Source: a filamentous cyanobacterium CCP5 (GTDB lineage: Bacteria; Cyanobacteriota; Cyanobacteriia; Phormidesmidales; Phormidesmidaceae). Taken from it: DNA of 45,302 nucleotides. The notes beneath the pieces are model-generated. The model did no database searches. It had not been told where the DNA came from and saw nothing but the letters and a program-made list of their open reading frames with translations. The first letter of the stretch is position 1, and every line of letters starts with the position of its first letter. The DNA lies in contig PYEQ01000001.1 in assembly GCA_003017785.1 (NCBI GenBank), positions 1 through 45,302 on the forward strand. The letters are read 5' to 3'. Made by a program: the position numbers and the translations under genes. Of this stretch, positions 1-45,302 are shown piece after piece.

Positions 1-235
1 AGACGTGGTTCGCTCAGTGACGGGATGGGACTTCATTACTAATGCTGTATTAAGTGCATCCTTAAATTGAATTGGTATCAACTCTTCATGTTTGATGCAT
101 CATATATGATTTTCAGATTTGTCCGGTACTGAATAGTCAGCATTCAAACTAAAACCAAACCGCGTTAAACCAAGCGCAACCAATGCAGCGATCTGGCGGT
201 TTTTCCCGAAATCCAAATCCTGAGGAGGACTCAAG
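1..235 (+). promoter_or_regulatory. Leader region of the Nramp-like gene with a 12-bp palindrome
   Basis: No gene is visible here. A perfect 12-bp palindrome, ATCATATATGAT, lies at 99-110 and includes a TATGAT that could serve as a -10 box. No convincing -35 element sits 16-18 bp upstream of it. A strong Shine-Dalgarno sequence (GAGGAGG, about 222-228) precedes the ATG at 236. The palindrome could be an operator, but this is a guess from symmetry only. Confidence 0.3.
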
Positions 236-1504
236 ATGTACACCCAGAAGAAGCCCCAGGCTGAAAGCATCGTCCAGGAGAAATGGTGGAGCGTTACCCG
301 TCGGGCGATTGGTCCAGCAGCGATTATTTCAGCGGCATTTGTCGGGCCAGGGACCATTACCACCGCCAGCGTTGCCGGCATCAGCTATCAGTACGCGCTG
401 CTGTGGACCCTACCAGTGGCTGGGATCATGAGCTTTCTGTTTATGGATCAAACGGCCAGAATTGGTATTGTTGCTAAGAAAACTCTTCAGGAAGCCCTTC
501 ACGACCTCACAAAGGGTACGATTTGGCGCTGGCCAGTGGCCATTCTGGTGATTGCGGCGATTGGCATTGGCAACTGTGCTTTTGTGATCGGCAACATCAC
601 CGGTGCAGCCCTTGGTATGCAAGGGGTGGTGGGCGGTCCCATTCCGCTGTGGACGGTGATAACGGGGGTGGTTTCCATCGCTTTCTTGCTAGCTGGCAGT
701 TACAAGCTGTTAGAGCGGGTGCTGACCGGGTTTGTGGTGGTGATGAGCGCTGTTTTTTTAATCACGGCGATCGCCATTCGGCCTGATTTAGGAGCGCTGT
801 TTCAGGGGGCCGTGCTGCCCGTGATTCCCCCCGACTCGTTTCCGATTGTAATTGGACTGGTAGGGACAACCATTAGCTCCTATCAGTTCTTTCTGCACTC
901 CAGCGCTGCCAAAGAACATTGGAGTACCGAATCAGACCTGAAACTGGCCCGGATTGATTATTTCGTCTCGGTTTCCCTGGGAATTTTGATTTCCATGGCG
1001 ATCGTGGTCACGGCAGCTGCCCTCTACGGCACCAACCTGACCATTAGCTACGGGGCCAGAGAACTAGCGGAACAGTTGCGGCCAACCCTGGGCAACTATG
1101 CGCCGATTCTCTTCAGCGTGGGCTTGTTTGCGGCCAGTATTTCCTCTGCGATTCCGACCGCTTTGGCAACTGGCTGGGTGTTCACCGGCATTCTGGGGTT
1201 GAATACGCGCCTGACCAGCCTGCCCTGCCGAGTGGTGATGGTAGCGTTCATTTTTGTGGCTACCTATTTTGCCACCATTGGCGAACGGCCCCTGTCGATG
1301 ATTTTGTTTGCCCAGATGACTAACGGCCTGCTGCTGCCGATCGCCGCTGTCGCCGTACTATTCGTCGCCAACAAACGCGATCTGCTGGGCAGCTACGTGA
1401 ATAAGCTGTGGCTGAATCTAGCCTCTGGGGCGCTGGTGCTGCTGACCCTGTATCTGGGATTTAGAAGTCTGAAGGATGTTTTCAGCACCCTTTTGGGCGG
1501 TTAG
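236..1504 (+). CDS. Nramp-family-like membrane transporter without the canonical metal ligands
   Basis: This 422-aa protein has about 11 hydrophobic segments and the overall pattern of the Nramp/SLC11 family (LeuT-like fold), which normally carries divalent metals with protons. The first-helix signature reads GPGT at residues 37-40, where metal transporters have DPGN, so the ligand Asp is Gly and the Asn is Thr. In the sixth helix, residues 213-216 read ISSY just before QFFLHSS, where the family has VMPH, so the selectivity Met and the His are also missing. Metal transport is therefore doubtful and the substrate is unknown. The ATG at 236 follows a strong ribosome site, GAGGAGG. The amidohydrolase gene begins 96 bp downstream on the same strand, so the two may form an operon and share a substrate; that pairing is inference. 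Confidence 0.8.
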   Translation: MYTQKKPQAESIVQEKWWSVTRRAIGPAAIISAAFVGPGTITTASVAGISYQYALLWTLPVAGIMSFLFMDQTARIGIVAKKTLQEALHDLTKGTIWRWPVAILVIAAIGIGNCAFVIGNITGAALGMQGVVGGPIPLWTVITGVVSIAFLLAGSYKLLERVLTGFVVVMSAVFLITAIAIRPDLGALFQGAVLPVIPPDSFPIVIGLVGTTISSYQFFLHSSAAKEHWSTESDLKLARIDYFVSVSLGILISMAIVVTAAALYGTNLTISYGARELAEQLRPTLGNYAPILFSVGLFAASISSAIPTALATGWVFTGILGLNTRLTSLPCRVVMVAFIFVATYFATIGERPLSMILFAQMTNGLLLPIAAVAVLFVANKRDLLGSYVNKLWLNLASGALVLLTLYLGFRSLKDVFSTLLGG

Positions 1505-1600
1505 AAAATACGTCTTAGCACCCATTACAAAAGGCAATCCATCGGTAGATTTAGAGTTTGATTTTGTTCGCCTATTCGGCAGTCGAGGGAGAAATTTAAC

Positions 1601-2803
1601 GTGATGTATGACCTGTTGATCAAAGGGGGGCGCGTCATTGACCCCGCTAATCAATTAGATGACCGGGTTGATATCGCTGTAGCAGCAGGCAAAATCGCCG
1701 CGATCGCCACCGATATTCCCCAGGAACAAGCCAAACAGGTATTTGACGCAGTTGACAAGCTAGTGACCCCCGGCCTAACCGATATCCACATTCATGCGGC
1801 CGAGCACGAAGACACCGACAATGTCCATCCAGATACCGTTGGGATCAAAATGGGGGTGACTACGGTTGTAGACACCGGCAGCGCTGGCATCATTGGCTTT
1901 CCGGGATACCGCAAGCTGGTGGAGCAGAGCTGTAAAACTCGGGTCTATTTCATCCCGGTGACTTCCCTGGTGTATGAGTTTGTCGGCAATTTCATCGCCT
2001 TAAAAGTCGGGGCCGATATTTCCCCTGAAAACTTCAGCCTGAAGAAAACCCAGGCCCTCTACGAAAAGCACAAAGATGTCATTGTCGGTTTCAAATGCAT
2101 TCCCCCTAAGGTGCGCGAGTCCGACACGGAATCGATTCCATTAACCCAATCTAAGCAAATTACCCGAGCGATCGGCGTGCCGCTGACGGTACATTTAGGC
2201 TGGGTGCCCTATCGACCCTGGCTAGAAACACAGCGGGTGATGGAACAGCTGGATGCGGGGGATATCGCCACCCACATTTTTCGCCGCAAGGGCAGCATTT
2301 TAGATGCCAATCAACAGGTGTTTCCCGAAGTGTTTGCGGCCCAGGATCGGGGGGTGCGGTTTGATATCGGCCACGGCAATGGCAACTTTAATTTTGAGGT
2401 GGCTAAACGGGCCATAGACCAGGGAATTCGGCCTTTCACTATCAGCACTGATCTGATGGATCGAAATTCAATCATGGGTCCAGTTTTTAGCTTGGCCGAA
2501 ACCATGACTAAGTTTCTCTATCTGGGTTTTTCCCTTTATGAAGTGGTGGAGATGGTGACTTACCACGCCGCTTTAGCGATTAACAAGAGCGACGAATTAG
2601 GCAGCTTCAGCGTCGGTCGGGTAGCTGACCTGTCGATCCTTGATTACCGACAGGGTAACTGGAAACTGAGCGACGGCATCAATACTGTCGTTTGGGATGG
2701 TCCTAAGCTGATTCCTCAGTTTACAGTTGCCGCCGGAGAACTAATTCAGTGCGAATTTCCGGACAACTCTTTTCGCAAAGAGGAACTGGCTGCCAGTCAT
2801 TAA
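1601..2803 (+). CDS. Amidohydrolase/deacetylase-family metallohydrolase (Atu3266/EF0837-like)
   Basis: This 400-aa member of the amidohydrolase superfamily has a composite N-terminal beta domain (KGGRVIDP) followed by a TIM barrel. Visible metal-site residues are HIH at about 63-65, a likely carbamylated Lys in VGFKC near 165, His in TVHLG near 198, His in ATHIF near 225 and the barrel-end Asp in STDLMDR near 284. The arrangement suits the dihydroorotase-like group that includes Atu3266 and EF0837, members of which deacetylate N-acetylated substrates; the substrate here is not predictable. A GTG at 1601 is followed at once by an ATG at 1604. The AGGGAGA site at 1586-1592 suits either, and spacing slightly favours GTG. 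It lies downstream of the Nramp-like gene in the same direction. Confidence 0.82.
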   Translation: MMYDLLIKGGRVIDPANQLDDRVDIAVAAGKIAAIATDIPQEQAKQVFDAVDKLVTPGLTDIHIHAAEHEDTDNVHPDTVGIKMGVTTVVDTGSAGIIGFPGYRKLVEQSCKTRVYFIPVTSLVYEFVGNFIALKVGADISPENFSLKKTQALYEKHKDVIVGFKCIPPKVRESDTESIPLTQSKQITRAIGVPLTVHLGWVPYRPWLETQRVMEQLDAGDIATHIFRRKGSILDANQQVFPEVFAAQDRGVRFDIGHGNGNFNFEVAKRAIDQGIRPFTISTDLMDRNSIMGPVFSLAETMTKFLYLGFSLYEVVEMVTYHAALAINKSDELGSFSVGRVADLSILDYRQGNWKLSDGINTVVWDGPKLIPQFTVAAGELIQCEFPDNSFRKEELAASH

Positions 2804-3042
2804 TTTTGGTCGGGGATAAACTTGAAAACAGAAGGAGCCTTGTTTTTAAACTACCTTAACGAGTTCTATTGAAAAATGCAGAGGTGGTAGATTTGGAAGT
2901 CGATTTTCGCATGGCATCTGCCGCCAATTTCACGTTGATTACATGTCCACCCCTCGCGTAATCAACGTGGACTAGAATGCTGCCTATCCGGCGACGACGG
3001 GTGACCTTAAAAGAGCGAACAAACACAAGTTGAATAAAATAA
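2804..3042. other. Intergenic stretch with a 12-bp inverted repeat
   Basis: No gene is seen between the amidohydrolase stop and the terminator at 3043. The stretch contains perfect inverted arms CACGTTGATTAC (2931-2942) and GTAATCAACGTG (2958-2969) separated by 15 nt. Neither side has a T-run, so it does not look like an intrinsic terminator. It could be a protein-binding dyad or an RNA stem. Confidence 0.45.
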
Positions 3043-3064
3043 GGGCGCACAGGTCTGTGCGCCC
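3028..3064 (-). terminator. Rho-independent terminator of the giant GDPD/phytase-like gene
   Basis: A ten-base-pair stem, GGGCGCACAG (3043-3052) with CTGTGCGCCC (3055-3064), has a minimal loop. Read on the minus strand, it is followed by the T-rich stretch TTATTTTATTC. It lies about 50 nt downstream of the stop codon of the minus-strand gene ending at 3113. Confidence 0.8.
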
Positions 3065-3112
3065 CTGATAGTGATGATGCTTGAGGTCGCAACTGCCGCG
3101 CCTCAGCAAGAA

Positions 3113-6100
3113 TTAAGCCATCACAAACCCCGACTGGGCCAGCGTGGTTGTATCCACGCCGTTCATCACCGCCAGGGTTTCATCCCCGGCAGTGATGGCG
3201 TTGCCGCTGAAGGACAGCGCCCCGAAGCTGAGGCCACCCGCCAAGCCAATGACGTCAATACCGACTTCAAAGTCAGTGATGGTGTCGGTGCCTTCGCCCA
3301 CGGCCAGCACGAAGGTATCGCTCCCCTGACCACCGGAGGAGTCGTCACCCGTGAGGATGTCATTGCCGAGGCCGCCCCGCAGGATGTCGTCGCCGTCGTC
3401 GCCCCAGATCTGGTCGTCGCCGTCGCCGCCAAACAGGATGTCATTGCCCCCCTTGCCGCCGATGCGATCGTTGCCGCCTTCGCCATAGATAGTGTCATCG
3501 TTGCCGATGCCCACCTGGGCGCTGCGATCGTCCAGGTCGCCCCGCAGCACGTCGTCACCGTCGCCGCCGAAGATGAATCCGGGTGCGTCGATGCCGCCAG
3601 CGATCGTGTCACTGCCGCGGCTGCCTTCGGTGAAGGTGCGGGTCAGGGCCGCTTCGCCCAGACGAGGGTCGAGGTCGAGGGTTTCGTCTAGCTCAATCAG
3701 AATCACTTCGTTGTTGTCGATTTCGACTGCAGAGAAGTCCCGCCCGATGGAGAAGGGGTAGTTGTTGTCATTGGCTACCAGAATGGTGCGCTCATCAACC
3801 ACCAGCAGGTCTTCAATGGTGACAAACGGGAAGCTGAAGCTGGTTTCGCCGTCGCCATTCAGGTCATCGGGGTCGGCGATGTTCAGCAGATCCACCAGTT
3901 CGCTCTTCTCCACGGAGCCTGCGTCGTCCACCTCAGAAAGATCCACCTTGAAAATCTTCTTGAACTGGGCGGCGGCTCCCTGACGGCCATCCCGCTCGAT
4001 CACCAGGTACTCGTCGCTGTTGATCGGGGTGAAGTCGCCGATCGCGTGGCTGGGGTTCTCCAACTGATAAAGGCCGAGAACTCCCTCGAAGCGGCTGCTG
4101 GCCACGTCGAACTCGTAGATGCGCACGGAGCCTGCGGGGTCGCCGAAGACGGTGCCTTCCAGCATGGGGTAGAGGGTCTGGCGATCGGGGCTGAAGGCCA
4201 TGCCCTCATAGCCGCGAGAACCTGGCAGGTTGGCGAACTCTTCTGCCGTCTCGAACTGCTCCAGCACGATGCGCCCGGTTTCGGGGAAGTCGGTGAAGAA
4301 GCCGTCGGCTCCCAGTTCAATCAGCTGCCGGAACTCTTCGCCCGGAGTCTGGGCGGTGCCGTCGGGGTTGAGGGTGAGGTAGCGGGGCTCATCCCGCAGG
4401 GTGTAGGGGTGTACCTGCAACCCGGCGGCGTGGGCGAAGTCAATCAGCGGGAATACCTCGCCCGTGAGCTGGCTGCTGATGCCCAGAGGGACTTCAACCG
4501 TGCCGCTGCCGGTCAGGGTGGGGGCGTCTACAGGACCGACTTCGAAGCTGACGGTGAGGTCTGAGATCGACTCCCCTTCCACCGAGAACAGCAGATCGTC
4601 GTTGAGGACGCTGTAGCTGAAGTCCACCGGCAGGCCGTCTTCGAGTACCAGCTGGGGGAAGAAGTCAACTTCGAAGTCGTCTGCTTCGGTGAGCGGGGTG
4701 CCGAGGAAGTCGATGTCTACCTCCAGGCTGGTGGTGGGGTCAACCACTTCAATGCCTTCGCCGGTAAATAGCTCACGGTTATAGGCCAGGATGCCGCCGA
4801 AGATGCCCTCGCTGGTGTCGAAGGTGAGCCGCTGGAGTACGGTTTCGTTGGTGCCGTTGCCGTCGCGGTCTTCAGAGGTGGCGAAGGACTCCCGCAGCAG
4901 GATACTGTTTTTCCAGGGGCCGAGGCCGTCGGCGTAGCTGCTGATGGTGGCGATCGCTTCGGCATTGGCCAGAGCGTCGTAGCCGGGGTTCTCGAAGTTC
5001 AAGAAGGGCAGCAGGTCGCCGTAGATTGCCGCCTGCTCGTCATCGGAGAGGTCAGCGTTGGCCACCAGGTCAAAGGGCACCGAAAAGCCGCCGCCCCCGA
5101 CGTTAATGGAGGTGCCCTCGATGTCACCCAAAAGCTGCACCAGCTTCAGGGTTTCTAGCCCTGCTTCCGGCAGGATGGTGTTGCGCAGATCCAGCAGGTT
5201 GGCAATCTCGAAGGACTGGATGAAGATCCGATCGCGATCGGTGAAGCCGGTTTCCAGCAGGGTTTCCACCAGGGCCTCTTCCAGAGATAGCCCCTGCTCA
5301 TCGAAGAAGGTGGGGTGCTTGGTTTCCGGGTAGATGCCGATCTCGCGACCCACCTCGGCGCTGACCGCCTGCACCAGCTCAATCACCTCCTTGAAGGTGG
5401 GAATTTCGAACAGGTTGTCGAATTCGCCGCGAGGGCCTTCGGCGGTGTCGTAGCTGAGGGTCAGCCTGGGCCGCAGGCTCGGGTCATCGGCATATTCGGA
5501 TGACCAGAAATCCCAGCCGTCGCCAGAGTCATTCAAAAACACCCAGCCCTGGTTTTGCTCCGGGTTTTCCAGCCATGCCTGTACGTCAGCGGTGACGTCG
5601 ATTTCCAGCAGGGTTTCATCCGCTGGCTGGGGAATGGTGAAGGAGGCATCGGTGGCCGCTTCCACCCCATCGAGCTGCACCCCGTCGCCGCCAAAGCTGT
5701 TCCAGGCGCTGTCGTCGCCCCACTCCTGGCGCATCTGATAGGCCGTCACCGTGCCATCGGAAGCACTGTTAGTGTAGACCTGCAGCGTAGCCCCGGTCAG
5801 GGTCGCCCCCTCAGGAATCGCCAGGTCAGCAAACTTCAGCAGCCCCTGGGTGGGCAGACCGTCGTCGTCCTGGTCAACGCTAATGTCGTCAATGTCGCCG
5901 CCAGGAGCATCCGGAGTCGAGGCGAAGATATTGGTGTCCGTAGCACTGGTAAATTCGGCTTCACCGCTGCCGCCCACCAGATTGTCATTGCGGAAGCTGA
6001 GGGACTGCACCGCCCGAATTTGTTTGATCTCTTCCAGGGTGAAGTCTTCGGCAAACCAGCCGCCTACCAGGGCTCCGTCCAGGTTTTTGACGGTGACGCG

Positions 6101-8746
6101 ATCGCTGAACTGGGGCAGATCCGCCACGTTGGTGGTGCGGGTGCTGTTTTGCAGGACGATCGGGTTGCCCTCTTCGTCCCGGACGATTTCGCCGTTGGCA
6201 CCCAGCTGCACCTGGGCCAGGGTGGGCTCGTGGCGGGCAATCAGCACCCCGTCGCTGGTGGTCACCAGGTCGGGCTCCACGAAGTCGGCTCCCTGGTAGA
6301 TGGCCAGCCGGTAGGCTTCCAGGGTGTGCTCGGGGAAGTCGCCGCTGGCCCCCCGGTGGGCAATCACCAGCGGGGTCTGGCCGTTGAGGGTGTTGAAGTT
6401 GAAGTCGGGGTTCTGGGGCGATCGCACCGTTTCCGAGGTGAGCTTGTCCACCACCGGGTCGCCGGTGCGGGGGAAATCGGTGAAGAAGCCGTCGGCCCCC
6501 AGTTCGATGAGCTGCTTGAACTCTTCCTCGGGGGTCTGGGGATTGCCCTCGGCATCCAGGGTGAGGAACTGTTCTTCGTCCCGCAGGGTGTAGGGGTGGA
6601 CTTGTAATCCGGCACTGTGGGCGCGATCGATCAGCGGGAAGATTTCGCCGGTGTTCTGGGTAGTGATTTCGGCCACGCCGTCGCCGTCGCCATCCACCGG
6701 GGTATCCAGGGCTTCCCGCAGGATGATGCTGTTTTTCCAGGGGCCAAGGCCCTCCGCGTAGGTGCTGATGGTGGCGATCGCCTCCTGGCTGACCAGATCG
6801 GCATAGGTGGGAGCGTCGGTGAAGTCGAGGATGTCCACCAGGTCGCCGTAGATGCCCCGCAGCGCCTCGGTATCGATCACGTTGACGTTCTCGAAGGTCA
6901 GGGATATCTGGGGCACCAGATCCGGATCGCCCTCAAACTCCGAGGTGAAGAAATCCCAGCCGTCGCCGGAGTCGTTGTCGAACACCCAGCCGAAGTTCTG
7001 ATCCGGGTTTGCTAGCCAGAAGTTGATGTCTTCGGTAACGTCGAGGGTGAGGAATTCGCCGCTGGAGGGCTGGGGAATGGTGAAGGAGGCATCGGTAGCG
7101 GCCTCAACGTCGTCCGGCTGCACCCCGTCGCCGCCAAAAGTACCCCAGGTGCTCTCGTTGCCCCAGTCCTGGAGCATCCGGTAGGCCGAAATCGTGCCCC
7201 CAGAGGAGCTGGTGGTAAAAAAGCTCAAAGAAGCATTAGCCAGCACCGCCCCTTCCGGAATCAGCGCACCAATGTCGTTGAACTGCACCAGACCCTGGGT
7301 GGGGCCGTTGTCTTCCTGATCGACAGAAATTTCATCGTCGTCTGGAAAGGCCGTATCGGGTTCGGCGGAGCGGATAACAATATCGGTGGCATCGGTGATG
7401 CTCAGGGCCGAGGTGTTAACCACGAAGTCATAGGGCACCGAGAAGCCGCCGCCGCTGGCGTTGATGAAGTCCCCGGCGGTGTCCCCCAGCAGCTGCACCA
7501 GGGGAATATCCCCCAGGCTGGCTGACTCTAGCTGGTTGTTGAGGTCGATCAGGTTGGCCACCTCAAAGGACTGGATGAAGATCCGCTCAGGGTCGGTGAA
7601 CCCCGTGCGGCGCAGCACCTCTACTAGGGGCTCTTCCAGGGAGAGATCCTGGGCATCGAAGTAGCTGGGGTGCTTAGTTTCCGGGTAGATGCCCACCTTA
7701 ACGCCGGTCTGGGCTTCCACTGCCTGCACCAACTCGATCACCTGCTCGAAGCTGGGAATCTGGAACAGGTCATTAAACGCCTGATCCCGGAAGCTGCGGG
7801 GCTGGCGGGCGCGGATGCTCTCCTGGATTTCTTCGAAGGTGAAGTCTTCGGCAAACCAGCCGCCCACCAGGTCACCATCCAAGTTCTTGACGGTCAGCCG
7901 ATCCGCGAACTGGGGCAGATCCGCCACGTTGGTGGTGAGGGTGCTATTTTGCAGCACGATCGGGTTGCCGTCGGCATCCAGAACAATCTCGCCGTTTTCG
8001 TCGAGCTGCACCTGAGCCAGGGTGGGCTCATGGCGGGCAATCAGCACCCCATCACTGGTAATCACCAGGTCGGGCTCGATGAAGTCTGCCCCCGCCGCGA
8101 TCGCCGCCCGATAAGCCTCCAGGGTATGTTCCGGCAGGTCGCCGCTGGCTCCCCGGTGGGCAATCACCAGCGGATCTTGACCGTTGAGGGTATTCAGATT
8201 CACCGGATTCGGGGTGGCGATCGGCGCTTCCAGCAGCTCCCCGGCGCTGTTGAAGTGCAGCAGATAGGGGCCAAACTCTTCCCCCACCCAGATGTCGCCG
8301 TTGCGATCGATCACAAAGGACTCGATGTCAAAGTCGCTGCCGGTCAGCCGCCGCTCGGCGGTGTCCCCGTTTTCAATGGCGAAGGGAATCAGTCCGTTGG
8401 GGTCGCTGAGCTGCACAAAGCCCTGCACCTCAAAGCTGCCGTCGCCGCCCTGGCCGTTGAAGCTGGGGGCCGCCTGGTACAGTCGCAGCAGGTAGTCGCT
8501 GCTGTTGTCTTCGCCGCCAAAGCCGTTGTCGGAAAGGAACCAGAAGGTGCTGCCCGTGCTGCCGGGGGCATACTGGACAGCGCTGAAGCCCTGCACCGGC
8601 TGGCCAGGGAAGGGGCCAGTGCGACCGTTGCCAGAAACGGGCTGGATGCGGGCGATCGCGTCAATCACCCCGCTATCTCCCCCTGCCGGTGGCCCTTCCG
8701 CGAAGGTGTCAGCTGGCAAACCGGAAAAGCCTTTGAGTGTAGCCAT
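3113..8746 (-). CDS. Giant secreted phytase-like / double GDPD / RTX protein with nested domains
   Basis: This 1877-aa protein appears to be an extracellular phosphodiesterase. Approximate layout: residues 1-185, first half of an 'esterase-like activity of phytase' propeller; 186-785, first glycerophosphodiester phosphodiesterase (GDPD; HRGASGDLPEHT near 194) interrupted at about 453-619 by a DNRLRE-type beta domain; 786-1493, second GDPD (HRGASGDFPEHT) interrupted at about 921-1103 by a second DNRLRE copy and at about 1303-1433 by another insert; 1495-1705, second half of the propeller (YEGMAFSPD); 1709-1800, RTX nonapeptides (GGDGDD, GGNDIL); then a C-terminal tail. There is no signal peptide; RTX repeats with a C-terminal signal suggest type I secretion and calcium-dependent folding. 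The ATG at 8746 follows GGAGAGA on the minus strand. A candidate Pho box lies upstream. The likely role is release of phosphate from glycerophosphodiesters; activity is inferred from family. Confidence 0.88.
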   Translation of the reverse strand: MATLKGFSGLPADTFAEGPPAGGDSGVIDAIARIQPVSGNGRTGPFPGQPVQGFSAVQYAPGSTGSTFWFLSDNGFGGEDNSSDYLLRLYQAAPSFNGQGGDGSFEVQGFVQLSDPNGLIPFAIENGDTAERRLTGSDFDIESFVIDRNGDIWVGEEFGPYLLHFNSAGELLEAPIATPNPVNLNTLNGQDPLVIAHRGASGDLPEHTLEAYRAAIAAGADFIEPDLVITSDGVLIARHEPTLAQVQLDENGEIVLDADGNPIVLQNSTLTTNVADLPQFADRLTVKNLDGDLVGGWFAEDFTFEEIQESIRARQPRSFRDQAFNDLFQIPSFEQVIELVQAVEAQTGVKVGIYPETKHPSYFDAQDLSLEEPLVEVLRRTGFTDPERIFIQSFEVANLIDLNNQLESASLGDIPLVQLLGDTAGDFINASGGGFSVPYDFVVNTSALSITDATDIVIRSAEPDTAFPDDDEISVDQEDNGPTQGLVQFNDIGALIPEGAVLANASLSFFTTSSSGGTISAYRMLQDWGNESTWGTFGGDGVQPDDVEAATDASFTIPQPSSGEFLTLDVTEDINFWLANPDQNFGWVFDNDSGDGWDFFTSEFEGDPDLVPQISLTFENVNVIDTEALRGIYGDLVDILDFTDAPTYADLVSQEAIATISTYAEGLGPWKNSIILREALDTPVDGDGDGVAEITTQNTGEIFPLIDRAHSAGLQVHPYTLRDEEQFLTLDAEGNPQTPEEEFKQLIELGADGFFTDFPRTGDPVVDKLTSETVRSPQNPDFNFNTLNGQTPLVIAHRGASGDFPEHTLEAYRLAIYQGADFVEPDLVTTSDGVLIARHEPTLAQVQLGANGEIVRDEEGNPIVLQNSTRTTNVADLPQFSDRVTVKNLDGALVGGWFAEDFTLEEIKQIRAVQSLSFRNDNLVGGSGEAEFTSATDTNIFASTPDAPGGDIDDISVDQDDDGLPTQGLLKFADLAIPEGATLTGATLQVYTNSASDGTVTAYQMRQEWGDDSAWNSFGGDGVQLDGVEAATDASFTIPQPADETLLEIDVTADVQAWLENPEQNQGWVFLNDSGDGWDFWSSEYADDPSLRPRLTLSYDTAEGPRGEFDNLFEIPTFKEVIELVQAVSAEVGREIGIYPETKHPTFFDEQGLSLEEALVETLLETGFTDRDRIFIQSFEIANLLDLRNTILPEAGLETLKLVQLLGDIEGTSINVGGGGFSVPFDLVANADLSDDEQAAIYGDLLPFLNFENPGYDALANAEAIATISSYADGLGPWKNSILLRESFATSEDRDGNGTNETVLQRLTFDTSEGIFGGILAYNRELFTGEGIEVVDPTTSLEVDIDFLGTPLTEADDFEVDFFPQLVLEDGLPVDFSYSVLNDDLLFSVEGESISDLTVSFEVGPVDAPTLTGSGTVEVPLGISSQLTGEVFPLIDFAHAAGLQVHPYTLRDEPRYLTLNPDGTAQTPGEEFRQLIELGADGFFTDFPETGRIVLEQFETAEEFANLPGSRGYEGMAFSPDRQTLYPMLEGTVFGDPAGSVRIYEFDVASSRFEGVLGLYQLENPSHAIGDFTPINSDEYLVIERDGRQGAAAQFKKIFKVDLSEVDDAGSVEKSELVDLLNIADPDDLNGDGETSFSFPFVTIEDLLVVDERTILVANDNNYPFSIGRDFSAVEIDNNEVILIELDETLDLDPRLGEAALTRTFTEGSRGSDTIAGGIDAPGFIFGGDGDDVLRGDLDDRSAQVGIGNDDTIYGEGGNDRIGGKGGNDILFGGDGDDQIWGDDGDDILRGGLGNDILTGDDSSGGQGSDTFVLAVGEGTDTITDFEVGIDVIGLAGGLSFGALSFSGNAITAGDETLAVMNGVDTTTLAQSGFVMA

Positions 8747-8812
8747 ATCTATGTCTCTCCGTTAAACACGCGTTTAAAGACAAAAACAGGGTTTCACGGA
8801 AGCTTTAAGACC

Positions 8813-8856
8813 TGGCAATTTATTGTTAATTGACGGTTAATTTTCGGGTTAATTTT
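8813..8856 (-). promoter_or_regulatory. Candidate Pho box upstream of the GDPD/phytase-like gene
   Basis: On the minus strand, four imperfect 8-mers occur in tandem with starts 12, 11 and 11 bp apart: AATTAACC, AATTAACC, AATTAACA and AATTGCCA. The shared TTAAC core and 11-bp period match the cyanobacterial PhoB (SphR) box, which is tandem PyTTAAPyPy-type 8-mers separated by 3 bp. The array ends about 65 nt upstream of the ATG at 8746. Regulation by phosphate starvation is inferred. Confidence 0.55.
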
Positions 8857-9146
8857 TGCTGCTTTTGCATCGCTGCATCGTCCCAATTCTGCATAGAAAT
8901 TAACTGAGTCAAACCGCTTATCTTGAGAGGAATTGCAACTAAATAGAGCTTGTATTTCGATGAACAAGAGATTAAGATTTGGTTGACCAAGCCTGCCCCA
9001 TTCATCTCTACGATCGCTTGGGCTGAAACCTTTCCCCGGACGCATCCGGCTGATACTACTCTGCCGGCCGGACGGGAAGGGCTGTGTTTTCTCCTGGGAC
9101 AAATGCTTCAGGAGAATTCTATGAAGCTTGGATGAATATCCCCAAC
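8857..9146. other. Intergenic stretch between divergent exoenzyme genes
   Basis: No gene is supported between the two candidate Pho boxes. A small inverted repeat, TTCTCCTG (9089-9096) and CAGGAGAA (9109-9116), is visible. Short reading frames here have no ribosome site and no recognisable protein. Confidence 0.4.
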
Positions 9147-9176
9147 CTTAACGGCGTTTTTACCGTTGCTTTATCT
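9147..9176 (+). promoter_or_regulatory. Candidate Pho box upstream of the secreted nuclease gene
   Basis: Three tandem 8-mers with exact 3-bp spacers are seen: CTTAACGG (9147-9154), TTTTACCG (9158-9165) and CTTTATCT (9169-9176). They fit the cyanobacterial Pho-box plan, although the second and third deviate from TTAAC. A possible -10 (TATGAG, about 9192) lies downstream. The distance to the ATG at 9283 is about 106 nt. Confidence 0.5.
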
Positions 9177-9282
9177 TCGCCTGGGATTTTGTATGAGGTT
9201 CTACTGATGCCCAGCCCGAATCTTAAATCCAGGGTTTGCAAACGCTCTTTCCTGTGTGCTCATCACCCACTCCGAGGTCTTC

Positions 9283-11958
9283 ATGGCGACTGTATTCATC
9301 AATGAATTTCACTACGACAACGCTGGCACTGACACCGGGGAATTCATTGAAATTGCTGGCCCTGTCGGCACCAATCTCAGCGGTTGGAGCCTGGTACTCT
9401 ACAACGGCAATGGCGGCGGGGCTTATGACACCGTTGCCCTCAGCGGAGTGGTGGCCGACCAGGCCGATGGCTTTGGCACCGTGGTCGTGGATTTTCCCCC
9501 TAACGGCCTTCAAAACGGCTCCCCCGACGGTATTGCCCTGGTGGATACCAGCGGCAATGTTGTGGAATTCATTAGCTACGAGGGCAGTTTTACCGCGATC
9601 GACGGTCCGGCTGTTGGCCTGACCAGCACCGACATTGGCGTGGCTGAAACTAGCAGCACCCCCATCGGCCAGTCTCTGCAGTTGATTGACGGCGTCTGGA
9701 CTGGCCCCGCATTAGCCACCAAGGGGGCAGTAAATGGCAGCGGTGGGGGCGGCGGCAACGAGCCTACATTCAAGTTCATCCATGAAATTCAGGGCAGCGG
9801 TGCTGAGAGTCCGTTCGTTGGCAGCCTGGTGCTGATCGAAGGCATCGTTGTCGGTGACTTCCAGGGCGGCAGCGGCCTCAACGGGTTCTTTGTGCAGGAA
9901 GAAGACGCCGATGCCGATGGTGACCTGATCACCTCCGAGGGCATTTTCGTCTTCGATGGCAGCTTCGGGGTAGATGTGAATGTGGGCGATCGCGTCCAGG
10001 TGACCGGTGTTGTCGATGAATTTTTTAACCTGACCCAGCTCAATCAGGTGTCGAGCGTAGCCGTGCTGGATGTGGCCCAGGCGCTACCCTCTGCCGCCAC
10101 GGTTAATTTTCCGGTCGCCTCCCTTGAGGCCCTCGAAGCAGTAGAAGGGATGCGGGTAGCGATTCCCGATACCCTGTTCGTCACCGAATACTTTAACCTC
10201 GATCGCTTCGGGGAAATCCGCCTCGCCTCCGACGGCTCCAGCAACGCCCCCGGCACCGACGAGCGCCTGGATCAATACACCCAGTTCAACGCCCCTGACG
10301 CCGCCGGATTTGCCGCCTACCAGGCCGAACTGGCCCCTCGGCAGATCGTTCTCGATGACGGCAGTAACGTCCAGAACCCTGACACCCTGATCTTTGGTCG
10401 CGGCGGTCAACCCCTTAGCGCCACCAACCCTCTGCGGGGGGGCGACTCGATTCAGGGTCTCACGGGCGTTCTCAGCTACAGCTTTGGCGACTACCGCATC
10501 CAGACCAATACGGGTGTTGACTTCCAGCCCACCAATCCGCGTCCGGCGGCCCCCGAAGACGTCGGTGGTTCCCTGCAGGTTGCCAGCTTCAACGTCCTGA
10601 ACTACTTCACCACAATTGACGACGGCAATACCCTAACCGACGCTGGCCTAGAACCCCGGGGCGCAGACAACCTGACCCGATTTGGCGTAGAACCTGCAGA
10701 AGCAGAGTTCAACCGCCAGACAGAAAAGCTGGTCACCGCTCTGCTCGCCATCGACGCCGACGTGTTTGGCCTGGTAGAGCTCGAGAATAGCGCCGACGAC
10801 AGCGCCCTGGTGAAGCTGGTGGCCGAACTCAATGCCGTCGCCGGGGCGGGCACTTTTGACTACATCCCCACGGGACTGGTGGGCACCGACGCGATCACCG
10901 TCGGCATGATCTATAAGCCTGGTGCAGTCACTCCCATCGGAGAGGTGGCGATTCTGGACGACTCCAGCTTCACCGACCCCAACAACACCGGGCTCCAGCG
11001 CAATCGCCCCGCGATCGCCCACAGCTTCATCGAAAACGCCACCGGGGAAATCTTCACGGCGGCGGTCAACCACTTCAAGTCCAAGGGGGCTTCGGGGCTC
11101 TCCAGCGGCCCCTCATCCAACCCGGATGCCGATCAGCTCGACGGTCAGGGCTTCTGGAACGATACCCGCACCAAGGCCGCGATCGCCCTGGCCAGCTGGC
11201 TGGCCTCTGACCCCACCGGCAGCGGCGACCCCGACGCGCTGATTCTGGGCGACCTGAATGCCTATGCTCAGGAAGACCCGATTACGGCTTTAGAAGCGGC
11301 TGGCTACACCGACCTGGCGGAGCTGTTTGTCGGTGCCGGGGCCTACTCCTTTGTGTTTGACGGGCAGCTGGGCACCCTGGACTACGCCCTGGCCAATAGC
11401 TCCCTGCTGGGCCAGGTCACCGGCACCACCGAGTGGCACGTCAACGCCGATGAGCCCGATGCCCTTGACTACAACCTAGATTTTGGGCGCGACCCCTCCC
11501 TGTTTGATGGCGACCTTCCCTACCGCAACTCTGACCACGACCCGCTGATCGTGGGGCTAGACCTGGCCGGAGAATTCAACCTGATCGATGCGGGCAACGG
11601 CAAAGACTCTGTCACTGGCACCGAGGGCAGCGATCGCATCCTCGGCGGCAATGGCAAAGACATCATCTTTGGCGGCGAGGGCAACGACCTTTTAGAAGGC
11701 GGCAACGGCAACGATAGTCTCTATGGTGAAGGGGGCTTCGACTTCCTGATTGGCGGACGAGGCAACGACCTGCTCGATGGCGGCGAGGGCATTGACTTTG
11801 CCATTTATGAGGGGGTTGTTGAAGACTTTTCCTTTAGCGGCACTGCCGACAACCTCAAAGCTACGGCTCCAGGCATCGGCACAGACACCCTGCTGAATAT
11901 CGAGTTCATTCGGTTCCTTGGCAATCAGGCTGTAATTGCCACAGCAGAGCTGGTGTAG
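9283..11958 (+). CDS. Secreted ExeM/NucH-type endonuclease with lamin-tail and RTX domains
   Basis: The protein is 891 aa from the chosen ATG at 9283, which has GAGG at 9274-9277; the reading frame is open back to a GTG at 9256, which lacks a site. Layout: about 1-155, lamin-tail-like beta domain (INEFHYDN); about 165-270, OB-fold-like segment (VLIEGIVVGDFQG); about 425-755, exonuclease-endonuclease-phosphatase domain with ASFNVLNYF, VELENS, HFKSKG, LGDLNAY and the catalytic-type SDHDP; then RTX repeats (GGNGKD, GGEGND, GGRGND) in the last 130 residues. The ExeM/NucH family degrades extracellular DNA. No Sec signal is seen, so type I secretion is likely. With the neighbouring GDPD and PhoX proteins it would release phosphate from environmental DNA; this role is inferred from context and from the Pho box. 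Confidence 0.88.
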   Translation: MATVFINEFHYDNAGTDTGEFIEIAGPVGTNLSGWSLVLYNGNGGGAYDTVALSGVVADQADGFGTVVVDFPPNGLQNGSPDGIALVDTSGNVVEFISYEGSFTAIDGPAVGLTSTDIGVAETSSTPIGQSLQLIDGVWTGPALATKGAVNGSGGGGGNEPTFKFIHEIQGSGAESPFVGSLVLIEGIVVGDFQGGSGLNGFFVQEEDADADGDLITSEGIFVFDGSFGVDVNVGDRVQVTGVVDEFFNLTQLNQVSSVAVLDVAQALPSAATVNFPVASLEALEAVEGMRVAIPDTLFVTEYFNLDRFGEIRLASDGSSNAPGTDERLDQYTQFNAPDAAGFAAYQAELAPRQIVLDDGSNVQNPDTLIFGRGGQPLSATNPLRGGDSIQGLTGVLSYSFGDYRIQTNTGVDFQPTNPRPAAPEDVGGSLQVASFNVLNYFTTIDDGNTLTDAGLEPRGADNLTRFGVEPAEAEFNRQTEKLVTALLAIDADVFGLVELENSADDSALVKLVAELNAVAGAGTFDYIPTGLVGTDAITVGMIYKPGAVTPIGEVAILDDSSFTDPNNTGLQRNRPAIAHSFIENATGEIFTAAVNHFKSKGASGLSSGPSSNPDADQLDGQGFWNDTRTKAAIALASWLASDPTGSGDPDALILGDLNAYAQEDPITALEAAGYTDLAELFVGAGAYSFVFDGQLGTLDYALANSSLLGQVTGTTEWHVNADEPDALDYNLDFGRDPSLFDGDLPYRNSDHDPLIVGLDLAGEFNLIDAGNGKDSVTGTEGSDRILGGNGKDIIFGGEGNDLLEGGNGNDSLYGEGGFDFLIGGRGNDLLDGGEGIDFAIYEGVVEDFSFSGTADNLKATAPGIGTDTLLNIEFIRFLGNQAVIATAELV

Positions 11959-12044
11959 CGGTTGGGGAGTTGCCCCCAGCTGACTAGAGGCAGCCTTGAG
12001 CAGCCCTAGCGGGTGGCTAATCGAGGACAGCTGTCTTTACGGGC

Positions 12045-13727
12045 TTAAGTGGCAGCGACAGCAGTGGTTTCAGCCTTGGGGGAAATGAGCTGAAGATAGT
12101 CTGGATCGCTGCCAGCCTGCCGCAGCAAAGCACTGCGAGGCAGCACCCGCAAGACCTCTTCGAGGGTGGTGGTGCCAGCTAACACCTTTTGAATAGCGGC
12201 ATTGCGGAAGGACATAAAGCCCACTTTATTGAGGTGCCGGTGTAGCTGGGTAATAGTGCCGTCGTACATGATTTCGCGAATGCGATCGTCGATTTCCAGC
12301 ATTTCAACGATCGCTTCTCGACCTAAATATCCTGACTGGAAGCAGTAGCTACAGCCCTGGCCCTGCTGCCAGTTAGCTTGCTGGATCTGCTTTTTATCCA
12401 GACCGAGCAGGCTGGCGCGATCGTCAGGCTGGGTCGGCTGACTGCAATGGGGGCATACCCGCCGCACCAGTCGCTGGGCGACGACCCCGAGCAGGGCATC
12501 GCTGATCAGTCCCACATCGGGGCCAATGTCTTTGATGCGAGGAATTGCCCCTACCGCATCGTTCGTATGCAGTGTCGTAAACACCAAATGCCCAGTCAGG
12601 GCGGCACGGACGGCGGTTTCGGCGGTGGCGTGATCGCGGACCTCCCCCACCATAATGATGTCGGGATCTTGCCGCAGAATCGCCCGCAGACCACTGGCAA
12701 AGGTCATGCCTGCCGCTTCGTTTACCTGGGTTTGGGTCACACAAGGCAGCACATATTCCACGGGGTCTTCCACCGTGACAACATTCACATCTTCCGTGGC
12801 AATTTCCTGCAGGCTGGTGTAAAGGGTGCTGGTCTTACCAGAACCCGTAGGGCCAGTGAAAATAATCATGCCCTGGGGCTGCTGCAACCAGGTTTTATAG
12901 GTTGTCAGCGCCTTCGCTGGGAACCCCAGCTTGTCAATGGTGGAAAAGGGATTTTTGCGGGGGAGCAGGCGCACGACAGCCTTTTCGCCGCCGACGCAGG
13001 GGAGAGTGCTCACCCGCATGTCCATATCCAGGTCAACCTCTTGGTCGAGGGCATACTGTTCGCCGATGCGACCGTCCTGAGGACGGCGGCTGTTGGCAAT
13101 ATCCATGCTCGCCATTACCTTTAGGGCAACCACCACTCGCCGGCTGACCTCGGCCGGCAGGGTCGTGATATTGCGCAGCACTCCGTCAATGCGATAGCGC
13201 ACCCGTAGCCCCTTGTCAGTAGGTTCTAAGTGAATATCGCTCGCCCGGTGGCGCAGGGCACTGGAAATAATGGCTCGAATCCGCTCGATTTGGCCATCGG
13301 CCTTAGCCAGGAAAATTTCGGTGGTTTCGCCTACGTCCTCCTGCATATGTTCCCCGGTTAGCGGATCTAGCAGCGGACTGGCCTGAATCTGTCTGACATT
13401 CAGGGTGCGGTGGTGGTACCAGCTACGATAGCTTTTCGCGGCAATGGGGATGACGTGGATGTCGCTGAGGGCGCGATCGCGGAGCTTCTGCACCAGCTCG
13501 GGAGCGATCGCCACGGGACTACCGAGGTAGAAACAGTTTTGCCACAGCAGCAGTGGCATCACTGGGGGCAGCCGCTGTCCTGAAAACAATTGAAAGAACC
13601 GACTACAAACCTCTTCGTCAAGTAAGCACAGGTTGACCTGCTGGGTTTCGTTGCAAAGCAGATTGAGCGCCTGCTCGCAGCTGATCCTACCGCTTTTTAG
13701 CTGTTGCCAAGCCGAAATAGTCGTCAT
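12045..13727 (-). CDS. GspE/PilB-type secretion or pilus assembly ATPase
   Basis: This protein of about 560 aa belongs to the type II/IV secretion ATPase family. The first ~130 residues are divergent and short compared with PilB. The core shows SDIHLEP, the Asp-box region, Walker A GPTGSGKTST, Walker B DIIMVGEVRD, a His box (TTLHTND) and a zinc-binding pair CPHC...CSYC as in GspE/PilB. The ATG at 13727 is preferred to a TTG one codon upstream; no clear ribosome site is seen. It may be a PilB paralogue rather than the main pilus motor because no pilC, pilT or pilin gene is nearby. It sits convergent to the nuclease gene and divergent from phoX. Whether it helps secretion of these exoenzymes is unknown. 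Confidence 0.85.
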   Translation of the reverse strand: MTTISAWQQLKSGRISCEQALNLLCNETQQVNLCLLDEEVCSRFFQLFSGQRLPPVMPLLLWQNCFYLGSPVAIAPELVQKLRDRALSDIHVIPIAAKSYRSWYHHRTLNVRQIQASPLLDPLTGEHMQEDVGETTEIFLAKADGQIERIRAIISSALRHRASDIHLEPTDKGLRVRYRIDGVLRNITTLPAEVSRRVVVALKVMASMDIANSRRPQDGRIGEQYALDQEVDLDMDMRVSTLPCVGGEKAVVRLLPRKNPFSTIDKLGFPAKALTTYKTWLQQPQGMIIFTGPTGSGKTSTLYTSLQEIATEDVNVVTVEDPVEYVLPCVTQTQVNEAAGMTFASGLRAILRQDPDIIMVGEVRDHATAETAVRAALTGHLVFTTLHTNDAVGAIPRIKDIGPDVGLISDALLGVVAQRLVRRVCPHCSQPTQPDDRASLLGLDKKQIQQANWQQGQGCSYCFQSGYLGREAIVEMLEIDDRIREIMYDGTITQLHRHLNKVGFMSFRNAAIQKVLAGTTTLEEVLRVLPRSALLRQAGSDPDYLQLISPKAETTAVAAT

Positions 13728-14048
13728 CAAACCGTATATTTATTCCGTCAATCACCCTAGCGGCAATGTGACTTGCTATGCGTTATAGCGAGACTAAAAT
13801 AAACTTATAGAAAGGTTAAATTACCCTTTGCATCTTTGTAGCCGATTCAGCACAAATCCTTTATTAAGTATATTTTGGCGCAGAGTTTGATCTGGCTCCA
13901 GGCATTAGTCAATCGACTTTAACGCCTAGAACTTCATTTTCCACCGGCCAGTTGATTGGCAAACCCTAAAATGAGAGATTTGCTTACTATTTTTAATAGC
14001 ACCCAATCCTTTGCCTTTAGCTGATTCCACATTGGCAAAGGAGCCTGG
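13728..14048. other. AT-rich intergenic stretch upstream of phoX and the GspE-like gene
   Basis: No gene is visible. It must hold the promoter of the minus-strand ATPase gene and lies upstream of the phoX Pho box. The sequence is clearly more AT-rich than the flanking genes. Confidence 0.4.
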
Positions 14049-14078
14049 TTAAGGTTCTCAATTACCTAGCCTTAACTT
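14049..14078 (+). promoter_or_regulatory. Candidate Pho box upstream of phoX
   Basis: Three 8-mers at an 11-bp period are seen: TTAAGGTT (14049-14056), AATTACCT (14060-14067) and CTTAACTT (14071-14078). The last is a near-perfect match to CTTAACCT and the others are weaker. The site lies about 180 nt upstream of the GTG start of phoX. Confidence comes mainly from the period and the gene context. Confidence 0.45.
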
Positions 14079-14259
14079 AATTTTTCATGAAAATTGATAT
14101 CTTCTAATGCGGAGATTGTCCTGCATTTGGACATGACTATTTAGCTGATGTCTGCTGACTTACTGGGCTGACGCGATCCCCGGTCAGTGGTTTTTATTGC
14201 GTCGTTTTGAGGGCAGGCCTTGGCTGCTAAACCGCTTTAACTGAGAAGGAGAGAAGACT

Positions 14260-15651
14260 GTGGTTTCCGTATCTCGTCGGAAGTTCTTTGGCATGATGGG
14301 GGCTGGCGCGGCTGGCGCATTTGCCCTTTCCCCGATGCAGGCGTTCTTGGCCCGTAAGGCGATGGGCCAAAATCCTGTCGTCGAGGGTTTTGGCTCGCTG
14401 TCGCCTAAGGCTCCTAGCGTAGTAGACACCCGTTCTACACCTGTATTCGATATTAAAGGCGTTCCCCTGCTGGAAATTCCCGCCGGGTTTGCCTATGCCG
14501 CGTTTCACGTAACCGGCATGAATATGAGCGATCGCAACCTCTGTCCCAGCAACCACGATGGCATGGCCTGGTTTGCTGGCCCTCGCGGTAGCCATATTCT
14601 GGTGCAAAACCACGAGGTCGGCCCCGGTGCCACCTACAACACCGGATTGCAAAAAGCCTACGACCGCTTTGACGGAGACGGGGGAGCGGGTGCTGGCGCT
14701 GGCGGTACTACCAACATCATCGTGGATGCCAACGGTAGAGTGCTGCGCGACTACGTTTCCCTCTCCGGCACGATTCGCAACTGTGCCGGTGGCCCAACCC
14801 CCTGGGGCAGCTGGATTACCTGCGAAGAAAACACCACGGTTCCAGCCGATAATCCGGCAGTAACTAAAAAGCACGGCTTTAATTTTGAGGTACCCGCTAG
14901 GGGCGGTCAGCGTCCGGCAGTCCCTTTGGAGGCAATGGGGCGCTTCAACCACGAAGCCGTAGCGGTTGACCCGGCAACCGGCTACGTCTACGAAACCGAA
15001 GACCGAGGGGATAGCTGCCTCTATCGGTATATTCCCAACAAGCCCGGTAACCTCGATCACGGGGGCGAACTGCAGGTACTAAAGCTGGTCAACGGCCCCC
15101 AAGATACCCGCACGGGCGTTTTGAGCCTGCTAAATCAGCCCCTATCGGTGGAGTGGGTCAGCCTCACCGACAATGGGGTCAACATCAACCCCGATGAAGA
15201 CATCCTGCGGTTCGACGCTCAAGCCCTCGGCGGTGCCATCTTTGCCCGTGGCGAAGGCGCCTGGGCTGGCAACGGCAAAATCTACTGGGTTTGCACCAGC
15301 GGTGGCGACCAGGGTAACGGCCAGGTGTGGTGCTACGACGACCAGACCGAAACGGTGACTCTGTTTGTTGAGTCCACCGACCAGACCGCCCTGGATAACC
15401 CTGACAACATCACGGTTAACCCCGCTGACGGCAGCCTCTACCTGATGGAAGACGGCGGCGGTGAGCAGTTTGTGGTGGGGGTGACCCCCTCTGGCGGTCT
15501 GTTCAAGCTGTGCCGCAACAACATCAACACGTCCGAGTTTGCCGGTGGTTGCTTCTCGGCTGATGGTAAAAAGTTCTTCGTGAATATCCAGTCTCCTGGT
15601 ATTACCATCATGCTCTATCGCACCAACGGCCAGCCAATTATCGCGGCCTAG
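14260..15651 (+). CDS. phoX: PhoX-type alkaline phosphatase (DUF839), Tat-exported
   Basis: This 463-aa protein starts with a twin-arginine signal, SRRKFFG, followed by an Ala-rich hydrophobic stretch (residues 5-35), so it is probably exported folded by Tat. Family motifs include GPRGSHILVQNHE (about 108-119), PWGSWITCEEN (181-191), FNHEAVAVDP and ETEDRGDSCLYRY (245-257), and MEDGGGEQF in the C-terminal third. The PhoX family uses an Fe/Ca cofactor and hydrolyses phosphomonoesters. At 463 residues it is a short member compared with the roughly 600-residue proteobacterial PhoX. The GTG start at 14260 has AAGGAGAG just upstream. A candidate Pho box precedes it and a strong terminator follows. 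It fits with the nearby GDPD and nuclease as the last step of phosphate release. Confidence 0.85.
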   Translation: MVSVSRRKFFGMMGAGAAGAFALSPMQAFLARKAMGQNPVVEGFGSLSPKAPSVVDTRSTPVFDIKGVPLLEIPAGFAYAAFHVTGMNMSDRNLCPSNHDGMAWFAGPRGSHILVQNHEVGPGATYNTGLQKAYDRFDGDGGAGAGAGGTTNIIVDANGRVLRDYVSLSGTIRNCAGGPTPWGSWITCEENTTVPADNPAVTKKHGFNFEVPARGGQRPAVPLEAMGRFNHEAVAVDPATGYVYETEDRGDSCLYRYIPNKPGNLDHGGELQVLKLVNGPQDTRTGVLSLLNQPLSVEWVSLTDNGVNINPDEDILRFDAQALGGAIFARGEGAWAGNGKIYWVCTSGGDQGNGQVWCYDDQTETVTLFVESTDQTALDNPDNITVNPADGSLYLMEDGGGEQFVVGVTPSGGLFKLCRNNINTSEFAGGCFSADGKKFFVNIQSPGITIMLYRTNGQPIIAA

Positions 15652-15672
15652 GCAAGCAGCCTTGAGCAAAAG

Positions 15673-15703
15673 AAAATCGCGGAGTCCAGGCTCCGCGATT
15701 TTT
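15673..15703. terminator. Bidirectional rho-independent terminator after phoX
   Basis: The arms AAAATCGCGGAG (15673-15684) and CTCCGCGATTTTT (15691-15703) form a 10-bp GC-rich stem flanked by A and T runs. It can terminate phoX on the plus strand and the pentapeptide gene on the minus strand, whose stop is at 15746. Confidence 0.85.
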
Positions 15704-15745
15704 ATGCGTTTGCAATCGCTCAAGGGTAGTCTTCGTTGGAAGCAT

Positions 15746-16225
15746 CTAAGAACTTTCGGCTTCGAGAACTGTGCCTTTCAAGTAGGCTCCATCCAGTTTG
15801 GCATCATCTAAATTGGCCCCTCGAAGCTGGGCATTATGCAGGGCCGCTCCTTTGAGATTAGCTCCTGTGAGATTGGCATTCTCTAGATTGGCATCCCGCA
15901 GGCTAGCGCTTCTGAGATTTGCGCCTTCCAGGTTAGCTCCGCTGAGGTCGCTACCCCCTAAGTCTGCCCCCTCTAGCTCGGCTCCAGCCAGATTGGCTTG
16001 CCGCAGGTTGGCCTGACGAAAATTGGCATCCACCAGATTGGCCCTTTGCAGGTTAGCCCCTTGCAAGTTTGTACCGAGAAAATAAACGCCGTCCAGGCTG
16101 GCGGATTCTAAGTTGATGCCGCTGAGGTCGTGATCTCTAAACTTGAGGTCGTCCAGCTCAGTGCTGGCAAAGTTGCGATCGCCCGCTCCATAGCGCTGCA
16201 GGACATCGTCTACGAATAATCTCAT
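15746..16225 (-). CDS. Pentapeptide-repeat protein
   Basis: This 159-aa protein consists, from about residue 24 to 155, of tandem A(D/N)LXX pentapeptides (GANL, QANL, GADL), which fold as a right-handed quadrilateral beta helix. The first 20 residues (MRLFVDDVLQRYGAGDRNF) are a cap. Such proteins are abundant in cyanobacteria and mostly lack known function. The ATG at 16225 follows AGGGAGA on the minus strand. The gene starts 33 nt after the stop of the secreted hypothetical gene, so the two are likely co-transcribed. Confidence 0.85.
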   Translation of the reverse strand: MRLFVDDVLQRYGAGDRNFASTELDDLKFRDHDLSGINLESASLDGVYFLGTNLQGANLQRANLVDANFRQANLRQANLAGAELEGADLGGSDLSGANLEGANLRSASLRDANLENANLTGANLKGAALHNAQLRGANLDDAKLDGAYLKGTVLEAESS

Positions 16226-16258
16226 GGCTCGTGATTCTCCCTAATCAACTCTCAAGCT

Positions 16259-16795
16259 CTAGTCGACGGCGTCTACCAGCTCCAGATATTCGTCATAGTC
16301 AATCCGACCGTCCCTGACCATCTGGTCGAGGGCCACGCTGGGGTCTTCTTGGCCAGCTACCTGGAGCCGCGTGGGGGCTGCCGCCACCAATTCTGGACCG
16401 CTCCCCTGGGAGCCACTGGGGTTGAGCAGCGCGTAGGCCACACCGTAGTATTGCGTCCAGCTCTCGATTTGCGGCGTGGTTTGCCATTGCTGCCGGGATA
16501 CCCGCGTCGAGAGAATCGGTGCCACCTGACCATGGCGCTGCCCCAGCACGTCGATATGAACTTCGGTGAGCTGTGGGTTGGCGCTGAACTGGCTCATGAC
16601 TTCAGCTCTGGCTAGCGCCTCCGCCTGCCGCACCATGTCCGATTGAGAGCGACCGGCGATCGCGATTTCAATGACTTGATAATCCGTCTCCGCCTGAACC
16701 GAATCGGCTCCCATCGTAGCGGGTAAGACTAGCAGGGCGGCAGACAAGGCTAGCTGCTGGGCTAAGGAACCCAACGGGATAAACTTTCCATCCAT
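16259..16795 (-). CDS. Secreted hypothetical protein
   Basis: This 178-aa protein is not recognised. Residues 10-35 form a Sec-type signal (LAQQLALSAALLVLPATMGA) with likely cleavage near VQAET. The mature part has an alpha/beta pattern (YQVIEIAIAG, VHIDVLG) and a C-terminal acidic helix ending IDYDEYLELVDAVD. It lies upstream of the pentapeptide gene in the same direction with a short gap, suggesting an operon. The ATG at 16795 is used because the signal peptide starts there. The function is unknown. Confidence 0.7.
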   Translation of the reverse strand: MDGKFIPLGSLAQQLALSAALLVLPATMGADSVQAETDYQVIEIAIAGRSQSDMVRQAEALARAEVMSQFSANPQLTEVHIDVLGQRHGQVAPILSTRVSRQQWQTTPQIESWTQYYGVAYALLNPSGSQGSGPELVAAAPTRLQVAGQEDPSVALDQMVRDGRIDYDEYLELVDAVD

Positions 16796-17029
16796 GATGA
16801 ACTCTTAGAAGACAGACCTTAAGACAGTTAGGGCCTCTCACGGAGTCGCCAGAGACTCTACCAGGGGTTGAGAGTATGAGCTAATGGTGGCGCTTGAGAA
16901 TGCGATGTGAATCCAGGTGCTACCCGGTCAATTCCTGGAAAATACTCTCATAGAACTTTCCCCAGGGAGTAAACAACCGGTTAAACGCAAATTAACTGCG
17001 AAGTCCCGCACCAGGATGAGTTTCAGATC

Positions 17030-17286
17030 CGGGCTGACGCTACCGCCCCAATTGCCGCTTCTGCGTCAGGCTTTACAAGACTTTCAAGCGATCGCCGTCA
17101 CTCTCACGCTAGACACCAGCCTGCTTTGAAATCGATTCTGCCTGATTGAGGTCTGTCTAATCTGGGCTGGACGCTCGTTAACCCTGGCACAGCAAGTCCT
17201 AGAACACAGCCGTGCCACAGTCAGTTTTGAGGCGTATCGTCCAGCTCTAGCCGCTGCCAAAGCCCTCTTGCCCATTTCCTTGTAGT
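17030..17286 (+). pseudogene. IS4-like transposase remnant with an in-frame TGA
   Basis: One continuous frame reads RQALQDFQAIAVTLTLDTSLL, then TGA at 17127-17129, then NRFCLIEVCLIW and LTLAQQVLEH up to a TAG at about 17284. Cyanobacterial IS4-like DDE transposases have Trp at the TGA position (LDTS-L-WNRFCLIEV), so this looks like TGG to TGA decay. The C-terminal half with the rest of the catalytic triad is gone, and no inverted repeats were identified. The family assignment is from memory of similar sequences. Confidence 0.55.
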
Positions 17287-17439
17287 ACAAGAGAGCTAAT
17301 AAGGTATCACGATAGGGATCCAGAGAAGCGCGACTTCACTCGCTCACTTGCCTTTTAGCTGTATTGGACACTACAGCTAGGGAAAAGTTTCTAACTTTAA
17401 AGATCAGCAGAACAACTGCTCTCAAAAAAGATTACTAGT

Positions 17440-17563
17440 AGGTATTATTTTTAGATTTTCTTTTACAATCGCAGTCCTTTTCCTCAAAAAATGTCGGTTT
17501 TTCCACAGGCGAAATGCGGCCTGTCGGGAGTTTCAGCGCAGTCTGTGGAAAACACTACCCACA
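17440..17563. promoter_or_regulatory. DnaA-box cluster beside an AT-rich stretch
   Basis: Two perfect copies of the cyanobacterial DnaA box TTTTCCACA lie in opposite orientation at 17499-17507 and 17544-17552 (as TGTGGAAAA). A weaker CTACCCACA is at 17555-17563. A very AT-rich tract (about 17440-17475) adjoins them. This is origin-like but small, and it could also be a DnaA-controlled promoter. No dnaN or dnaA gene is nearby. It lies in a gene-free stretch of about 560 bp (17287-17848) in which nothing else was recognised. Confidence 0.4.
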
Positions 17564-17848
17564 GGCTAGAAACAGGTTGAGCAGCGAGGCCGGATCCGCC
17601 AGTGACGCGGGGATCGGGGAAACCCTGATGGCTTCGTTAAGGAAGGAGTGGCGCTAGCGCATAAGATTATCTTTGGCAAGATTGACAGTTTTCTAGGGTG
17701 ATAGGCACAATGATTCGACCAGCCAACCGAACCTCATTTACGGCCCTTACAAACGCTTTAGTCTCTCGCTGAGAGATAGAGTGTCAGGGCGATGGGGCGA
17801 GTTTTTGGTGTGAGATTTTAATCTGTGAAACGCAGGGAAGGTTTATTT

Positions 17849-18064
17849 ATGGCGACAGAAATGCAGCCCCGCATCAGCCTGAATGTCGAGATTCCTGAAG
17901 AGCTTTACGAGTCCCTACAGACCTATGTTGAGACGCACAAAACCTGGAGCCAGCATCGGGTCTTCTGTGCCGCTTTATCACTATTCCTGATGCAAAACGG
18001 CACCAATGACCGTCGCATCAACCGTCTGTATCTCGATGCCTTGTTTGATTATTCCGCCGTCTAG
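17849..18064 (+). CDS. DUF2811 small protein
   Basis: This 71-aa protein matches the cyanobacterial DUF2811 pattern: SLNVEIPEELYESLQTYVETH, then HRVFCAALSLFLMQNG and a C-terminal YLDALF. The arrangement resembles a ribbon-helix-helix-like or small helical fold. The ATG at 17849 is chosen because GGGAAGG lies 7-13 nt upstream; the frame is open to a GTG at 17825. The function is unknown. Confidence 0.75.
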   Translation: MATEMQPRISLNVEIPEELYESLQTYVETHKTWSQHRVFCAALSLFLMQNGTNDRRINRLYLDALFDYSAV

Positions 18065-18080
18065 CGGGCCACACCGTTGG

Positions 18081-18420
18081 CTAGCGGGTGGGTTCTAATG
18101 GGTCATCAGCTGAGGCTAAAGCAGCTAGAAATGCTTCCGCCTCAGCTTCACAGTGTTCTATGAGCTCTAGATCCATGCAGCAGTAGCGATCAGGAATGCC
18201 CATCACTTCGAGTCGCTTGTGGGTCAGCAATTCTCGAAACTCAGCCTGCAAGCGCTTTTGGTGCATTGTCTCCATGACGAAGACAATGTCGGCCCAATCC
18301 ATATCGGTTGCCGTCACCTTGCGTCTAGCCCTAGAACCTGTCCCCGCAGAGCGGCCGCTGAACGCCGGAAATTTGCGTCAGCCAGCTTCTCCCGTGGGGC
18401 TTCTCCGCTGATACTGAAAG
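18081..18420 (-). pseudogene. Degenerate low-molecular-weight protein tyrosine phosphatase-like gene
   Basis: The last 78 codons (18081-18317) match the C-terminal half of small phosphatases of the LMW-PTP type: VTATDMDWADIVFVME, then IPDRYCCMDLELIE. The same frame continues upstream as SAGTGSRARRKV and FPAFSGR, then hits TGA at 18378-18380. Beyond that it still shows QRRSPTGE, the expected P-loop tail (R-S-P-T-x-E). The catalytic Cys of the C-X5-R loop is not present in frame. The gene is therefore dead, with one nonsense codon and loss of its N-terminus. Confidence 0.65.
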
Positions 18421-18453
18421 AATTCGCCCGTGCGCTGACATCGAACGCCCCTC

Positions 18454-18528
18454 CTTTGTCGTTTGACGAAATCTAAACCAAACGACAAAGACTAGAATAG
18501 TCGTGTCAGATCCAAGCTACCAAACGAC
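18454..18528 (+). promoter_or_regulatory. Operator-like dyad before the 103-aa gene
   Basis: The perfect 11-bp arms CTTTGTCGTTT (18454-18464) and AAACGACAAAG (18480-18490) are separated by 15 bp. A further half-copy, AAACGAC, abuts the ATG (18522-18528). A TAGAAT that could be a -10 lies at 18493-18498. Three copies of the same half-site before a small gene suggest binding by a regulator, perhaps the gene's own product; that is inference. Confidence 0.5.
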
Positions 18529-18840
18529 ATGAATGCTCTCCAGCAAGCCCTCAACGATCTGCAGGCCCACCGCCAGCGCATCGAAGCCAGTGGAGCGATC
18601 GCCCCTGCGGGAATCTGGATCGAGGTGTATCGCCCCGGAGGCCGCGAGGTGGACTATGCCCGGCTGAAAGCCGAAAAGGCGCTGTGGGGTAAGTCTCGCA
18701 GCAAAGGGTTACAGCGGGTCGGCTCAGCTGAGCATCGAGACTGGCAACAGCGCATTCAGCGGCGGAATGCCTTGCTTGAAATCGAACGGCGATCCCTGGC
18801 CATTCAGGCCATGCTCGATTCACCCATCTGGGAGCCGTGA
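18529..18840 (+). CDS. Small hypothetical protein
   Basis: This 103-aa basic, mostly helical protein is not recognised. It starts MNALQQALNDLQAHRQRIEASG, followed by APAGIWIEVYRPGG and a coiled-coil-like C-terminal half rich in Arg, Gln and Glu. The ATG at 18529 follows an operator-like dyad, and no good ribosome site is visible. Its last 37 bp overlap the 3' end of the convergent primase gene. It could belong to the plasmid-like replicon next to it. Confidence 0.55.
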   Translation: MNALQQALNDLQAHRQRIEASGAIAPAGIWIEVYRPGGREVDYARLKAEKALWGKSRSKGLQRVGSAEHRDWQQRIQRRNALLEIERRSLAIQAMLDSPIWEP

Positions 18841-20597
18841 GCGAGGGCGGTTTCAGACAGTTGATTCAAGCAGGGACCCTGATCTTGAACCCTCATCAAC
18901 GACTGACACTGGATGACCAAAGGCGTTAGTTGCGGATAGAGATGGCTCCAGTCCATGAAATTTTCTGGCAGCAGGTGGTTCAAGGGAATATCAGCTTGAC
19001 ACAAGCTCCACTTCAATCCCTCACCGATCAGAATGGGATCCTGCGATCGCAGGTATTCTGCCATCTGCTTAGCCTGATTTTGGATAGATTGCCTCGCTTT
19101 TGAATGGGAACGGGTCTCCTTTTGCGACCTCGAAGCACTCTTTTGCTGAGCCTGTCGCTCCTTGAGCGCCCCTAACAGCCCTCGCCACATCGGCGGCGGC
19201 CCTTCATTACGAACCCCCCCCTGATCAGCTACGTTCTCAGCACAGCTCAAAGCGTTATCACACAAAGCATTACGACCGTCTACTGGTAATAAGCTTGTAG
19301 GGCGAGAAGCGGTCGCTGGCGAAGCCGTTGCGGACGCTTCCTCCCTAATTGAAGATTGGGGGGTCTGGGGGGCTTTCCACAGGTCAGGATGCCACAGAGC
19401 TTTGTACTTGTAGAGAGTGCCGCCACCGATGCCATAGCTAATCAATTTTTGAAAACGAGCCGTGGCTGTTTCTGGAAACTGTCCACATCTCAGTAGGTCA
19501 GCCACGACTGATTTGATCTTCTCTTGAGCAGTTTGTGCTCTCTGCTGGTTCCAGGTCTTCTCAACAACGGTATTGTTTTCCAGGTCCTTTTTAGCTTTGT
19601 ACTTACCTTGTTGAGTTCCGTAGGGAAAGTAGTGGCTGTTCTCGACACATCTAGCCCATTCAGCTGCTCGCTGATGAATTTCATACTGATGCCCACACCA
19701 TTCTCGGTAGCCAGGTAGTGAGGTGGCTGTGGCAACAATTTCCGCTACCAAAGTATCCCCGCTTAACGGCATGCCTCCGTGAATAACGTGGTGAAAGACA
19801 TAGGCCCGCATGGTGATGCGGCCTAGTAGATGGTTGGTCTGGCCTTTACCCGTCCAGCCCAGTTCAATTTCAGCATTTAAGTCATTAAGAAACTTATCTG
19901 CCCGATGGGAAACCCGATGGCGCTGACGGCGGCATTGCTGGAGGATCTGTTCAAGGACAGCGGTATCCACGCTGTTGCGCCGTCGGCACCACTGCCATTG
20001 CTGTACAAAAGCTGGCTGACTGCTATTAATAGGCTCTAGCTGGTCATTGAGGAGATATGAACCGGCTTGCAGGGGGAGCCGATGAGCATTGAACAGGTTT
20101 GGAGTACCCTCCACAACGTAGAGTTTACTGTTTGGAAAGACCTCCAGCTGACCCGGCTGACATTTGAATCCCTGATTCTCCAATAACGTCGTAACAGCTT
20201 TTGAAAGCTGCCAGGAATTCTGGGCTATCTCAAAAGGAAAATATAGATGTAGCCCCTGCGAGTAGCTAGAAGTGCAAACTACGTAGCTTACTAAGCCCAA
20301 GGGCTCAAGTGCTGCTACCAGGCGGGAAATCGCAAGCGGATCATGTTGGGGGTGATATGTGCTGTCAGCGTCAATGTCCAGGAGACAATAGCTAGTCTGA
20401 CTGTCAAAACGCACCCCATACAGATAAGCCCCCTGCTGAATCAGGCGATCACTTAGCGGATGTCGAGACTCTGTTTGCCACTTAGGCTTTTCATCAGGAG
20501 CTGGATGAGGTGCCCAAATATAGTCATAGCGATGGGGCCACAGACTTAAAAAAGGATGATCATGTTCAACAACCCATTGAGGCTTCGATAAAATCAC
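18804..20597 (-). CDS. AEP-type primase / plasmid replication protein
   Basis: In this 597-aa protein the N-terminal ~250 residues resemble the archaeo-eukaryotic primase fold used by plasmid and phage replication proteins. They contain motif I YCLLDIDAD (near 90), motif II SQGLHLYFPF (near 135) and motif III QLEVFPNSKLY (near 165). The middle (about 230-400) has basic helices, and QKLISYGIGGGTLYKYKALWHP looks like a HTH-like DNA-binding segment. The tail is low-complexity and basic. No Walker A is present, so no helicase domain is fused. The start is a GTG at 20597 and the ribosome site is poor. The gene lies downstream of the iterons and the Rep-like gene on the same strand, which supports a replicon function. 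The subfamily is uncertain. Confidence 0.65.
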   Translation of the reverse strand: MILSKPQWVVEHDHPFLSLWPHRYDYIWAPHPAPDEKPKWQTESRHPLSDRLIQQGAYLYGVRFDSQTSYCLLDIDADSTYHPQHDPLAISRLVAALEPLGLVSYVVCTSSYSQGLHLYFPFEIAQNSWQLSKAVTTLLENQGFKCQPGQLEVFPNSKLYVVEGTPNLFNAHRLPLQAGSYLLNDQLEPINSSQPAFVQQWQWCRRRNSVDTAVLEQILQQCRRQRHRVSHRADKFLNDLNAEIELGWTGKGQTNHLLGRITMRAYVFHHVIHGGMPLSGDTLVAEIVATATSLPGYREWCGHQYEIHQRAAEWARCVENSHYFPYGTQQGKYKAKKDLENNTVVEKTWNQQRAQTAQEKIKSVVADLLRCGQFPETATARFQKLISYGIGGGTLYKYKALWHPDLWKAPQTPQSSIREEASATASPATASRPTSLLPVDGRNALCDNALSCAENVADQGGVRNEGPPPMWRGLLGALKERQAQQKSASRSQKETRSHSKARQSIQNQAKQMAEYLRSQDPILIGEGLKWSLCQADIPLNHLLPENFMDWSHLYPQLTPLVIQCQSLMRVQDQGPCLNQLSETALAHGSQMGESSMA

Positions 20598-20687
20598 AAC
20601 TCCAAGTCCTGGATCGTAGTACGAATACCGCAGGACAGGAAATAGTAATTCTCTAGCCGATTAGAAAGCAAAACTCCAGGCTTTGCC

Positions 20688-20756
20688 AAACATTGCACCA
20701 ACAATGTTTGTAATGTTTGTGAAGTCTGATCACACTGCAAATTTAAATATTTGCAG
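20688..20756. repeat. AT-rich cluster of small inverted and direct repeats in the replicon
   Basis: Three structures lie together between the primase gene and the iterons. They are the inverted arms AAACATTG (20688-20695) and CAATGTTT (20702-20709), a tandem AATGTTTGT pair (20703-20720), and the inverted arms CTGCAAAT (20735-20742) and ATTTGCAG (20749-20756), followed by TTTTT. The AT-richness suits a melting region or a promoter/operator of the primase gene. Confidence 0.4.
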
Positions 20757-20882
20757 TTTTTCTGATTGGCTTACTAAAATAGGCACAGAAAACTGAGGAT
20801 TCGCCAGCACCTGCTCGCCAAAGCACCTTTGCCGGTAATCCAAGATGTATGTCCCACGACGTGGATATGCAGTTTCTCTGAG

Positions 20883-20912
20883 ACCCCTTAGCTGCACCAA
20901 CAGCTGAGGGGT
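20883..20912. terminator. Stem-loop between iterons and primase
   Basis: ACCCCTTAGCTG (20883-20894) and CAGCTGAGGGGT (20901-20912) pair over 12 bp with one G-T wobble and a 6-nt loop. The plus-strand tail, TTGTCTCT, is only partly T-rich, so terminator activity is uncertain. Confidence 0.45.
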
Positions 20913-20985
20913 TTGTCTCTGAAAGTTAGGTAATGGGGTAATCCTCCCTGCGACGGTGACATTCCACCTCTTATACCAAAGGCTT

Positions 20986-21518
20986 TGATTACATCAGAAC
21001 GCTTGCACCAATGGCGTTGTAATCACTTTCCCAGCTATCAGCACATGTTTCCTTCGATAAAGACCCAAGATCGGCAATAGATACCCCTGTTGGGGGTGGG
21101 GTTCTAGAGAAAATAGGGATAGGGGTCTAGTTGCGATCGAGGATGGGGGTTTAGAACATCGATGTAATCATATTTCCTGACTTTGGCGCAGATGTAATCA
21201 AGGAATGAGCTCTATATACACCGTCTCTACGGCTGCTAGAGCCGTTAATTGCCACTATATGTAGAGAAGCTAGATTCGCCGTTTCAGGGGTGGGGGTCTA
21301 TAGAGTGTTGTAATCAGGTACGGGGGTCTAGCGATCGGTGTAATCAAAACTCATTTTGTGATCCTCCATAACGCCCATAATGTCGTGGCTACTTTGGGTA
21401 TGGGGGTCTAGTTGAGCCTGTAATCAGATCACAAGTTTCCTGACAGTGTAATCACGCTTGCCTTTCAGGCAGGGGGCTCTAGTTATCGTGTAATCAGAGA
21501 TACCCCTACATGTAATCA
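20986..21518. repeat. Iteron array, probable plasmid-type origin of replication
   Basis: TGTAATCA occurs ten times: at 21018, 21163, 21193, 21309, 21339, 21419, 21447, 21489 and 21511 on the plus strand and once inverted at 20986. Five copies are the right half of a composite unit, GGGGGTCTAG-N6-8-TGTAATCA: 21145-21170 (26 bp) and 21292-21316, 21322-21346, 21402-21426 and 21472-21496 (25 bp each). Extra left halves occur at 21098 and 21121. Unit length and conservation match iterons bound by plasmid Rep proteins. The last copy overlaps the 3' end of the Rep-like gene. The rest of 20598-20985 contains only the small repeats listed separately. Confidence 0.75.
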
Positions 21519-22909
21519 AAGACCCGACGGAGAATCAGTTCGTTTTCTTTAGTGATGGAGCGACTTCCGTTCTCCATCATTGAGATCAGCCCCTGACTGA
21601 TCCCAGTGAGGCTCGCAAGATGCCGCTGACTCCATTTGCGCTCTGAGCGAATGGTCTTGATCTCAGCCGCTGTTAAAGTAACGTCTTCCTCTAGAGGTTC
21701 ATCGGGTGGTGCCTCCAAAGCCTGGGAAGCCGTCTCACCGTCTCCTGGGCTCAGGGGTTGATTGATCCAGCTATCTGGCGGAGTAATCCAAATATGGGCA
21801 GCGAGTAATTTTTCGAAGAACCCACGGGGCCGGCGAGAATCTTCCCGACCAAAACCTACCGGCTGAATTTCAGGCGGGTAGGTATCTGGAGCAAAATGGA
21901 GTCGCCAGCCTCGATCATGGAGCGTAAACAGGTCTTCATCCCAAGTGTTGGCTAGTTTCTTGCGCAGCTGGAGGTCTTCCCTGGCCAATTCAACTTTTTC
22001 TTGACCGTACGCAACCTCCATCAACGTCAGCACGCTAAGCGGATGCTGCTTATTGATTTGCGCTTTAAACAGCAGCCACACCATAAGCCTGGCAGCGCCT
22101 TCTCGATGCTGCCAAATGCTCATAACGCTCTCTAGCAAAGACTTTGATAGCGTTGCCTGCTGAGAAAGCGCCTGATCCTGCCCGCCATCCTCATTGATAA
22201 AGTACTTCGCCCATAAACCGGCTTTGAGAATGAAAGAGATACCGGCGATCTCCTTGTTGCCAAAGATGTCCTGCTGATAGTGGTACCGGGTACCCAGAAT
22301 GTGCCAGAGACGACCTTCTTCTACCGTGAAGCCTTTACGCCTGCCACGGCTGGGCCAGGTAATGTAAGTCGTGATTTTACAGGGCTGCTTAGCAATCTCT
22401 TCAATTAAGGCCAGTTTCTCTTTCCGTGACTTATCTGTGCGCTTTTGAAGACCAAGGTAAGCTTCGATTTGGCGATCGTCGATAACGATTTCCTCTTCCC
22501 ACGGACGATCTACCTGAGTCGCGTGAGCGGCATAAATCAAATGCATGCAGGCGGCGCGAATGTCAAAGTTATCAATGACTGCCAGCGCTGCGGCTCCAGC
22601 GAGCGTCGCTGGATGTTCATCTTCTGTGTTATCAGCAACCCAAAAATAAATGGCCCCCTGTCCGTCATCTACGTCGCGGGTGTAGCAGAGCTTCCCATCG
22701 GGATCCATAACCCAGGGAAGATTCTTCCGTTGAGTCAGGATATTGCTCGCTTCCCATAGCGGGAGTGACGATGACACAGGAGCCGTAGAACCATCTACAA
22801 ACAGTGCAGGGCTCGTGCGAGGACGATCCTTGCCTGGTTGTCCACTGCCTCCCTTAGACGGTTGGGATGAAGGCGTGGGAGAAGATTTACTAGTCGGCGT
22901 CTCTGCCAT
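21506..22909 (-). CDS. Putative Rep-like protein with C-terminal XRE helix-turn-helix
   Basis: This protein of about 467 aa opens with a Ser/Pro/Gly-rich disordered tail (residues 1-45). The central region (about 130-340) is alpha/beta with winged-helix-like character (IVIDDRQIEAYLGLQKRTDKSRKEKLALIEEI; ARLMVWLLFKAQ). The C-terminus is a clear Cro/C1-type HTH (AAEIKTIRSERKWSQRHL, then GISQGLISMMENG). It is not matched confidently to a named Rep family. The initiator role is inferred from the iterons that start inside its 3' end and from the primase gene beyond. The ATG at 22909 is preferred to a TTG two codons upstream; no clear ribosome site is seen. Confidence 0.6.
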   Translation of the reverse strand: MAETPTSKSSPTPSSQPSKGGSGQPGKDRPRTSPALFVDGSTAPVSSSLPLWEASNILTQRKNLPWVMDPDGKLCYTRDVDDGQGAIYFWVADNTEDEHPATLAGAAALAVIDNFDIRAACMHLIYAAHATQVDRPWEEEIVIDDRQIEAYLGLQKRTDKSRKEKLALIEEIAKQPCKITTYITWPSRGRRKGFTVEEGRLWHILGTRYHYQQDIFGNKEIAGISFILKAGLWAKYFINEDGGQDQALSQQATLSKSLLESVMSIWQHREGAARLMVWLLFKAQINKQHPLSVLTLMEVAYGQEKVELAREDLQLRKKLANTWDEDLFTLHDRGWRLHFAPDTYPPEIQPVGFGREDSRRPRGFFEKLLAAHIWITPPDSWINQPLSPGDGETASQALEAPPDEPLEEDVTLTAAEIKTIRSERKWSQRHLASLTGISQGLISMMENGSRSITKENELILRRVFDYM

Positions 22910-23223
22910 AGCCAAAAAAGAAACTCAGCTGGATCTTTGAGCAGATGAGAGATAAAAGGGTGGATGCTTTCCTTTAGATGGAACAAGGGTATCGTAATTA
23001 GAGATTTGCAGGGGTAAAAGTTGGGAGTGAGTCATCCTCTAAACCGAAAAATAATTGAACGATGGGTCCCAACCCCCGTCCTTTAGAGCGCACCCTTCTG
23101 GTCTTTGATGCTTTAAAGAATTTGAGACGTCAGGAGCTATCCTAAACCCGGTAGAATATACCGGAAGGTAGGGATACCTGCTTTGAGAGGCTAAAAGATC
23201 AAATTGAGTCAACCCGCTTGGCC
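22910..23223. promoter_or_regulatory. Divergent promoter region of the Rep-like and coiled-coil genes
   Basis: No gene is supported. A dyad, CCGGTA-N5-TACCGG, lies at 23148-23164 and encloses TAGAAT, a possible -10 for the coiled-coil gene. A second small dyad, GGTA-N4-TACC, follows at once. Both could be operators. Confidence 0.35.
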
Positions 23224-23931
23224 ATGACGACCGAACTAGACGAAATCCGGGCAATTCTAGCTCAGACTGCACGCCAGCAAGCTGAAAACACAGCAGCTAT
23301 TGCAGACCTGCGACAGACTCAAGAGCGTAATGCTGTGGCGCAAGCGGAAACCAATATCGCGATCGCTGAGCTTCGTCAGGCTCAAGAACGCACCTATGTG
23401 AAAGCGGAAGAAGCCGAAACCGTAGCGGAGGACAATGCTCAATACCTGGGAGAAACCAGGGCGATGCTGGAAACCACCCTCTATGGCATCGAGCAAGAGC
23501 GAATGGCGATCGCTGAGTTTCGTCAAGCAATGGCCGACAACTTTGCCGACACCTACGATCTGCTCCAGAACATCACCCGGCAGGTGCAGCAGAACACAGA
23601 TCATGCTCAGGTACTCCAAGCTGAACAGCAGGAGTGGAGTCAGCGATTCGACAATCTGCTGCAAGATGCCAGGGCTGACCGGCAGGAAATGAGGGAATCC
23701 AGGGCAGCCTGGGAAGCTGAGCACCGAGACTGGACCCAGCGGTTTGATGAGCAGCAAGCCAAAAGCGATCGGCGACACCAGGAGTGGAGACAACGCTTTG
23801 ATTAGCAGCAGGCCCGCATAGATGAACGGGCAGCGGCGAATGAGGCTGAGCACAATGCCTTTCGGCAAACTATTCAAACACTGCTGGCCGAGATTGCTCG
23901 ACAAGATGGCCTGTCGAGAATGAAGGTTTAA
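23224..23931 (+). pseudogene. Coiled-coil protein gene interrupted by an in-frame TAG
   Basis: From the ATG at 23224 the frame encodes about 193 residues of almost continuous coiled coil (Ala, Gln, Glu, Arg heptads; ARQQAENTAAIADLRQTQ and related repeats). It meets TAG at 23803-23805. The same frame then runs 41 more codons with the same composition (QQARIDERAAANEAEH...) to TAA at 23929-23931. An internal repeat, QRFDEQQAK, upstream of the stop shows that Glu (GAG) stood where TAG now is, because the second copy reads QRFD-stop-QQAR. It may be a truncated but functional protein, a pseudogene or a readthrough gene. The function is unknown. Confidence 0.65.
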
Positions 23932-24077
23932 GTCATTGCTTGAGCTGATTTAGAGCGGACGACAACGGCGAGTCGGCAGGGGCCCTAAACGGAATACCAC
24001 GTGCTATCTTGTTTTCTCTCGTTGAATGATGACACACTCCCTAGACTTTTACTATGGTTGCTGCGGCCGCGATGCCA

Positions 24078-26237
24078 TTAACAAGAAAGCATATCGAAGC
24101 AGTCTCTTCCCCGAATCTTCGCGCTGTACAAAGCTTTATCAGCTAAATTCACAAAGTTGTTGAGGAGATAAAATTTGGAAGGAACTGTACTGACGATGCC
24201 CAAGCTAATCGTAACGTGCTCGCTCACTGGAGAAGGCGCATGGGGAATGCTAAGAGCCCTCACAGCAGATCGGATTCTAGAAGCTACCTTAACTGCTTTT
24301 TCGGGAGCTGCTCCGGGTAAAACAATAGCAAACTCTTCACCTCCATATCGTGCAGCCAAGTCTACGGAGTTGTTGGTTGATTCCGATAAAGCCTGGGCCA
24401 CCTTGAGCAGACAATAATCGCCTAATTGATGACCATATTCATCATTGAAGAGCTTAAAGTGGTCAACATCAGCGAGAATAAGCGAAATAACTTGCTCATT
24501 CTCGATAGCATTTTGCCAAACCTGCAAAAGATATTCGTCAAAATAGCGCCGATTAGGAATTTTCGTTAAGCCGTCGGTGTAGCTTAGTTCATGCAGCTTA
24601 ATATTAGTGAGCTTTAGATCGAGCGCCGATTTCTTATAGTCAAAAATTCTTTTATTCAGCTCGGATTCGACTACATCTGCATGATCAGTTGCCATTTCTA
24701 AGAGAAGTTCTAGATCGCATTTTTCTTGTTTGAGAGCCTGTAAATCTAGCTTCAAATGCTCGACCTGTATTAAGAGCTGATCTTTGGTTACGAGTTCATC
24801 TACATATGATCCTAAACTTTGTTGATTAAATAATAGGTCTGATACCGGCAAGGATTTAAAGTTGATCAGTCTTGACCTGATGAAATTCTCAACCTTCCCT
24901 GTACCTAAAGGCTTGGAGAAGAAATATCCTTGGCCATATTTGCAATTCAAGGCCTTAAACTGAGCGACTTGGTCTGCACATTCCAAGCCTTCTATAACTA
25001 CCTTTGTGTCTAGATCCTGGCTCATGACTAAAATCCCCTTCACTAAGCAGAATTTTCTGTAGTTTTTATCAATGTCTTCCGTGAAGGAGGTGTCTAGCTT
25101 GAAAATGTCAAAAGGAAAATTCGCTAAATAGCCAAGCGAAGAATAGCCGGTACCAAAATCATCGATGGCAATCTGTACCCCAAGGGCTCGTATGTTTTCA
25201 AGAATAGAAATAACATCGGCTTTATTTTCAATCAGAATACTTTCAGTGACTTCTAGAATTAAACACCGCGCCTCAAGCTGAGATTCTGTCAGAGCCCTCT
25301 TGATTTGCTCAAGTAAATTCTGATTGCAAAATTGTTTGGCCGATAAGTTTACGCTAACCGTCAGGTCTGCTAAGCAACTGAATTGTAACTGCCATTTTTT
25401 AAGTTGGCTACAGGCCTCCTCTAAAACCCACTGGCCAATAGAGTTGATTAATCCTATTTCCTCAGCAATGGGAATGAATTCCGATGGTGAAATAATCCCC
25501 TTATCTGGATGGTTCCAGCGAATGAGTGTCTCAAATCCGACTAGGTTTTCCTCACATATAGAGACTATAGGTTGGTACTCAAGGAAAAACTCGCCGTTAC
25601 TCAAAGCTCGCTTTAAGGAATTTATCAGGTCAAGGCGTTGTGTGACCTGGCTGTGCATTTCCGGTTGAAATATGACACAACATGAACGGCCAAGGGATTT
25701 AGCATAGTTCATCGCGATGTCTGCATCGCGGAAAAAATCATCTGCATTACCTAGGCTGATATGACTACTTGTAATTCCTAGGCTTGCATTAATAAAGGTC
25801 TCACGTCCATCTAGATCAAAAGGTGCCATCAAGACTTCGTGAATCCGTGATGCAATCTTGAGAAGGTCTTCGGTATACTGTATTGAATTAATGACAACGG
25901 CAAATTCGTCACCCCCTAAGCGAACTACGTAGTCAGAGCATCGCATAGACTCTTGTAGCCGCACAGCAACTTGAGCCAGGAGTTGATCGCCGATCGCAAT
26001 GCCAAAACTGTTATTTATAAACTGAAAATGGTCGATATCTAAAATTATCAGGGCAACGCCAGTGTGAGAGTTATGCCTAGAATAGGCTAAATGCCTCTCC
26101 AATCTTTGAAGTAGAATATGTCGATCTGGTAAACCCGTTAAGGTATCGAGAGTGATATTTTCATAAGGTTTGGCATTAATCGTGCTGCTAGAGGGGGTGA
26201 TCGATTCAGGAACTTGATGAGCAATACTTCTAATCAC
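24078..26237 (-). CDS. Tandem GGDEF-EAL-GGDEF cyclic-di-GMP protein
   Basis: This 719-aa protein is probably cytoplasmic because no membrane segment or sensor is seen. Residues 25-185 form a GGDEF domain with LGGDEF near 108 and an RxxD (RCSD) inhibitory site five residues before it. Residues 200-445 form an EAL domain in which the signature is ETL (FETLIRW); the Asn (SVNLSAKQF), LEVTES, IDDFGTGYSSL, FKLD and GQGYFFSKP are kept, so phosphodiesterase activity is possible. A coiled coil follows (about 500-550). The last ~165 residues are a second GGDEF domain with YGGEEF near 632 and no RxxD. The GTG start at 26237 is tentative. It reads toward the coiled-coil gene and lies beyond the IS1 remnant from the signalling operon. 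Confidence 0.88.
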   Translation of the reverse strand: MIRSIAHQVPESITPSSSTINAKPYENITLDTLTGLPDRHILLQRLERHLAYSRHNSHTGVALIILDIDHFQFINNSFGIAIGDQLLAQVAVRLQESMRCSDYVVRLGGDEFAVVINSIQYTEDLLKIASRIHEVLMAPFDLDGRETFINASLGITSSHISLGNADDFFRDADIAMNYAKSLGRSCCVIFQPEMHSQVTQRLDLINSLKRALSNGEFFLEYQPIVSICEENLVGFETLIRWNHPDKGIISPSEFIPIAEEIGLINSIGQWVLEEACSQLKKWQLQFSCLADLTVSVNLSAKQFCNQNLLEQIKRALTESQLEARCLILEVTESILIENKADVISILENIRALGVQIAIDDFGTGYSSLGYLANFPFDIFKLDTSFTEDIDKNYRKFCLVKGILVMSQDLDTKVVIEGLECADQVAQFKALNCKYGQGYFFSKPLGTGKVENFIRSRLINFKSLPVSDLLFNQQSLGSYVDELVTKDQLLIQVEHLKLDLQALKQEKCDLELLLEMATDHADVVESELNKRIFDYKKSALDLKLTNIKLHELSYTDGLTKIPNRRYFDEYLLQVWQNAIENEQVISLILADVDHFKLFNDEYGHQLGDYCLLKVAQALSESTNNSVDLAARYGGEEFAIVLPGAAPEKAVKVASRIRSAVRALSIPHAPSPVSEHVTISLGIVSTVPSKFYLLNNFVNLADKALYSAKIRGRDCFDMLSC

Positions 26238-26566
26238 GAGAAGACCAAGGTCAGCGACGACAAATCGAGGAAAACTTGCATTTAGACATCCTAAATAGTG
26301 GCATTCCTAACAGGTTTTGAGAAGACAAAGTCTAGCTTAAACTCAATCAACTAATCAACATGAAAAATATCAACCATTAACTAATTATTAGGATACCATA
26401 AAAGTCATATAAAGCCCTCCGAAATCTCTCTGAATTCAAGGCTTAACCATGAAAACTATTTTAAGCTGACTTGTTGATTGTGTGAAGTTAAGCAGCCGCA
26501 TTGTCTAATAAAAGTATCTATTTGTCGCTATAAATATAAATTCCATTGCTACGATCTATCGTGGTG
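26238..26566. other. AT-rich intergenic stretch
   Basis: No gene, repeat or clear regulatory signal was recognised. The promoter of the GGDEF-EAL-GGDEF gene should lie in the part next to 26238. Confidence 0.4.
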
Positions 26567-27271
26567 CTACACGGGTAATGATTGTTTGTAGTGGTGGATG
26601 AAATTTCACAACAAGCCGATATGATTACTCGGACTCTATGAAAAGGCCAAACTGTGCCGTAAGAATCGTCAAACCCGCTGTCGCAGCATACAGTTGAACC
26701 GCTCGATGTAGCTGGTTTTGTCGCTATCCTTGAGCACGACTCGATGGCGCTTGGATAGTGGTGTAGATTGATAGACTCCCCAGGCATCGGTATAAATCCG
26801 TGCGCACTGGCGATAGGCAGGCGGTACGAAGTCCCACAGCGCCTAGGCGCTCTCCTGACATTGGTTACCCTACCCCCATGAGCACCCATGATTTCTCGAG
26901 TGTCTGCATCCAGCGCTAGTCACACCCAATGCTTATTGCCTTTTTTGCCAACGAATGACCAGAGTGCGTCGCACTGCACCATTAAAGGTCCCTTTTTTGG
27001 GCTGACTCTCAGCCTTGGCTTTTGTTCGAGCTGATTCGTCATTGATATAGTCCTGAAGCCACCGCTCTGAAAGCTGTACCGATCGAGCAATACCCGCCGT
27101 CGAAATGCGCTCCAGCAGCAACCGATTAACTAACTCAGGGGTTTCGGTATCGATGATTTTGTTGGTGGGGTTCTCAACAAACTGACGACCGCAGACTCGG
27201 TATAGATAACTTAGCTTGCCAGCATGGATATGGCCATTGTTGACCGTTTACTTGGACATACAGTTAGGGCA
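26567..27271 (-). pseudogene. Decayed IS1-family transposase
   Basis: Pieces of an IS1-type transposase appear in order on the minus strand: zinc-binding start CPNC (about 27270), NGHIHAGK, CGRQFVENP, the HTH region (ERISTAGIARSVQLSERWLQ), the catalytic segment QCDALWSFVGKKGNKHWV, LALDADTREI, YRQCARIYTDAWGVY, then IERFN and the ending near 26567. Damage includes TAA at about 27248, a frameshift near 26985, TGA at 26920-26922 where Trp is expected, and further stops near the end. Terminal inverted repeats were not found. Confidence 0.8.
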
Positions 27272-27381
27272 ACAGGGCATCGATACTATCGCTTGGCTTC
27301 GCTGTCACTCTAACAAACCCATCATTGCCCTGGGTCTCCACCGGATGCATATCTCTACCTATGCTCCTAAAGAATGACTCT

Positions 27382-27732
27382 CTAATCCCAGCTTAGACTT
27401 AAGCTGGGCATGATTTTTTTTAGATTGACAATTGACTTGCTTTGCCAAGAAGATTCTTTGGAGGCTTTGACAGCTGCATGGATACTTCTTCTGTTTCTAA
27501 CTTTGATGATGAATTTTGAGATTGTACTGATTCCTAGACTGTTTAGAAACTCTAGCTGTCTAACGTCAAGCGTTATTTGATCAGGCTCTTCCTCAAGAAT
27601 TTGGTCAAGTAGTCCAACAAGTTGACTAAGGGATTTATCTATGTTGTCTAAACGTAGCTTACCGCTAAAGCTAATTGTATTAGTCTTGTCATCGTAGCAA
27701 ATAATATACTTAGATCCTTCGATTCTCATCAA
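27382..27732 (-). CDS. slr1659-type STAS-like regulator
   Basis: This 116-aa protein resembles cyanobacterial slr1659-superfamily regulators, which are distant STAS/anti-sigma-factor-antagonist folds. Recognisable parts are YIICYDDKTNTISFSGKLRL, ITLDVRQLEFLNSLGISTIS (the STAS phosphorylation-loop region, with Ser in LNSLGIS) and the closing SIVNLKKIMPSL. A preceding ATG-ATG pair marks the start. It is the last gene of the 10-kb minus-strand run, 56 nt after the GHKL gene. Its expected role is to be phosphorylated by the GHKL protein and dephosphorylated by the SpoIIE phosphatase in a partner switch; this follows from family context, not from direct evidence. Confidence 0.7.
   Translation of the reverse strand: MMRIEGSKYIICYDDKTNTISFSGKLRLDNIDKSLSQLVGLLDQILEEEPDQITLDVRQLEFLNSLGISTISKFIIKVRNRRSIHAAVKASKESSWQSKSIVNLKKIMPSLSLSWD
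27387..27420 (+). terminator. Strong plus-strand terminator inside the 3' end of the STAS-like gene
   Basis: CCCAGCTTA (27387-27395) and TAAGCTGGG (27100-series arm at 27100+300, that is 27400-27408) form a 9-bp stem with a short GACT loop, followed on the plus strand by CATGA and eight T's. The stem lies within the last codons of the minus-strand gene ending at 27382. It would stop plus-strand transcription entering the operon from the IS1 side. On the minus strand there is no T-run after the stem. Confidence 0.7.
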
Positions 27733-27788
27733 TTAGACCTACCATAAAATATTACGATTGCCTGGATATGTTTAGATTTCTGTTTGAA

Positions 27789-28355
27789 CTAGACCGGAAG
27801 CTGAATCATCACTGTACTGAGCACTTTTCCTGTATTTTCGCAGGGTTCAAATTTCCATCCTATTTGAGCATTGTAGTCATTGATCATTGATAAAAAGCCG
27901 AGTCCAGATTTGTTATCTAGAGAGACATAATCTTCGATTTGTCGCAGATACATTTCCGAGATGTCAGAATTGAGCATACGGTGAATATGTGCCTTGAAAC
28001 TGTCGGCTCTAGATTTGCTGGTTAAATTAGTCGATAAAATAAATATCTTATCTTCAGTTACATGGAATTTTATGACTATTGTTGGCAACTGACGGTCACC
28101 GTATTTAATAGAGTTTTCCAGTAGTTCATTTGTGATGTAGTCGATGGACTCTTTTGTAGAGCATATTTCTCGAGAATTATCCTTGTTTTTGTTATAGTAT
28201 AGGAATTTTGTAATGCAATTAGTGATCAGGTCAAGTAGTGAATCATCATCGAGTCTCTCTTCACTTGATAAATCGTAATTGAAAAATAAACTAATTGAGA
28301 TCGCTCTTTTATTTTGAGGAAGAGACTCAAGAAAGTTCCCTAAGATTAAAGTCAT
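27789..28355 (-). CDS. slr1658-type GHKL ATPase-like regulator
   Basis: This 188-aa protein resembles slr1658-superfamily regulators. The GHKL N-box is visible as ITNELLENSIKYG near residue 95, with a G-box-like LDNKSGLGFLSMIN near 150. This is the plan of anti-sigma-factor kinases such as SpoIIAB/RsbW. It probably phosphorylates the adjacent STAS-like protein. The gene lies 33 nt after the SpoIIE-type gene and 56 nt before the STAS-like gene, all on the same strand. Confidence 0.7.
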   Translation of the reverse strand: MTLILGNFLESLPQNKRAISISLFFNYDLSSEERLDDDSLLDLITNCITKFLYYNKNKDNSREICSTKESIDYITNELLENSIKYGDRQLPTIVIKFHVTEDKIFILSTNLTSKSRADSFKAHIHRMLNSDISEMYLRQIEDYVSLDNKSGLGFLSMINDYNAQIGWKFEPCENTGKVLSTVMIQLPV

Positions 28356-28388
28356 ATTGTATCTCGACTCGTATAAACCGCTTAAGCA

Positions 28389-30191
28389 TTATCTTTGTTT
28401 CAGAACTAAGAGAGTAAAATCGTCGAGTAACTTATTATTGCCAATATGCTCTTTCAAATCACTGACGACTGCTTGCTTAATTGTGTTGGCAGAGTGGTTT
28501 TGATAGTCCACAATGACTTGGCAAAATCGGTCTATTCCATACTGATCACCTTTTTCATCTTCTGCTTCAGTGACTCCATCAGTATAAAGAACTACAATAT
28601 CTCCCGATTTGAGGTGTAATTGAGTCTGATCAATAAACTGTTCGATATCTTCTTCAAGCCCAATCGGAAAGCCGAGATTTGCGGTGTCAATAAGCTCTAG
28701 TGTTCCATCTGCTCGAACAATGATAATTTCCTCATGCTGGCCCGATATGTTCAGAGTTCCCTTAACATAATTAAGCAGTAAAAGAGTTAAGTTTCTTTCT
28801 GATTCAATCCTCTTGGCATTATTGACAATAATTCGATTCAGAGTATTAAGGAGCTTCTTTTGGTCAGTTTCATGGTTTTCTATGAGGGCCCGGACGGCAG
28901 TCTGGACCATAATCATCAAAAGTCCACTCTCTAGACCGTGACCAGTGATATCACCAATGCTGATATTGATGTTGCCATTATATTGATGAACATCATAATA
29001 GTCTCCTCCGACCTCTTCTGCAGGTTCCATGAATCCTGCTATATCAAGATCGCTGATTTTCTCAAGCTCTGACGTTTTTGGTAAGATGAGCTGCTGAAGT
29101 TGTCGAGTAATTTCTAATTCTGCTGAAAGCCTAATATTTTCAGCTTTTAGCCTCTCGTTGAGTACAGAAATCTGGCGATTTGCTTCCGCTAACTGCTCAA
29201 TAAATTCTTTTTCTTTGTCCTGTAGCTTTTTCTTCTCTAAGCAGGCATTTACTCTGGCCTGCAGCAACGTGAAGTTAAATGGCTTTGGCAGATAGTCTTC
29301 TGCGCCTAGCTCGATGCATCTTGAAATACTATCTATCTCGTTGAGAGAAGATATCATAATGACGGGTATGTCTTTAAATTGATCGTCCTTTTTAACGGCA
29401 TGAAGAACTTGGTAGCCAGTTAAACCAGGCATAATGATATCTAAGAGAATTAAATCATATTGTCTCTCTTGCAGTAACCTGATTGCTGCTTCTCCAGAAT
29501 CTACAGCATCAACTAAATGGTTGTCCCTCTCTAATTGACGATATAGAAGCTCTTGATTGTCCTTGTTGTTATCAACAACAAGAATTTTAGAACCCTGAAT
29601 AGCCGAGTGTCGCTTATTGGCTTGATTTTTTATATAGCTAAGTGAGTTTTCAATATCGCCTAGGCTCGAATGATGGCTTGAATGTTCCTTTGAATTATCG
29701 CTTTTAGTTAGTAATTTTTCTTCAGAAGATTCTTTCGACGTGAAATTTATTAACCAATTAAGTTTATCACTTAAAAGTTCTTCTAAAGTATTGGCACCAT
29801 TAATAATTTTTTGCAAATCCGAATTTATGTCCGCAAATTCAGGGGACCTTATATCCTCGACTAGGGTGTAAATTTGAATTAATTTTGGAGCCAACTTCCT
29901 GTTAAGTTCATGACTAAGGCTTAAAAGGTCACAGCTAGAGTTGTCTGTTCCAATAATACGCGCGTCAAGAATTTGACAGATATCTCCATGGATCTCTTTA
30001 CTCGTATTCTGAATAATAGATAAGCTTTCAACGCAGCCGTCAGGTTCCTGGGAGTCGTTTTCATCTATTATTTCCTCCAATATAAGGCCAGCATATCCCT
30101 GGATTATGTTGAGTGGAGCAAATAGTTCATGCCGCCAGAACGCCAGTAAGGAGGAGGTTACTTTAACAGTGCTGATTGTATTGGAAGGCAT
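28389..30191 (-). CDS. Receiver-SpoIIE/PP2C phosphatase with N-terminal DHp-like helix
   Basis: This protein is 600 aa. Residues 10-60 (AFWRHELFAPLNIIQGYAGLI) look like a histidine-kinase dimerisation segment with a candidate phospho-His, but no ATPase domain follows. Residues 200-320 are a receiver: VVDNNKDN in place of the usual DD pair, phospho-Asp in LILLDIIMP, and Lys in PKPF. A coiled coil links to a SpoIIE/RsbU-type PP2C domain (about 385-600) with EVGGDYYDV, GDITGHG and YTDGVTEAED metal-site motifs and DDFTLLVLKQR at the end. It is likely a Ser/Thr phosphatase acting on the STAS-like protein under control of the hybrid kinase. The short 33-nt gap to the GHKL gene supports an operon. 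Confidence 0.85.
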   Translation of the reverse strand: MPSNTISTVKVTSSLLAFWRHELFAPLNIIQGYAGLILEEIIDENDSQEPDGCVESLSIIQNTSKEIHGDICQILDARIIGTDNSSCDLLSLSHELNRKLAPKLIQIYTLVEDIRSPEFADINSDLQKIINGANTLEELLSDKLNWLINFTSKESSEEKLLTKSDNSKEHSSHHSSLGDIENSLSYIKNQANKRHSAIQGSKILVVDNNKDNQELLYRQLERDNHLVDAVDSGEAAIRLLQERQYDLILLDIIMPGLTGYQVLHAVKKDDQFKDIPVIMISSLNEIDSISRCIELGAEDYLPKPFNFTLLQARVNACLEKKKLQDKEKEFIEQLAEANRQISVLNERLKAENIRLSAELEITRQLQQLILPKTSELEKISDLDIAGFMEPAEEVGGDYYDVHQYNGNINISIGDITGHGLESGLLMIMVQTAVRALIENHETDQKKLLNTLNRIIVNNAKRIESERNLTLLLLNYVKGTLNISGQHEEIIIVRADGTLELIDTANLGFPIGLEEDIEQFIDQTQLHLKSGDIVVLYTDGVTEAEDEKGDQYGIDRFCQVIVDYQNHSANTIKQAVVSDLKEHIGNNKLLDDFTLLVLKQR

Positions 30192-30259
30192 ATCGTTTGT
30201 AGTGTCCTCCGTGTGAGATTTCAGGAAGAGGGGACTTATCTGTCATGAGCATGATCACT

Positions 30260-30637
30260 TCACACCACTGGATTCCGTTGCAGAAGATTTTCTATTTTTT
30301 GTAGCAACCTAGGAAGCTCAATGGGCTTCGTTTCATAGTCATCACAACCTGCAGACAGCGATTTTTCTCTATCCCCTGACATGGCATGAGCTGTGAGCGC
30401 AATCACTGGGATATTTTTAGTACTAGAGTCTGCTTTAAGGCGTCTCGTTGCTTCCCAACCATCCATGATAGGCAGGCTCATATCCATCAGTACTATATCT
30501 GGTTTGTCTGACATAGACATCGCTAATCCTTTGGCTCCATCGGAGGCAATAATCACTTCGTAACCTTTCCGGTTAAGCCTCCTTGAAAGCATGTCTTGGT
30601 TCATTTCATTGTCTTCAACTAAGAGGATTTTGGCCAT
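30260..30637 (-). CDS. Single-domain response regulator (CheY-like)
   Basis: This 125-aa stand-alone receiver has the acidic pocket VEDNEMNQ, phospho-Asp in VLMDMSLP, Thr in ALTAHAM and Lys in TKPIELP. It has no output domain. It lies between the hybrid kinase (108 nt upstream) and the receiver-phosphatase (68 nt downstream) and probably shuttles phosphate between them or to another partner. Confidence 0.9.
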   Translation of the reverse strand: MAKILLVEDNEMNQDMLSRRLNRKGYEVIIASDGAKGLAMSMSDKPDIVLMDMSLPIMDGWEATRRLKADSSTKNIPVIALTAHAMSGDREKSLSAGCDDYETKPIELPRLLQKIENLLQRNPVV

Positions 30638-30745
30638 TGTTTGGGTTCCTGTTTTAAGTGACTTTAAGTGAAGTATGGTTTGTCAAATGAACAGCTTTGA
30701 CGACGTCTAATACTTAATAGGTTGCTTCCTGTGCTAGCTTAATAC

Positions 30746-33706
30746 TTAACTCAAAGTCCGAGAGAATGCTTGCTGCTTAGTCAAGGCTTTAGTTAGCAAG
30801 GTACGGACTTCATCTAGAAGGGTCATCCGGTCATAGGCTCCTTTTTGGAAGATGCGTTCAACTCGAGTACTTAAAAAGTCTCGCTCGGAACTATTGAGCT
30901 CTTTCGCCGTGATCACAATAATGGGCACTGAACGTCCCTCTGGGGTGCGGCGGAGCTGGTGGATAAATTCAAACCCATCCATGTTGGGCATCATCAAATC
31001 CAAGATGATTATCCCTGGCTTGGTTTTGCTGATAAGATCAAGGGCTTGTTGACCATTGGAGGACTCGATGATTTTGACGTCTTCTGATGACAGTTGACGG
31101 CGCATCATCTCTCGTGTGATGGAATCATCCTCTACAATCAGCAATGCACAAGGGGTTTCCTTGAGCTGATACTTGTGCAAAACATTAGCAACCTGCTGTC
31201 GATTGATTGGCTTTAAAAGGTATTCGGAAGCGCCTAGGGCATATCCTAGCTTCTTGTCGTCGACCATCGACAGCATAATGACAGGGATATCAGCTATTTT
31301 TGAATCTGTCTTGATGGCGCTTAGTACTGTCCAACCATCTATGTCCGGCATCATCACATCTAGAGTAATCGCATCTGGATGATGCTCCTTTGCCAAACGA
31401 AGTCCCTCCTCGCCATTACTTGCTGTAATAACACTAAATCCTTGCTCACTCAGGAACCTTTGCAGGATATCCCGGACGGCAGAATCATCATCGATTACGA
31501 GCACAGTTGAACAGCTACTATTTGATTTCAGGTTGAGTTTAGACTCAGATGCTAATTCACTGGGTGGATTTTCTACCATCTTGACCGGAAGTAATACAGT
31601 AAACGTACTGCCTTTGCCTGGTTCGCTTTTAACGTTGATATCACCTCCCATCATCTCGCAGAACTTCTTAGTGATGACAAGTCCTAGGCCAGTTCCACCA
31701 TATTTTCGTGTGGTTGATGCATCGGCTTGGCTAAAGGCTTTGAATAGTTTTTGAATTTGTTCCGATGTCATGCCGATGCCACTGTCGCTGACCTCAAAGG
31801 ATATCCAATTCCCTTGAGCAGGGTTATAGCGGCTGATCGTCAGTAGGATTTTGCCTTGGTCGGTGAACTTACAGGCGTTGCTCAGTAGATTCAGTAGGAT
31901 TTGTCGAACTTTTGTGAGGTCGGCATGCATGCTGTCGACCTCGCCAGAATAGGTAACGATCAGCTGATTAGACTGTTTATCGACTAATGGAGATATCGTT
32001 GTAGCTACTTCGTCGACGAGCGAGCGGATTTCAAAGTCTTCTAAAAACAGGTCCATGCGACCGGCCTCAATTTTTGACAAATCAAGGACGTCGTTAATTA
32101 GACTCAGCAGGTGTTTGCCAGCGCTATGAATTTTTCTTAAATCTTGGCTAAAGGTTTCGTTACCGATATCTTCAGATTCTTCCTGCAGCATTTCGCTGTA
32201 GCCAATAATGGCATTCATGGGGGTTCGAAGCTCATGGCTCATGTTGGCCAGAAACTCGCTTTTAGCTTTGTTGGCAATTTCAGCTGATTCTTTAGCATCT
32301 TTGAGTTCTAGGGTGCGTTGTTCTACCCGCTGTTCTAATTCCTCATTGGTCCTTGCTAAGGCCGTAAATGATTCTCGCAGTTGCTGGGCCATGCGATTAA
32401 ACGATTGGGAGAGGATATTGAGTTCGCCGACTGAGGATCTTTCTACACTCTGGTCTAGGTCCCCCGCCGCGATCGCCTCCGAGGCATGACTTAACTGCAG
32501 GATGGGCCGGGTAATCCAACGGGACGTGAAATAGCCTAGAACGAGAGCAACCATCAATGACATCAGGCAAAGTAATACCGTTGTGCGAGTATTGGCGTTA
32601 ATCTCGGCCATGAAGTCTGATTCTGGGATCATCACAACGACCAGCCAGTCTAGGCCGATGTCATTTCCCCAGGGCATGACCTGCAGATAAGTGCGCTCGC
32701 CGTCAATCATAAAGGCATGCTGTCGGGACTTCTCGATAGCACCAAAGCTTTCGTAAAACTTGACCAACTCATCTGCTGCAGCGCGAATCATTGGACTCTC
32801 GCTCTCAGAGACGTGCATTCTTACGGGTAAGTCATTAACAATAGAAAATGGTTTTTTCTCCCCAGAGCTGGCAACCATCATGCCATCGCGTTCAATAATA
32901 AATGTTTTGCTGTTGGGACTAATATCTAATTCTCTTAAGAATCCGCTAATTTGCAAGAGCAGCTGCTCTACACCTATGGCCCCTACAAGGTTTCCACTAG
33001 CATCGTAAATTGGACTAGCATAGGCAACTGCTAAGGGGAATGGATTGATTTCCCATGCATACACTGAACTCCATACGGGCTTGCCTGCTTGGATAGATTC
33101 TGGGAACCAGCTTTCCTCTTGAAATTGATAACTACCCGGTGGAAAAGCGAGCTCGGTACGATTCCCCTGTGTATCCGACTTATAAACGTATTGGTCTTGG
33201 TTGCCATTCCATTTTGGTGAAATCTCGCTAATGACAACGCTATCAACGCTGGGATCATAGCCAGAATCAGCGTAGTACCCTGTCTGGGTACCAAACATGA
33301 TGAAGCCTACCTCGTGAATCTGTCGGTCCTGCCAAAATAGGTTGCCTAGGGTTCTAACATCTTCTGAATCCAATAGCCCCAAACGAAACAGGTTGACATG
33401 ATTTTTGACGATCTTGATAGGAGCTGACATGTAAGTATCAAGATGAAGGTCGATGCGCTGACTGACCTCTGTCTCGATTTGTGATGCTAGATCCTCAATT
33501 GCACTGCGCCCATGACGTAACGATAGATACCCAGTTATGCCAACAGCAGCAAAAACTTGAAGGGCAAAGGGCACAACTAAAATCATTCGCAGTGGCAGCC
33601 CTTTCCTTTCTCTTTGCCTGAACTTAGTCTGATCTTTTGATGTCTGCTTAATCTGTGGATGCCTAGAAAATAGAGATGCTAGCTTGGGTAATCCAAAGGA
33701 AGTCAT
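30746..33706 (-). CDS. Membrane hybrid histidine kinase with Cache sensor and two receivers
   Basis: This protein is about 986 aa. A basic N-terminal stretch precedes TM1 (about 40-65). A large periplasmic dCache-like domain (about 75-370; [36 protein letters not shown]) is followed by TM2 (about 375-395) and HAMP. HisKA carries the phospho-His in [14 protein letters not shown] (near 500). HATPase has [17 protein letters not shown] and GGTGLGL. Two C-terminal receivers follow ([11 protein letters not shown] and [11 protein letters not shown]). Cache domains usually bind small molecules outside the membrane. The ATG at 33706 is preferred to a GTG four codons upstream. The PQ-loop gene ends about 60 nt upstream, so this kinase is probably co-transcribed with the NRPS-like gene. 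Confidence 0.9.
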
Positions 33707-33768
33707 GATTTTTACCACAATTCAGATAGCTGATGAACTGCCGCGTTTATAAAAGCTGCTCTTAGACG

Positions 33769-34368
33769 CTATTTTTCAGCCATGGTTGATACTAGCCGAA
33801 AGGCCCATTTTCTACTAATTAGGATCATCATGATCGATGCTAATATGAATAAATAGAATGGATAAGCGACTGTTGAAAAGGTTAGATTATCTATAAATAA
33901 AACAGTCAAGAAGTTGATGGTGTTGCCAACCCAAAAAACACACCAAGAAAGACCATCTTCAGTTTCTGGCTCTAAGTAGGTTTTACGAAGAGTGGGAAGA
34001 GAACCAGTAATGTCTATTCCTAGGTTCGTTGCCAGAGCAATGGATGGATTGCTTGTGATAATCCAGGCAAGCAAGCTGACGCAGGAAATGATTAGACAGC
34101 AAATATCGAATTTATCCAATCCGCCTTTGCCATACTTCAAGGATAGGATTGCGATCGCAGAAGGCCCTATGGCATAGCTCAACATTAGCCAAAACGTTTC
34201 ATCTCCGCCTGCTGCGAAATAACTGACGAAAGCCGCCCAACCAATTATGCTCCAGATCCACCAGGTGGCTGGATTGGGAAAAGTTTTTCGCTTGAGGATG
34301 GCGAAGATATAGGGAATATAGCCTAGAAAACCAATGATCCCGGCAATTTTAGCAAAGTCAGAAACCAC
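33769..34368 (-). CDS. PQ-loop/SWEET-like membrane protein
   Basis: This 199-aa protein has about seven hydrophobic helices. Two related segments resemble PQ-loop repeats: GFLGYIPYIFAILKRKTFPN near the start, followed by WWIWSIIG, and GSLPTLRKTYLEPETEDGLSW in the second half. Members of this fold carry small organic molecules. The GTG start at 34368 has GAGG eight nt upstream. It sits 43 nt after the NRPS-like stop and about 60 nt before the hybrid kinase start. The context suggests export or import of the product of the A-T-reductase, which is inference. Confidence 0.7.
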   Translation of the reverse strand: MVSDFAKIAGIIGFLGYIPYIFAILKRKTFPNPATWWIWSIIGWAAFVSYFAAGGDETFWLMLSYAIGPSAIAILSLKYGKGGLDKFDICCLIISCVSLLAWIITSNPSIALATNLGIDITGSLPTLRKTYLEPETEDGLSWCVFWVGNTINFLTVLFIDNLTFSTVAYPFYLFILASIMMILISRKWAFRLVSTMAEK

Positions 34369-34411
34369 TTGATTGACCTCAAAAATAAGTAATGAAATGA
34401 TGCAATAAACC

Positions 34412-37400
34412 CTAGCCAGCTAATCCATCTAGAAAAGCCATTGGCTGTGTGTAAGTTGGCAAAAAGCCAGTTTGAATTAAGTGTTTCAGGCAAGTTCTCA
34501 GTAGCTGTTGATCGGCAGGAGGACAGGTAATTCCTTGGCTCGCTAATCCTTTATTCGTATTTGCACAGTCGAACACATAGTTCCCGCCCAGCCACAGCTC
34601 TAGGCATTTCATCTGGTCTTCTTCTGTGGCATCTGTGATGAATGCTGCTAAAGCCTGGAAATCGTTGGGTTCTGCATGAAGAGCTTGAAACCACTTGGGA
34701 GCCGGAACAGTTTGGATATCATATCCGTGAGAAGCTAATTCCCTAACAACCTGGTCTAGCAAGATTGATCGAGGGTTGACGATATGAAATTTACTGCCCG
34801 CCGACTCCGGTTGTAGGGATAGACGAGCAATAGTCTGGCTGACATAGTCGACCGGCGTCATGTCGATTTTTAGAGCTATATCAGGGGCTTTCTTGAGTTG
34901 GATTAGAGTCTTGATAAAACGACAGAAGATATCCCTGGTGTTGGAGTCACCTCGCTGACTGTGGCCCGTAATCATCCCTGGACGATAGATGGAAACTGGT
35001 AGTCCTCTCTCAGCAGCCTGTGACACCATTTGCTCTGCGATCCATTTGCTTTGGGCATAACCACTAAAAATTCCTGTTCCTTGGGCAATGTCATCTTCTT
35101 CGTGAAAGATGCGCACCTGAGCTCCAGCTAGGGATTCAAATACATCCAGGGTGGAGACATGATGGACTTTCTTGGGTAGACCCATGCTGGCTAGCTTGAG
35201 AACTTCATGGGTTCCCTTGACGTTGGCACTCTTCAGGGCCGTGTAGGGATAGAGTAAATTCACCTGAGCGCCACAATGGTAAATAGAGCCAACGGAGTCA
35301 GCTAGGGCTTGAAACTGGCTCTCGCTTAATCCCAACATTGGCTGCATCAAGTTGCCAACAACAGGGATAATTCGGCTGTAATACTGGTTAGTTTCGGTAA
35401 AGTATGCTGCTATGGCGGTATGAAGCTTTTGTTGAGCTTCGGAAGCGCTTTGGCCACGGACTAGGCAGTAAATATTTGAGTGGGTTTGCCTGAGAAGCTC
35501 ACACAGCAGAAATTTGCCCAGGAATCCCGTGCCTCCAGTCAGGAAGATATCTGATTTGGTCCTGGGTTCTGCAGGGTTAGTAGATTGAGGTTGAATGCTA
35601 TCGCTGAGTTGGACTTCAGCATACATCTGCTGCAGACTCATGTATTCATCAGGCATTTTTTCATCTGCCAGGACTTGTTTGATTAGTACCGCAAGTCCGG
35701 CGATTGAGGGTATTCTCAGAAAGTCTTTGAGCTGAATATCAACGCTATAGGTTTTCTCAACGTCGGCGACAATTTCCATCGTTTGAAGAGAATCGCCGCC
35801 CAATTCAAAGAAGTTGTCGTTGACGCCAATCTCAGCAATTCCTAGAACGGTAGACCACAAATTTACTAGTTCTGATTCTAAAGGTGTGCGAGGGGCAACA
35901 TAATCAGACTCTAGAACCGGGCGGTCTGCTGTTGGCGCCGGAAGAGCGCGTCGATTGACCTTACCATTGGCGCTCAGAGGTAAGTTACTGAGTAATACAA
36001 AAGAAGTTGGCACCATATAGCTCGGCAGCTTTTCCTGCAGATAAGACCGCAGTAGGGGAACTAGCCTCGATTGATAGGACAGATTAGGGGGTAGGGTTGC
36101 AGCGTTGGGGACAACGTATGCCACAAGGCGTTTATTGCCTGGCAAATCTTCTCTAGCTAGCACAATAGATTGGCGCACTGCTGAATGGCGCTCTAAGACA
36201 GTCTCGATTTCGTTGAGCTCAACTCGGAAGCCCCGGATTTTTTCTTGGCTGTCGATTCGACCTAAGAACTCAAGATGACCATCTTTGCGGTAGCGAGCGC
36301 GGTCTCCAGTTTTGTAAAGGCGAATAATTCCGGCATCTCCGAATGACTTTTGAATGTATTTAATGGCAGTCAAATCAGGCCGGTTTAAGTATCCCCGCGC
36401 TAGACCAGCACCCGCAATATAGAGCTCTCCAATCATGCCTGAGGTGACTGGTTCGAGGTCTGAGGTGAGTATATGGGTTTGGACATTTTCGATGGGTTTC
36501 CCAATCGGCAATATCCGACTTTGTCCTGCTGTCGCTGGATTAGGACCTGCCAAGTCACAGGTTGTTGTAACAACGGTCGCTTCCGTGGGACCGTATGTAT
36601 TCACTAGCCGTACATGGGCAGGGGAATGCTGCTTCCAAATCTCTAACCAATGCGGAACCGCACGTTCGCCGCCAATGACGACAAGTCTTAAGAATTCTGG
36701 AAATTGCAGATCCGGTAGTTCAGCACAAATTTTATGCCAAAAAGCAGTGGGCAGGTCGATGACAGAGATTTTCCAATCTTGGCAAAGGCTAAGGAACTTA
36801 GCAGCCGAGCGGATCATTTCCTGGGATCTCAACACCAGAGTAGCCCCGTGGGTCAGAGTGACGAAAATTTCTTCTACAGAAATATCGAAGCTAACCGATG
36901 CGAATTGCAAAACTCGATCGTCTCTAGTGAACTGATAGTTTTGACCGGCAGCCCTAACAAAGTTGATTAAAGATTGATGCTCTATAAGAACACCCTTTGG
37001 CCTTCCTGTTGAACCGGATGTGTAGATAACATAAGCTAAATTTCTGGCACCTAATGTTAGATTTAAGTTGTCTGAACTCTCTTCAGAAATGGCTGGCCCA
37101 TCTTTGTCTAGACAAACTACAGTGGCATTGCCTACTGGTAGATTGGATGCATAGTGCTGCTGGGTAATAACAATTGGGCTTTGGGAATCTTCTATCATCA
37201 AAGCGACTAGCTCTCTGGGATAGTCGGGATCGATGGGGATGTAAGCCCCACCAGCCTTTAGGATGGCTAATAGGGCCACCACCATCATGGGGGAACGCTC
37301 AATACAGATTCCAACTAGGGTCTCAGGTCGAACGCCCAGCTTTAGCAAATACCTGGCCAGCTGATTTGCTTGGCAATTAAGTTCACGATAGCTGTACTGC

Positions 37401-37504
37401 ACGTTGCCAGATACGACAGCAGGGGCGTCTGGGGTGCATGCAGCCTGTTGTTCAAACCAGGTATGTATGCCCTCAAAATGCATATCTGAATTTAACGAAA
37501 TCAT
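34412..37504 (-). CDS. Stand-alone NRPS-like adenylation-thiolation-reductase enzyme
   Basis: This 1030-aa protein has no condensation domain. Adenylation (about 1-515) has A3 YTSGSTGRPKG, A5 NTYGPTEATV, A7 TGDRARYRKDG, A8 and A10 NGKVNRRAL. The thiolation domain has the phosphopantetheine Ser in ELGGDSLQ near 572. The thioester reductase (about 645-1020) has the nucleotide loop TGGTGFLG and catalytic-type YAQSK near 815. It should activate one amino or carboxylic acid and release it reductively as an aldehyde or alcohol. By rough alignment to GrsA the specificity pocket reads D-I-E-A-V-G-T-V-V-K; Glu at position three hints at an amino-bearing side chain, with low certainty. It is the first gene of the 10-kb run. 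Confidence 0.9.
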   Translation of the reverse strand: MISLNSDMHFEGIHTWFEQQAACTPDAPAVVSGNVQYSYRELNCQANQLARYLLKLGVRPETLVGICIERSPMMVVALLAILKAGGAYIPIDPDYPRELVALMIEDSQSPIVITQQHYASNLPVGNATVVCLDKDGPAISEESSDNLNLTLGARNLAYVIYTSGSTGRPKGVLIEHQSLINFVRAAGQNYQFTRDDRVLQFASVSFDISVEEIFVTLTHGATLVLRSQEMIRSAAKFLSLCQDWKISVIDLPTAFWHKICAELPDLQFPEFLRLVVIGGERAVPHWLEIWKQHSPAHVRLVNTYGPTEATVVTTTCDLAGPNPATAGQSRILPIGKPIENVQTHILTSDLEPVTSGMIGELYIAGAGLARGYLNRPDLTAIKYIQKSFGDAGIIRLYKTGDRARYRKDGHLEFLGRIDSQEKIRGFRVELNEIETVLERHSAVRQSIVLAREDLPGNKRLVAYVVPNAATLPPNLSYQSRLVPLLRSYLQEKLPSYMVPTSFVLLSNLPLSANGKVNRRALPAPTADRPVLESDYVAPRTPLESELVNLWSTVLGIAEIGVNDNFFELGGDSLQTMEIVADVEKTYSVDIQLKDFLRIPSIAGLAVLIKQVLADEKMPDEYMSLQQMYAEVQLSDSIQPQSTNPAEPRTKSDIFLTGGTGFLGKFLLCELLRQTHSNIYCLVRGQSASEAQQKLHTAIAAYFTETNQYYSRIIPVVGNLMQPMLGLSESQFQALADSVGSIYHCGAQVNLLYPYTALKSANVKGTHEVLKLASMGLPKKVHHVSTLDVFESLAGAQVRIFHEEDDIAQGTGIFSGYAQSKWIAEQMVSQAAERGLPVSIYRPGMITGHSQRGDSNTRDIFCRFIKTLIQLKKAPDIALKIDMTPVDYVSQTIARLSLQPESAGSKFHIVNPRSILLDQVVRELASHGYDIQTVPAPKWFQALHAEPNDFQALAAFITDATEEDQMKCLELWLGGNYVFDCANTNKGLASQGITCPPADQQLLRTCLKHLIQTGFLPTYTQPMAFLDGLAG

Positions 37505-37718
37505 TCTCTACTATCCAATTTGAATTCTAGAATTTTATGATTCGCAAGTTTAAGGAGATCCCTCAAAACATGTAAATTTCAAAATCTGGTAGTACGACCC
37601 CCAGGCTAGTAATCCCAATTTCCAGCGACAGCTAACTTCTTTTTGCTTTTCGCTATTTTGATGAAGCCAGCGCAAATAATATGAAGATTTAGCCTCATCG
37701 GTTGATGCGAGATAATAA
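37505..37718. promoter_or_regulatory. Upstream region of the NRPS-signalling operon
   Basis: This stretch must contain the operon promoter; no clear -35/-10 pair or repeat was identified. A reading frame crosses it (down to 37550), but its upper part is a shifted frame of the IS256 remnant, so it is not called as a gene. Confidence 0.4.
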
Positions 37719-38110
37719 TCAAATTTGGTGAATGGCCGAAAACCAGGCGGTGTCATGCTGAGAATCGAAATTAACCAATTTTTCAACTTGCCTTCCATCT
37801 GCGAATGGAACTCCTGAAACGACATCGGCAAGGTATTTGAAGCCTCGAATGCATGGCCAGCGTTTTGAGCACTCTGCACGAGCTTGAAGACCAAGGCCAA
37901 AATGCTGTCTTTCGAGAAGCAGCCATAGGTCTTGTCGGTCCTCAAGCGAACGGTGGAAAAGGTCGATTTAATAGAATTAGTTGAAAGAATGTGCGCCCAA
38001 TGCTCGGCAGGAAAATCTGCGTCAATGGATACAGCTGAAAGACCATCGGTGCCTGCAAGTCTTTGCGGAAGCTATCACGGCAATCCGCCAATCTAGCTGT
38101 CGCGTCACCG
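37719..38110 (-). pseudogene. IS256-family transposase remnant (C-terminal part)
   Basis: On the minus strand the sequence gives FRKDLQA, then in another frame DFPAEHWAHILSTNSIKSTF and STVRLRTDK, then LALVFKLVQSAQ. After another shift it gives RGFKYLADVVSGVPFADG, with a TGA at 37719-37721. This is the typical C-terminal region of IS256-type transposases (FPAEHW-N-P-I-E-S-T-F and V-R-L-R-T). The N-terminal two thirds are missing, and at least two frameshifts are present. It lies between the NRPS-like operon and the broken glutaredoxin gene. Confidence 0.75.
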
Positions 38111-38339
38111 CTATGTGCTTGACATTTGATACATGGAAAAGTAAACACCTTTTTCGGCACCACAGTATCCGCCTGAAGACGACGCGACATAGAGCCAATG
38201 ACCCACAGACGCCGCTGTTTGCGTAAGACCGCTGCTGAGTCGGTTCGAGATGAGCAAAGAGAATTTTGGCCGCTAGAGAGTGACGCCCATCTAACAGGCC
38301 GTGGTTCTTACGGATACGAATCCGGATGGGGGTTGGTAG

Positions 38340-38932
38340 GTCGGCGACGTCCACCACCAGCGAACCGATACCCGTTGCCAGGGGTGCAATCTCGGAGAGA
38401 AATCCCAGAGCGATCGCGAGTTCCGCAAAGGGATAAATTTTGCCATAGGGCTTGAATTGTCGCGTTACCAGGTCGTATTTAGCGAAGCTGTCAGCGAAGG
38501 CGTCGATATCCATTAGCTTCAACGAGGCCAGCATGGATAGGGAAATGCCTATGAAGCCGAGAGTACCTAGGGAAGTCGCCAGCGCCATCAGGCTAGTGGT
38601 AGAAAATAACGCAGCAACCGGGGTGTAGGAATACTCGGCTTTCTCGACCTCGACATCGAAGTACTCAGCCAGATTGGTGTAGCCTCCCAATGCGGAGATC
38701 GCCAAACAAAGATCTGGGGCGTTGTCGCTACATCATGCTGGGCTTTGAATGCCGAAACCTCTGCTTGAGAAGTCAGCTTAATATCTTCAAAAGCAATCCC
38801 TTTCGTGTTGAGCAGATTCACTGCCCGCAGTCCCCAGGGACATTCGTGCTCGGGCATCGACATGCGGTAGAGCTTCACCGGATCTTGTAGCTGGGTATGG
38901 GCGGCGTCAGAGTTAGAAAGGGTAGCAGTCAT
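38340..38932 (-). pseudogene. Broken glutaredoxin-MauE fusion gene
   Basis: The first frame (ATG at 38932, with GAGGTG upstream) encodes a glutaredoxin-like domain with PEHECPWGLRAVNLLN and TTPQIF. A second frame then continues with GGYTNLAEYFDVEVE and hydrophobic MauE-like helices (AALFSTTSLMALATSLG, SLKLMDIDAFADSF, FAELAIALGFLS). The join at about 38690-38708 is explained by two one-base insertions: GTTTGGC for GTTGGC, and ATTGGGAGGC for ATTGGAGGC. After about 38345 similarity to MauE is lost and the frame runs into unrelated sequence toward the IS256 remnant. A redox role in disulfide chemistry is the likely ancestral function. Confidence 0.65.
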
Positions 38933-39238
38933 CAGTTCACCTCGCGATGCCCAACGGCATCAAATGTGTCGATGACCCGACGCTAAAGCCTACAGTGAGC
39001 TTGAAGGTCAACGGGGTGCTTAAGAAAAAATTGGCTATTCTGCTTGTCTTCTGATTGCTACTTGAGCCAAGCTATCGGTTAGAAGCGCCCAACCTCCACC
39101 ACATCGAGGTGTTAGGCGTTAGATTCGACGGATAGTTCCCAGGAAAGCCAGGTTGGACGGTAGTTCTAACCCTGAATCAATGATGATGCAGCACTTCGCT
39201 TAAGCTAACAGGTGGCAGAACATATTTAGAGCATATCC
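38933..39238. other. Intergenic stretch, nothing recognised
   Basis: No gene, repeat or clear promoter is visible between the divergent glutaredoxin-MauE remnant and the membrane-protein gene. Confidence 0.4.
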
Positions 39239-39994
39239 ATGAGTACCAACCAGCCTCTTACCCGGCTCGGATCTGCAGCTGCTCTCATTGGCGCAATCTT
39301 GCTATTCGTTTCCACGCTGCTACATCCACTCGATAGCGATCCCAACGATGCCCCTGCTGCTTTCGCCGAATACGCTGCAGATTCCCTTTGGGTATGGAGT
39401 CATCTCGGTCAGTTCTTGGGGGTCGCCGGGCTGGGGATGGCACTAGTGGCGCTAGCGACCACCTTTGAGTCTGGTCGAGCGGCAGCCTGGGGTCGCATTG
39501 GCTGGGCTGGAGCAGCGGCCATCATAGCCGTGGCCGCCGCGCTACAGGCCGTGGACGGTGTGGCGCTCAAAGTCATGGTAGATCGCTGGGCCGCTGCCAC
39601 TGGGGAAGCTCGCATGTTCGCCTTCGAGGCTGCATTTGCGGTGCGTCAGATTGAGATTGGTCTTGCCAGCCTCCTGAGTCTCTTGTCAGGTTGCACGTTG
39701 ATCATTTTTGGTGTCTCACTCGTTTTTAGCTCTCGTTATCCCCTTTGGCTGGGCTGGTTGGGGCTTCTGGGCGGTCTGGGACTGGTCGCGACTGGGGCGG
39801 CGCAGGCTTCTACAGGCTTTTCAGATTTGGCGATGACACTCAGTATGCTGGCGAGTTCTGTGTTCCTCATCTGGGCCATTCTAGTGGGGATTTTCATGTG
39901 GCGGCTGGCCCCTCGGCTGGCAGGCGATCGCGATGCTGCCAAACAACGGCAGACAGCGGACGGGGTTGCTACTGGTATTGAGCGTTCACTTTAA
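39239..39994 (+). CDS. Hypothetical multi-pass membrane protein
   Basis: This 251-aa protein has six to seven hydrophobic segments: about 13-30, 51-75, 85-105, 145-165, 168-190 and 198-220. It has an extracytoplasmic-looking HPLDSDPNDAPAAFAEYA after the first helix and a charged C-terminal tail. The pattern resembles small uncharacterised bacterial membrane proteins of the DUF4386 kind, but no specific family is certain. The ATG at 39239 begins a protein-like frame; no good ribosome site is seen. Confidence 0.6.
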   Translation: MSTNQPLTRLGSAAALIGAILLFVSTLLHPLDSDPNDAPAAFAEYAADSLWVWSHLGQFLGVAGLGMALVALATTFESGRAAAWGRIGWAGAAAIIAVAAALQAVDGVALKVMVDRWAAATGEARMFAFEAAFAVRQIEIGLASLLSLLSGCTLIIFGVSLVFSSRYPLWLGWLGLLGGLGLVATGAAQASTGFSDLAMTLSMLASSVFLIWAILVGIFMWRLAPRLAGDRDAAKQRQTADGVATGIERSL

Positions 39995-40019
39995 AGCCCC
40001 TCACCCCGAAGTCTCCCCC

Positions 40020-40050
40020 TTACTCTATAGTCAACTATAGGGTTTAGACT
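40020..40050 (+). promoter_or_regulatory. MerR-type promoter/operator
   Basis: A near-perfect dyad, CTATAGT-CA-ACTATAG (40025-40040), lies between TTACTC (-35-like, 40020-40025) and TAGACT (-10-like, 40045-40050). The spacer is 19 bp, the hallmark of promoters activated by MerR-family regulators. Outer bases (AC...GT) extend the symmetry. An ATG starting a MerR-like peptide lies 27 nt downstream. Confidence 0.65.
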
Positions 40051-40076
40051 GAAGCCAAAGCTAGCGAAGAATAGCA

Positions 40077-40169
40077 ATGGTCGTCATCACCGGATTGAAA
40101 ATTGGCGAAGTTGCAAAGCAAAAGGATCACCCTAACCGCTGCGCATCATTGGGCCGTGCCTACCGCTGA
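40077..40169 (+). pseudogene. 5' remnant of a MerR-family regulator gene
   Basis: The frame from the ATG at 40077 reads MVVITG and then LKIGEVAKQ, which is the standard N-terminus of MerR-family DNA-binding domains. After about 40120 the similarity stops, and the frame runs into the 3' end of the convergent DUF305 gene, ending at TGA 40167-40169. About 15 codons of the original gene remain. The intact MerR-type promoter just upstream supports the reading as a truncated autoregulated merR gene. Confidence 0.6.
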
Positions 40170-40848
40170 CGCCATACCAGTCTTGCAGCCATGCCTGCAT
40201 CTGCCAGATTTCCTGGCGTTGGGTGGTGGCGATGTTTTGAGCAAAGGGCTGTAGAGCTTGATGCTCGACCAACCCGTGATTTACCAGCCGTTGGGACATC
40301 ATCACAGCCCCCATGTGGTGCATGACCATGTCTTCTAGAAACTCTTGATCCAGCTCATCCCCTTCGAGCTGGCTGAGGTCGCGCATCATCGGAGTGTAGG
40401 TTAGCTCGGTTTCCTGATCGGGATACCACTTGCTCAACCAGGCTTCCATCTGCTCAATTTCGGCGGTTTGCACGTTGATAATGTCCTGAGCAAACTCGCG
40501 CACCTCCGGGCGATCGCTGTACTCCAGCACCCGTTGAGCCGTAGCAATGGCTTCTTCGTGGTGGGGAATCATCAGGCTCAAGAATTCGAATTCATTGTTG
40601 GCCTGCATCATCTGCATCATGTGCTGGTGATGCCCCTGCCCCTGGCCCTGTTGCATCGGGCTTTGCCCCCAACCGTCTCGGTGCATGGGCATTTGGCCCC
40701 AGTTCATTGGCATTTGCCAGTCGGGTCGGCCAGATTGCTGGAGTGGGTCGGCACTGAAAGCTGAGGAGATGAAGGGAATGGCGATCACACCTACAGTTGC
40801 AGCGCTAAGACCGGCGATCGCGGCGATGGACTTGGTGGACGGTCGCAT
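40132..40848 (-). CDS. DUF305 (CopM-like) periplasmic metal-binding protein
   Basis: This 238-aa protein has an N-terminal hydrophobic signal or anchor (residues 8-32), then a Met/His/Gln-rich linker (MPMNWGQMPMHRDGW, HHQHMMQMMQ) and a DUF305 domain with two helical halves, MIPHHEEAIATAQ near 93 and MVMHHMGAVMMSQ near 175. Cyanobacterial CopM is a copper-binding member of this family. The ATG at 40848 is chosen because AGGAGG lies seven nt upstream; the frame is open further upstream. The neighbouring MerR-type promoter remnant is consistent with a former metal-response locus. Confidence 0.8.
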   Translation of the reverse strand: MRPSTKSIAAIAGLSAATVGVIAIPFISSAFSADPLQQSGRPDWQMPMNWGQMPMHRDGWGQSPMQQGQGQGHHQHMMQMMQANNEFEFLSLMIPHHEEAIATAQRVLEYSDRPEVREFAQDIINVQTAEIEQMEAWLSKWYPDQETELTYTPMMRDLSQLEGDELDQEFLEDMVMHHMGAVMMSQRLVNHGLVEHQALQPFAQNIATTQRQEIWQMQAWLQDWYGVSGRHGPMMRSG

Positions 40849-41332
40849 GGGACTTGCCTCCTGAAACCTATGCTCTAAGTTTAAATCCTCCACTTGGCTA
40901 GAGAGTTCAGGGGAAACTGTATCCCGGAAACGATTATTTACACTTGTTTCCCCGTCAACTAAGCCTGGGGTCTTCCAGTCAGATGGGGATGGGCATCGCC
41001 ATCAAAACCGCTTTCTTTGCCTTTTTGGAGCGCCATATCAGCACTCATATAACAGGCAGATTCCTGCCCCTCGCCTGGAAGCCAGGCCCGGTGACACGGT
41101 GCAGCTTCGTCGGCATGGGTATGGGTAGCGACGCCAAGAGCCTCGACGACGGCTGGCGGCGATCGCATTCGCCAGCGTCGTTCTGCAAGCCGAGACAGCA
41201 AACTTGAAGTCAGGTCCACCGACGTAGGATTCAGCAGCTGAGATTCGCTTCAACACCGTGTTTCAGGAGTCAGAACGCACTTATAAACGGCCCCTCAGGG
41301 CTGTCACCTTCCTCTCATATTTGGTTTTGACC
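40849..41332. other. Gene-free stretch between DUF305 gene and ndhK
   Basis: Short frames exist on both strands but none has a recognisable domain or ribosome site. A decayed gene cannot be excluded. No repeat or terminator stands out. Confidence 0.4.
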
Positions 41333-42034
41333 TCATGCATCAGTTAGGCGGCAGGCATTGGCTGAGCTGACAGGATCGGGGAGCGGGCTGGTTTCTACGG
41401 ATGGGGCAAGGCGATCGCGCGATCGCAAATATTCCCCTGTCAGGACGGGTTCCACCACCTTCATCGAGTGCCGTACGCTGTGATACCGATGGGTCTGGGC
41501 ACTGGCGTTGCGTTCCTGCCAGCTTTCTCCCGCCACTTTTTTACGCAGCTTGATGATGCCATCAATGACGGCTTCCGGTCGGGGCGGACAGCCGGGAATG
41601 TAGACATCCACCGGGATTAGCTTGTCCACACCGCGGACCGCAGTCGGCGAGTCGACGCTAAACATGCCCCCTGTAATGGTGCAGGCTCCCATCGCGATGA
41701 CGTACTTCGGTTCCGGGATTTGCTCATAGAGTCGCACCAGGGCTGGTGCATATTTCATCGTGATCGTGCCAGCAGTAATCATCAGATCCGCCTGGCGGGG
41801 AGTGGCACGAGGGGCAGCCCCAAACCGCTCCAGATCAAATCGAGGACCGTAGGCGGCCATGAATTCCATAAAGCAGCAGGCGGTGCCAAACATCATGGGA
41901 TATAACGTGGAAAGTCTGGCCCAGTCGTAGAGGTCATCTACACAAGTGAGAATGACATTTTCAGACAGTTCTTTGGTAACGGTTGGAGCAGATGTACGAT
42001 TTTCCACGGCATTGGAGGAGGTCGTTTCTGACAT
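41333..42034 (-). CDS. ndhK: NAD(P)H-quinone oxidoreductase subunit K (NdhK/NuoB family)
   Basis: This 233-aa subunit of photosynthetic-type complex I (NDH-1) carries the terminal 4Fe-4S cluster next to the plastoquinone site. Cluster ligands are visible at Cys53-Cys54 (GTACCFMEF), Cys118 (MGACTITGG) and Cys149 (IPGCPPRP). The segment [20 protein letters not shown] is highly typical. Near the first cysteines it differs from the usual form ([28 protein letters not shown]). The C-terminal 60 residues are variable. The usual neighbours ndhC and ndhJ are absent, so this may be a second copy. The ATG at 42034 has AGAGG eight nt upstream and overlaps the start codon of the divergent ASCH gene. Confidence 0.88.
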
Positions 42035-42599
42035 GGTTAATACCTCTTTAGTAGACGAGTTTTGGCAGGCTTACTGTGCGACTGTGGCTGACGAAAATCC
42101 TGGAGCACAGCCTGACTTAATCGATCAATTTGGCGATCATCCGGCGCTGGCGGATGAATTGGGAGCTTTGGTTTTAGCGGGAACCAAAACAGCTACCTGT
42201 TCGGCGCTGTGGGAGTGGGAAGCAGAAGCCAGTGAACCGCCTCAAGTAGGGACGAAAACTTTAGTTTTGAACGGAGCCGGGCAGCCCATTTGTATTATCG
42301 AAACGACAGAAGTGCAGATTCTGCGATTCAATCAGGTGGATGCCCAGTTTGCCTACGACGAGGGCGAAGACGATCGCACATTGGAATCCTGGCGGCGAGA
42401 ACACTGGAAATACTTTTCGCGGGCACTTCCAAAGATTGGGAAGCAGCCGACTGAGAATATGCTGCTGGTCTGTGAACGGTTCAACGTGATTTATCCTCCT
42501 GCTTACTCCGTTCGAAGCAGAGATCCCAGGTCGGAATGCCGTAGCGATCGCGCACCTGATCCAGCGGCCATTCCACCACCTGCCAGAAGTCCCAGCTAG
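42033..42599 (+). CDS. ASCH-domain protein
   Basis: This 188-aa protein has the ASCH fold, a PUA-like putative RNA-binding or RNA-modifying domain: [49 protein letters not shown], then [11 protein letters not shown] near residue 155. The natural family end is about there. The last ~33 residues ([17 protein letters not shown]...) are read antisense to the next gene and probably reflect loss of the original stop. The ATG at 42033 has GGAGGAGG upstream (42012-42020). The start overlaps the divergent ndhK start (CATG), and the end overlaps the convergent TerB-Coq4 gene by about 119 bp. Confidence 0.75.
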
Positions 42600-43461
42600 C
42601 CGACAGATCGACCTGGCAGGTGGCGCCCCGGTGGAGCGCCCACAGCACTAATCGAGGATCGAATAGACCCTGGTGGGCGGGAGCAACGGGGGTGATTTGG
42701 GCGCCCCAGTGGAACTGCAAAATGGCGAAAAATAAGAAAGCAAAACCATCCTCACGGACAAATCCGGCTTGAAATGCCCCCTGCTGAATCTCTCCCAGGG
42801 GATCAGTGCCGTAGCCCGACAGCAAATGTCCAAAGTCGTGAAACACCAGCCGCAGGGGAATAGCTCCGGAATGGCCTGGAAAAGTAAGCTGATTAGCTTT
42901 GCAGTGCTGCCAGAAGCGGTAGCCCAGGGTGTCAGGGGGCAACGTCTGTAAGCGCTCGAACCGTTCAGCTAGGGCTGCATTTTGACCACCCCGGTTCAGA
43001 AGTAGGGGCGCAAGCATGAGCCAGAGCCCCTTGAAACCGTTTTCGCCCCAGGCGGCTTGCCAAAAGCGCCCCATGAGCTGGCCCATTAATGAGAATCGAG
43101 CCGCCTGCCGCCGTCCCTGTCGACTCTGCTGGAGGATGCCAAGACGCGGTTCGCAAACGGCTAGCGATCGCGCCAGAGATTCTAACCGAGTCATCTGTTG
43201 ATCGGCCACTGCACCCGACAGCATGGCAAAGGCGATCGCCAACTGCACCAACCGTTTTCGGCGATGGGGGTGGGTCAGCGTAGCCGCAACCGGCGGGGCT
43301 GGTTGGGCAGAGGTGATTTCGAGGGAGGTGTTGTGTATGGCCACCAGAGTTTCCAGAAAGGCAACCTCGGCTGCCGATAGGTTGAGGGGATCGACCGCAA
43401 CGGACTGGAGAGCCGCGATCACCCCTGGCAGGTTGGTCTTGGAAAAAACCGCAATATCCAT
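42481..43461 (-). CDS. TerB-Coq4-like fusion protein
   Basis: This protein is about 326 aa. Residues 1-130 are helical and resemble TerB-type domains (RLVQLAIAFAMLSGAVADQQMTRLESLA). Residues 150-320 resemble Coq4, with HDFGHLLSGYGTDPLGE near 207-223, which fits the HDxxH-x11-E zinc motif of that family. Coq4 acts in ubiquinone biosynthesis in eukaryotes, but cyanobacteria use plastoquinone, so the role here is unknown. The ATG at 43461 is used. It lies in a minus-strand run with a YdhR-type protein, a small hypothetical and a flavoprotein, suggesting a redox-related operon. Confidence 0.75.
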   Translation of the reverse strand: MDIAVFSKTNLPGVIAALQSVAVDPLNLSAAEVAFLETLVAIHNTSLEITSAQPAPPVAATLTHPHRRKRLVQLAIAFAMLSGAVADQQMTRLESLARSLAVCEPRLGILQQSRQGRRQAARFSLMGQLMGRFWQAAWGENGFKGLWLMLAPLLLNRGGQNAALAERFERLQTLPPDTLGYRFWQHCKANQLTFPGHSGAIPLRLVFHDFGHLLSGYGTDPLGEIQQGAFQAGFVREDGFAFLFFAILQFHWGAQITPVAPAHQGLFDPRLVLWALHRGATCQVDLSASWDFWQVVEWPLDQVRDRYGIPTWDLCFERSKQEDKSR

Positions 43462-43491
43462 CACAGGTGCTCCGCGTCAGGGCTGTTTGTT

Positions 43492-43830
43492 TCATGGTTT
43501 GAATGAAGCCAGCTTGGTCGGTGGCAGGGGGCCACGGGTTTGGGCGGTGAGGGCCGCGATCGCCGCGAACGGCTGCATCTGCACATCCCTCACCAGCGGA
43601 TTCGCCTTAAGAGCCGCAATGATCGGGCTGTTGACGTAAGCCTTCAGCGCGGTTTCAGCCTCAAAGCAGTACAGTCCCCCTGCGGTTTTAGCGTTATCGT
43701 TGATAATCCAGATTTTCCAGAGGAGGCCAGGGAAGGCGGCGATCGCTCCGACCGCCTTTGCAAAAGCGGCTTCTAGTTCTGCCTGGGGGCAGGCATAGGT
43801 CAAGTTGATTTGCAGGATGGTGTGATTCAT
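43492..43830 (-). CDS. YdhR-type monooxygenase-like protein
   Basis: This 112-aa single-domain protein has the dimeric alpha-beta barrel pattern of YdhR: ILQINLTYACPQAELEAAF, FPGLLWKIWIINDNAKTAGGLYCFE and YVNSPIIAALKANPLV. The catalytic role is not established for most members. The gene lies 30 nt upstream of the TerB-Coq4 gene (same strand) and follows the small hypothetical gene by about 34 nt, so it is probably in the same operon. Confidence 0.8.
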   Translation of the reverse strand: MNHTILQINLTYACPQAELEAAFAKAVGAIAAFPGLLWKIWIINDNAKTAGGLYCFEAETALKAYVNSPIIAALKANPLVRDVQMQPFAAIAALTAQTRGPLPPTKLASFKP

Positions 43831-43864
43831 GATCTATAGCCTTTGCTATGGTGATTAGGACACT

Positions 43865-44188
43865 TTAGTAATGTTGAGAACGTTCAAACGTTTGATAGTG
43901 GCGTTGTTCTAGCCAAACTCGCACGTCGTCTTCCGTCTTGAAAGAGTGATGGCATCTATGCACGGGGTCGTAGACCTTCCACACTTCGGTGTTGCCAATG
44001 GTTAGCTGTGTGATGCGGGGTTCGTCGTTATTGATCAACCTGTGCAGAAGCGTATGGATTACCCGCCCCCAAACTGATTGGCGAGCCGGTCGATGAACGA
44101 TGTTGCAGGGGCTTTGGCGCAGAGAATGCTTTAGCTGCTGCCGCTGCTGCTCAAGCGGGGGACTGGTTTCGTGAGTCAAGGGATGCAT
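43865..44188 (-). CDS. Small hypothetical protein
   Basis: This 107-aa protein is not recognised. It has a Gln-rich N-terminal helix (residues 10-26), a basic middle (RPARQSVWGRVIHTLLHRL) and a C-terminal part, VWKVYDPVHRCHHSFKTEDDVRVWLEQRHY, that reads like a small conserved cyanobacterial domain. It lies 40 nt after the flavoprotein gene and 34 nt before the YdhR-type gene on the same strand, supporting expression as part of one operon. Confidence 0.65.
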   Translation of the reverse strand: MHPLTHETSPPLEQQRQQLKHSLRQSPCNIVHRPARQSVWGRVIHTLLHRLINNDEPRITQLTIGNTEVWKVYDPVHRCHHSFKTEDDVRVWLEQRHYQTFERSQHY

Positions 44189-44228
44189 GGGAATGCTCCA
44201 AAATTGAAAAGGACAGGCAGGGATATTT

Positions 44229-45263
44229 TTAGCGGGTGCTAGCCAGAGATTGTTCTGGCACGATCGCCTGTAAGCGCCCGGTGATCAGGTCGAGGGCTTC
44301 GTTCTTCATTTCCCGCACGATGTCTCCAGCCGATTTGACGGCGGTGATGTTGCCGCTGCTTTCCCCAGCGGTAAGGCACATTTCCTCGAAATCGCCCGTG
44401 GTGTCGGGCATCGGCAAAATGATGGAAAACTTGGGCACCGGCACCGTTTGGCCGCCGACGATGGTGGAGCCGATGGGGGGCTGAGTTTGGCTGTGGCCCA
44501 TCGCTTCGGCAATGCGATCGCCCCATTGATGCACCGCTCGATTGCGAATGACGCGCATCAGCTGACCCGGCATTTCTGGCCCAAACAGGGTGGTGCGGGT
44601 GGTGTCGCCCAGCTTCGCATGCAGCACTCGCGCTTTATACTCCGGGTGGGCAAAGGCTTCTTCGCTGGCGAGAAAGCGGGTGCCACACCACACGGCCTCG
44701 GCCCCCAACGCCAGGGCAGCGACCAGTCCTTTGCCGTCGATGATGCCCCCCGCCGCAATCACGGGCATCGGCGCAACCGCCCGACACACGGCAGGCAACA
44801 GGTTGAAGGTGCTGGCTTCGGCCCGATTGTGGCCACCTCCTTCGGCTCCCTGGACGATGATGGCGTCGAATCCCATCGCCTTAGCGTCTTGCGCTTCGGC
44901 GACCGAGCCGACTTCCATCCAGACTCTGGTGCCGCTGTTTTGCAGCTGGGCGACCCAGTCGGCTGACGGCAGCGCCCAGAAGAAAATCACGACGGGCACC
45001 TGTTCTGCCACACAGACAGCGATGTGTTCGGTCTGGGTCATGCCCGTGATGAAGTCGACGCCAAAGGGGTACCTGGTCAGCTTGCGGGTTTCGCCGATGA
45101 GCGATCGCAGTCCTTCTGGGTCAACCATCGCGGCACTGAAGGTGCCCATGCCCCCGGCATTGCTGACGGCAGCAGCCAGTTTGGGGGTGGCAACACAGGC
45201 CATGCCAGCGGAAATGATCGGGGTGGAGAGGCGGTAGGTTTGGGTGATTTGGGTGGTCAGCAT
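44229..45263 (-). CDS. Nitronate monooxygenase-like FMN oxidoreductase
   Basis: This 344-aa TIM-barrel flavoprotein belongs to the 2-nitropropane dioxygenase/nitronate monooxygenase family. Family features include PIISAGMACVATPKLAAAVSNAGGMG at the start, FGVDFI, the segment IIVQGAEGGGH near 145-155 with the conserved His, PVIAAGGIIDGKG and GAEAVWCGTRFLASEEA for FMN phosphate binding. True nitronate activity cannot be judged from sequence; some relatives are enoyl-ACP or quinone reductases. It is the first gene of a minus-strand run leading to the TerB-Coq4 gene. The ATG at 45263 is near the window edge, so the promoter is only partly visible. Confidence 0.85.
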   Translation of the reverse strand: MLTTQITQTYRLSTPIISAGMACVATPKLAAAVSNAGGMGTFSAAMVDPEGLRSLIGETRKLTRYPFGVDFITGMTQTEHIAVCVAEQVPVVIFFWALPSADWVAQLQNSGTRVWMEVGSVAEAQDAKAMGFDAIIVQGAEGGGHNRAEASTFNLLPAVCRAVAPMPVIAAGGIIDGKGLVAALALGAEAVWCGTRFLASEEAFAHPEYKARVLHAKLGDTTRTTLFGPEMPGQLMRVIRNRAVHQWGDRIAEAMGHSQTQPPIGSTIVGGQTVPVPKFSIILPMPDTTGDFEEMCLTAGESSGNITAVKSAGDIVREMKNEALDLITGRLQAIVPEQSLASTR

Positions 45264-45302
45264 AATGGGTGAATGGGTGGATGGTGCGATGGGGTATTGG
45301 GG

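Follow-up and report, generated by a model that had tools for sequence, protein, structure and literature searches.

The window analysed here, a whole contig of 45,302 bp from the filamentous cyanobacterium CCP5, carries two genes and an intervening repeat array whose sequences support their assignment as a plasmid-type replication cassette. Our preferred explanation, to which we give a probability of about 0.52, is that they form a plasmid-type replicon core now in a chromosomal context, in which an array-binding, origin-recognising protein would act together with an AEP-type replicase.

The cassette lies on the minus strand in the order HTH gene, 908-bp gap with the array, AEP-like gene (Table 1). 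The sequence TGTAATCA is present 11 times in the window, where 0.86 copies would be expected, a count reached by none of 100 shuffles. Ten of the 11 copies fall at 20986-21518, nine in one orientation and one inverted. These ten box A copies are all without mismatches, and that at 21511-21518 overlaps the 3' end of the HTH gene. Half of them (5/10) form composites with a CTAGA/CTAAA-CCCC box at a distance of 3-9 bp. Within the intergenic array the most frequent 8-mer is present nine times, as compared with a shuffle mean of 2.1 for the maximum (0/200 shuffles). The strict composite TGATTACA-N3-9-CTAGA has three matches in the 5.29-Mb assembly, all within the window array, and the reversed control pattern has two in the same assembly. 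Following the box A at 21163-21170 are three B boxes (21145-21155, 21122-21131 and 21098-21108) spaced 23-24 bp apart, a structure absent from the original prediction; plasmid gaps and nifB control regions likewise show a box A with three B boxes. The clustering of direct repeats in the window array exceeds chance, one of the features expected of an iteron replicon. Counts, shuffles and open frames all agree with the original prediction that ten copies of TGTAATCA, five of them composite, lie between two genes on the same strand. A small ORF at 18529-18840 is on the opposite strand and is not evidently part of the cassette. On the other side, the coiled-coil ORF that adjoins the HTH gene has an 82% identical paralogue beside a second AEP gene (G000:C906), and was possibly carried along with the cassette.

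Table 1. Features of the cassette and its surroundings, in window coordinates
Feature	Position	Strand	Size, basis or remark
HTH gene, CnfR/PatB-family DNA-binding protein without N-terminal ferredoxin domain	21506..22915	-	469 aa; open frame
Intergenic repeat array, putative origin or replication-control region	20598..21505	.	908 bp; k-mer count; same boxes in homologous plasmid gaps
Ten box A copies (TGTAATCA/TGATTACA)	20986..21518	.	exact matches
Box A sites 1-5	21511-21518, 21489-21496, 21447-21454, 21419-21426, 21339-21346		
Box A sites 6-10	21309-21316, 21193-21200, 21163-21170, 21018-21025, 20986-20993 (inverted)		
Composite iteron, box A + box B ACTAGAGCCCCC	21472..21496	-	
Composite iteron, box A + box B ACTAGACCCCC	21402..21426	-	
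Composite iteron, box A + CTAGACCCCC	21322..21346	-	genome-wide match 21327-21346; box B end by reading the sequence
Composite iteron, box A + TCTATAGACCCC	21293..21316	-	
Box A + three box B, 23-24 bp apart	21098..21170	-	includes fifth composite 21145-21170
AEP-type primase/primase-polymerase gene	18804..20597	-	597 aa; open frame, motifs, plasmid homologues
Coiled-coil ORF adjoining the HTH gene	23218..23805	+	195 aa; paralogue comparison

The likely start of the HTH gene is the ATG at 22909, which is the boundary set in the original prediction. Its product has an XRE helix-turn-helix at residues 419-460 (PF01381/PF12844; PF01381 at 419-458 with 29.4 bits against a cut-off of 23). Whole-protein searches of Pfam, NCBIfam and PHROGs returned the HTH only; the central domain has no Pfam or NCBIfam family, and the curated initiator models of these two collections (Rep_3, RepA and known initiators) gave no match. 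A PDB sequence search with the HTH family returned XRE domains only, as did Foldseek with a model of the protein (mean pLDDT 50) among the matches listed. Homology to the next tier of homologues extends over the central domain and on to the end of the XRE HTH at the C-terminus, with 35-40% identity over residues 26-467 (about 440 residues). These homologues are ~540 aa long, carry an N-terminal two-cluster ferredoxin matched by ferredoxin models, and sit in nif clusters with nifB, nifV, nifE, nifX and nifS. Their architecture is that described for CnfR/PatB; CnfR, a proven transcription activator, is the only relative studied experimentally (PMC8510180). ChlR, considered as an identity for the ferredoxin-bearing homologues, was ruled out, as it is a MarR-type protein. 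By homology, the HTH protein is a full-length member of the family of CnfR/PatB, the master activator of cyanobacterial nitrogen fixation, minus the ferredoxin domain. The C-terminal XRE HTH in the originally predicted Rep architecture is borne out by PF01381, and the statement that it matches no nameable family is superseded by the CnfR/PatB homology and by the tree.

In a family tree built without six long branches and rooted at its midpoint, the ferredoxin domain is carried by 28 sequences, which together make up a single clade (100/100 support). The window clade has support of 100/99 and joins the ferredoxin clade at 96/92, with the remaining plasmid proteins outside both under the midpoint root. 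Unlike CnfR/PatB, the window protein lacks the N-terminal 2x[4Fe-4S] ferredoxin domain, as does its 16-member clade, and its gene adjoins a replicase gene and chromosomal genes rather than lying in a nif cluster. The full-set tree, which includes two long-branched chromosomal proteins lacking ferredoxin (L036, L037), places both at the base of the ferredoxin clade. Because the root is a midpoint, the tree suggests rather than fixes a plasmid-to-nif direction.

The replicase candidate carries the motifs DID (residues 74-76), GLHLYF (115-120) and HRLPLQ (172-177), invariant in four homologues, which resemble the DxD, GxHxY and R-containing motifs of the AEP/primase-polymerase superfamily. Foldseek against the PDB gave AEP-type prim-pol, RepB' primase or LigD polymerase domains as its first 14 matches, at a weak E of 1.4e-3 and from a low-confidence model (mean pLDDT 55). 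Unlike the known superfamily, the window protein has no Pfam match and its long C-terminal region no assignment; Pfam, NCBIfam and PHROGs searches gave nothing convincing, including no DUF3854, and a PDB sequence search nothing credible. An AEP relative is the sole replication candidate among the seven annotated genes of AP018206, a 13.17-kb circular plasmid of Leptolyngbya boryana, which also carries ParAB and transposases and has no HTH-family gene. This suggests that the indispensable Rep may be the AEP protein rather than the HTH protein.

Homologous cassettes, the second feature expected of an iteron replicon, were found on autonomous plasmids. Using tblastn against PLSDB, the HTH protein was detected on 42 records and the AEP protein on 66, with the organisms listed being cyanobacterial. 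The original prediction was to fall if homologues never occurred on plasmids, which these records contradict, and the paired genes with bipartite repeats that it proposed to look for are present on bona fide circular plasmids. We read 19 plasmid loci around HTH-family genes, 18 of them ferredoxin-less (L003-L005, L007, L009, L083-L095). In 18/18 of the latter, a gap of 0.35-1.5 kb separates the HTH gene from a large gene that follows on the same strand. Where identified, this gene encodes an AEP homologue, a Prim-Pol/PriCT-2 protein, DUF3854/CyRepA1 or DUF3987, several of these replicase labels being based on domain matches, annotation or size; the large genes of L083 and L084 matched no replication family. 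The other locus, on a Pseudanabaena plasmid (L006), is a ferredoxin-bearing copy and has no replicase beside it. On plasmid3 of NIES-3755 the cassette lies near parAB with no other annotated Rep. No cassette relative was found in the phage and viral collections, and there were no Synechocystis plasmids among the named HTH-family matches.

The repeats are conserved together with the HTH gene. Plasmids of the window clade from NIES-3755, PCC 7428 and PCC 7502 carry TGATTACA or TATTACAA with CTAGAACCCC boxes, as in the window. The three plasmids have close HTH homologues and three different replicases, an AEP on AP017311, a DUF3987 protein on NC_020051 and CyRepA1 on NC_019691. Given that the boxes are alike while the replicase differs, the array goes with the HTH protein and not with the replicase. 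The AEPs of two further contigs (G022:C43 and G007:C4) lie behind other bipartite repeat arrays with a divergent ~370-aa partner, which belongs to no known family and is found on six cyanobacterial plasmids. Most gaps of the more distant plasmids contain three tandem 22-bp repeats, as seen by a repeat search and by a motif-free periodicity scan. The best spacing was 22 bp in L007, L059, L083-L087, L089-L091 and L093-L095, with ties in L009 and L092. It was 23 bp in L004, L058, L060 and L061, several of which are window-clade loci; L005 and L088 had no clear 22-bp triplet. The window, with its spacing of 23-24 bp, fails a 22-bp test with the nif weight matrix.

A closely similar layout is found in front of nifB, which was present in nine of the fetched cnfR-bearing loci. 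Upstream of this gene, TGAGTACA boxes precede three AATACC-N-GTACCC repeats spaced 22 bp apart, and 13 such arrays were recovered from seven genomes. In 13/13 of the nif pairs found, a second box (TGAGTAC/TGAGTGC) lies 114-117 bp from the first, and 13/13 elements have TATAA 69-72 bp beyond this second box A. A published account mentions three conserved cis-elements as presumed CnfR sites, at 300-600 bp before the start of nifB (PMC8510180). Eight plasmid gaps, representing six independent lineages (L085, L086 and L093 are near-identical), hold paired box A copies 114-115 bp apart that bracket three repeats. The pair search was limited to 108-122 bp for plasmids and 110-120 bp for nif, so the agreement in box spacing counts only inside the searched range. 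Like the CnfR/PatB target, the plasmid elements combine a box A and phased 22-bp repeats with another box A ~115 bp away. Unlike that target, they lack the TATAA 70 bp past the second box, with 0/8 having one within 120 bp. The window clade did not show the 115-bp geometry as such. A profile made from the eight plasmid elements and run over the other fetched loci reached first the HTH-gene gaps of L090, L009, L088, L038, L007 and L095, and next nif elements in L082 (E = 0.003) and L081 (E = 0.02), in both cases at the positions of independently found nif elements. The reverse search, with a nif-trained profile on the plasmid arrays, was not significant, with a best E of 2 and several weak matches within HTH gaps. 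Common ancestry with plasmid replicons is probable for both CnfR and its cis-element.

These data allow us to propose a mechanism. The HTH protein, which is CnfR/PatB-like with no Fe-S cluster, would bind the A and B boxes; plausibly, box A is contacted by the XRE domain and the phased B boxes by the central domain. The complex so formed would mark and open an origin in the AT-rich stretch before the replicase gene, and the AEP protein would then prime or replicate at the opened origin. Against this mechanism, the HTH protein is dispensable in some settings, given that AP018206 has no HTH gene and that pSYSA replicates with CyRepA1 (PMC10899382).

Alternatively, the HTH protein may only activate (or repress) the replicase gene, in which case the boxes would be regulatory and the origin would lie elsewhere, or the AEP protein would suffice alone. 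We consider this less likely than a role at the origin, although it draws on full-length homology to a proven activator and on the placement of the array, which immediately precedes the replicase gene, and the AEP-only plasmid fits it. Since the layout is common to the CnfR elements of nifB, the window repeats may be activator sites besides or instead of iterons. A pure promoter role is, however, argued against by the absence of the fixed nif TATAA from all eight plasmid elements compared, an argument that is not settled for the window because some gaps of the TGATTACA clade do hold TATAA. In addition, the DNA-binding partner swaps together with the array, which fits an origin-recognition unit.

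The surroundings of the cassette are chromosome-like. Contigs of chromosome size in relatives (8.16 and 7.87 Mb) show synteny with each of two blocks, a left one (GDPD, T2SSE, PhoX) and a right one (GGDEF/EAL, STAS, SpoIIE, histidine kinase, CAR), so the cassette probably sits in the chromosome. Related cassettes lie on a 196-kb contig of Leptolyngbya sp. PCC 6406, a close relative, and on a 7.69-Mb scaffold of Adonisia turfae CCMR0081, where the region shares a ~13-kb patchwork with a 345-kb contig of another genome (G002). Scanning the ORFs of the contig revealed no integrase, and neither par nor mobility genes were seen beside the cassette; the window has no tRNA, and the two flanks searched share no 11-mer. 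To the left of the cassette is a phosphatase gene that, in our reading, seems decayed. The original prediction had offered an integrated plasmid or an integrative element; a captured or integrated plasmid fragment fits better, and the integrative element is unsupported because neither integrase nor par genes accompany the cassette.

It is improbable that the window copy is an inactive remnant left by an integrated plasmid, or that it now regulates something chromosomal. Such a fate would suit the chromosome-like flanks, the lack of par or mobility genes and the apparently decayed neighbour, but the two genes are unbroken and the boxes have been preserved, with every box A free of mismatches; the chromosomal replicon core may still be active. 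That the contig is instead part of a large plasmid or an assembly chimera, so that the cassette would be real and its chromosomal setting wrong, is very improbable: the window is a single whole contig of a 906-contig assembly with 5.7% contamination and its two blocks map to regions 4.8 Mb apart in one relative (G032), but both lie on chromosome-sized contigs in relatives and the Adonisia turfae scaffold has the same cassette.

The preferred replicon core can be compared with known plasmid systems. CyRepA1, CyRepA2, CyRepX1 and CyRepX2 have been described as cyanobacterial Reps in a study that makes no mention of iterons, helix-turn-helix partners or primases (PMC10899382). Like the window cassette, these belong to cyanobacterial plasmid replicons, and CyRepA1-type (DUF3854) genes are the downstream partner of HTH-family genes on plasmids of PCC 7502 and NIES-3709. 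Unlike CyRepA1, the window replicase is a stand-alone AEP protein that matched neither DUF3854 nor a helicase. The same study states that no Rep is known for other large plasmids, among them pSYSG (PMC10899382). A relative of the window AEP is carried by pSYSG. The cassette resembles the systems of iteron initiators (RepE/pi/RepA, Rep_3) in having repeats at 22-24 bp spacing clustered beside replication genes and a DNA-binding protein encoded alongside. It differs from them in that the HTH protein has no Pfam match to Rep_3 or any initiator family, the repeats precede the replicase gene instead of the HTH gene, and the DNA-binding protein is separate from the replicase.

We tentatively suggest, at somewhat less than even odds, that a plasmid initiator and its iteron array gave rise to CnfR/PatB and the nifB control element, through fusion of a ferredoxin and the setting of a -10 box at a fixed distance from the former origin. 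In this scenario the window cassette would belong to the non-redox plasmid sister group. Our literature search found no paper naming both CnfR and plasmid replication, and no description of the replicon family to which the window cassette belongs. To our knowledge, the Rep of most large cyanobacterial plasmids has not been identified. The cassette defines a testable replicon family, consisting of an HTH protein, a phased array and an interchangeable primase in many genera, which would be useful for vectors. For the oxygen-responsive nif activator, it provides a candidate evolutionary source and a predicted anatomy of the DNA target. The recognition and activation of nif promoters by CnfR may thereby become approachable via a simpler, Fe-S-free homologue.

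Directly left of the cassette, positions 18094-18400 of the window read as what we take to be a decayed low-molecular-weight phosphatase gene, carrying a frame shift and a stop; a perfect inverted repeat follows at 18454-18490 (see table). In the window's own genome, on contig C593, a second HTH-family gene is followed by TGAGACAA-type repeats, with an AEP (primase) fragment at the opposite contig end, and contig C906 holds further AEP genes. Outside this genome, a patchwork in Adonisia turfae is mostly 83-94% identical, cassette included, to pieces of the 345-kb contig of genome G002, reflecting either plasmid-chromosome exchange or a scaffolding error.

Further features in the window and in other loci
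Feature	Position	Context
12-bp perfect inverted repeat CTTTGTCGTTTG/CAAACGACAAAG	window 18454-18490	upstream of small ORF 18529-18840
HTH-family gene, 703 aa	G000:C593 (L040 8966-11077)	window's own genome
~13-kb patchwork including cassette	L057; G033:C11:428-441 kb	7.69-Mb A. turfae scaffold
Ferredoxin-bearing CnfR-type gene	L006 5340-6974	Pseudanabaena plasmid ABRG53d
CnfR-type element	L077, L080, L081, L097, L099, L102, L105, L107	upstream of nifB
Dense bipartite repeat array	L065 6150-7158	G022:C43
Dense bipartite repeat array	L066 7700-8720	G007:C4

The CnfR-type element upstream of nifB is conserved and frequently present as two divergent copies. It comprises TGAGTACA, three repeats at 22 bp and a second box ~115 bp on, with TATAA 69-72 bp past that box. 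Several genomes each carry two cnfR-type genes, separated by a few kb (L075, L076, L079, L103). Near the copy on plasmid ABRG53d are psbA and an annotated bchE; the stretch read around it carries no nif annotation.

Two AEP genes adjoin arrays with units of the form GCCTATCA... and CCTATAAC...GGCGTAT, each array separating the AEP gene from a divergent gene. The ~370-aa product of the latter matches no known family, and relatives of it are carried by six plasmids. Such loci probably represent another, second kind of AEP replicon. Plasmid pSYSG of Synechocystis 6803, whose Rep is described as unknown (PMC10899382), also encodes a relative of the window AEP, a candidate for that Rep.
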